Below, in pieces: positions 1-37,239 of a stretch of DNA of 37,239 nucleotides. The position numbers were made by a program, and so were the translations under genes. Origin of the DNA: Selenomonadaceae bacterium (GTDB lineage: Bacteria; Bacillota; Negativicutes; Selenomonadales; Selenomonadaceae). The stretch spans positions 1 through 37,239 of the forward strand of contig JAFUXN010000073.1 of assembly GCA_017477125.1 (NCBI GenBank). The letters run 5' to 3'. The notes below the pieces were generated by a model. It was not told the DNA's origin. It was given only the letters and a program-made list of their open reading frames with translations, and made no database searches. Position 1 is the stretch's first letter. Each line of letters opens with the position of its first letter.

Positions 1-521
1 ATCATACTTGGCACCAGGATTGGTGACCAGCTCGAATTTTTTCTCTCCTCATCGCCGTTCGCGACGTGCACATTGCTCGGCGCGCAGATGAATACCATCT
101 CGCTGACCTTCTTGATGTCGCCCTGCAATGCATACGTCGTGCCGCTGATAAAGTCGATGATCCGACTTGCCTCCGCGGGATCGGTCTGCTCAAAATTTAT
201 TATCACAGGAATTTTATCGCGCAAGCAATCGGCGACGACCTGCGCGTCATCAAAATTCTTGGGTTTGATCGTGTTGATGGTTGATTTAGTGTTCATAGCT
301 GTTTCTCTCCGCTCTGCCGCTGCATGAAAATCTACTACCTTTTTGCCGTGGTAAACGGACTCGGGGATCGGCGACGGTGGTCTTACAGCCTCGAAAGCTG
401 GTTTGACTTGCACCGCGGGAGGTTTCATCTCCTTTGGCTCATTAACTTCCTTGGGCGACTCATTGGACTCGTCATCGTTGAGCAGTCCGATCTTGTCACA
501 GAGTCTGTCGAAGAGTTTCAT
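1..521 (-). CDS. sepF: Cell division protein SepF (3' end outside window)
   Basis: SepF polymerises at the division site, binds FtsZ and anchors the Z-ring to the membrane. The protein begins MKLFDRLCDKIG, an amphipathic helix typical of SepF membrane anchors, followed by an acidic, proline-rich linker (about residues 18-65). The conserved SepF domain then starts: KPKNFDDAQVVAD, PVIINFEQ, RIIDFISGTTYALQG and IKKVSEMVFICAPSNV are all recognisable. The start is set by an AGGAGG at about 527-532, six bases upstream of the ATG. yggS lies directly upstream, ending 11 bases before this start, as in the ylmE-ylmF pair of other Firmicutes. The reading frame is open to the left edge, so the end is missing. 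Near position 40 the frame passes a run of six A; see findings for a possible frame error. Confidence 0.85.
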   Translation of the reverse strand, partial: MKLFDRLCDKIGLLNDDESNESPKEVNEPKEMKPPAVQVKPAFEAVRPPSPIPESVYHGKKVVDFHAAAERRETAMNTKSTINTIKPKNFDDAQVVADCLRDKIPVIINFEQTDPAEASRIIDFISGTTYALQGDIKKVSEMVFICAPSNVHVANGDEERKNSSWSPILVPSM

Positions 522-532
522 TCTGTTTCCTC

Positions 533-1216
533 CTAACGATAATCGCGCGCGCCGAAGATTGCGGTGCCGATTCGGACCAGGTTGGCACCCTCCTCGACGG
601 CGATTTTATAGTCGTGCGTCATGCCCATTGAGAGATATTCGACCGTTGGATAAATTTCCTTCTGACGCTGAAAGAGCCGGTACATTTGTCGGAACAGCGG
701 GCGACACTGCTCAACTTGCTCATAATTGGGCGCGATCAACATCAAGCCCTTGAGCTTCAGATTGGTGCAATCTTTGACGGTTGAGAGGAGCTCGTCGAGT
801 TGATCGGGATCGACGCCCGATTTTGATTCTTCTCGAGCGAGATTGATCTGAACGAGCACGTCTTGCACTTTGTTGAGCGATTGAGCGGCGCGGTCGACGG
901 CTTGAGCCAGACGCTGACTATCGACGGAGTGAATGAGATCGAAATGCTTGACAGCCTGCTTGACTTTATTTGTTTGGAGATGCCCGATGAGATGTTTGGT
1001 GACGTTGCGGTCGAGGGCGGAGAACTTTTCGAGCGCCTCTTGTATTCTGTTCTCGCCTATGTCGGTGACGCCGTTATCGATTGCCTCTTGCATTTGCTCG
1101 ACGGAATGATTTTTGGTGACGGCGACGAGCAAGACATCGTCGGTGATGTTTGACGGGCGATTGTGTTTGGCGATTTCGATGTTCTCCAGGACATCTCGCA
1201 GATTTTGTTTGATCAA
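533..1216 (-). CDS. yggS: YggS/YlmE-family PLP-binding protein
   Basis: This family binds pyridoxal 5'-phosphate and keeps the vitamin B6 pool balanced; it has the fold of the alanine racemase N-terminal barrel but no known catalysis. The protein is 227 residues, normal for the family. Visible motifs are LLVAVTKNHS with the PLP lysine, GENRIQEA, HLIGHLQTNK, IHSVDS, and LSMGMTHDYKIAVEEGANLVRIG with the phosphate-binding end. I chose the TTG start at 1216 because a GGAGG lies eight bases upstream; starts further upstream would run through the promoter. It is probably cotranscribed with sepF, a pairing known in many Firmicutes. Confidence 0.9.
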   Translation of the reverse strand: MIKQNLRDVLENIEIAKHNRPSNITDDVLLVAVTKNHSVEQMQEAIDNGVTDIGENRIQEALEKFSALDRNVTKHLIGHLQTNKVKQAVKHFDLIHSVDSQRLAQAVDRAAQSLNKVQDVLVQINLAREESKSGVDPDQLDELLSTVKDCTNLKLKGLMLIAPNYEQVEQCRPLFRQMYRLFQRQKEIYPTVEYLSMGMTHDYKIAVEEGANLVRIGTAIFGARDYR

Positions 1217-1259
1217 TGAGTTGACCTCCGTGAAGTATGAATGAGAGGTTATGCCCCAT

Positions 1260-1288
1260 ATATTAAATGTTTTACCGCCATTCGTCAA
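1260..1288 (-). promoter_or_regulatory. Promoter of yggS-sepF
   Basis: Minus strand: TTGACG (1288-1283), a 17-base spacer, and TAATAT (1265-1260). This is a near-consensus housekeeping promoter about 44 bases upstream of the yggS TTG start. Confidence 0.7.
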
Positions 1289-1309
1289 CTAAAAGGTTAT
1301 CGGCAACAA

Positions 1310-1350
1310 AAAAGGGCGGGCGCCCCGCATCGGACGCTCACCCTTTGAAT
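1310..1350 (-). terminator. Intrinsic terminator after the porin pseudogene
   Basis: A long GC-rich hairpin (AAAGGG...CCCTTT arms with one mismatch and wobble pairs) is followed on the minus strand by a run of six T. It lies between the OmpM-like pseudogene and yggS, both on the minus strand. Nearly the same element, including the TTTGAATATTGA flank, recurs at 6832-6878. Confidence 0.75.
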
Positions 1351-1386
1351 ATTGATCATTTGGAGCGAAGTCATATGACAATCTCA

Positions 1387-2538
1387 TCAAAACCAAAATT
1401 CTACGCGCCCGAACAATTTGTCGGCGTCTCGACCGTTCTCAAGCTGTTCGCCGTTGAAATAGATCGCCTTCGCCTGAATGTTGGGCAGGATCGTATATTG
1501 AGCGCCGAGCTCCCAACCCTTGGTGTTTTGAAATGCGCCGTCGGTCGAAGGATACATCGACGTATTGCCGCCCTGATATCGATATGAGACGTATGCGCCC
1601 CACGAGCCCGGATCATTTTTCTTCGAGCCCTTATAGTCGAGATGCGCCACGTATGATTTATTGTAGAAGTCCGCTTTGGTGTTACGCATATAGGCGCCCG
1701 TCAACGCAAAGTTTTTGTCGAACCGATAAGCGCTTGCGACTTCCCAAATGTGCGCGTCGTCCTCGGAAGCGTTTCGACTGTAGAATTCGTCTTTGAACAT
1801 GTCGCTGTTGAAATGATAGTAGGCGCCCGTCAATGAGAATTTGCTCGGCGCATACGTCAACGCGACACTTTGAAAGCTCATCGGATCATCGACGGCCGTC
1901 CGCCCCGTCGCTCGACGAAAACTCTCATCGTACATCAGATCGGCTTTGTTGATACGCCCCGCGCGGAGCTGAGCCTTAAACACTTTACCGGCATTTACTT
2001 CGACGCCCGACAGTTGGGTGAAGAACATCAAATGCTTATCGTAAGTCGTCAGATCGGGGATTTTGCCGATCCGAACGTTGAAGTTATCGTAATTGCCCTG
2101 AGCCCACGCCCGACGCAAATGAAGATCGTCACCGGTGTCGTTATTGAGCCTCAACGTACTGTCGATTCGAGAATGCACATTCTAATGGTCATTGACATAC
2201 ATCTTCGGCTCGAGACGCAACAGGAGCACGTCGTTGTTCGTCTTGGCGGTACTGCCGTCGGCGCGTTCAAGACGCTGACTCGTGTAAGTGTATTGCGGAT
2301 TCTTCGCCAACGCTTTTGCCACCATCTGCGCCATTTCATATCGAGTGATGTTGCGATTGCCGAGAAAAGTTCCGTCGCCGTAGCCTTCGATCACTCCGTC
2401 CGCCGCCAGTTGAGTGACCGCATCATACGCCCAATGATCTTTCGGCACGTCGCTGAACGGATTAGCCGCCGCTAATGCCGTCGACATTGATCCGATCGCG
2501 ATCGCCGACGCCAACGCTGATAAAAGTTTCTTCTCCAT
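1387..2538 (-). pseudogene. OmpM/Mep45-like SLH porin, split by an amber codon
   Basis: Intact homologues are outer-membrane beta-barrel channels whose N-terminal SLH domain binds peptidoglycan. Here the frame opens with a signal peptide (MEKKLLSALAS...ALAAANPF) and an SLH domain (residues about 26-75) almost identical to that of the porin at 23902. After residue 118 the frame hits TAG (2184-2182) where the intact copy has tryptophan (VNDHW). The same frame then stays open for 264 codons and encodes a normal barrel ending GRVEFWF. Relative to the intact copy, 42 residues of coiled-coil linker after residue 82 are missing. The ATG follows AGGAGG. The gene sits 17 bases after dcuC, so the channel probably once served that operon. 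A sequencing error or stop suppression could also explain the single TAG. Confidence 0.8.
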
Positions 2539-2555
2539 GCTTAAGCCCTCCTCAA

Positions 2556-3809
2556 TCAAAGCAACGTCAACATCACGACCAGCGCCGCGACGATCGTCGG
2601 CAACGCATTGCGCTTTGTCAATTCCATCGGTGCCACGCCCGCCATCTTTGCTATGATGATGCCCGCGCCCGCAACCGGACTCATGCACCGTCCGAGCCCC
2701 GCGCCGATCTGCGCCATCGATCCGAGCTCGACGATCCCGTATCCGAAATCTGCCGCGTGAGGAGTGACCGCGCCGTTGAACGCCAGCGCCGCCGCATTGC
2801 CAGAGCCCGACAACACTCCGATAACAAACGGTCCGTACGCCGCCGCTACCTGAGCGATCTGTTGCGAGCTCTTCATCGCGTCGATCAAAGCGTCCGTCAA
2901 GCCGATCGCCTTCATGCCCGCCGTGAAACATGCCGCCGCCGCGATTAATCCGACCACATCACACATGCCGTCGCCCGTCCCGCGAAAGAATTTTTTCGTC
3001 GCCTCTTTGACGTTCGGTCTGACGACCACGCAACCGATCGCCGTCCCAATCAACATCGCTACCGGCACCGTGATCTCCGGCGTCAACGCGACTTGCTTGC
3101 TTCCCGTCACCAGCAACACCAATGGAATCACCGGCACGATCGCGTAGAGATAATTGACTTTGAAATCGTCGCCCGTCTCCTCGATCGCGTTGTCGGCAAC
3201 GTAACCCTTATTCTCTTTGCGAATGATCGATATGCCCGTCAAGATGAGCGCCGCAACCACCGCCGCGATGATCGTCTGCAATGAGAACGTCCCGATGACC
3301 GTCATAATGTCGACGCCCGCCAGTTCAGCTACTTGAGGGTTGAACATCAGCCCCGGGCTCATGACACTGCCCCACGTCCCAAGGAACACTGCCGATCCTG
3401 CCATTGCCGGGTGTACTCCCGATCGGATCAGCGCGGGGATCAGCAACGCTCCAACCGCCGCCGCACAACCCGCCGCACTCGGCAATGCAATGTTGATGAA
3501 GAAGGTGACGAGCACCGCGCCCGGGATAATGATGAAGGTAAATTTTTTGAGCAGCGACGAGATGCAGTAGACCATATGATTCGAGCAGCCGGTGTACTCC
3601 ATCACGTAGCTGAAGCCGAGCACCGTGCAGATCGTCGGCACCAGCCCCGCGTTGGTAAATTCCTTGACGAAGGCGGCGGTACCGGCTGAAATGTCTCCGC
3701 CGATCACGCACATCAGTATGCCCGACAGGAACAGCACGAGCCGCGTCTCGAATTTTTTAATGATGGCGGCGAAGGTGGCGACGACAATGATTAATCCTGC
3801 TATGACCAT
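2556..3809 (-). CDS. DcuC-type C4-dicarboxylate/anion carrier
   Basis: This is an inner-membrane secondary carrier of 417 residues with about 12 hydrophobic segments across its length. Segments such as TFFINIALPSAAGCAAAVG, FLGTWGSVMSPGLMFNPQ and GVLSGSGNAAALAFNGAV match the DcuC anaerobic C4-dicarboxylate carrier family. Members exchange or export succinate, fumarate and related acids in anaerobes. The ATG at 3809 is preferred to a GTG nine bases upstream because AGGAGG lies eight bases before it. That site overlaps the TAG of the upstream hydrolase, so the two are translationally close. With an amidohydrolase upstream and a porin downstream, the substrate may be a carbamoylated or amide compound rather than a plain dicarboxylate; this is inference. 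Confidence 0.8.
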   Translation of the reverse strand: MVIAGLIIVVATFAAIIKKFETRLVLFLSGILMCVIGGDISAGTAAFVKEFTNAGLVPTICTVLGFSYVMEYTGCSNHMVYCISSLLKKFTFIIIPGAVLVTFFINIALPSAAGCAAAVGALLIPALIRSGVHPAMAGSAVFLGTWGSVMSPGLMFNPQVAELAGVDIMTVIGTFSLQTIIAAVVAALILTGISIIRKENKGYVADNAIEETGDDFKVNYLYAIVPVIPLVLLVTGSKQVALTPEITVPVAMLIGTAIGCVVVRPNVKEATKKFFRGTGDGMCDVVGLIAAAACFTAGMKAIGLTDALIDAMKSSQQIAQVAAAYGPFVIGVLSGSGNAAALAFNGAVTPHAADFGYGIVELGSMAQIGAGLGRCMSPVAGAGIIIAKMAGVAPMELTKRNALPTIVAALVVMLTLL

Positions 3810-3821
3810 TGTCGGCACCTC

Positions 3822-4919
3822 CTACCGCGCAAGTTTTTCGAGCAAGCCCGTCAGCGCGTCGATGCCGACCATGATGTCGTCGATCGATGCAAACTCTTCG
3901 GGCGTGTGACTTACTCCTTTGAGGCACGGAATGTGCAGAACGACCGTCGGGATTATCTGCCCGATCTCTTGCGAGTCGTGTCCGCCGCCGCCGATCATAA
4001 ACGTGTAAGGGATTTTCTGTTCCTTGCAAGCGTCCTCCGACAGTTTGATGAGCTCGTCGGACAAGTGCACGGGGTGAGACGAACTGATCGTGTTGATCTC
4101 AACCTTGACGCCTTCAGCCTCTGCCGCCGATTGAGCGTCGGCTTTGATGTTGTCGATGACAGACGAGACAAGATCGAAGTCATTGCCTCGAACGTCAACC
4201 CACATCTCAACGTCGCCGGGTACGATGTTCATTGCGCCGGGCTTGACGGACATGTAGCCGACGGTGCCGACGATCCCCTTCGACGCCTCGGCATTGGCGC
4301 GTTGACGAACGGCAAGCACGATGTTGGCGGCGGCGACCAATGCGTCGTGTCGACTGCGCATGGGCGTGGTGCCGGAGTGAGCGGCAGTTCCCTTGACTTT
4401 GATCGACAGACGGATCGGAGCGGCAATGTCGGTGACGATCCCAACGTTGAGATTGCCGTCTTCGAGTATCGGCCCCTGCTCGATGTGGAGCTCGGCGAAC
4501 GATTTGATCTTCGACGCATCGCGCTTACAGCCGGCAATCTGATCAAAGTGCAGTCCGCGATTGGCAAGAACTTCGGGAACGGTTTTGCCGGTGGTGTCCT
4601 TCAAATTCTTCCACTTGTCGATCTCGGTGAAACCGCAGATACAGCGACTGCCCAAATGCGCGAAGCCGAAGCGGCTCGACTCATGACCGGCGAACACCCA
4701 AACCTCCATGGGATTTTTGGTTTTGCCCTTCGCCATGATCCGCTGAATGGCGCACATCGCTCCGATCACGCCGACCGAACCGTCGAAGTTGCCGCCCGTC
4801 GGGACGGTATCGATGTGGGAGCCGGCGGCGACGACGGGAGCATCGGAATCGGTGCCTTCGACGCGCCCGAAGATATTCCCGACGGCGTCCATGCGAACCG
4901 TCAAGCCCGCCTCGCGCAT
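3822..4919 (-). CDS. M20-family amidohydrolase (carbamoylase/allantoate type), 5' end defective
   Basis: The family (AllC, N-carbamoyl-L-amino-acid hydrolase, beta-ureidopropionase) releases ammonia and CO2 from ureido compounds with two metal ions. Visible motifs are GSHIDTVPTGGNFDGSVG (metal His and Asp), ELHIEQGPILE, AHSGTTPMRSRHDAL and GGGGHDSQEIG. Two oddities appear. First, the family sequence continues upstream of the first in-frame ATG (4919): GYNRLAYDDADWQAKQF is encoded to about 4982, yet no ATG, GTG or TTG starts that frame, and about 25 family residues are absent. Second, where relatives have an E-E-G-x-R-F motif, this protein reads GHESSRF, so the usual catalytic-base glutamate is histidine. 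Length is 365 residues against roughly 410 for the family. It may be a decaying gene. Confidence 0.75.
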   Translation of the reverse strand: MREAGLTVRMDAVGNIFGRVEGTDSDAPVVAAGSHIDTVPTGGNFDGSVGVIGAMCAIQRIMAKGKTKNPMEVWVFAGHESSRFGFAHLGSRCICGFTEIDKWKNLKDTTGKTVPEVLANRGLHFDQIAGCKRDASKIKSFAELHIEQGPILEDGNLNVGIVTDIAAPIRLSIKVKGTAAHSGTTPMRSRHDALVAAANIVLAVRQRANAEASKGIVGTVGYMSVKPGAMNIVPGDVEMWVDVRGNDFDLVSSVIDNIKADAQSAAEAEGVKVEINTISSSHPVHLSDELIKLSEDACKEQKIPYTFMIGGGGHDSQEIGQIIPTVVLHIPCLKGVSHTPEEFASIDDIMVGIDALTGLLEKLAR

Positions 4920-5074
4920 CTTCTCGATGAGGAATTGTTTTGCCTGCCAATCGGCATCGTCGTAAGCAAGGCGATTGTAGCCGACCTTGATATAGATTAT
5001 TTTTGCATCGGGGCGAAGAAGTTTTTGATATACTTCAGATTGAGAGATTACAAGCGTCGGAGGGCGGGTTGAGC

Positions 5075-5947
5075 ATGGAACTGAAGCAATTGGAATACTT
5101 TTTGGCGGTCAGCAAAGCCAAGAGTTTCACGCGAGCGGCGGAGCAACTATACATCTCTCAGCCCTCGGTGACGTCGGCGATCAAAAAGCTCGAAGAAGAA
5201 TTGGGCTTGGTGCTGTTCGATCGGAGCAAGCGGCAGGTTGAGCTGACGAACGAAGGCGAGATATTCTACAGCCACATCTGCGTGGTGATGCAGGACATAT
5301 CGAAGGCGGCGGCAAAGGCGGCAGAGCTCAAAAATTTGTCGAGCGGGCTGATCAAGATCGGGATCACGCCGTTGACGTGTCTGTCGAGCGTTTCATTTCT
5401 GATGGCGAAGTTCCGAAACATGTTCCCAACGTTGAATTTTGATTTCATCGAAGGCAGTACCGATCTGCTCAAAGCTCAATTGGAGGAGAACAAGATCGAT
5501 CTGGCATTGATGATCGACGATGAATCGCTCGGCGATCTGTCGTTCGATCCGATCAATCATGAAGAGCTGATGGTTTATCTGCCGGTGTTTCATCATCTGA
5601 GCGGGCGGGAGCGGATTTCGTTCAAGGAATTGCGGCAGGAGATATTCATATTGCCGAGGCGTGACTGTTCGTATCGAACAATCTTGACGCGGCTGTTCAC
5701 GGCGCATCGGATCAAAGAGCATGTCAGTTTCGAGACGAATTACCCTCAACTGATACAGAACCTGGTGATCTCCGGCTGCGGAATAACGATCCTTCCGCGC
5801 GGAGCGATCGACAACAACGCGATTCGAGCGGTGCCTTTGAAGGAGCGACCGAAATATTATTTGTGCGTGGTCAAGAAGAAGGACAGGCAGATTGCCCACG
5901 CGGCGCAAAAAATGTATAATTTCCTGAAGGATTCATTTGCTGAATGA
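5075..5947 (+). CDS. LysR-family transcriptional regulator
   Basis: The 290-residue protein has the LysR layout: an N-terminal winged helix-turn-helix (MELKQLEYFLAV, FTRAAEQLYISQPSVTSAIK, LGLVLFDR) and a periplasmic-binding-like effector domain from about residue 90 (GLIKIGITPL, FDFIEGSTDLL, IDLALMIDDE, SGCGITILPRGAI). LysR proteins usually control a divergent neighbour and autoregulate. The divergent gene here is the M20 amidohydrolase, with less than 160 bases between them, so that operon is the likely target. The ATG at 5075 is chosen because LysR homology begins there and a GGAGG lies 11-12 bases upstream. Its TGA overlaps an ATG at 5944, and a second strong ribosome site follows for the next gene. 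Confidence 0.9.
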   Translation: MELKQLEYFLAVSKAKSFTRAAEQLYISQPSVTSAIKKLEEELGLVLFDRSKRQVELTNEGEIFYSHICVVMQDISKAAAKAAELKNLSSGLIKIGITPLTCLSSVSFLMAKFRNMFPTLNFDFIEGSTDLLKAQLEENKIDLALMIDDESLGDLSFDPINHEELMVYLPVFHHLSGRERISFKELRQEIFILPRRDCSYRTILTRLFTAHRIKEHVSFETNYPQLIQNLVISGCGITILPRGAIDNNAIRAVPLKERPKYYLCVVKKKDRQIAHAAQKMYNFLKDSFAE

Positions 5948-5961
5948 CGGAGGCGGGAATG

Positions 5962-6804
5962 ATGGCAAGCCGAGTGAATATAATCGCCGTTGGGAGCAAC
6001 GAGTTGATCGCGGCAGAGGTCGAGTCGATCGTGCGTCGGATCGTCGGATCGGAGGAAAACATTCGAGCGATGATCTCAAAGGCAGTGACGGGCGATGAGA
6101 AAACCGATCTGTACGTATGCGCGATCACTCAACGCGAGCCGTTGTCGAAGAAAGTTCCGCCGAACAAACTTTGCGTGCTCGACCTTCGCCCGACGGCTCA
6201 ATTTTTCATAGAGATATCGCACATACCGGCGGGCGAGACGGTGTATATATTCAACTCGAACAAAAATTATGCGGCGTTGCTTCGCGAGATGTGTCGGGAA
6301 TATCGGATTCACTCTTTGACGTTTGAAACGATCGCCTACGAAGACATGTCCGAAGCGGAAGTGATCGAGAAACTCAAACGAGCGAAGTACATCATCGGCG
6401 TCGGCAAGATCGTCGGGGCGGAGGTGCTGTTATCGGAGAAGTATCGAAGGCATTTGCGCGACGACGTGACGATAATCGGTCGGACGCGAATGGCGACAAT
6501 GCAAACGGCGTGCAATTTGATCGAGCGTGTGCGCGACATCATCAATGAGAAATCGGCGCGGGAGATATCCGATCTTGCGGAGCAGTTGCGTTCGATGTCT
6601 CCGATGGACGAGCGATATCCGAAGGTGGTCTCTCGCATGGAAGCGTTGATGGACAATCAGAAGCAGGACATCTATCAACATATTATGGATTCGTTGGAGG
6701 CTCAATTGTCGGATCGGTTGAGCGTCGAGCGCATGGAGGAGTCGGGGCTTGAGATGGCTGATATCCTCAACGGATTCGATCAGCTACAAAACATGTCGAG
6801 ATGA
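5962..6804 (+). CDS. Conserved protein of unknown function, coupled to LysR gene
   Basis: I do not recognise a named family. The protein has about 281 residues, no membrane segment and no signal peptide. It opens with a short alpha/beta stretch (SRVNIIAVGSNELIAAEVES), has a possible ligand-binding middle (LCVLDLRPTAQFF, GETVYIFNSNKNYA), and a segment YIIGVGKIVGAEVLL that recalls sensory receiver regions of sigma-54 activators such as PrpR-N. A helical C-terminus follows (residues about 195-280), with no DNA-binding motif that I can see. GGAGG lies eight bases before the second ATG of the pair at 5959/5962; an ATG at 5944 overlapping the LysR stop is possible. Cotranscription with the LysR gene suggests a regulatory partner. 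It ends at a bidirectional terminator. Confidence 0.6.
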   Translation: MASRVNIIAVGSNELIAAEVESIVRRIVGSEENIRAMISKAVTGDEKTDLYVCAITQREPLSKKVPPNKLCVLDLRPTAQFFIEISHIPAGETVYIFNSNKNYAALLREMCREYRIHSLTFETIAYEDMSEAEVIEKLKRAKYIIGVGKIVGAEVLLSEKYRRHLRDDVTIIGRTRMATMQTACNLIERVRDIINEKSAREISDLAEQLRSMSPMDERYPKVVSRMEALMDNQKQDIYQHIMDSLEAQLSDRLSVERMEESGLEMADILNGFDQLQNMSR

Positions 6805-6831
6805 ACCGGACATTTTATCGGGACAACAAAA

Positions 6832-6878
6832 GAGGGCGGGCGCCCGGCGTCGGACGCTCGCCCTTTGAATATTGAATG
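6832..6878. terminator. Bidirectional hairpin terminator between convergent operons
   Basis: GGGCGGGCG pairs with CGCTCGCCC around a GC-rich inner stem. The plus strand continues TTTGAATATT and the minus strand continues CTCTTTTG. It ends the LysR operon from the left and the nine-gene chaperone-like operon from the right. It is about 90 percent identical to the element at 1310-1358, including bases outside the stem. Confidence 0.75.
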
Positions 6879-6887
6879 TCGATCGGA

Positions 6888-9386
6888 TCAATGACGGAAC
6901 CGCTTCGCCAAGACGGCAGCATCGATCAACAATTGCTTGCCTTCGAATTTGTTGAGACGGAACGCTTCTTCTTTGAGCTCTTTGAACAGCATTTCGAGCT
7001 CCGCTCCCGACGGACGCGAGAGTTTGTCATGCTTCTCGTCCTTCAAACTTCTGTACGCCGATTGAATGATCTTTTCGTCAACCCGCTTGATACAATCTTC
7101 CGCGTCGAAGAACGATTTTAGCATGCGCCGCCCGTTGTCCTCCGTCGGATTGTCCATGAACAGATGAGCATCGATCCGCCCGCGACGTTTGATCGCCTCG
7201 TCCAATCGATTTTCAAAGTTGGTCGCCGCCATGAACAAAATCTTTGAATGCTTGCTCCTCAAGCCCGTCTCGTCCGATACGTAGCTCAACAGCGAGCCGC
7301 GCACCACTCCGTTGAGAACATCTCTGCCGACGAGCGAATCAAATTCGTCGAAGAACAGCACGATCCCCGCGCAATCCGCCATCTTCGAAAAGCGCGTGAC
7401 CTCGCTGAAGATGCGCTCGAGATTTTTGATCTGATCCGCCGGGAAGCTCGACGCAAAATCTCTGCTCAACACTTTGAAGAAATAGAAACCGTACTCGCCC
7501 GCGACCGCCTGCGCCAACTTACTCTTGCCGTTGCCGGGCGGACCGTACATCAACACGCCCTTTTGAGGAGTGATCTTGTAATCGTCATAGCGTTTTTTCT
7601 GTTGAGGCGTCGCTCGAATGTAATCGACCTGCCGCGCGATCTGCTCTTTGAGATCGTCATAGCCGATGATGTTCGCCAACCTCAATCGATTGTCCGACGG
7701 CGCCACGATGTTTTCTCGAGTGAACACGCCCAGGCTCGTGAGCTCGTCAATGACACTCTGCTCGCGCTGTTGGAAGATCAGATCGAACAGCGCCTTGGTG
7801 TCGGCATTGTTGCCCGGCTTGATGCCGCTCTCCTCCGCCGCCGCTTTGAATTTCGTCACGAAGGTTTTGATGTCGCGCCCCGACATGCTGTCGGATTTCG
7901 TCAGCACCTGATCTTCAAAGAATTTCCCGTCGAGGCTGAACGTGCCGCCGTCGTACGAAAAATTATCGTTGAAGATCAGTCGGCGCATCTCTTTGGTCGG
8001 CAACGGAATTTTGATCGGATCGCGCGACAGACGACTTTTGATCGCCGGATCGATCGCCTCGGGTCGATTGGTCGCCGCGATCGTAAAGATGCGTTGCTTG
8101 CCGGTCTGCGCGCCGTCGATCTCCTGCAGAAATTGATTGACCATGTCGAGCGTGAATGAGTCCTTATCGCCCGCGCCCAACGCTCGGCTCGGGAACACGG
8201 TATCGGCCTCGTCGATGAACAGGATCGTCGGCGCATTGCCCCGCGCCTCGGCGAACACTCGCTTGACTTTCGCGCTGCTGTGTCCGATGTACTCACCTTT
8301 GAGATCGGCAAGCGTCGGCGCCATGAAGTAGCACTTCTGACGATTGGCGAGCGCCTTCGCGATCATCGTCTTGCCTGTGCCGGGCGGCCCCGTCAATATA
8401 AATCCCTTGAGCGGATTTTGTTTCTCGTCGGCGTTCTGGAAAGTCTCAACCGCTTTGACGATGCGCGCCTTGGTGTCCTCGTCGAGCCGCACCTTATCCC
8501 AATTGACTTCCTCCTTGACGGTGCGTTCGATGCTGTCGGAGAAATCTTCGACGGCGAGACGATTGGGATTCTTGGCGAGCACCGCGCGGAGGATTCTCAT
8601 GCAAGCGCTGAGAGTTTTCTTGCCGACGCTCATGCCATGAGCCGCGTCGTCGAGCGCACGCAGATCGAGATCGTAATTGCGCGGCGCGTTTCGAAGGAGA
8701 TAGCGAAGGTAAGCGTACTTGATTTCGTCCGCCGCGGGATTGCTGACGAAGATTTCTTCCTGATCGAAGTGGTACCGCTTGAGCAATTCCATGTCCTTGA
8801 TGGTCGAGATCATCAGCAGATTTTTGGCGTTCTGCCACAACTGCATGCGCGATATCCAAATGTGTTCGGGCGTGTCGTGAAGGTTGGCGATCCATTCAAG
8901 GTTCTCCAGGAAGATCACGATCTTCAACTTGCCCGCGCGGATCATCACGTCGAGATGATTGAGCATGGTCGTGACGGGATCGGTGGAGGCTTGAGCTGCC
9001 TGCTCGCCCTGCTTGGCGCTCTCGGATTGTTGAGCGTCGGCTTGAGGCTCGGCGGATTTCTTTCTGCTCTTTCTCGACTTGAGCGGAGAATCGGGCTCGG
9101 GCTTGGGGATTTGATCAAGGAAATCGCACTGCTCGATCGTCGCGCCGTTGAGCTTGTAGCATTTGATGTTGTCGTTGGCGTTGGCGACGTGAATGAACAG
9201 GTCGAAGTTGAGCGGCGCGTTGAGATAATAATGCATAAGAGTGTCGGGCACGGTGAGAATGCCCTCGCGCACGCCGTAGAACATGTTGTCGCCAATGCCG
9301 TCGCCCGTCAAGAAGTGAATGATCTGCCCCTTCGCCCGACGGTCTTCGAGCTCCTTGATCAATCGATGCTTATTGCGATAGATCAT
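6888..9386 (-). CDS. Tandem AAA+ ATPase (Cdc48/p97-like layout), last gene of nine-gene operon
   Basis: The 832-residue protein carries two full AAA+ modules. Module one has Walker A GPPGTGKT (about 333-340), Walker B ILFIDEAD (388-395), the pore-like segment GEYIGHS, and sensor/arginine region AATNRPEAIDPAIKSR. Module two has Walker A GPPGNGKS (615-622), Walker B VLFFDEFD (676-683) and AATNFENRLDEAIKRRGR. AAA+ rings of this kind unfold or remodel proteins. The first 300 residues also look ATPase-like (IVIFLENLEWIANL, LLMISTIKDMELL) but have no Walker A; an acidic and lysine-rich low-complexity stretch (about 93-135) interrupts them. The ATG overlaps the upstream stop (ATGA). Partners in the operon include an Hsp70-like ATPase, so a disaggregase or remodelling role is likely but unproven. 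Confidence 0.85.
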   Translation of the reverse strand: MIYRNKHRLIKELEDRRAKGQIIHFLTGDGIGDNMFYGVREGILTVPDTLMHYYLNAPLNFDLFIHVANANDNIKCYKLNGATIEQCDFLDQIPKPEPDSPLKSRKSRKKSAEPQADAQQSESAKQGEQAAQASTDPVTTMLNHLDVMIRAGKLKIVIFLENLEWIANLHDTPEHIWISRMQLWQNAKNLLMISTIKDMELLKRYHFDQEEIFVSNPAADEIKYAYLRYLLRNAPRNYDLDLRALDDAAHGMSVGKKTLSACMRILRAVLAKNPNRLAVEDFSDSIERTVKEEVNWDKVRLDEDTKARIVKAVETFQNADEKQNPLKGFILTGPPGTGKTMIAKALANRQKCYFMAPTLADLKGEYIGHSSAKVKRVFAEARGNAPTILFIDEADTVFPSRALGAGDKDSFTLDMVNQFLQEIDGAQTGKQRIFTIAATNRPEAIDPAIKSRLSRDPIKIPLPTKEMRRLIFNDNFSYDGGTFSLDGKFFEDQVLTKSDSMSGRDIKTFVTKFKAAAEESGIKPGNNADTKALFDLIFQQREQSVIDELTSLGVFTRENIVAPSDNRLRLANIIGYDDLKEQIARQVDYIRATPQQKKRYDDYKITPQKGVLMYGPPGNGKSKLAQAVAGEYGFYFFKVLSRDFASSFPADQIKNLERIFSEVTRFSKMADCAGIVLFFDEFDSLVGRDVLNGVVRGSLLSYVSDETGLRSKHSKILFMAATNFENRLDEAIKRRGRIDAHLFMDNPTEDNGRRMLKSFFDAEDCIKRVDEKIIQSAYRSLKDEKHDKLSRPSGAELEMLFKELKEEAFRLNKFEGKQLLIDAAVLAKRFRH

Positions 9387-10117
9387 TTCTCGTCCTCCGC
9401 GTCGGCGGGAAATCGAGCGAACAGATCGGCGAGCAGTTGTTGCTCGTCGCGGCTCATGGTTTTCTCCGACCGTTTGAGTTCATTTTTGACGTCGTTGACG
9501 ATCTTCTGTTGCTTGCCGAAACTCTCTTCGTGCTCGCGAATCTGCGCGCGCAACCGACGCTCCTCATCTCTCAACGCGTCGATGTCGTGCTCGAGCTTCT
9601 CTTTGCTCAGTTCGGATTGCAAACGCTCAACCTCCGCCTCGAGCGTCGCCTTCCGCGATTGCAAATCCTTGAACTGTTCGCCGCGCGCGCGGAGGTCATT
9701 CGCCTTCTTCTCGAGCTGATCAACGTCGTGCTTGTAATTGTCGAAGAGGCGGGTCGAGCCGCCGCTCTTGCTCTCGATGAACGTCAGCGTCTCCTTCAAA
9801 CTTCTGCAGAATTGTTGCGAGCGATCGAAGCCCTTGATGAAATTGGCGTCGCCGCCCCGAACGTCGAGGAGCACACGCGCGAGCAGTTCACGCGACAGCG
9901 GATATAAACTTGCCAGGCTCTGAATGACGAGCTCGCGTTGCTCGTCCGAGAGGTCGTTGAGCTCGTCGCAAACCTGTTCGGCTCTGGAGCGTTTCATGTA
10001 CCAAAGCAGTTCGGGCAGCAGCTCGATATTGCCGTCGTCGCCGATCACCTTGTCGATGGAGAAATCGGCGTCGGCGAGTGTCGCAAAGAAATGTTCGATG
10101 TGGGGTTCGCTTGCCAT
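9383..10117 (-). CDS. Coiled-coil protein of the chaperone-like operon (244 aa)
   Basis: No family recognised. Residues about 1-100 are globular and helical (EHFFATLADADFSIDKVIG, ELLPELLWYMKRSRAEQV, SLYPLSRELLARVLLDV). Residues about 115-225 form a long charged coiled coil (DVDQLEKKANDLRARGEQF, LQSELSKEKLEHDIDALRD, RSEKTMSRDEQQLLADLFA). There is no signal peptide or membrane segment, so it is probably cytoplasmic. The ATG follows GGAGGCGATTGAT, and the stop overlaps the start of the AAA+ gene, which implies coupled translation and a fixed ratio with the ATPase. A role as adaptor or scaffold is inference. Confidence 0.65.
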   Translation of the reverse strand: MASEPHIEHFFATLADADFSIDKVIGDDGNIELLPELLWYMKRSRAEQVCDELNDLSDEQRELVIQSLASLYPLSRELLARVLLDVRGGDANFIKGFDRSQQFCRSLKETLTFIESKSGGSTRLFDNYKHDVDQLEKKANDLRARGEQFKDLQSRKATLEAEVERLQSELSKEKLEHDIDALRDEERRLRAQIREHEESFGKQQKIVNDVKNELKRSEKTMSRDEQQLLADLFARFPADAEDEK

Positions 10118-10135
10118 ATCAATCGCCTCCTTCGC

Positions 10136-11602
10136 TCAACCTGCCGCCGTCTGACGAGTGCCGCCGTCGGTCTGAACTTTGCGCTCGGGGTGCAGGACAC
10201 TTCGATCGCCCTTGAGCACGTCGGTGACGGGAATGCCCTCCTCATTGAGACGCTTTGAGATGTCCTTCCACGTCGCGCCGCACGTGCCGCCCACCGATTC
10301 ATGGTGATCGACGTCGATGATGATCTTGCCGTCGGCATCGATGTCAACCCGATCGAAATTGATGGTCTCGTCGCCGATCGAGCACGTGAGTTTGAAACCG
10401 TCGTTGGGATTGTCATTGACGATGCTCAGCCCCACTTGGTAACGCAGATCGGACATGACATCTTGGATCGCGCCTGCGAGCTCGATCTTCTTGAGCATGC
10501 TGTCCTGCAGTTTGATGCCGACGTCGCGCGCCTCCATGACCAGTTCCGAGGCGCGCTTGAGTTTGTCGATGCCCTCCAAGAATTTCTCGTCGCGGATCAG
10601 ATCGCGGGCGGCGTCGACTGCCTGTTGATATCCCTTGCGCAAATCCTTGCCGCCGTATCGATTGATGTAATCAAACATCTCCGTCCGTTGAGCGTCGGCG
10701 CCCTCATTGTAATAATCGATCGGCTCAACCAATTCGAGCGTCGCCAGCCCCTCAACCTCGTCGAGCATGCCTTCGGCGTCCGCCTTCTGCCGCTTCCACA
10801 ATTCGACCCGCGCCTGCAATTTCGTCTTGAACGTCGCGATCGAGCCGAACACGCCGTTGAATTTATTGATGACCGCCTCATCGCTGCTCTTGCTCTCGCG
10901 CTCGACATCGCTCTTGAGCTCGGCGTACTCGCTCGAGAAAAATTTTGTCGCCCAACTCTTATCGATCCCGTCGAGCTGCCGACGAAGTTCCTCGCGCATT
11001 TCGTTCGCCTGCTTGCGCTTCTTGGCGACGTCGTTCATATCATCGAGCTGCTTGATCATATCGGACAGTTGATTGGAATCCGCGCGGATCTGATTGAGAG
11101 TGCGGCTTGCCGATTGCGACACCTGATTGGCTCTGGTTTGGAGCGCCGAACGTTGATCGCGCAAACTGCCGTACCTGCCGACCAACTGTTGCGCACGACG
11201 GTACTCGTCATCGCAGTAATGGGGCTTGGTTCGAATGATGTTGCGAATGGCTTCCGCCTCTCTGTCTGCATCGCTCAATTGCCGATCGAGATCGTTGAGC
11301 GTCGACTTGATATTCTTGTCCTCCGACGCGTTGAGCTTGACCTTCGACAGCGCCGCCTTCAAATCTTCGAACGCTTTGAGTTGAGCCTTCGCCTTGTCGC
11401 CGAACATCGTTTCCGCCTCGGCGCTGACGTCGGCGTTGAGCTTCTCTGCGTCCGATTGGAGCGATTTGATCTTCTCCATGCACTGACGGAAGTTATCCAG
11501 CGACTTCTCGATCTGATCGTTGAACGTTCGATCGGACATTCGGCGCACGTCCTCGCCCTGACGCAGGACTGCCGCCACCTCGGAATTTTTTTTGCCGCTC
11601 AT
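10136..11602 (-). CDS. Long coiled-coil protein with small C-terminal beta domain (488 aa)
   Basis: No family recognised. Nearly all of residues 20-390 is heptad-rich helix (DQIEKSLDNFRQCMEKIKS, RDQRSALQTRANQVSQSA, LARLELVEPI-type breaks are few), so the protein is probably an extended rod. The final 90 residues differ: KLTCSIGDETINFDRVDID, GKIIIDVDHH and CGATWKDISKRLNEEG suggest a small mixed beta domain. It lacks a signal peptide. The ATG at 11602 lies eight bases after the radical-SAM stop. The rod shape and position next to the AAA+ and Hsp70-like genes suggest a structural or adaptor subunit; this is inference. Confidence 0.65.
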   Translation of the reverse strand: MSGKKNSEVAAVLRQGEDVRRMSDRTFNDQIEKSLDNFRQCMEKIKSLQSDAEKLNADVSAEAETMFGDKAKAQLKAFEDLKAALSKVKLNASEDKNIKSTLNDLDRQLSDADREAEAIRNIIRTKPHYCDDEYRRAQQLVGRYGSLRDQRSALQTRANQVSQSASRTLNQIRADSNQLSDMIKQLDDMNDVAKKRKQANEMREELRRQLDGIDKSWATKFFSSEYAELKSDVERESKSSDEAVINKFNGVFGSIATFKTKLQARVELWKRQKADAEGMLDEVEGLATLELVEPIDYYNEGADAQRTEMFDYINRYGGKDLRKGYQQAVDAARDLIRDEKFLEGIDKLKRASELVMEARDVGIKLQDSMLKKIELAGAIQDVMSDLRYQVGLSIVNDNPNDGFKLTCSIGDETINFDRVDIDADGKIIIDVDHHESVGGTCGATWKDISKRLNEEGIPVTDVLKGDRSVLHPERKVQTDGGTRQTAAG

Positions 11603-11611
11603 AAAAATGCA

Positions 11612-12217
11612 TCACTCCCTCAACAATCGTCGGGCGAAATCCGCCTCGAAATTCTTGGCGGGAATCCCCACCATAAAAAGTTCGCCGTCCTCTCGACAGA
11701 CGAACTCGACGCTTCGATTGTGCACCGCCTCCATCTGCTCTTTGAACGGCAGATATTTTGTCGACAGAAAATGGATCATCTGATTATCCGACCCGCGATA
11801 AATTTTGTTGGTGTTGAGCTCCTCAACGTACTCGCCGGCGATCAGCAGGTCGATGCTCGAAAGTATTTCATCAACCGAAGGCTCGTGCCACGCTCTCAAC
11901 TCCTCGAGCGTATAACCCGAGTACATCATCACGTCGAGCGTCGACTCCGCGCGGATCAATCGGATCAGTTTGACGAGCTCGTTCGATTGAAGAAACGGCT
12001 CGCCGCCGCTGACGGTGATCCCTGTCAACGACGGCGTCCCCATGATCTCTCGAAACAACTCATCGACGCCGATATGATACCCGTTCGAATCGAGCGCCCG
12101 CCCGCGCGGATTGATGCAATTCGGGCAGCGCTTCTTGCAGCCCTGAACCCAAACGGCGTAACGCGTCCCGGGATCGAGCACTTTGGTTTGGCGTTCGCGG
12201 TGTTCGATGTAGAGCAT
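11612..12217 (-). CDS. Radical-SAM activase (NrdG-like), no glycyl-radical partner nearby
   Basis: The 201-residue protein has the short radical-SAM form seen in activating enzymes such as NrdG. The cluster motif is CKKRCPNC (Cys27, Cys31, Cys34; CX3CX2C), followed by GITVSGGEPFLQ, the SAM-binding GGE motif, and VMMYSGYTLEELR. Such enzymes cleave S-adenosylmethionine reductively and usually install a glycyl radical on a partner enzyme. No glycyl-radical enzyme or nrdD is seen in the operon or window. The gene is embedded in the operon: its ATG overlaps the TGA of the GrpE-like gene (TGATG), and eight bases separate it from the next gene. The target may be one of the neighbouring proteins. Starts further upstream would lie inside the preceding gene. 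Confidence 0.85.
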   Translation of the reverse strand: MLYIEHRERQTKVLDPGTRYAVWVQGCKKRCPNCINPRGRALDSNGYHIGVDELFREIMGTPSLTGITVSGGEPFLQSNELVKLIRLIRAESTLDVMMYSGYTLEELRAWHEPSVDEILSSIDLLIAGEYVEELNTNKIYRGSDNQMIHFLSTKYLPFKEQMEAVHNRSVEFVCREDGELFMVGIPAKNFEADFARRLLRE

Positions 12218-13599
12218 CAGAGATTGCCCGCTTTGATCTGCGCCTTCGAATAGACGTTGCCGTTCCTCGAGCAGATCAGCGGCACGTAGACGGCGGTCAT
12301 GAAACGGCTCTGCTTGTCGTTGGGATTGGTCATGTTGATCGCCTCGTTCTTGTCGAAGGGCGCCTTGTTGAACGGGCTGTCGACGGGCTTCTTGCCGCCG
12401 GGCAACACAAACACATCGAAGTTGACGCCCCACGCCTTGCGATAGCACTTATTGATCGCGACGTAGACTTTGATCTCGTCGTCGGTCATGGGCTGAGCGT
12501 CCTCCTTCTTGAGTTTGAGCGCGCATGCCTGGACGGATTTGGCGAAGTCGATGGTCTTGCCGACGGCGCTGACGATGGCGACGAGCTGTTCGGGATTGGA
12601 GCCCTCGACCTTATTCTCTTGGAGGATCGATTCGAAGGTCGGGCAATCGCGCAGGGCAAGAATGAGTTCGATATAGGGCTGGGTCAATTGATCCCAAGCA
12701 TCGAGATCGGATTGAAGATTGGTGACGGTGCCGCGCAATTCTCCGATGCGACGATTGAGATCGCTGAGGAGCGTCTGATCTTCATCGAGACGACGACGGA
12801 ACTCGCCGATCCGATCGTTGAGCCCGTCGATCTCATTCTGTTTATCGCCAAGCTGACCGTTGAGAGCATCGATCGCATTGTTCTTCTCATTGAGCTGACT
12901 GTTGAGCCCACGGATCTCCTGTTGCTTGCCGTCGACCTCGCCGTTGATCCGATCGATCTCATGCTGCTTGCCGTCGACCTCACCGTTGAGCCGATCGATC
13001 TCCTGTTGCTTGCCGTCGACCTCACCGCCGAGCCGATCGATCTCCTGTTGCTTGCCGTCGACCTCACGTTGCTTTTCATCGAGCCAACTTTTGAGACCGT
13101 CGATATCGTTCTGCTTGTCGTTGAGCTGATTGTTGAGCCCGTTGATTTCGTTTTGCCTCTCGTTGAGCTGACCGTTGAGCCGATCAATCTCATTCTGCTT
13201 TTTGGTGACGGCATCCTTCGACGCGTTGATCGTCGCGGTGAGAGATTCAATCCGACGCTTGAGGCTGTCGACCTCATCATTGTTTTTACTCGAGAACAGA
13301 TTTTCGAACCAACTCTTCAGCCCCATAATTTCCTCTCTCTGCTGATTGATAATATTCGCCTGCTGCTCGACGATCTCTTTGAGCGCCTGCAGATTGACGT
13401 TGACTGCATTGAAATCGTCGGCGTAAACTTTTTTGTTGAGCGCCTCGACCGTCGGAGCCTCGCCCTCGACGGGAATGCGATCGCCGTCGGCATCGTAGAA
13501 CTCGAACCTCATGCTCAAAGCCTCGGTCTCGTTCGAGCGCCAAGACATATTGCCGCGCATGAACATTTCGATCAGCGCCTTCAAATCCTCATTGGTCAT
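12217..13599 (-). CDS. Coiled-coil repeat protein with GrpE-like C-terminus (460 aa)
   Basis: Residues 1-70 form a small domain (MRFEFYDADGDRIPVEG) similar to the start of the 141-residue protein encoded next upstream. Residues about 80-315 are a very long coiled coil. Its core is about ten copies of a 14-residue unit of the form KQxEIDxLNxxLx (for example DGKQQEIDRLNGEV). The last 130 residues are globular and end with a short beta segment (PFDKNEAIN, VYVPLICSRNGNVYSKAQ). That order of long helix then beta wing, and the tail pattern, recall GrpE, the nucleotide-exchange factor of DnaK. Given the Hsp70-like ATPase two genes upstream, an exchange-factor role is plausible, but the similarity is weak and read by eye. 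The ATG follows GAGGTGGTACC. Confidence 0.7.
   Translation of the reverse strand: MTNEDLKALIEMFMRGNMSWRSNETEALSMRFEFYDADGDRIPVEGEAPTVEALNKKVYADDFNAVNVNLQALKEIVEQQANIINQQREEIMGLKSWFENLFSSKNNDEVDSLKRRIESLTATINASKDAVTKKQNEIDRLNGQLNERQNEINGLNNQLNDKQNDIDGLKSWLDEKQREVDGKQQEIDRLGGEVDGKQQEIDRLNGEVDGKQHEIDRINGEVDGKQQEIRGLNSQLNEKNNAIDALNGQLGDKQNEIDGLNDRIGEFRRRLDEDQTLLSDLNRRIGELRGTVTNLQSDLDAWDQLTQPYIELILALRDCPTFESILQENKVEGSNPEQLVAIVSAVGKTIDFAKSVQACALKLKKEDAQPMTDDEIKVYVAINKCYRKAWGVNFDVFVLPGGKKPVDSPFNKAPFDKNEAINMTNPNDKQSRFMTAVYVPLICSRNGNVYSKAQIKAGNL
12895..13062 (-). repeat. Four tandem 42-bp coding repeats
   Basis: Units at 12895-12936, 12937-12978, 12979-13020 and 13021-13062 share the core GATCTCCTGTTGCTTGCCGT with few changes. 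Each encodes one 14-residue heptad-pair of the coiled coil in frame. More diverged units flank them. Confidence 0.85.
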
Positions 13600-13625
13600 G
13601 GTACCACCTCACATTCGTTTGCGGA

Positions 13626-14051
13626 TCAATCCTTGGTCAACTGCGTAAAGAAGTCGTCGATGAACTGATTCATCAGCTCCGTCTCGTGTATCAGGCTTTC
13701 GACGTGCTCACTGAGTCCGGCATTTTTTGTTTTCAACTGCTCGATCTGCCGCGTCAATTCTTCGATCCGCGCTTGCTGTTCATCGATTTGAGCGTCGCGC
13801 TTCTCAAGCTCGCGCCTCAAATAATTGACCGAGCCGACGAGTTCCGAATGCTTGCCGAGCTCATAATGAACGTCGGCGAGAATTTGTCTGACGTCGCGGA
13901 ACTCTTGTTTGAAATCGGTCGACTGAAGTTCCTCGAGACTGATCGGATTGCCCTCCTCGTCGAGGAAGTCAAAACTCAACCGAAAAAGTTCGCCGTCAAC
14001 CGTCGAGCCGAGCCCTCCGCTAAAGAACAGTTCCAGCAACTTCTCGTCCAT
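13626..14051 (-). CDS. Small coiled-coil protein of the chaperone-like operon (141 aa)
   Basis: The first 45 residues (LLELFFSGGLGSTVDGELF, LSFDFLDEEGNPIS) match in pattern the start of the 460-residue protein downstream: a short helix, then F-x-F-x-D-x-D-G-x-x-I. Residues about 60-125 are one coiled coil (LRRELEKRDAQIDEQQARI, ELTRQIEQLKTKNAGLSE). There is no counterpart of the GrpE-like tail. It looks like a short paralogue that could form mixed coils with the longer protein. The ATG follows GGAGGTGATGATCAC. It has no signal peptide. Function unknown. Confidence 0.65.
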   Translation of the reverse strand: MDEKLLELFFSGGLGSTVDGELFRLSFDFLDEEGNPISLEELQSTDFKQEFRDVRQILADVHYELGKHSELVGSVNYLRRELEKRDAQIDEQQARIEELTRQIEQLKTKNAGLSEHVESLIHETELMNQFIDDFFTQLTKD

Positions 14052-14084
14052 GTGATCATCACCTCCAATCGATCGGCGCCGCGC

Positions 14085-16949
14085 TCAATCGTTGAGCTTG
14101 AGGATCATCGCCTCATTGACGGGCTCATCGTTCGAAGGTGCCTCTCTCCTGCTTCCGATCCTGAATTCGATTGTGTCTTCGGTGTGAACGCGAACGTAGA
14201 GCGTCATCTTCTTCGGGTCCTTGACGAATTTCGCCACGCTCGCCGACAACGGGATCAACGTGTTGCGATCGATCACCGGGTCTTTCGTGTACCAGAGTTC
14301 GGTTTTCTTCGTCTCCTTGCTGACTTTGCCCGCCGCGCGCCAAGCGGTTTCGACGTTGTTCTTCTCGATCACCTTCACCGGATTATCATTTCTCGGATCG
14401 ATGTACACGACGTTGAATTGGAACGGCGGACGCTCATCTTCGCCGATCTTGGCGCCCGCATTCTTATAACCGAACAGCCCCAAGCGCAACTGCCCGAACG
14501 CCACCGCCGTCTTCTCATTGACCTTATACATGTCATCGAGCCGCTCATCGTTGAGCCCCTCGCCGATCCGTTCGATGTAATTGCGATCGGCATTGACGGG
14601 GAACGTTTGCGTCATGATCTCGTGCACGAAATGCTGACGGCTCGCGTTGCCGCCGAGGAAGATGTGCACGTCGTCCGCGTTGAAGTCGTCGAGCCCCGCC
14701 TCATGGATCGCCTCGATGTTGCGGGTGAAGTTCAGCTCCATGGTCGTCTTGAACTTCTCGATGATATCTCTGATCTGATCCTCAATGAAATCATCGATGC
14801 CCGTCACCGTCAATTCCAAACCTTCAACGGGACTGCCGTCGGCACTGCGCAATGACGGGAACCGAACCATGCCGTCGGAGAGGAACTTCACCTCGTCCTC
14901 GCTCTCGCCCTTGAACAATTCTTCCAAGCAGTTGTCGGCACTGAGCCCGTCGTAGTCCGCGGGATTATATTTGAACAGCGTGCGAGCCAAATTCTCTTTG
15001 AGCATGTAGACATTGCTGTTGGCGATGTCGTCACCGCGTTCGCTGAGCAGTCCTTCATAGCCGCCCGGCACAAATTCACCTTCGGGCAACACGAATTTGA
15101 TCCGATTCTCGACCATCGTATCTTGATTGTCGCAATAAATCTTGTAAGCGAGCTGATGAATGAGCTTCTCGCCGCCTGCCGTTTCATCGCCGTCGGTACC
15201 GAAGTTCTCAATGATCAACTCGTCGTCGGTGTCGTCGCTGTCGAGCGCCGCGCGGAACATGCCGAATGCGAAGTCGACGGTGCCGCCGCCGAGATCGAAG
15301 ATCGCAAACATCTGCGGAGTTTCGTCGTCGTCGAGTTTAAGTTGTTTGCCGACGATTGCGCCCGCGCATGCGATCGGCTCGGGGTAATCCATCTGCACTT
15401 TGATGAGCGGCATGCCCTCTTCGTCGACGGCGTCACGCAAAGTTTTGGGCAACGCGCGTCTGATCCCGTACTCGAGCGATTGACGAATGCTTTCGCCGAT
15501 CGTCTTCTTGTTGAACTTCACCGGGTAGCTGATCTGATACGTCTTATAAAATTTCTCGTTGGCGGGGTTGTTGATGGCGCGGCTGAGCAGGTAGCCGTAG
15601 AAGGCGATCGGATTGAATTTCTGATTGGTGTTGTCCTCGTCGGCAAGCGAATCGGTGAGAATGACGGGCTTGGCGGCGTCGCCCTTCTCGCCGAAGTAGG
15701 GAGTAAATTTGAGCTCATTGCCCTTGGCGAGCAGCGACGGGATCATCTTGAGCTGAGTGATGATCGATGCCATCTTGCGACGGGAGACTTCGCCTTCGCC
15801 GACCGTCTGATATTCGTCCTCGACGGTATAGCCCGAATCGTAATCGGCGTTCTTGTCATCGATGTAGCCGTCGATCTTGGTGAGGAAGAACGGGCAATTT
15901 TCGTTGGCGCTCTGCCACTGATTGAAGACCTCGCCCCAATTGTAGATCATGAGGTTGGTCGGATTTTCGTAGGCGTTATCTTTGGAGTCCTTGTTGAGTT
16001 TGTAATTGCCCGAGAGGCTGAAGAGGCGATCCTTGCCCTTGGCTTTGATGGCGGCGCAGGTTGAGGAGGTGCCGAAGTCGAGCGAGACGACGTTATCATC
16101 GAGCAAAGGATTTTCGCCGTCGCGCAGACGAGTGTCGCGAACGCAGATTTTGATCGGGAACGAGAAGACGACATTTTCATGGGTCGACGCGTAAGTGTTA
16201 TGTATTTCGAATCTGCCCATGAACTCGGGGGCGTGCTCGGCGATGTCGTTGTCCTCGAGCGCCGCGCCGAGTTTATTGGTGTCGATATAGACGTGGTACT
16301 TGCGTTCGGGAGTTTTCAGCGAGCTCTTGACGCAGCGGATTTCTTCTTCGAACACCGGAACGATATCGATGCCGTTGATCTGATGCCAGTAGAGGCATGC
16401 CTTTTGAGTGAGATCGGAGTAATCTTTTTCCTCGGGCAATCCCTCAATGGTGATCTCGAATTTCCTGAAGCCGTGCATGGTCCAGATGCCGCAGGTATTC
16501 GAGAAGAGCAGGCTCGACGGGATTTCGGGATAACCGAACATGTCTTTTTCGGTGATGTCGCAGTAGGAAATCTTTGGGAAGTCCTTCGTATCGTCGGGAT
16601 CGGACAGGAAGAAGTCCTTGCTCAAGCCGCGGAACATATTGCTGTTACGTTTCCGCCGCGCGAACTCGCTGACGCTTTCGGGATCGACGTACTCTTCACC
16701 GAGGGCGATGTACTTGAAGAACTCGTAATCGTCGATGGTGTCATTGGCGTCGTACTCGGCATAAAAGCGGACGAGCGCCCGTTCCGGATTGAATTTGTCG
16801 AAGTTGAAGGGCAGCCTGATATTTCCGAGCCCCGCGCCGTCGGGATCAAAGCTCTCGCATTGATAATATTTGGTTTCGCCGCCGGCGTCTGTGAATCTCA
16901 TGAAAAACTTTTGGAACCGCGTGGTGGTGGGTCTGCTGTCAATGTCCAT
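14085..16949 (-). CDS. Hsp70/actin-fold ATPase with long N-terminal extension (954 aa)
   Basis: The nucleotide-binding signatures of the Hsp70 superfamily are all present: phosphate-1 VVSLDFGTSSTCAAIK (about 287-302), connect-1-like YPEPIACAGAIVG (522-534), phosphate-2 FAIFDLGGGTVDFAFG (548-563) and adenosine motif VHIFLGGNASRQHF (761-774). The first 285 residues are an extra beta-rich domain absent from DnaK, and the C-terminal 130 residues are not a normal substrate-binding lid. The protein is therefore a specialised relative, of the size class of SrfB-like proteins, though I cannot claim that family. The true start is the ATG at 16949 behind GGGGGAG; translation upstream of it is the out-of-frame shadow of the preceding gene. 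A GrpE-like protein and a tandem AAA+ ATPase are encoded in the same operon. Confidence 0.85.
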   Translation of the reverse strand: MDIDSRPTTTRFQKFFMRFTDAGGETKYYQCESFDPDGAGLGNIRLPFNFDKFNPERALVRFYAEYDANDTIDDYEFFKYIALGEEYVDPESVSEFARRKRNSNMFRGLSKDFFLSDPDDTKDFPKISYCDITEKDMFGYPEIPSSLLFSNTCGIWTMHGFRKFEITIEGLPEEKDYSDLTQKACLYWHQINGIDIVPVFEEEIRCVKSSLKTPERKYHVYIDTNKLGAALEDNDIAEHAPEFMGRFEIHNTYASTHENVVFSFPIKICVRDTRLRDGENPLLDDNVVSLDFGTSSTCAAIKAKGKDRLFSLSGNYKLNKDSKDNAYENPTNLMIYNWGEVFNQWQSANENCPFFLTKIDGYIDDKNADYDSGYTVEDEYQTVGEGEVSRRKMASIITQLKMIPSLLAKGNELKFTPYFGEKGDAAKPVILTDSLADEDNTNQKFNPIAFYGYLLSRAINNPANEKFYKTYQISYPVKFNKKTIGESIRQSLEYGIRRALPKTLRDAVDEEGMPLIKVQMDYPEPIACAGAIVGKQLKLDDDETPQMFAIFDLGGGTVDFAFGMFRAALDSDDTDDELIIENFGTDGDETAGGEKLIHQLAYKIYCDNQDTMVENRIKFVLPEGEFVPGGYEGLLSERGDDIANSNVYMLKENLARTLFKYNPADYDGLSADNCLEELFKGESEDEVKFLSDGMVRFPSLRSADGSPVEGLELTVTGIDDFIEDQIRDIIEKFKTTMELNFTRNIEAIHEAGLDDFNADDVHIFLGGNASRQHFVHEIMTQTFPVNADRNYIERIGEGLNDERLDDMYKVNEKTAVAFGQLRLGLFGYKNAGAKIGEDERPPFQFNVVYIDPRNDNPVKVIEKNNVETAWRAAGKVSKETKKTELWYTKDPVIDRNTLIPLSASVAKFVKDPKKMTLYVRVHTEDTIEFRIGSRREAPSNDEPVNEAMILKLND

Positions 16950-16977
16950 TAGGATATCTCCCCCTTGTCGAGTGTGA

Positions 16978-18150
16978 TTATTTTTCGTTGGCGAGAACGC
17001 CGACGTCCATGAGCTTGAGGTTGATGTCGTTGTTGTAGAGTTGAGCGAGACGGAGCATGTGCCAGGCGTTGGAGAAGGCGGGCGACAACGTTTTGTAATC
17101 GAGCGCCTGAATCGAGCGGTAAAGGCTCGTCTCCGTCCGGCGACGTTGCTTGATGTGATCGATGTAATTGGCGACGAACTTTTCACCGGCGGCGCGCTTG
17201 ATCGCATCGACCGCGGGCTTGCGACGGACGGAATCATCGATGCCGATTGCCGCCTCGAGCAGGTCTTGAAACAGGACGAATTTTTCATGCTCGCGCGGCA
17301 TGTCTGCGATGAGCCGATTGAAATTCTTCCTGACGGATTGATTATCGAAGCCGCCCTCGCCCGCCGCGTGCAGATAAGTTTCGAGCTCGATCGCCGAAAT
17401 CCTCAACTCGCGCGCAAGGTACTCGATCCGAATGAGCGTCTCGACATCGAGCTTGCCCTCGGCGGCGGCGGTGTCGACGATCAAACTCAAATACTCTTTG
17501 CGGAATTTGACGGCGGCATCGGCGAACGGATGACGCTCGCCCGCGATCGATATCGTGGTCAATCGGAGCAGTAAAAATTCCTGCGCGAACGTCATGAACT
17601 TCTCGTCCAACGGGTAGCGCAATACGAAATCGCCGGCGCGCTCGAAATTTGTCTCGGGGAGCAACTCAATGCCGTCGAACGTGAACCGAATGTCGGCGTA
17701 ATCGTAATGATCGATCCGATTGGTCTGATCGCGAAGATAAATCCCGTCCTTGGCGACGATCAAAAATTTTTGGCGGTTGTATTCGGAGTTGTCGGCGCCG
17801 AGCAGATGAATCGCCGCGATATTTTCTTCGGCGACGTCGCTTTCGGACAATCGTTCGTCGACCTTCCTCATGTAAGGGCAATCGAGCCTGTGACGTTGGC
17901 GGCAGGCACTTGAACCGATCAGCAATCGCTCGTCGGCGTCGTCGGGGTCGGGGTACTGATCGATTGTCTGATCGTACTTGCGAGCGAGCGAATCGATCAC
18001 GACGTTGCGCATTCGGAAGTCGAGCGGAAAGTAATGCGTTTCGGTTGCGTGCAGGAGGATGTTCTTGCGGATATTGGGCACAACGATTTCATCTTCGCCG
18101 AGTTCGGGATAAATCATGTCGGCTTTGTCGATGGGCTCCACGCTTTTCAT
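16978..18150 (-). CDS. TerB-like helical protein of the chaperone-like operon (390 aa)
   Basis: No full-length match recognised. Residues about 125-200 are beta-rich (KFLIVAKDGIYLRD, ADIRFTFDGIELLPE) and could be a PH-like domain. Residues about 220-270 (YLSLIVDTAAAEGKLDVET, LIRIEYLARELRISAIELE) have the length, spacing and acidic turn of TerB, the helical domain of tellurite-resistance and related stress systems. Near residue 80 there is a C-x8-C with an intervening His (CRQRHRLDC). It is cytoplasmic by sequence. The ATG follows GGAGGCGATGAT and the gene ends 28 bases before the Hsp70-like gene. The TerB assignment is a by-eye inference. Confidence 0.65.
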   Translation of the reverse strand: MKSVEPIDKADMIYPELGEDEIVVPNIRKNILLHATETHYFPLDFRMRNVVIDSLARKYDQTIDQYPDPDDADERLLIGSSACRQRHRLDCPYMRKVDERLSESDVAEENIAAIHLLGADNSEYNRQKFLIVAKDGIYLRDQTNRIDHYDYADIRFTFDGIELLPETNFERAGDFVLRYPLDEKFMTFAQEFLLLRLTTISIAGERHPFADAAVKFRKEYLSLIVDTAAAEGKLDVETLIRIEYLARELRISAIELETYLHAAGEGGFDNQSVRKNFNRLIADMPREHEKFVLFQDLLEAAIGIDDSVRRKPAVDAIKRAAGEKFVANYIDHIKQRRRTETSLYRSIQALDYKTLSPAFSNAWHMLRLAQLYNNDINLKLMDVGVLANEK

Positions 18151-18177
18151 ATCATCGCCTCCAATCGAGCGGGGAAC

Positions 18178-18351
18178 TCAGAACAGCTTGCGGATGCCGC
18201 GCGTGATCTTCGCCACGACCGTCACGACTTTGCTCTTGGCTTTGGTCGTTTCGGACTGCTTGGCGGTCTCGCTGATAATTTCGTGCGTGACGGGGATTTT
18301 GATTTCGATGTCGTTCTTGACGGCGGGATAAATCATTTGCCTCTCTTCCAT
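18178..18351 (-). CDS. 57-residue basic protein, first gene of nine-gene operon
   Basis: The small protein starts MEERQMIYPAVKNDIEIKIP and has a lysine/arginine-rich second half (KAKSKVVTVVAKITRGIRKL) that could form an amphipathic helix. The ATG at 18351 follows GAGGTGATCAAC, a clear ribosome site, and only 27 bases separate its stop from the next gene. A longer reading frame starting at 18456 would run through the leader terminator and has no ribosome site, so I reject it. No family recognised. A peptide that docks on nucleic acid, membrane or a partner protein is possible. Confidence 0.6.
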   Translation of the reverse strand: MEERQMIYPAVKNDIEIKIPVTHEIISETAKQSETTKAKSKVVTVVAKITRGIRKLF

Positions 18352-18388
18352 GTTGATCACCTCGACTAAAATTTTCATGATCGCAATC

Positions 18389-18417
18389 AAAAAAGCATGG
18401 TCGATTAAACCATGCTT
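18389..18417 (-). terminator. Leader terminator before the nine-gene operon
   Basis: Minus strand: AAGCATGGT, a seven-base loop, ACCATGCTT, then six T. It is a perfect nine-pair stem 38 bases before the first gene. It may serve as the gdhA terminator, as an attenuator of the operon promoter upstream of it, or as both. Confidence 0.7.
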
Positions 18418-18448
18418 ATCGATAACAATTAAATCACAGTCGGCGCCT

Positions 18449-18494
18449 GCGTTCAAGTACAGATAATATACCCGTTAGTTGAACGCGGCGTTAA
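18449..18494 (-). promoter_or_regulatory. Promoter and inverted-repeat operator of the nine-gene operon
   Basis: Minus strand: TTAACG (18494-18489), an 18-base spacer, and TATATT (18470-18465). A perfect eight-base inverted repeat, GCGTTCAA at 18449-18456 and TTGAACGC at 18479-18486, brackets the -10 region with its centre near 18467. This is the arrangement expected of a repressor operator. No dedicated regulator gene is seen in the operon. Confidence 0.5.
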
Positions 18495-18525
18495 GGGGGC
18501 GGAAAAATTTTCGTGGCGCGAGGGA

Positions 18526-19899
<1,374 letters not shown>

Positions 19900-19926
19900 T
19901 CATTGGTTGTCGTGAACGGCTTGAAT

Positions 19927-19968
19927 TATAATCGCTCGATTATAGTTTGTATAGGGTTTCGAGGTCAA
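19927..19968 (-). promoter_or_regulatory. gdhA promoter with palindromic operator candidate
   Basis: Minus strand: TTGACC (19968-19963), 18-base spacer, TATAAT (19944-19939). A perfect palindrome, TATAATCG-CT-CGATTATA at 19927-19944, covers the -10 and the likely start point. Confidence 0.65.
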
Positions 19969-19985
19969 AATACAATATACTTCGA

Positions 19986-20013
19986 TTGCATACAGCGGTC
20001 GATGGTGTATAAT
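19986..20013 (+). promoter_or_regulatory. Promoter of the 20034-22222 operon
   Basis: TTGCAT (19986-19991), a 16-base spacer and a consensus TATAAT (20008-20013), 21 bases before the first ATG. It is divergent from the gdhA promoter. Confidence 0.65.
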
Positions 20014-20033
20014 GGTTGGCGAGAGGAGTGTTG

Positions 20034-20330
20034 ATGATGGCGGATCAATTGCGCAACGAACGCAAAGAGATCATAGAGCAATTCAGTTCGGTGCCGGAGA
20101 AGATGCGTCGGGTGAATGAAGTGTCGGCGCAATACAATCAGAAGCTTGAACAGTACAAGCAGTTGAATTACACGAGCAGCAAGGAGAATCGCGACCAGCG
20201 TCTGATGATCTATGCGGAGATCAAAATTTTGGGTTGGATACTCGGCAAGTCGGAGAAGGAAGTGCTGAAGGCGCTCAACCAATGCGTGGCAGGCAATCCG
20301 TTGGGCGTGAACGCGGTGGCGGAGTATTGA
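20034..20330 (+). CDS. Small helical protein of unknown function (98 aa)
   Basis: I do not recognise a family. The protein is short, charged and predicted helical (LRNERKEIIEQFSSVPEKM, NEVSAQYNQKLEQYKQL), with a hydrophobic patch IYAEIKILGWILG near residue 70, but no clear membrane segment. GGAG lies nine bases before the ATGATG pair; either ATG could start it. It is followed one base later by the membrane-protein gene and that by the phosphatase gene, so the three are one tightly packed operon. Its helical middle resembles DUF-type cytoplasmic partners of membrane proteins, but that is only inference. Confidence 0.6.
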   Translation: MMADQLRNERKEIIEQFSSVPEKMRRVNEVSAQYNQKLEQYKQLNYTSSKENRDQRLMIYAEIKILGWILGKSEKEVLKALNQCVAGNPLGVNAVAEY

Positions 20331-20331
20331 C

Positions 20332-20997
20332 ATGAGGAAGATTGACGACGACGAGCTTACTCGATCGAACACCGAATCGGTCAAGCTCATGAAGTTGATA
20401 GCGAACTCGGAGATTGAGGATTGGAATCCGTACCAAACGGAAGTGTACGCGGCGATTGCCGTGTTATTTTTTATGATGTCGATCGCATGCGTGGTGCTCG
20501 GGTACGGGATCGGTTTCGAGGGACGGGAGAACGCTTACCACAAGGAGATCATTCCGAGCAAAGCGTTGAGCTATATCGACGACGGACAATTGATTGCGTT
20601 GCCGAACGGGAATTATCCGGTGGCGATGCCGTCGGGCGACGAGTGGCTGACGATCAACGGCGCGAGGAAATTTCCGTTGTTGATGGTGATGGTGCCGACG
20701 GCGGACGGTCAATTGAAGCTCTACCCGTTGAACATTGAAGATGACTCGTTCTTGCCGCGGGAGGGTCGAATGTTGGCGCTCAACATCTTGATCGGATTTA
20801 CGAGCGCGCATGCGGAGAATCGATTGCAGTACGACGAGAAGCACGGCAACGTTGAGGATTACAAACGGAAGGCGTATTATTATTTGGAAGTGAGGAGCGG
20901 CGCGGGACGAATGAGGCGCGGCTATAAACAATCGCGCTCGACCGATCCGATTGAGGAGATGCTGACCGTTTACAAGCTCACGAACGGAGGGCGATGA
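20332..20997 (+). CDS. Single-pass membrane protein of unknown function (221 aa)
   Basis: One transmembrane segment is clear at about residues 38-60 (VYAAIAVLFFMMSIACVVLG), with a short cytoplasmic N-terminus and a larger outer part rich in beta strands (GQLIALPNGNYPVAMPSG, KFPLLMVMVPTADGQLKLY). The C-terminal 50 residues are basic and tyrosine-rich. The start lies one base after the stop of the 98-residue gene and the stop one base before the phosphatase start. It may hold an assembly at the inner membrane next to the exported phosphatase. No family recognised. Confidence 0.65.
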   Translation: MRKIDDDELTRSNTESVKLMKLIANSEIEDWNPYQTEVYAAIAVLFFMMSIACVVLGYGIGFEGRENAYHKEIIPSKALSYIDDGQLIALPNGNYPVAMPSGDEWLTINGARKFPLLMVMVPTADGQLKLYPLNIEDDSFLPREGRMLALNILIGFTSAHAENRLQYDEKHGNVEDYKRKAYYYLEVRSGAGRMRRGYKQSRSTDPIEEMLTVYKLTNGGR

Positions 20998-20998
20998 C

Positions 20999-22222
20999 AT
21001 GACCAGGCGAGAATTTTTGATGGCGATGTTGGGGAGCGGCTTGCTGTTGACGGCATGCGGTACCGAACGCGAGCCCGTTGATAATTTTTCAAAGCTCGAG
21101 GTGAAGAATCTCCGGCAGATCATCACCGCCGATCCGTCGACGTCGCGAACGATCATGTTTCAAGCCGACGAGCCGTTGAGCGATCCGATCATTGAATTGC
21201 AGCTCGACGACACGATCCGATCGATCAAAGCGGTCGACTGCTCCTTCGACGACGACGAGCACACTCATCACCAGTACTCCGCGCGGATCGATAATCTGAA
21301 GGCGGGCGCCGCTTACAAATATCGCGTGGTCGACGGCAGCGCTCGAACCGATTGGCATGCTCTAAAGACTGCCGACGGCAATTCGTTCAAGGCGTTGATC
21401 TTCCCCGACAGTCAATGCGCCGATTATGGAGTGTGGGCGTCGGTGGCGATGGCGGCGTACGAAAAAAATCCCGACGCGGAGTTTTTCATCAACGTCGGGG
21501 ACATTGTTGACAACGGCGAGGATCGGACGCAATGGCAGGCTTGGTTCGACGGCGCGCCGTTCATCGATCGGATTCCGTTCGTGCCGGTGATGGGCAATCA
21601 TGAGACTTACAATCGGCAGTGGGAAGTTCGCGAGCCCGTTGCTTATCTCAAACTGTTTGATGTGCCGTCGAACAACATCGCCGCCTTCGAACGATATTAT
21701 TACTCGTTTGACCGCGGCGATGTGCATTGGATCGTGCTCAACACGGAGCCCTTTGCGGGGTTGATCGACGAGCAGAAGTCGTGGTTGCGAGCCGACGTTG
21801 AGGCGAGCGATCGAAAATGGCGCGTGGTGTTATTGCATCGAGACGTGTTGCAGTATCGGATCATCGGTCGCCCCGAACGGCAGGAGGGCATTTCGGAATC
21901 GGGGCAAGACTTCATGCCGCTGTTCGACGAGCTTGGGATCGATCTGGTGCTGTCGGCGCACCTACACACGTATCGCAATCGCGGACGGATATTCAACTTC
22001 GAACGCTCGGAGCATGGGGCGTTGTACATCTTGACGGGGCTGGCGGGCGACGTTCGATATCCGATATGGATTGATCACGAGCTCGATGAGTATGTGGCGC
22101 CGCAGCCCGAGACGGATAATTATCTGACGCTCGAGGCGAGTGATGATGAACTGGTCGTAAAATGTTATCTGCCCGACGGGCGGGAGATCGATCGGGCGGT
22201 TGTGACCAAGCCGAGTGAATGA
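20999..22222 (+). CDS. Tat-type lipoprotein metallophosphoesterase, purple-acid-phosphatase-like
   Basis: The N-terminus MTRREFLMAMLGSGLLLTAC combines a twin-arginine motif with a lipobox, Cys20, so the mature protein is probably an exported, lipid-anchored enzyme. Residues about 40-120 form a fibronectin-like beta domain (DEPLSDPIIELQLDDTIRS, AGAAYKYRVVDGSARTDW). The catalytic calcineurin-like domain follows, with FPDSQCAD, NVGDIVDNGEDRTQW, VPVMGNHETYN, VLLHRDVLQ and LVLSAHLHTYRNRG supplying metal ligands. This domain order matches purple acid phosphatases, which hydrolyse phosphomonoesters with two metals. The usual GHxH reads AHLH. Last gene of a three-gene operon, it is followed by a field of hairpins. 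Confidence 0.85.
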   Translation: MTRREFLMAMLGSGLLLTACGTEREPVDNFSKLEVKNLRQIITADPSTSRTIMFQADEPLSDPIIELQLDDTIRSIKAVDCSFDDDEHTHHQYSARIDNLKAGAAYKYRVVDGSARTDWHALKTADGNSFKALIFPDSQCADYGVWASVAMAAYEKNPDAEFFINVGDIVDNGEDRTQWQAWFDGAPFIDRIPFVPVMGNHETYNRQWEVREPVAYLKLFDVPSNNIAAFERYYYSFDRGDVHWIVLNTEPFAGLIDEQKSWLRADVEASDRKWRVVLLHRDVLQYRIIGRPERQEGISESGQDFMPLFDELGIDLVLSAHLHTYRNRGRIFNFERSEHGALYILTGLAGDVRYPIWIDHELDEYVAPQPETDNYLTLEASDDELVVKCYLPDGREIDRAVVTKPSE

Positions 22223-22232
22223 TTGAAGATAG

Positions 22233-22266
22233 GGAGCGCCCGCCTTCGAAGCCGGCGGCTCGCTCC
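22233..22266. repeat. Repeated hairpin, copy 1
   Basis: Arms GGAGCG..CCGCC and GGCGG..CGCTCC enclose TTCGAAGCC. One of three copies that differ by one to three bases. Confidence 0.8.
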
Positions 22267-22310
22267 TCCCACGGTTGAGCGCAACGGTTGAATGGGTGCG
22301 GATAAAAATA

Positions 22311-22344
22311 GGAGCGCCCGCCTTCGATGCCGGCGGCTCGCTCC
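22311..22344. repeat. Repeated hairpin, copy 2
   Basis: Same arms as copy 1, with loop TTCGATGCC. It lies 44 bases after copy 1 in the same orientation. Confidence 0.8.
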
Positions 22345-22408
22345 TCTCCTTGCATCGAGCCAACAATCCGAGGTTGCTGATAATATTTTTAGTGCCGATC
22401 AACGGGTT

Positions 22409-22449
22409 GGCGTCGTCCGCCCCGCGATACGGCGGCGACGCCTTTTTTT
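22409..22449 (+). terminator. Strong intrinsic terminator
   Basis: GGCGTCGTCCGCC pairs with GGCGGCGACGCC with a one-base bulge and is followed by seven T on the plus strand. It is 187 bases after the phosphatase stop, so it either ends that transcript late or ends a short RNA of its own. Confidence 0.8.
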
Positions 22450-22470
22450 ATGGAGTTTGAGAAAAAGAAG

Positions 22471-22508
22471 GGAGCGCCCGCCTCCGATGCCGGCGGCTCG
22501 CTCCTTTT
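22471..22508 (+). repeat. Repeated hairpin, copy 3, followed by TTTT
   Basis: Same arms as copies 1 and 2, loop TCCGATGCC, with TTTTAT directly after the stem, so this copy can terminate plus-strand transcripts. Confidence 0.75.
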
Positions 22509-22668
22509 ATGTTAGGGGTGACGGTTGAAGAAAGTAGCGCCCTCCTGTTCGCGCGGCGGAGCGCTACTTCTTTCTTACTTCCGATCACCTAATCTCAAAG
22601 ATATTTGGGTTGCCGACGGTGAAGCGCGACAGCCGCCCCATGAGCAGGCGGGGGCGCGCTATTTTTGA

Positions 22669-23565
22669 TCAGAAGCTGAGGAGTTTGGTGCGCAGCACTT
22701 TATAATAATCTTTGTCCTCGAACTTGACGATCTGAGCGGTGGTGTTTGCCTTGCGAACGATGATCTCATCGCCGGGCTGAACGTAGAAACTCTCTTGCCC
22801 GTCGAGCGTGACGATCACATCTTGGTGAACGTTGCCGATCTTCAATCGGATCAGATCGTTCTCGCCGACGACCAACGGTCTGATCTGGAACGTATGAGCG
22901 CAGATCGGAGTGAGCAACACGCCCCTGATCGTCGGATTGAGTATCGGACCGCCCGCCGACAACGAGTAAGCGGTTGAGCCCGTCGGCGACGACACGATCA
23001 GCCCGTCGGCTTTGTAATCCATCAGATGAGTTTGGTTGATGTAGAGTCCGAAGTGAAGCATGCGAGCGGCGCCGCCCTTGGCAATGACGACATCGTTGAT
23101 CGCCTTGCCGAGATGTTTTTCGCCGAACTCATTTTTAACGCAAGCGTCGAGCAGCAGACGATGTTCAATGTTATATTCTCCCGAGAGGATTTTGGCGAGA
23201 TGCACCTCAAGTTCTTCGGTCTCGATGTCGGCGAGGAAACCGAGGGTGCCGATGTTGATGCCGCAGACGGGGACGGTTTGATCGGTGAAGCGGCGACAGA
23301 CGCCGAGCAGAGTACCGTCGCCGCCGATCGACAGCGCCATATCGATATGAACGCGTTCGACGCAAGGCAATCCGTATCTCTCCTTGCGAAAGAATCTGGC
23401 GTCGGCGGCCTGCATGACGAGGCGCACATCTTTATTATCGTAGAAGTCGAAGATGCGATCGACGATCTCAATCGCGCGCCGCTTGCTCCGATTGGGGAAG
23501 ACGGCAATCTGCATCATGCCGGCGTCGACCCCGAATGCATTGCCGAAAACATTTTGCTTGACCAT
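22669..23565 (-). CDS. nadK: NAD kinase
   Basis: The enzyme phosphorylates NAD to NADP, using ATP or polyphosphate. The 298-residue protein shows the family signatures MALSIGGDGTLLGVCRRF, GINIGTLGFLADIE, GKAINDVVIAKGG, LIVSSPTGSTAYSLSAGGP and a C-terminal VTLDGQE. The GDG aspartate is the expected catalytic residue. The ATG at 23565 is set by GGGAGG nine bases upstream; it gives about 20 extra residues before the conserved MQIAVFPNRSKR. A promoter with TTGACT and TAAACT lies at 23620-23648. It is monocistronic by position. Confidence 0.95.
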   Translation of the reverse strand: MVKQNVFGNAFGVDAGMMQIAVFPNRSKRRAIEIVDRIFDFYDNKDVRLVMQAADARFFRKERYGLPCVERVHIDMALSIGGDGTLLGVCRRFTDQTVPVCGINIGTLGFLADIETEELEVHLAKILSGEYNIEHRLLLDACVKNEFGEKHLGKAINDVVIAKGGAARMLHFGLYINQTHLMDYKADGLIVSSPTGSTAYSLSAGGPILNPTIRGVLLTPICAHTFQIRPLVVGENDLIRLKIGNVHQDVIVTLDGQESFYVQPGDEIIVRKANTTAQIVKFEDKDYYKVLRTKLLSF

Positions 23566-23619
23566 CGGACGACCTCCCTCATAAAAATTTTAGATTTCCG
23601 TTCTATAATCGCTGTCGGC

Positions 23620-23648
23620 AGTTTATCAATTCGCCGATCAAAAGTCAA
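23620..23648 (-). promoter_or_regulatory. nadK promoter
   Basis: Minus strand: TTGACT (23648-23643), 17-base spacer, TAAACT (23625-23620). Confidence 0.65.
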
Positions 23649-23747
23649 TTTCGATTCGCGACCTTCCGTTGTCGCCAATCAGATTGCTTTCATATTATTC
23701 GATGAAATATTTCTGAATGAAGTTTAGGTGAAATTGACCTAAAGGGC

Positions 23748-23776
23748 TTGCAAAACGAAAAACGGTATGCTATTAT
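23748..23776 (+). promoter_or_regulatory. OmpM porin promoter and long leader
   Basis: TTGCAA (23748-23753), 17-base spacer, TATTAT (23771-23776). The transcript leader is then about 120 bases, ending in AAGGAGGAG ahead of the ATG. No clear hairpin seen in the leader. Confidence 0.65.
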
Positions 23777-23901
23777 CAGCGCGGCTTGAGGGAAGAGCAA
23801 GGAAATCTTGAGGAAACGTGGACACTCACAGAAGGATCTGCTCCGACCAAAGGCTCGCCGAAATAATTTCTATCGTGAACTTCTTCAAGGAGGAGTTTGT
23901 A

Positions 23902-25272
23902 ATGAAAAAGTCTTTGGCAGCAGCCTTGACGACGGCTCTCGTCGTGGGCGCAGCATCCACCACGTTCGCAGCGGCGAACCCGTTCAGCGATGTGCCGGCA
24001 GGTCACTGGGCATATGACGCAGTTACCCAGTTGGCAGCCGACGGTGTCATCGAAGGTTACGGCGACGGAACCTTCCTCGGCAACCGCAACATCACCCGTT
24101 ATGAGATGGCGCAGATGGTCGCGAAAGCTCTTGCGCGTAATCCGCAGGGCACCGACCGTGCAGCTCTCGATCGTCTTGCGGCAGAGTTCGCTGAGGAGCT
24201 CAACAACCTCGGCGTCCGCGTTGCAGAGCTCGAGAAGTATGCCGACAAAGTTGAGTGGCAGGGCAAAATCGAGTACACCTACAAGAGCCACCGCGCCGAC
24301 AGCATCTACGGCGGCAAGAAGAAGATCAATCAGGACGACTGGATCTTCCGCTTCGAGCCGATCGCACACGTCAATGACCACTGGACACTCCGCGCTCGTA
24401 TCGATGCTCATAACGACATGAGCCGCAACGATTCCAGCGACTTCAACCTGGTTCGTGGTTGGGCGCAGGGCGATTATGACAACTTCCAGGTCAAAGTCGG
24501 TAAGCAACCGTTGTACACCAATGAAGACGGTATCGTTTGGGATACCGAATACTCCGGCGCCGAGGTTACCTTCGGCAATCGCCTCAAGGCTACGATCTAT
24601 GCAGGTCGTTTGAGCGCGGGCACCGCCGGCGGTTGGGAACGTCATGCGGGCGCATGGGACGGCAGACAGTCCGGCTCCAACGGCGAGGGTAACTTCTTCG
24701 ATGCGGTTGGCGCTTCGGGACGCAGCGGCACTGATCCGTCGAGCTTCCAGGCAATCAACGTGCAGTACAGCCCGGCTGAGCATGGTCTGTTCGGCGGCGC
24801 GGCGTACTACCACATCGAAGATGATGACTTCGGCACCAAGGCAAATCGCAACTACAACTACAGCAAGCATGGCGATGTCGACGAGGCCAACATCTGGTCG
24901 GTCAACGCAGGTTACAAGTTCGGTCGTAAGGCTCAGCTGTGGGGCTCGTTCGCACAGAACACCAAAGCCGATTACGAAGACAATTCTTGGCAGGCACTGT
25001 TCAAGTACGGCGATCTCTACGGCGGCGGCAATCAGAAAACCAAGAAGGGTTCGTGGGCTGTTTGGGCAGGCTACAAGAAGCTCGGCTCCAACACCTCGTT
25101 GTGCGCAATCAACTGGGATGACGCGTTCGCAGGCACCAAGGGTGTTGTCGCAGGTGCCTCGTGGAGCCCGATGGATCGCATCGTTGTACTTTGTAAATAT
25201 TTTAACGGTTCGTACATCCAAGGGGATGGCGACGCCGAGCGTCTCTTCGGTCGTGTCGAGTTCTTCTTCTGA
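23902..25272 (+). CDS. OmpM/Mep45-type SLH porin, intact
   Basis: This is a major outer-membrane protein of Negativicutes that both forms a channel and ties the outer membrane to peptidoglycan. Residues 1-24 are a signal peptide (cleavage near TFAA|ANP). Residues about 26-80 are one SLH domain (FSDVPAGHWAYDAVTQLA, GYGDGTFLGNRNITRYEM). Residues 83-124 are a coiled-coil stalk (RAALDRLAAEFAEELNNLG, VRVAELEKYADKVEW), then a beta barrel to the terminal GRVEFFF, whose last aromatic residue is the usual outer-membrane assembly signal. In Veillonella and Selenomonas relatives the SLH domain binds polyamine-modified peptidoglycan. Codons such as CGT and GGC are favoured, unlike neighbours, as in a highly expressed gene. 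A terminator follows at 25332. Confidence 0.92.
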   Translation: MKKSLAAALTTALVVGAASTTFAAANPFSDVPAGHWAYDAVTQLAADGVIEGYGDGTFLGNRNITRYEMAQMVAKALARNPQGTDRAALDRLAAEFAEELNNLGVRVAELEKYADKVEWQGKIEYTYKSHRADSIYGGKKKINQDDWIFRFEPIAHVNDHWTLRARIDAHNDMSRNDSSDFNLVRGWAQGDYDNFQVKVGKQPLYTNEDGIVWDTEYSGAEVTFGNRLKATIYAGRLSAGTAGGWERHAGAWDGRQSGSNGEGNFFDAVGASGRSGTDPSSFQAINVQYSPAEHGLFGGAAYYHIEDDDFGTKANRNYNYSKHGDVDEANIWSVNAGYKFGRKAQLWGSFAQNTKADYEDNSWQALFKYGDLYGGGNQKTKKGSWAVWAGYKKLGSNTSLCAINWDDAFAGTKGVVAGASWSPMDRIVVLCKYFNGSYIQGDGDAERLFGRVEFFF

Positions 25273-25331
25273 GATCAAGCGGCACCGTCCGACAATCCAA
25301 AACGAATTTCTTACATCGAAATATAATCAGC

Positions 25332-25363
25332 GAGCCTCCGCGTTTGACGGGGGCTCTTTTATT
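25332..25363 (+). terminator. Terminator of the OmpM porin gene
   Basis: GAGCCTCCG pairs with CGGGGGCTC (one wobble), loop of seven, then TTTTATT. Confidence 0.75.
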
Positions 25364-25380
25364 GCAAAAAAAAATTTGAT

Positions 25381-25484
25381 ATTGCTAAAGGCTTCGCGTC
25401 ATGGTATGATCAGGTTGACAACAAAAAACCAAACACGGGCGAAGCCTTCTGCATTATTCTAGCAATCTTGCCCGTGGGTGTCAA
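25381..25484. repeat. Nested, overlapping inverted repeats upstream of the GIY-YIG gene
   Basis: Set one: ATTGCTA + AAGGCTTCGC (25381-25397) against GCGAAGCCTT (25439-25448) and TAGCAAT (25460-25466). Set two: TTGACA (25415-25420) and CACGGGC (25434-25440) against GCCCGTG (25470-25476) and TGTCAA (25479-25484). The sets share bases 25439-25440, so as structures they compete. Confidence 0.75.
25382..25410 (+). promoter_or_regulatory. Promoter of the GIY-YIG gene
   Basis: TTGCTA (25382-25387), 17-base spacer, TATGAT (25405-25410). The -35 and the spacer lie inside the first arm of the inverted repeat. Confidence 0.55.
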
Positions 25485-25504
25485 TAGGAAAGCGAGGCAA
25501 GACA

Positions 25505-26335
25505 ATGGATGACATTATGGACAAGTCGATGGTGGTCTATCTGCTCACCGATACCACCAACGGCAAGCAGTACGTCGGACAAACGACGAAAACTCTTCGC
25601 GAACGCATTAAACGGCATAAGCACGACAAATTGATCGTCGATCGAGTTTTTAATGCTCATGGTTGGGAGAACTGCAAAATCGAAATCCTTGAGGAATGCG
25701 AGACGTACGACGAACTCAATCGGCTCGAACAGGAGTGGATCGCGGCTCTCGATACGCTGAACCCGAACGGCTACAATTTTGATAAAGGCGGTCTGGGCGG
25801 ACACGGACATAAACTCTCCGAAGAAGCCAAGCGGCGTATCTCACAAAAAAATACCGGCAAAAAACGTACCGAGGCTGAACGCCAAAAAATATCGGCGGCT
25901 GTCACCGAGAACATGAAAAATCCCGAGCTGCGTCGGCGGCTGTCAGAGGCAAACAAAGGCAAGAAGCTCAGCAAAGAACGGTGTGAAAACCAATCGAAGG
26001 CAAGGCGGGGCAAGAAACATAAAGAGGAGACTAAGACAAAAATCGGGGCGTCGAACAAAGGATCGCATCACAGCGAAGAAACCAGGCGCAAAATGTCGGA
26101 GGAACACAAAAAACATCATGGACCTCGCAAGGTGCTCTGTGTTGAGACGGGCGTGGTGTATGACGCGATCATCGATGCCGCTCGAGCTTATGATATTCCG
26201 CAAAACTGCATCGTAAATGTCTGTCGCGGCAGATTGATGACGGCGGCAAAGTGCCATTGGATTTATTTTGACGAGTGCCCGCTGCAGCCCGACGGCTCGC
26301 CCGACCTCGAAACCATTCGCGGCGTGTTGTTGTGA
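25505..26335 (+). CDS. GIY-YIG endonuclease with NUMOD3 repeats (homing-endonuclease type)
   Basis: The N-terminal nuclease domain (residues about 8-95) has VVYLLTDTTNGKQYVGQT, the GIY-YIG signature in variant form, then RIKRHK and LEQEWIAALDTLNPNGYN. Residues about 105-210 hold four or five NUMOD3-type DNA-binding repeats (LSEEAKRRISQKNTGKK, RRLSEANKGKKLSKE, EETKTKIGASNKGSHHS). The C-terminus (VLCVETGVVYDAIIDAARA) resembles NUMOD1 with its helix-turn-helix. This layout is typical of phage and intron homing endonucleases, which cut one DNA site and spread their own gene. The gene is A-rich compared with its neighbours and sits between two unrelated housekeeping-type units, which suggests transfer. 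I prefer the ATG at 25505; a GTG at 25478 lies inside a hairpin arm. Confidence 0.85.
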   Translation: MDDIMDKSMVVYLLTDTTNGKQYVGQTTKTLRERIKRHKHDKLIVDRVFNAHGWENCKIEILEECETYDELNRLEQEWIAALDTLNPNGYNFDKGGLGGHGHKLSEEAKRRISQKNTGKKRTEAERQKISAAVTENMKNPELRRRLSEANKGKKLSKERCENQSKARRGKKHKEETKTKIGASNKGSHHSEETRRKMSEEHKKHHGPRKVLCVETGVVYDAIIDAARAYDIPQNCIVNVCRGRLMTAAKCHWIYFDECPLQPDGSPDLETIRGVLL

Positions 26336-26359
26336 TTGCCGACGATCTCATGCTATAAT
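26330..26359 (+). promoter_or_regulatory. Promoter of the ABC-F operon
   Basis: TTGTGA (26330-26335), 18-base spacer, consensus TATAAT (26354-26359). The -35 overlaps the stop codon of the GIY-YIG gene. Confidence 0.6.
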
Positions 26360-26390
26360 CGACCAAAATCATGTCGAGAGGAACGATCAA

Positions 26391-28058
26391 ATGATCCTGG
26401 CTCAAAATCTCAATAAAAGTTTCGGCGAACGCCTCATTTTATCCGATGTCAGCTTCCGCATCGACGACAAGGAAAAGGTCGGCATCGTCGGCAAGAACGG
26501 CGCCGGCAAGTCTACCCTCCTCAAATTAATCGTCGGTTCGCTCGAGCCCGACGGCGGCTCCATCAGCGGCACCCGCCAAGAAGATTTCGGTTACGCCGAA
26601 CAGATTCCCACATTTTCCGCGCGGACTCTGCTCGACGAACTTTTGATAAGCGACGGCGCTCAAGAGTTTCAGGCTAAAAAAATTCTCTACGGGCTCGGCT
26701 TCAACGATGACGATCTGATCAAAAATCCCAATGAGTTCAGCGGCGGAGAGTCCGCAAAGATCGCGCTCGGCAAGGCGCTCATCGTCGAGCCGCGCATTCT
26801 GATCCTCGACGAGCCCACCAATCATCTCGACATCTACTCAATCGACTTCCTTGAGAACTTCGTTAAGAATTACAACGGCACGGTGATCGCCGTCACTCAC
26901 GATCGGCATTTCCTTCAACACTGCGTCGACAAGATCATCGACATCGATCATCATCGGGCGACCGTCTACGTCGGCAATTATGAGAAGTTCGCGCGGCTCA
27001 AGAGTGAACGGCTCGAGCATCAGTTGAAGGAGTATGAGAAGCAGCAGGAGGCGATCGCTCGCGAAGAAGAATATATCCGTCGCAATAAGGCGGGCGTCAA
27101 TGCCAAGCAGGCGCGCGGTCGACAGAAGAAATTGGATCGGCTCGAACGGATCGAAAAGCCTCCCGCTCAAGAGACGCCGACCATCAATCTGCTCGACGCC
27201 TCCGATACCGCCAATAAGGTGCTCATCATCGAGGGGCTCAACTTTAAAAATATTATCAGGGACTTCTCGATCGAGATTCTCAAGGGCGAGAAGGTCGGGC
27301 TGATCGGCAAGAACGGCGTCGGGAAGTCGACGCTGCTGAAGTTGATCGTCGGCGAGCTCAAAGCGGACGACGGCACAATCAAGATCGGCAATCGGGTCAA
27401 GGTCGGTTTCCTGTCGCAAGGGCATGAGGATTTGGATCAGGACTCAACGCCGATCGACGAACTGATCAACACATTCGGATTGACCATCGAACGCGCGCGC
27501 TCGGAGCTCGCTCGTTTGGAGCTTTACGCCGACCTCGTCACCAAACCGATCGGATCGTTGTCGGGCGGAGAAAAGACGCGCGTCGCTCTCGCCAAACTGA
27601 TCTTGACCGGTGCCAACTTCTTGCTGCTCGACGAGCCGACCAATCACCTCGACCTGCCCGCGCGTGAAGCGATCGAGAACGCGTTGCTCAACTTCGAAGG
27701 CACGGTGCTCATCGTCACGCACGATCGATATCTGCTCGATAAAGTCACCGATCGCGTCATCGAGCTCGAGCCCGCGGTCAAAAATAAATTGCCGCCCGTC
27801 AAAAAATCGGCAGGAACGTCGCCGACACTTGACGAATTTACACCGCCGAAATCAAAAAAAATCTCGAAGCCGTTGTCTCAAGAGGCTGTCGAGAGATTAG
27901 AGGCGCAAATCGCTATGGCTGAAATGGAGTTGAAATTGATCGAGCACGAGATCAACAGCGAGGTCGACCCTCAAACATTGTCCCGTCTCGCCGTCGATCA
28001 TAACGCCAAGCTCGACGAGATCGACCAACTTTATAAGCGTTGGGAGGAATCTGTTTGA
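26391..28058 (+). CDS. ABC-F family ATPase
   Basis: ABC-F proteins bind the ribosome exit site or help translation and antibiotic tolerance; they have no membrane domain. The 555-residue protein has two ABC domains. The first has Walker A GKNGAGKST, signature NEFSGGESAKIALGKAL and Walker B ILILDEPTNHLD. The second has GKNGVGKST, GSLSGGEKTRVALAKLI and LLLDEPTNHLD. Between them is the helical P-site-tRNA interaction motif (about 205-300), with the charged pair of helices LEHQLKEYEKQQEAIAREE. A C-terminal helical tail (VERLEAQIAMAEMELKLIE) resembles the Uup/YdiF type. The start at 26391 follows GAGAGGA. The TGA overlaps the TTG start of the next gene. Confidence 0.92.
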   Translation: MILAQNLNKSFGERLILSDVSFRIDDKEKVGIVGKNGAGKSTLLKLIVGSLEPDGGSISGTRQEDFGYAEQIPTFSARTLLDELLISDGAQEFQAKKILYGLGFNDDDLIKNPNEFSGGESAKIALGKALIVEPRILILDEPTNHLDIYSIDFLENFVKNYNGTVIAVTHDRHFLQHCVDKIIDIDHHRATVYVGNYEKFARLKSERLEHQLKEYEKQQEAIAREEEYIRRNKAGVNAKQARGRQKKLDRLERIEKPPAQETPTINLLDASDTANKVLIIEGLNFKNIIRDFSIEILKGEKVGLIGKNGVGKSTLLKLIVGELKADDGTIKIGNRVKVGFLSQGHEDLDQDSTPIDELINTFGLTIERARSELARLELYADLVTKPIGSLSGGEKTRVALAKLILTGANFLLLDEPTNHLDLPAREAIENALLNFEGTVLIVTHDRYLLDKVTDRVIELEPAVKNKLPPVKKSAGTSPTLDEFTPPKSKKISKPLSQEAVERLEAQIAMAEMELKLIEHEINSEVDPQTLSRLAVDHNAKLDEIDQLYKRWEESV

Positions 28059-29308
28059 AAAAAATTGCGCTCCTGCTGACGTTTTTTTTGTTCCTGTTGC
28101 TCACCGCCGTCACCACCCTCGCCGACGACTCGACGCCGCCCGCTCCCCCAACCGTCGAGCCCGAAATCGAACAGATCAGCGAGCCGACCGTCGAGCAAGC
28201 CGCCGGCATTCGTACCATCGTGCGTCTGTCGTGGAAGCTCGTGCCCGGCGCCGTCCGTTATAAGGTCTCTTTCGATAACGAGGTCTCGACCACTTACATC
28301 AACGGCATAGAGCTCGAGGTTGATAACGTCAGCAAAGTTTTCCACGTCGCCGCGCTCGACATCAACGGCAGGATCATCAAGCCCGATATCGACGTCACTC
28401 AGATCGAAACCAATCCGATCGCGCCGCGCCCCACCACCGAGTTTGAGAAGATGGATTACGGTCCGCTTTATCCCGTCTACTCGTGGATTCCCACCTTCGG
28501 CGCCGATTACTATCAGATTCAAGTGTTCAAGAATGACGAGCTCGTTCGCTCGTATGAGGCGTTCAAGTCCGGCAACGATGACGCTTATGATTTCTACGAT
28601 GAATATCCCGTCAACGAGGGCGGCGATTATTATTGGCGCGTGCGAGCGATGTCTCATCACGGCTTTGCGATGTCGGAGTGGTCGGAGCGTACCGATAACG
28701 TCTCGTTCAAAGTCACGTCGCCCAATAAAGTTTGCGCGCTCGGCGACAGCATCACCCACGGCGGCGGCGCGGTCACCGTTCCCCCGTCGATGACGATCTA
28801 CAACTGGGAGACTTATTGCGATGTGCCGGTCAAGAACCTCGGCAAGAGCGGCGACACCACCGACGTGATCGTTGAGCGGTTTGAAAATGACGTGCTGCCG
28901 TTCGAACCCAAGGTGCTGATCATCATGGCGGGCGTCAACGATTACCGCGGGACGATCTTCGGCTGGCATTCGGTATCGAATTACAGGGCGCTGGTCGACA
29001 AGTGCAATTACTACGGGATCACGCCGGTGTTTATCACGCCCACGCCCGTCAATGCCAAACTGATCAAGAAAAGTAAATTCATCGAGCTGCCGCCGTACGA
29101 TTGGCAGACGCATTATCAATTCCTGTGCGATTGGATCAGGAAGCAACCTTATCACATCGATCTGACGTCGGCGTTCGAGGACGACAGCAGTGAGCTCCGC
29201 GCGGATTTGACGTCGGACGGGCTGCACCCCGACGAAGAGGGCAAGAGGATCATCGGGCATGCCGTTGAAGAGTGGCTCAAAGCCAACGAAGCGCTCTGGA
29301 ACTATTGA
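28055..29308 (+). CDS. Secreted SGNH/GDSL hydrolase with N-terminal beta domain
   Basis: The TTG start at 28055 follows GGGAGG and gives a signal peptide (KKIALLLTFFLFLLLTAVT, cleavage near LADD). Residues about 35-225 are beta-rich and contain two fibronectin-III-like stretches (VRLSWKLVPGAVRYKVSF, PVYSWIPTFGADYYQIQVF). The SGNH hydrolase domain follows: ALGDSITHGGG with the nucleophile serine, LGKSGDTTD with glycine, IMAGVNDYRG with asparagine, and SDGLHPDEEG with the aspartate and histidine. Such enzymes remove acyl groups from lipids or polysaccharides; here the substrate is outside the cytoplasmic membrane and unknown. The stop of the ABC-F gene overlaps the start codon (TTGA), and tsaD follows 19 bases downstream. 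Confidence 0.85.
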   Translation: MKKIALLLTFFLFLLLTAVTTLADDSTPPAPPTVEPEIEQISEPTVEQAAGIRTIVRLSWKLVPGAVRYKVSFDNEVSTTYINGIELEVDNVSKVFHVAALDINGRIIKPDIDVTQIETNPIAPRPTTEFEKMDYGPLYPVYSWIPTFGADYYQIQVFKNDELVRSYEAFKSGNDDAYDFYDEYPVNEGGDYYWRVRAMSHHGFAMSEWSERTDNVSFKVTSPNKVCALGDSITHGGGAVTVPPSMTIYNWETYCDVPVKNLGKSGDTTDVIVERFENDVLPFEPKVLIIMAGVNDYRGTIFGWHSVSNYRALVDKCNYYGITPVFITPTPVNAKLIKKSKFIELPPYDWQTHYQFLCDWIRKQPYHIDLTSAFEDDSSELRADLTSDGLHPDEEGKRIIGHAVEEWLKANEALWNY

Positions 29309-29327
29309 ACCGACGGAGGATCGATCA

Positions 29328-30341
29328 ATGGATAAAAATATAATCACGCTCGGGATCGAAACGAGTTGCGACGAGACCGCCGCCGCCATCGTGCTCAACG
29401 GCAGAACAATTCTCTCCAACGTCATTTCGACCCAAATCCCTCTGCATCGTAAGTTCGGCGGAGTCGTGCCCGAGATCGCTTCCCGTCGCCACATCGTCAA
29501 CATCATGCCCGTCATCGATCAAGCCATCTGCGATGCTCAACTCGGGCTCGCCGACATCGATCAGATCGCCGTCACTCATGGTCCCGGGCTCGTCGGCGCG
29601 TTGCTCGTCGGCGTCGCCGCCGCCAAAACTTTAGCCTTCGCTCTCGACCGTCCGTTGATCGCCGTCAATCATCTGCAAGGTCACATCTTCGCCAATTTTT
29701 TATCTCATCCCGACCTCGAGCCGCCGTTCATGGCGTTGATTGTTTCGGGCGGTCACACCGCATTGATCGACATGAAATCTTACAACGATTTTGAGCTCCT
29801 CGGTCAAACGCGCGACGACGCCGCGGGAGAAGCCTTCGATAAGATCGCTCGAGTGATGGGACTGCCCTACCCCGGCGGTCCTCAGATCGATAAGCTCGCT
29901 CGGGAAGGAAACCCAAACGCCATCGACTTCCCCAAGCCCAAGGTCGATGATTACGATTTCAGTTTCAGCGGTTTGAAATCCGCCGTGCTCAATTATCTCA
30001 ACAGCGCTCAAATGCGCGGCGAGACGATCAATAACGCCGACGTCGCCGCGAGCTTTCAACGTACCGTCGTCGACAGCTTGACCGATAAGACCATCGACGC
30101 CGCAAAACGATCGGGCTTGCGATCGATCGTGCTGGCGGGAGGCGTCGCCGCCAACTCCGCACTCGAATCAAAACTCCGCGCGGAATGCGAACGACGCGGC
30201 TTCAAATTTTATTACCCGTCGAAAATTCTCTGCACCGATAACGCCGCAATGATCGCCTGCCGCGGCTACTATCAATCGCTCGTCAACGACTTCGCCGACC
30301 ACGACTTAAACGCCTACCCCGCGCTGACGATCCAAGCATGA
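29328..30341 (+). CDS. tsaD: tRNA N6-adenosine threonylcarbamoyltransferase TsaD
   Basis: TsaD, with TsaB and TsaE, transfers threonylcarbamoyl to adenosine 37 of ANN-decoding tRNAs. The 337-residue protein carries LGIETSCDETAAAIV at the start, HRKFGGVVPEIASRRHI, VTHGPGLVGALLVG, the metal-binding NHLQGHIFANF, PFMALIVSGGHTAL, and a C-terminal AGGVAANSALE with CTDNAAMIA. The ATG at 29328 follows CGGAGGA. It is the last gene of the ABC-F operon and converges on the RNase gene at a shared hairpin. Confidence 0.95.
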   Translation: MDKNIITLGIETSCDETAAAIVLNGRTILSNVISTQIPLHRKFGGVVPEIASRRHIVNIMPVIDQAICDAQLGLADIDQIAVTHGPGLVGALLVGVAAAKTLAFALDRPLIAVNHLQGHIFANFLSHPDLEPPFMALIVSGGHTALIDMKSYNDFELLGQTRDDAAGEAFDKIARVMGLPYPGGPQIDKLAREGNPNAIDFPKPKVDDYDFSFSGLKSAVLNYLNSAQMRGETINNADVAASFQRTVVDSLTDKTIDAAKRSGLRSIVLAGGVAANSALESKLRAECERRGFKFYYPSKILCTDNAAMIACRGYYQSLVNDFADHDLNAYPALTIQA

Positions 30342-30345
30342 AAAA

Positions 30346-30383
30346 AGCGCCCGCACACTCAAGTGCCGACGCTGATTTTTTTT
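30346..30383. terminator. Bidirectional terminator between tsaD and the RNase gene
   Basis: AGCGCCCGCAC pairs with GTGCCGACGCT (two mismatches) and is followed by eight T on the plus strand; on the minus strand the stem is followed by six T. Confidence 0.75.
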
Positions 30384-30385
30384 GC

Positions 30386-31507
30386 TCACTGGCTGTTGCG
30401 ACGAGTGATCTCAACCAAGCCCAACGGCGTCATGTCGACCACATGCACGCGCTTGCGATCACCTACCGCCTTCGCGCGCAAGTAAATCATCAATTGTTCC
30501 CGTTGCTCCGATCGATTCATGTCAATGAAGTCGACGATGATGATCCCGCTGATGTCTCGCAACCTCAACTGCCGCATCACCACCTCCGCCGCCTCCAAGT
30601 TCGTCTTGAACACCGTCTCCGAAAGATCGCTCCCGCCGTAGAATTTGCCCGTGTTCACATCGATCACCGTCATCGCTTCCGTCCGCTCGACAACGATCGC
30701 TCCGCCGCTCGGCAACTCGATCTCACGCGCGCTGATCTTCTTGATCTCCTCCTCAAGCCCGAACGCGTCAAAGATCGACTTCGTCCCCTCGTAGCGCTCG
30801 AGCCGATTCGTCAGCTGCGGCGACAACTCCCGCGTCAACGCCACCGCCCTCAAATACATCTTCAAACTGTCGATCGCAAACATGCCGACCTCGTCATCGA
30901 GCTCCTCACGTATCACCGTCCGCAACAAATCATTATGATTGTGGATCAGCGACGGCGCCCGCTTCTTGCGCGCCGCCTCGTCGATCGTCAGCCAACGCTT
31001 ATACAGCTCATCGATCTCCTCAGCCAACATGCCTTCGGAGCATTCCGCCGCCGCCGTCCTCATGATCAAGCCGCAATTCGGCGGACGAAGTTCCGACGCC
31101 AGTTTAAACAGTCGACTGCGCGCCTCGTCGTTCAGCCTGTGCGACACGCCCAAATTCTTCGTGTTCGGCAGCAGCACCACCCAACGCCCCGGGATCGACA
31201 GTGACATCGTCGCGCGCGGTCCCTTTGTCCCGACCGCTTCCTTGTCGATCTGAATCAACACATCATCGCCAAATTCAAGATCGGGCGCATGCCTCTTGCC
31301 GAACTGCAGGAACGCATTCTTGCTCATGCCGACGTCGACGAACGCCGCTTGCATGCCCGGCAAGACGTTTTGCACCCGACCTTTGTAGATGTTGCCGAGC
31401 ATCTGCGGATTCTCCGCGTCGTGAACATAATAAGAGACGAGCACGCCGTCCTCAACGATCGCCGCTCTCGTCTTCTTCTGAGTATGATTGATCAAAATTT
31501 TTTTCAT
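30386..31507 (-). CDS. Ribonuclease E/G family protein, short form without zinc-link
   Basis: RNase E/G proteins process rRNA and decay mRNA by cutting single-stranded 5' regions. The 373-residue protein has the S1 domain (GNIYKGRVQNVLPGMQAAF), the 5'-sensor and RNase-H-like parts, and the DNase-I-like catalytic core with both metal aspartates (MTVIDVNTGKF and IIIVDFIDM). It ends at LVEITRRNSQ, exactly where relatives continue into an R-x-R linker and the CPxC zinc-link that builds the tetramer. That part is absent, so the enzyme would be monomeric or inactive, or this is a truncated gene. The start MKKILINHTQ follows GAGGGG. The gene lies 34 bases after bofA. Confidence 0.85.
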   Translation of the reverse strand: MKKILINHTQKKTRAAIVEDGVLVSYYVHDAENPQMLGNIYKGRVQNVLPGMQAAFVDVGMSKNAFLQFGKRHAPDLEFGDDVLIQIDKEAVGTKGPRATMSLSIPGRWVVLLPNTKNLGVSHRLNDEARSRLFKLASELRPPNCGLIMRTAAAECSEGMLAEEIDELYKRWLTIDEAARKKRAPSLIHNHNDLLRTVIREELDDEVGMFAIDSLKMYLRAVALTRELSPQLTNRLERYEGTKSIFDAFGLEEEIKKISAREIELPSGGAIVVERTEAMTVIDVNTGKFYGGSDLSETVFKTNLEAAEVVMRQLRLRDISGIIIVDFIDMNRSEQREQLMIYLRAKAVGDRKRVHVVDMTPLGLVEITRRNSQ

Positions 31508-31541
31508 AGGGAACCCCTCAATCTGCCGCAGAACCAAACCG

Positions 31542-31808
31542 TCAGTGCTTGAACATGTACGTGTAGATCATCAGACCTATCACGCCCGGCACTCCAAACG
31601 TTCCCGCGATGAAGCAGTGTATGAAAGTAATTTTGATCGTTATCAGCCCAACCAAGTTGATGATGTAAAGCATAATCGCGCCGACCACGCTGTTGATGAT
31701 CAACTTGAACAGCAGTTGGAACGGGAGGGTCAGCAGGTTGACAATCACAACGATCAGCACCACGCCCACCACCGCACCTGCGGCGTACTCAATCATTTCG
31801 GCGTTCAT
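31542..31808 (-). CDS. bofA: BofA-like membrane protein
   Basis: BofA is a membrane inhibitor of pro-sigma-K processing in endospore formers; in non-sporulating relatives its role is unknown. The 88-residue protein has two to three hydrophobic segments (GAVVGVVLIVVIVNLLT and VGAIMLYIINLVGLI) and the family's C-terminal pattern FIAGTFGVPGVIGLMI. Its place after recR matches B. subtilis order (dnaX, yaaK, recR, yaaL, bofA) without yaaL. The gene lies 12 bases after recR. Confidence 0.85.
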   Translation of the reverse strand: MNAEMIEYAAGAVVGVVLIVVIVNLLTLPFQLLFKLIINSVVGAIMLYIINLVGLITIKITFIHCFIAGTFGVPGVIGLMIYTYMFKH

Positions 31809-31820
31809 CAGGTCACCTCT

Positions 31821-32420
31821 TCAAACCAAAGTCCGATTCTCGATCGCCTTGACGATCGTCAGTGAGTCGGTCGAATGAAAATCCGTACCGATCGGCAGCC
31901 CGCGCGCGAGCTTGGTCACCTTCACTCCCGCCGGCGTCAACAGTCGAGAGATGAAAAGCGCCGTCGCATCTCCCTCGACCGTCGGCTCGAACGCGATGAT
32001 GATCTCCTTCACGTCCTCCTCCGCCACGCGCCCGATCAATTCTTTCAGGCGAATGTCCTCTTGCGTCACGCCCGACAACGGCGAGATCAATCCGCCCGTC
32101 ACATGATATTTGCCCTTATAAAATCCGACGCGCTCAAGCGCATCGAGATCGCGAGTGTCCTTGACCACACAGATCATCGACGAGTCCCGTTCGGTCGACG
32201 AACAAATGTCGCAGACCTCCATGTTGGCGTCGATCGTTCGGAAGCAGATCGAGCACGGGCGAGTGTTCTGCTTGATGTCGCGAATGGTGTCGGCGAGCAG
32301 ATTGACATCGTTGTCGCTCAACCCGACGATGTGATAAGCGAGCCGCGTCGCGCTCTTATGACCGATGCCCGGCAACTTCTGCAGAGAATCGATCAAGGCT
32401 GCCATTGCTTTCGAGCTCAT
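31821..32420 (-). CDS. recR: Recombination protein RecR
   Basis: RecR works with RecF and RecO to load RecA at gaps. The 199-residue protein has a helix-hairpin-helix (LPGIGHKSATRLAYHIV), a four-cysteine zinc finger (CSICFRTIDANMEVCDIC), a Toprim domain (MICVVKDTRDLDALE, EIIIAFEPTVEGDAT) and the C-terminal KVTKLARGLPIGTDF. The ATG at 32420 begins one base after the TGA of ebfC, so translation is coupled. Upstream in-frame ATG codons lie inside ebfC and are rejected. Confidence 0.95.
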   Translation of the reverse strand: MSSKAMAALIDSLQKLPGIGHKSATRLAYHIVGLSDNDVNLLADTIRDIKQNTRPCSICFRTIDANMEVCDICSSTERDSSMICVVKDTRDLDALERVGFYKGKYHVTGGLISPLSGVTQEDIRLKELIGRVAEEDVKEIIIAFEPTVEGDATALFISRLLTPAGVKVTKLARGLPIGTDFHSTDSLTIVKAIENRTLV

Positions 32421-32421
32421 C

Positions 32422-32769
32422 TCATTTGCCGAACAGATTGCCCAGCCCCGGCAGAGCATTGAGCGCGGGACCCGCCATTGCGCTCATCTGCGCCTCAACC
32501 TTCTTGTCGACTTCGGCGTTGGCGGAGTTGATCGCGCTCACCACCAAGTCTTCAATCACGCTCACATCGCCGTCGGCAACCAGATCGGGATCGATCTTGA
32601 TCGACTGCACGACCTTCTCGCCGTCGACTGTCACCGATACCGCGTTGCCCCCGACCGATACCGTTGTCAGCTCCGCTTTGAGCTTCGCCTTTTGGTTCTC
32701 GAGATTTTTTTGCAGTTCCTGCGCCTTCTTCAGAATGTCGTTCATGTTGAACTTCGGCGGTTGTGCCAT
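32422..32769 (-). CDS. ebfC: YbaB/EbfC nucleoid-associated protein
   Basis: EbfC is a small dimeric DNA-binding protein linked to recR and dnaX in most bacteria. The 115-residue protein has the family's helical start (DILKKAQELQKNLENQKAK), the beta core (SVTVDGEKVVQSIKIDPDL) and the C-terminal helix (INSANAEVDKKVEAQMSA). It lies 24 bases downstream of dnaX and directly before recR, the conserved order. Confidence 0.93.
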   Translation of the reverse strand: MAQPPKFNMNDILKKAQELQKNLENQKAKLKAELTTVSVGGNAVSVTVDGEKVVQSIKIDPDLVADGDVSVIEDLVVSAINSANAEVDKKVEAQMSAMAGPALNALPGLGNLFGK

Positions 32770-32793
32770 GTAAATTCCTCCCCAACGTTTGAA

Positions 32794-34341
32794 TCAAAAA
32801 TTAGACGTGAGGTCTTCGAACAGATCATGCGCCTGCACGAGCCGACGTCGCGTTTTCGGTTTTGATTTTGCCACCGCCGTCGCGAAATCCGATTTCTTTT
32901 CGACGGCGCCCTCTATGCTCTTGCACTCGAGCTTGATCATCTTCTCGAGCAGTGCGTTGGTTGCGTATTCGACTTCCGCGCGGTAATTCATATCAAATGC
33001 CTGCTGCTTGAATCCCGTTTGGAACGTCAGCGTCAGAGTGTTGTTGTCGAAGTCGGCGCGCTCGACCTCCTTGAGCGATGAAACGGTGTTCGCCTTCTTG
33101 GTCAACGTGAAGTATTTGATCAGCGCCTTGAGCAGTTGAGTGCCCGTCGCATGCGCCTCGGGGTTTTTATCGTCGACCAGTTCACTCCGCACCGCATCAA
33201 ATTTATCTGCGGGCGCCGACGTTTGAGCCGTCGATTGCTGATCCGATTGAGCCGATTGCGAGCCGCCGCTGATCATGACGGGCGCGGGGTCGACGGTCAA
33301 TTTCAACAGCGTGGTTTCGAGAATGATATCGGCGATCCCCGACGAATGCATTTCGACGACCGCCTTCCTCAACAGATCGATCATTCGCTCGTAGAAATAA
33401 AAATCGGCGGATTGATTATCGTTGAGCGCGGTGATGAGATCGCGGGCGCGCGTGATGATGTCCTCGGCGAAGTTGGCGGCGGTGATGCCCGACGCAAACA
33501 CCTTCGACGTGAGCAAAGAAATTTTGGCGCGCTCCTTCGAGCGAACGGCGCTTATGAGATCGTCGAGATCGGAATCGGCGACGAGCCCCAGAGTTTCATC
33601 GACGCGATCGAGCGTGAGAACATCGCCGTCGAGCATGGAGTAGCATTGATCGACGAGAGTAAGGGCGTCGCGCATCGACCCGCGCGCAAGGCGAGCGATC
33701 TTCATTGCGGCGTCCCGCTCGATCTCGATCGTCAGATGCTTGCCAACCTTGACGATGTAATCGGCGATCTTGTCTCGACCGATCAGTTTGAAGTTGAGAA
33801 TTTGACAGCGCGATCGGATCGTGAGCGGAACTTTATTATATTCGGTTGTTGCAAGAAAAAAAATGACGTTATCGGGAGGCTCCTCAATGAGCTTGAGGAT
33901 GGAGTTGACCGCCTCGAACGACAGCATGTGCACCTCGTCGATGATGAACGTCTTGACGCGCGATTGCATGGGCGCGAGGTAGACGGTCGAGAGGAGGCGG
34001 CTGATGTCTTCGACGGAGCGATTTGATGCGGCATCGAACTCAACGTTGTCGGGCGAGCGATCGAAGTTGCGGCAAGCGTCGCACTTCCCGCATGGAATTT
34101 CTTTTGCGGCGAGCGCTCGATTCTCTTGACGCGCGTTGAAAACGGTGTCGCAGTTGACGGCGCGAGCGAGCAAACGAGCGGTCGAAGTTTTGCCGGTGCC
34201 GCGGGTGCCGACGAGCAGATAAGCATGCGAGAGACGATCCTGATTGACGGCGCGGGTCAAGGGCGTGCTGATGTGTTCTTGACCGACGAGCTGCGCGAGA
34301 TTTCGGGGTCGCGTGCGCGTGTACAGGGCTTCATGAGCCAA
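32794..34341 (-). CDS. dnaX: DNA polymerase III subunits gamma/tau
   Basis: DnaX is the clamp-loader ATPase. The 515-residue protein has Walker A GTRGTGKTS, a zinc module (VNCDTVF, then CGKCDAC), Walker B with FIIDEVHML, sensor 1 IFFLATTEYNKVP, and arginine finger IRSRCQILNF. A proline/serine/glutamine-rich linker follows at about residues 360-385, then the tau tail for polymerase and helicase contact. The TTG start at 34341 (encoding AHEALYTRTRPR next) follows GGAGG at nine bases; no ATG is available. The gene is immediately downstream of the RNA terminator at 34370, so transcription from the tRNA promoter would have to read through it. Confidence 0.95.
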   Translation of the reverse strand: MAHEALYTRTRPRNLAQLVGQEHISTPLTRAVNQDRLSHAYLLVGTRGTGKTSTARLLARAVNCDTVFNARQENRALAAKEIPCGKCDACRNFDRSPDNVEFDAASNRSVEDISRLLSTVYLAPMQSRVKTFIIDEVHMLSFEAVNSILKLIEEPPDNVIFFLATTEYNKVPLTIRSRCQILNFKLIGRDKIADYIVKVGKHLTIEIERDAAMKIARLARGSMRDALTLVDQCYSMLDGDVLTLDRVDETLGLVADSDLDDLISAVRSKERAKISLLTSKVFASGITAANFAEDIITRARDLITALNDNQSADFYFYERMIDLLRKAVVEMHSSGIADIILETTLLKLTVDPAPVMISGGSQSAQSDQQSTAQTSAPADKFDAVRSELVDDKNPEAHATGTQLLKALIKYFTLTKKANTVSSLKEVERADFDNNTLTLTFQTGFKQQAFDMNYRAEVEYATNALLEKMIKLECKSIEGAVEKKSDFATAVAKSKPKTRRRLVQAHDLFEDLTSNF

Positions 34342-34369
34342 AACGTTTCGCCTCCTGCATCAATCAGCT

Positions 34370-34398
34370 AAAAAAAAGGGCACGTCGAAGGCGCACCC
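34370..34398 (-). terminator. Terminator of the structured RNA upstream of dnaX
   Basis: Minus strand: GGGTGCG pairs with CGTGCCC around a seven-base loop (two G-U pairs), followed by eight T. It is 29 bases before the dnaX start. Confidence 0.8.
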
Positions 34399-34558
34399 TC
34401 AAAATGATCTTCGGTTGTCAGCACAAAGGCTCAGTCCCAACTCCGAAGCAGCCGGAGTCGCAAGAAACTCTCGTTGCTGCATCAGCCCTGGCGAGATTGC
34501 CGGTCCGGTATTAACGTTCGGAAAAACTGAACCTCTGTGCTCACAACCGATCACACAG
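34370..34558 (-). ncRNA. Long-hairpin structured RNA, 6S-like (SRP position)
   Basis: About 185 bases on the minus strand fold into one long rod. The closing stem of about 25 pairs joins ATCGGTTGTGAGCACAGAGG (34552-34533) to its near-complement at 34411-34436. Inside is a pair of about 25-base opposing strands, one of which forms a small hairpin (ACTCCG...CGGAGT). The apical stem (TCTCG/CGAGA, GCTG/CAGC) lies near 34456-34500. This closing stem, central bubble and apical stem plan is that of 6S RNA, which inhibits RNA polymerase. In B. subtilis the position before dnaX is held by SRP RNA, but I cannot find the SRP GGAAG loop or CAGG/AGCAGCC motif, so I favour a 6S-like RNA. A divergent SRP RNA is not excluded. 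A terminator ends it. Confidence 0.55.
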
Positions 34559-34560
34559 GC

Positions 34561-34652
34561 TGGCGGAGAGCAAGGGATTCGAACCCTCGGTACGCTATCA
34601 ACGCACACACGATTTCCAGTCGTGCTCCTTAAACCACTCGGACAACTCTCCG
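34561..34652 (-). tRNA. tRNA-Ser(GGA)
   Basis: The 92-base sequence has acceptor arms GGAGAGT and GCTCTCC, discriminator G and an encoded CCA. The anticodon loop CTGGAAATC gives anticodon GGA. The variable arm is long, as in serine tRNAs, and the T loop reads GGGTTCGAATCCC. A promoter lies just upstream. The RNA gene follows after a few bases, so both may share one transcript. Confidence 0.95.
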
Positions 34653-34666
34653 CACGAACGGCTGTA

Positions 34667-34696
34667 GTTTATCACTGTTATATCGGCAGTGTCAAG
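34667..34696 (-). promoter_or_regulatory. Promoter of tRNA-Ser
   Basis: Minus strand: consensus TTGACA (34696-34691), 18-base spacer, TAAACT (34672-34667), about 15 bases before the tRNA 5' end. Confidence 0.75.
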
Positions 34697-34708
34697 TTTT
34701 ATTTGTGA

Positions 34709-35515
34709 TCAACTCTCGAAGATCTCATCGGCGTTGACGTAGAGGAAGAACTTGCCGACGTCCGTCAAGACATGGAAACCGCTCGGCGCGCCGATCACTT
34801 CGCCGCAACGCGGAGGCTCCGGCTCCTCGTCGAGCCCGCGACGCATCGCCGCCTTCGTCGCAAAATGACCCGTGAACACGTTGAGCAACTCCGCCACCAC
34901 ATCAAAGGCATCTTCAATCGTCTCGGTCGCGTCGTCGCATCGCGTTGATAATTTCATCAGCGTCTGCTCGTCGGCGAATATACCCGTCACCACCGGCAGG
35001 TCGCCGATCAGTTTCACGCTCGAGCCCACCGCGCCCGAATGATCCTCAACCGTCGGCGGCAGGATCACCACCGTCGAACGCAACTCGTCAGACATAAATT
35101 CATGCAGTGATCGGATCAGATCGATCGCAAACGGGAAATCGATCTCCAACCGCTCACGCAATCGCTCATAGTAGATCGTCAACATCGATTCCAACGGCGG
35201 CACCTGCAGGTCGTGGTACTCGTCCAATATTTTTTCGAGCTGTACATAATCCGTCGACCCGTTGTCGATCAGCGCCTGCGCCAGTCTCAACGATTGCCCG
35301 TCCTTCAACTGTTCGGCGCGCGCCGCTTGACGTTCGCTGATCAGTTGCTCGATCGGTATGTTCGTCAGTTCCGTCGCCGACACCAATTGAAGAAACAATG
35401 CTTCTACCGCCAACGTCGGCTCCGCGCATCGCGCCGCCGCGATCATCTTCGACATCTGCACTTCGTTGAGCCGCCCGCTGTTGAACAGGAACTGTCCGAA
35501 GTCATGACTCTTCAT
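34709..35515 (-). CDS. CheX/CheC-like phosphatase-domain protein (268 aa)
   Basis: The C-terminal half (about residues 130-268) matches the CheX/CheC fold, which dephosphorylates CheY-type receivers. The catalytic motif D-x3-E-x2-N is present in DVVAELLN (Asp205, Glu209, Asn212). The N-terminal half is helical (FGQFLFNSGRLNEVQMSK, ALFLQLVSATELTNIPIEQL) and is an extra domain that I do not recognise. Its ATG overlaps the TGA of the receiver gene (ATGA), so the two proteins are made together. No chemotaxis kinase or flagellar gene is in the window. The pair may control a c-di-GMP, pilus or motility output; this is inference. Confidence 0.75.
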   Translation of the reverse strand: MKSHDFGQFLFNSGRLNEVQMSKMIAAARCAEPTLAVEALFLQLVSATELTNIPIEQLISERQAARAEQLKDGQSLRLAQALIDNGSTDYVQLEKILDEYHDLQVPPLESMLTIYYERLRERLEIDFPFAIDLIRSLHEFMSDELRSTVVILPPTVEDHSGAVGSSVKLIGDLPVVTGIFADEQTLMKLSTRCDDATETIEDAFDVVAELLNVFTGHFATKAAMRRGLDEEPEPPRCGEVIGAPSGFHVLTDVGKFFLYVNADEIFES

Positions 35516-35967
35516 TGCGTCGCCTCGTCGGTCGCCTCATCGATTTTCTTGCGGCTCTTGCGTTTCTCCCTCTCGCGACGGAGCATTTCCACGACCTTCA
35601 CCAGTTGCTCTTTCATGTACGGCTTCTGAATGAAGTCGACCGCGCCCATCTTGAGCGTCTGCATCAACTTTTGAGGAGTGCCCGCCGACGAGAGCATGAC
35701 GATCGGGACGTCGGGGCTCACCTCTCGAATGACCTGCAACGCTTCGACGCCTCCGACCTCGGGCATCACGATGTCAAGGATCATTCCGTCGGGTTCGTTC
35801 TGCAGGTCGAGCATGATCGCTTCCTTGCCGTTGGTCGCCTCGATCACTTCGCAGCCCAGCGCTTCCAAATCCGCGCGGAGTTTGCGTCGGAGCATTCTCG
35901 AGTCGTCGGTGATGATAATTCTCAACTTGCTTTCGGCGGTCTCGCTCGGGCTTTTATCGTCACTCAT
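35512..35967 (-). CDS. Single-domain response regulator, CheY-like
   Basis: The 151-residue protein is one receiver domain with a short N-terminal tail and a charged C-terminal tail (EKRKSRKKIDEATDEA). Key residues are Asp21-Asp22 (IIITDDSRMLR), the phospho-acceptor Asp65 (GMILDIVMPEVGG), the serine switch in VMLSSAGTP and the lysine in DFIQKPYM. I place the start at 35967 because GGAGG is eight bases upstream; two nearby ATGs are too close to it. It lacks an output domain, so it probably acts by binding partners, and the overlapping CheX-like gene would remove its phosphate. Confidence 0.88.
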   Translation of the reverse strand: MSDDKSPSETAESKLRIIITDDSRMLRRKLRADLEALGCEVIEATNGKEAIMLDLQNEPDGMILDIVMPEVGGVEALQVIREVSPDVPIVMLSSAGTPQKLMQTLKMGAVDFIQKPYMKEQLVKVVEMLRREREKRKSRKKIDEATDEATQ

Positions 35968-36000
35968 CGTCATGTCCTCCATTCGTTGTCAAATCGATTA

Positions 36001-36029
36001 AATTTAGCAAATGTCGCCGTCAAAGTCAA
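36001..36029 (-). promoter_or_regulatory. Promoter of the CheY-CheX operon
   Basis: Minus strand: TTGACT (36029-36024), 17-base spacer, TAAATT (36006-36001). It is back to back with the proB promoter. Confidence 0.65.
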
Positions 36030-36033
36030 TAGG

Positions 36034-36062
36034 TTGCGGTCATTCGCCCGCCGACGTATAAT
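36034..36062 (+). promoter_or_regulatory. proB promoter
   Basis: TTGCGG (36034-36039), 17-base spacer, consensus TATAAT (36057-36062). Confidence 0.65.
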
Positions 36063-36089
36063 GATCGAAAACTCGACGGAGGGATTTCA

Positions 36090-36893
36090 TTGAGCAATAT
36101 CAGATCGACATTGAAGGACGCGCGACGGATCGTCGTCAAGGTGGGCACGAGCACCCTCACGCACGCGGCGACGAGCGGCTTGAATTTCTTCCGCATCGAT
36201 CGATTGATCCAAGAGATAGCCGACCTGCACAATTCGGGGCGGGAGATCATTTTGGTGACGTCGGGAGCGATCGCGGCAGGCATCGATCGCATGCGATTGA
36301 AGTCGAAGCCCGACACGATCCCCGAGAACCAAGCGTTGGCGGCGATCGGTCAAGGCGTGCTGATGCATGCTTATGAGAAGGTATTCGCCGAGTACGGCAA
36401 GACGATGGCTCAACTGCTGCTCACGCGCGCCGACGCCAATGACGATCATGCTCGAGAGAACTCGCGCAACTCGTTGAACGCGATCCTAAAGATGGGCGCG
36501 ATCCCCGTGATCAATGAGAACGATGCGGTGGCGGTCGACGAGATCAGGATTGGAGACAACGATAATCTGTCGGCGATCGTCGCGACGCTGATCGATGCTC
36601 AACTTTTAATAATCTTGACGGACATCGACGGATTCTATACCGACAACCCGAAGCTCAATCCGTCGGCGACGTTGATCGATGAGATCGACGAGATCACGCC
36701 CGAGATTGAGAGGCTGGCGGGCGGTCCCGGGACGAAGCTCGGCACCGGCGGCATGTACACGAAGGTTAACGCGGCGAAGGTCGTGCTCGAGCATGGCATT
36801 CCGCTGTTGATCGCGCCGGGCAGTGAGCTCAACGTACTGCGTCGGATCATCAATGGCGATCGGATCGGGACGGTCTTCGCTCCCAAATCTTAA
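36090..36893 (+). CDS. proB: Glutamate 5-kinase, short form without PUA domain
   Basis: ProB phosphorylates glutamate in the first step of proline synthesis. The 267-residue protein has the amino-acid-kinase fold: IVVKVGTSTLTH, VTSGAIAAGIDRM, NQALAAIGQGVLM, PVINENDAVAVDE, GDNDNLSAIVATL and GTGGMYTKVNAAK. The PUA domain of the E. coli enzyme is absent, as in several Firmicutes. The TTG start at 36090 follows GGAGGG. No proA gene follows directly. Confidence 0.93.
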   Translation: MSNIRSTLKDARRIVVKVGTSTLTHAATSGLNFFRIDRLIQEIADLHNSGREIILVTSGAIAAGIDRMRLKSKPDTIPENQALAAIGQGVLMHAYEKVFAEYGKTMAQLLLTRADANDDHARENSRNSLNAILKMGAIPVINENDAVAVDEIRIGDNDNLSAIVATLIDAQLLIILTDIDGFYTDNPKLNPSATLIDEIDEITPEIERLAGGPGTKLGTGGMYTKVNAAKVVLEHGIPLLIAPGSELNVLRRIINGDRIGTVFAPKS

Positions 36894-36934
36894 TCGAAGT
36901 TGAGATTTTTAATCAAAATTTAATGCGGCGCTAA

Positions 36935-36962
36935 TTACAAAGGCGGATTAATGGATTATAAT
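36935..36962 (+). promoter_or_regulatory. Promoter of the gene at 36991
   Basis: TTACAA (36935-36940), 16-base spacer, consensus TATAAT (36957-36962). Confidence 0.55.
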
Positions 36963-36990
36963 GTTGAACGATAGATGGAGGCGAACGTCG

Positions 36991-37239
36991 ATGCGGCGGC
37001 TGACGTTGGTGTTGATGATGATGATGTTGATGGTGATCGGGTCGACGGTTGAGGCGCGTTCGATGTTGAGCCCGTCGGTTGAGCTCGAACCGCTGTACGG
37101 ATTGCCGTTCAATCGAGCGCCGTACTATCGTCGCGGACCGAGACCTCCCGCGGTGCGCGAGCATGATAAGTATCGTCGAGCGGGGCAGCAGAAGGTGCGC
37201 ATTCCGTTCGAGCGTGACAGGTATTTGATATTGCCGAGG
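36991..37239 (+). CDS. Start of a secreted protein (3' end outside window)
   Basis: The visible 83 residues begin with a signal peptide, MRRLTLVLMMMMLMVIGSTVEA, then a tyrosine- and arginine-rich mature part (LYGLPFNRAPYYRRGPRP). I recognise no domain. GGAGG lies nine bases before the ATG and a good promoter lies upstream. The frame is open to the right edge. Confidence 0.65.
   Translation, partial: MRRLTLVLMMMMLMVIGSTVEARSMLSPSVELEPLYGLPFNRAPYYRRGPRPPAVREHDKYRRAGQQKVRIPFERDRYLILPR

Follow-up and report, generated by a model that had tools for sequence, protein, structure and literature searches.

Several described bacterial systems come close to the locus analysed here. Zorya types I and II are presented in PMC11890865. 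According to PMC7159879 (Kaur et al. 2020), the predicted conflict systems centred on the GAP1-N2 GTPase hold a GTPase, an HSP70, and GrpE in one operon, and the FtsH ternary systems are AAA+-based conflict operons with a radical-SAM gene whose product is suggested to act on a peptide effector by modifying it; in type III CoCoNuT, as given in PMC11090510, coiled coils occur with an Hsp70-like protein whose Hsp70 motifs are partly degenerate. The window, that is, the whole stretch of 37,239 nucleotides of Selenomonadaceae DNA that was analysed, carries on its minus strand (6888-18351) nine ORFs with intergenic gaps of -4 to +33 bp and a possible ATG start for all nine (Table 1); these are real and closely packed genes, as the initial annotation had described them, and together they form a conserved system.

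The likeness to Zorya, which pairs a ZorA-ZorB motor with soluble effectors, lies in the ZorA and ZorB homologues that form a single gene run with the core, directly upstream of it, in three of six related loci, while the soluble part is here an Hsp70/GrpE-like/AAA+/radical-SAM core and the window copy is without ZorAB. Eleos, the system of the PADLOC LeoA/LeoBC dynamins, is approached by the GTPase genes that flank the core in three relatives, but the Leo models omit the core genes and a dynamin is absent from the window operon. The GAP1-N2 systems share with this operon and its kin the idea of a GTPase with Hsp70 and GrpE; theirs include GAP1, FNIII, and DnaJ/TPR, whereas ours have tandem AAA+, radical SAM, coiled coils, and, in kin, ZorAB, and the Hsp70 bears a different N-terminal region. 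Like the FtsH ternary systems, the operon joins AAA+ and a radical-SAM gene, yet no vWA occurs among its listed Pfam matches and its AAA modules reach 173.6 against the FtsH cut-off of 600 bits. Coiled coils plus an Hsp70-like protein recall CoCoNuT type III, except that the Hsp70 motifs are here intact and no row named McrB or McrC is among the matches listed. DnaK-GrpE-ClpB has the Hsp70 fold and exchange factor in common with the operon and differs in operon content. SrfABC combines an Hsp70-like protein with a GTPase; its operon content also differs, and neither SrfB nor SrfC is among the Pfam matches listed for the window proteins. The gene sets of SrfABC, Ter clusters, and DnaK-ClpB do not fit, as had been judged initially, and no description of the set was found in the open-licence PMC papers searched; the view that this is an undescribed, co-conserved, chaperone-like operon is supported.

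Table 1. Features of the operon and its borders, in window coordinates
Feature	Position	Strand	Remarks
Intrinsic terminator hairpin, 3' of operon	6833..6864	-	T-rich tail to ~6823; coordinates derived from dot-bracket line
Tandem AAA+ ATPase, 832 aa	6888..9386	-	Cdc48/VCP-like modules and own N-terminal region
Coiled-coil protein, 244 aa	9383..10117	-	
Coiled-coil protein, 488 aa	10136..11602	-	Conserved C-terminal domain; marker of the system in this analysis
Radical-SAM protein, 201 aa	11612..12217	-	CX3CX2C; NrdG-like, under NrdG cut-off
Coiled-coil protein, 460 aa	12217..13599	-	C-terminal GrpE-like domain ~301-460; candidate nucleotide exchange factor for the 954-aa Hsp70
Coiled-coil protein, 141 aa	13626..14051	-	Window copy only; N-terminus like that of the 460-aa protein
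Hsp70-fold ATPase, 954 aa	14085..16949	-	Extra N-terminal region ~1-285, followed by the nucleotide-site motifs of Hsp70 and a C-terminal region
Adaptor, 390 aa	16978..18150	-	IYP motif at the N-terminus; weak PH/FERM-F3 likeness over residues 54-199; helical domain after that
sm57, 57-aa small protein	18178..18351	-	N-terminal aromatic-Pro motif (MEERQMIYPAVK); precedes adaptor
Structured leader/intergenic region, 174 nt, glutamate dehydrogenase gene to sm57	18352..18525	-	Terminator-like hairpin 18393-18417

Judged by its motifs and its homology to DnaK, the 954-aa protein belongs to the Hsp70 superfamily. As a single query it had no Pfam (E <= 0.1) or NCBIfam match, and in a PDB search with a 12-sequence profile of its family, all 29 rows at E <= 1 were Hsp70-type chains (best 1.1e-4). 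The phosphate 1, phosphate 2, connect, and adenosine motifs of the nucleotide site are retained, with small changes, in all six orthologs, so that the Hsp70 signatures proposed initially hold; the N-terminal domain then called foreign is conserved across these orthologs and therefore is not a chance fusion. The giant-Hsp70 family occurs in 25 of 37 genomes of the window's genus vs. 0 of 23 that belong to the other genera sampled in the class, is thin in the phylum sample (6/398), and is present on Acinetobacter and Helicobacter plasmids; elsewhere its members adjoin HerA-like ATPases, with dynamin and HEPN genes nearby in one plasmid, and the viral contigs searched with the Hsp70 alignment gave no match.

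The 460-aa "rod" has a coiled coil followed by a C-terminal GrpE-like domain, and the operon thus probably carries its own Hsp70/nucleotide-exchange pair; we propose that the 460-aa protein acts as nucleotide exchange factor on the 954-aa Hsp70. Related giant Hsp70s often have a GrpE-like coiled-coil gene as neighbour, as counted with a profile built largely from those very partners. In hhalign, these coiled-coil partners matched GrpE at 3e-10 (best shuffled 0.028), with 14 of 21 partners retained by means of a C-terminal pattern already biased towards the GrpE motif; with all 21 sequences as first extracted, wrong ORFs among them, the comparison had given E 4.5e-4. The 460-aa family matched the partner family at 2.1e-4 (best shuffled 0.047) and GrpE directly at E 0.24, the GrpE link thus passing through the partner family. 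The predicted structure of the window domain (pLDDT 93.4) placed GrpE chains at ranks 1-3 in the VIA list; no GrpE was found for the 460-aa protein by PDB sequence profile or Foldseek. The neighbouring 141-aa protein is possibly a partial duplicate of the 460-aa protein, with no shuffle in 1000 aligning as well to the N-terminus of the latter and the best shuffle close behind (48 vs. 50).

The 832-aa protein is a tandem, Cdc48-like AAA+ ATPase with two complete modules, as had been claimed: both Walker A/B pairs and sensor-1 AATN are present, PF00004 covers two stretches (5e-56), and in two of five complete orthologs Ala replaces Gly in the second Walker A. In the 201-aa protein, the radical-SAM assignment stands on CKKRCPNC, GGEP, and Fer4_12 (1.5e-28); the protein misses the NrdG/glycyl-radical activase cut-off (102.6 vs. 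126.1 bits), and no glycyl-radical enzyme partner is in the operon among the Pfam matches listed. Four coiled-coil proteins had been counted, and heptad periodicity indeed exceeds composition shuffles in all four, shuffles being as strong in 0/200 (141 aa), 0/200 (460 aa), 2/200 (488 aa), and 0/200 (244 aa), vs. 70/200 and 135/200 for the adaptor and the Hsp70, where it does not exceed them. The TerB-like assignment of the adaptor was not confirmed: no member of five matched the TerB helical domain, PF05099, in Pfam at E <= 10, the best PDB profile E was 0.48, and the fold search was dominated by the PH-like part in the first half of the protein. As to sm57, its position before the adaptor matches that of the small ORFs that three relatives have between their ZorB and adaptor genes; a small protein precedes the adaptor in four of six loci, and both proteins have an N-terminal aromatic-Pro motif in common, a pattern defined post hoc, after the sequences had been inspected.

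A shared promoter and terminator had also been proposed, of which the terminator has good support (-36.9 kcal/mol over a 96-nt stretch, z -3.9, 0/200 shuffles) and the promoter has not, matches to the consensus in the region (6 vs. 5.3 expected) being not above chance. The sole match upstream of the operon stands before the terminator-like hairpin in the leader, a hairpin that probably belongs to the glutamate dehydrogenase gene upstream. An Rfam family for the leader was rejected (best E 0.015, under the gathering score). A flanking gene was discarded as a marker of empty sites, its homologue (1e-60) occurring in one of 60 genus genomes, the window's own.

The initial annotation had set beforehand the test that the same set should recur in conserved order in other genomes, and this was found in five further Negativicutes loci, where adaptor, 954-aa Hsp70-like protein, coiled coil, radical SAM, two coiled coils, and tandem AAA+ follow one another in the same order at 23-60% protein identity. 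With the window, the core order holds in 6/6 loci and the adaptor is in 5/6, one relative being without it on a contig that ends within the AAA+ gene. Such recurrence exceeds chance. The spread is patchy: the 488-aa marker has clear matches in 6 of 380 class genomes. A seventh class match (E 6.7e-4), with no core gene at its locus beyond one weak AAA match, was taken as coiled-coil noise, and so were three matches (E 3e-4 to 1e-3) found along with the window's own genome in the phylum sample. Viral contigs gave no match to the 488-aa alignment, and phage records gave none to the AAA+ protein at 1e-30. The single-protein P0001 search of viral_contigs and genome_contigs gave no relatives, and the adaptor found itself alone in 37 relatives-set and 398 phylum genomes and had no plasmid match; these single-protein negatives were misleading, the true relatives having surfaced in a family-wide AAA+ search. 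Class and phylum genomes are samples, and other phyla were covered via exact-pattern scans and plasmid/phage records only.

We consider it rather probable that these genes make up the conserved core of a conflict system of Negativicutes that is centred on a chaperone and probably anti-phage, the defence role being read from genomic context only. Relatives have a ZorA-ZorB ion-driven motor joined to the core on its 5' side, dynamin- or Leo-type GTPases at its flanks, or both. As look-alikes of known anti-virus defence genes are often its neighbours, the operon probably represents an undescribed system of defence type, built around a dedicated Hsp70 and an exchange factor of its own. In the three ZorAB loci, the best model scores are 1.4e-19 to 2.4e-17 for ZorB and 3.3e-13 to 4.9e-10 for ZorA. 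Dynamin- or Leo-type GTPases flank three loci, namely, L071, with LeoBC (5.6e-78) and LeoA (1.4e-92) directly downstream of the core, L068, with a dynamin downstream and ZorAB as well, and L083, with a LeoBC-like GTPase (2.9e-11) upstream.

ZorA/ZorB models built from the relatives had no match in the window, L071, or L083; in L075, they gave a single weak one (6.3e-4), to a coiled coil. The window's own genome has no ZorA match and one weak OmpA-type ZorB match (1.5e-7) away from the operon. Among the PADLOC matches listed for the nine proteins, there are no ZorC/ZorD, ZorE, or type III soluble partners and no LeoA/LeoBC dynamins; in the best 25 of 45 rows for the 460-aa protein, one ZorA row (3.4e-5) lies over the coiled coil. 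In a tree of the six loci, with one internal support of only 59, the window copy is nested within the ZorAB-bearing loci and, being without the motor, has probably lost it and carries the core alone.

The alternative that survives best, unlikely in our estimate, is a mixed defence island in which the core is an unrelated conserved operon that landed by chance beside Zorya-like and Leo-type systems. The limitation of ZorAB to three of six loci would suit it, as would the differing 3' neighbours (NERD-helicase, HTH gene, dynamin, or LeoBC/LeoA), but the ZorA-ZorB-small protein-adaptor-Hsp70 order is identical and nearly gapless in three genera, a small ORF alone separating motor from adaptor, and a small protein of this junction is kept in the window. 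Somewhat more doubtful is an assembly or maturation machine for a cell-envelope structure or coiled-coil filament, powered by ZorAB-like (MotAB-type) motors and with no immune role. Coiled-coil rods and tandem AAA+ suit assembly, no effector was recognised in the core among the Pfam matches listed, and MotA/MotB-type proteins power non-defence envelope machines too; against this, the motor genes upstream are matched by defence models for ZorA/ZorB, another locus has LeoBC/LeoA instead, and the patchy distribution across genera is unlike that of a housekeeping machine. Quite improbable is a stress or proteostasis operon whose specialised DnaK/GrpE and Cdc48-like unfoldase would disaggregate or degrade damaged proteins, given that, although Hsp70, GrpE-like, and AAA+ parts are present, the genome already encodes an ordinary GrpE, no J-protein or convincing protease is among the operon's listed Pfam matches, and the radical SAM, small motif protein, and motor and GTPase links would be left unexplained.

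Returning to the conflict system, a sensor in the envelope or membrane, which in kin would be ZorAB, would signal via the small protein and the adaptor with their aromatic-Pro motifs, and the signal would trigger the Hsp70 cycle, with the GrpE-like protein resetting Hsp70. Through this cycle, a client on the coiled-coil scaffold may be set free or loaded, the tandem AAA+ ring would pull the client apart or recycle it, and the radical-SAM enzyme may modify one component, possibly the small protein. The initial annotation had likewise suggested that Hsp70 and AAA+ may act on one substrate or filament and that the radical-SAM enzyme may mature a component. Only tentatively do we advance the fuller picture of a new class of bacterial immune machine, in which a Zorya-type ion-flow motor in the membrane, swappable for dynamins or lost, would drive dedicated Hsp70-GrpE-AAA+ protein remodelling, with a small aromatic-Pro messenger whose modification by radical SAM would prime it. 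The GrpE-like domain, the Zorya/Leo linkage, and the small motif protein had been missed earlier, since they do not show in the window copy by itself. If the conflict-system reading is right, it would unite an envelope motor with a dedicated chaperone cycle and with radical-SAM chemistry, a combination that is rare in any one system, and the complete Selenomonas massiliensis locus vs. the motor-less natural variant of the window would make the contribution of the motor directly testable. Likewise, the giant-Hsp70 family would gain a testable role and a partner, the GrpE-like coiled coil.

Nine ORFs make up the window operon on the minus strand, with gaps of -4 to +33 bp, much as the initial annotation had described, with a terminator on the 3' side and a glutamate dehydrogenase gene on the 5' side. 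Domain searches of the nine proteins returned the two AAA modules and the radical SAM domain (NrdG-like) that had been claimed, besides matches of coiled-coil type for the four rods. The radical-SAM cysteines and the Walker motifs of the first AAA+ module are conserved in 6/6 loci, and so is the second AAA+ ring in the five complete genes, except for Walker A Gly to Ala in two of them (L069 and L071). The 954-, 390- and 57-aa proteins matched no family in Pfam or NCBIfam, and the sole PADLOC row for the first was a weak candidate model (22.5 bits). Despite this, the 954-aa protein is, judged from its sequence, an Hsp70, as first read, because its family profile (12 members) found only Hsp70s among solved chains (29/29 rows, best 1.1e-4) and the Hsp70 nucleotide-site motifs are retained, with small changes, in all six orthologs. 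The 174 nt upstream of sm57, the 57-aa gene, fold far more stably than shuffles (z -5.2, 0/200), with strong hairpins, and reached the gathering score of no Rfam family; these structures may be terminators of the upstream gene, or else an attenuator-like leader.

The proposal that the same set recurs elsewhere in conserved order held. In a family-wide search of 189 genomes, the AAA+ protein had four orthologs besides that of the window (47-57% identity), and all four genomes carry the set: as adaptor-Hsp70-cc460-rSAM-cc488-cc244-AAA in L068 (OMWS01000056), L069 (NZ_LT985756, Selenomonas massiliensis; Candidatus Centipeda massiliensis in NCBI taxonomy) and L071 (JALFXV010000036), and split in genome G521 across two contigs, L074 (CAJOCT010000077) and L070, which overlap at their ends by 99 identical bases. 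Of 380 class genomes, 7 matched a profile for cc488, the 488-aa protein, six of them clearly, which added L083 from another family, where Hsp70 to AAA stand in order, the contig ends inside the AAA gene and no adaptor was found; among 393 genomes sampled from the phylum, the sole clear match was in the genome that the window comes from. Identities across the six loci are 39-48% for Hsp70, 52-60% for rSAM, 28-43% for cc488, 45-57% for AAA and 23-32% for cc244, the relatives' adaptors being 28-39% identical to the window adaptor, and we read the shared gene order as old, maintained synteny.

Directly 5' of the adaptor in three of the six loci (L068, L069, L074) lie a ZorA-matched protein (best 3.3e-13 to 4.9e-10), a ZorB-matched protein with an OmpA domain (best 1.4e-19 to 2.4e-17) and then a small ORF; the L069 ZorA-like protein had no Pfam match. 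L068 also has a dynamin gene 3' of the core, in L071 another giant Hsp70, paired with its coiled-coil partner, stands on the 5' side and the dynamins LeoBC (5.6e-78) and LeoA (1.4e-92) on the 3' side, a NERD-helicase and an HTH gene are the 3' neighbours in L069 and G521, and the L083 core is preceded on its 5' side by genes for a LeoBC-like GTPase and an LRAT-domain protein. Two of the loci are flanked by transposase-type genes (PDDEXK_2, DDE), as would fit a mobile system. The window flanks hold none of these ZorAB, dynamin/Leo, NERD-helicase, HTH or LRAT modules, a scan of the window found neither ZorA nor ZorB, and its own genome (91% complete) gave no ZorA match and one weak OmpA-type ZorB match away from the operon. 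A four-protein tree of the six loci places the window within the ZorAB-bearing group (support 100 including L069, 81 excluding it, and 59 for the pairing of window and G521), so that loss of the motor from the window copy would be the simplest history.

Giant Hsp70-like proteins are encoded, often several per genome, in 25 of 60 surveyed genomes (the window's own included), all 25 coming from the 37 that belong to the window's genus, and in 6/398 of a phylum sample. At E 1e-3, 20 of these loci, several ending at contig edges, contained no rSAM, adaptor, cc488 or cc244 relatives; AAA was matched weakly once and cc460 weakly three times. A coiled-coil gene lies directly upstream of 18 of 31 giant-Hsp70 ORFs (23 loci), a count that takes in two plasmids and L071 and uses a profile built largely from these same partners, and one partnerless ORF lies at a contig edge; cc460, in contrast, is downstream of Hsp70 in the window operon. 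The pair also occurs on plasmids of Acinetobacter piscicola (2.8e-12), near a HerA-like ATPase, a HEPN gene and a dynamin gene, and of a Helicobacter (1.8e-8). HerA-like ATPases (PADLOC mad8/HerA rows) near giant Hsp70 genes are perhaps another Hsp70-linked defence type. In L049 a giant Hsp70 and GrpE-like partner precede an AHH-nuclease protein, an Imm11 immunity gene and, at a greater distance, a phage-baseplate/T6SS spike-domain protein, and L043 and L048 contain homologous gene runs; this Hsp70 is possibly a chaperone for a toxin-delivery cassette. Several genus genomes encode extra GrpE-domain proteins (open frames of ~225-470 aa) besides one strong GrpE match.

Coordinates of the operon and of features in related and other loci
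Locus	Feature	Coordinates	Strand	Remark
Window	Nine-gene operon	6888-18351	-	
Window	Structured region	18352-18525	-	upstream of sm57
L083	LRAT-domain protein	9592-10224	-	3.5e-6
L069	Transposase-type gene	18329-19162	-	
L068	Transposase-type gene	17118-18467	-	
L045	HerA-like ATPase	4492-7773		window's genus
L056	HerA-like ATPase	7144-10287		Acinetobacter plasmid
L049	Giant-Hsp70 run	6483-18901		
G016:C30	Extra GrpE-domain match	95035-95460		
G015:C7	Extra GrpE-domain match	41075-41542		
G021:C18	Extra GrpE-domain match	14430-14768		~4 kb from a giant-Hsp70 match

Passages of PMC11890865 give ZorCD or ZorE as the effectors of Zorya types I and II, and those of PMC7159879 predict conflict operons that combine HSP70 with GrpE, as well as ones in which a radical SAM gene accompanies AAA+ proteins; the window's gene set was found in neither set of passages, nor by our searches of open-licence PMC papers. 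Beyond the observed parts, gene order, motifs and neighbours, we infer a defence role, with nucleotide exchange on the Hsp70 and a substrate for the radical-SAM enzyme as presumed steps. Since the three ZorAB loci are near-gapless and identical in order, we argue that ZorAB and the core may form a single machine and not just share an island; in such a machine, the motor of the window's kin would signal to the chaperone.
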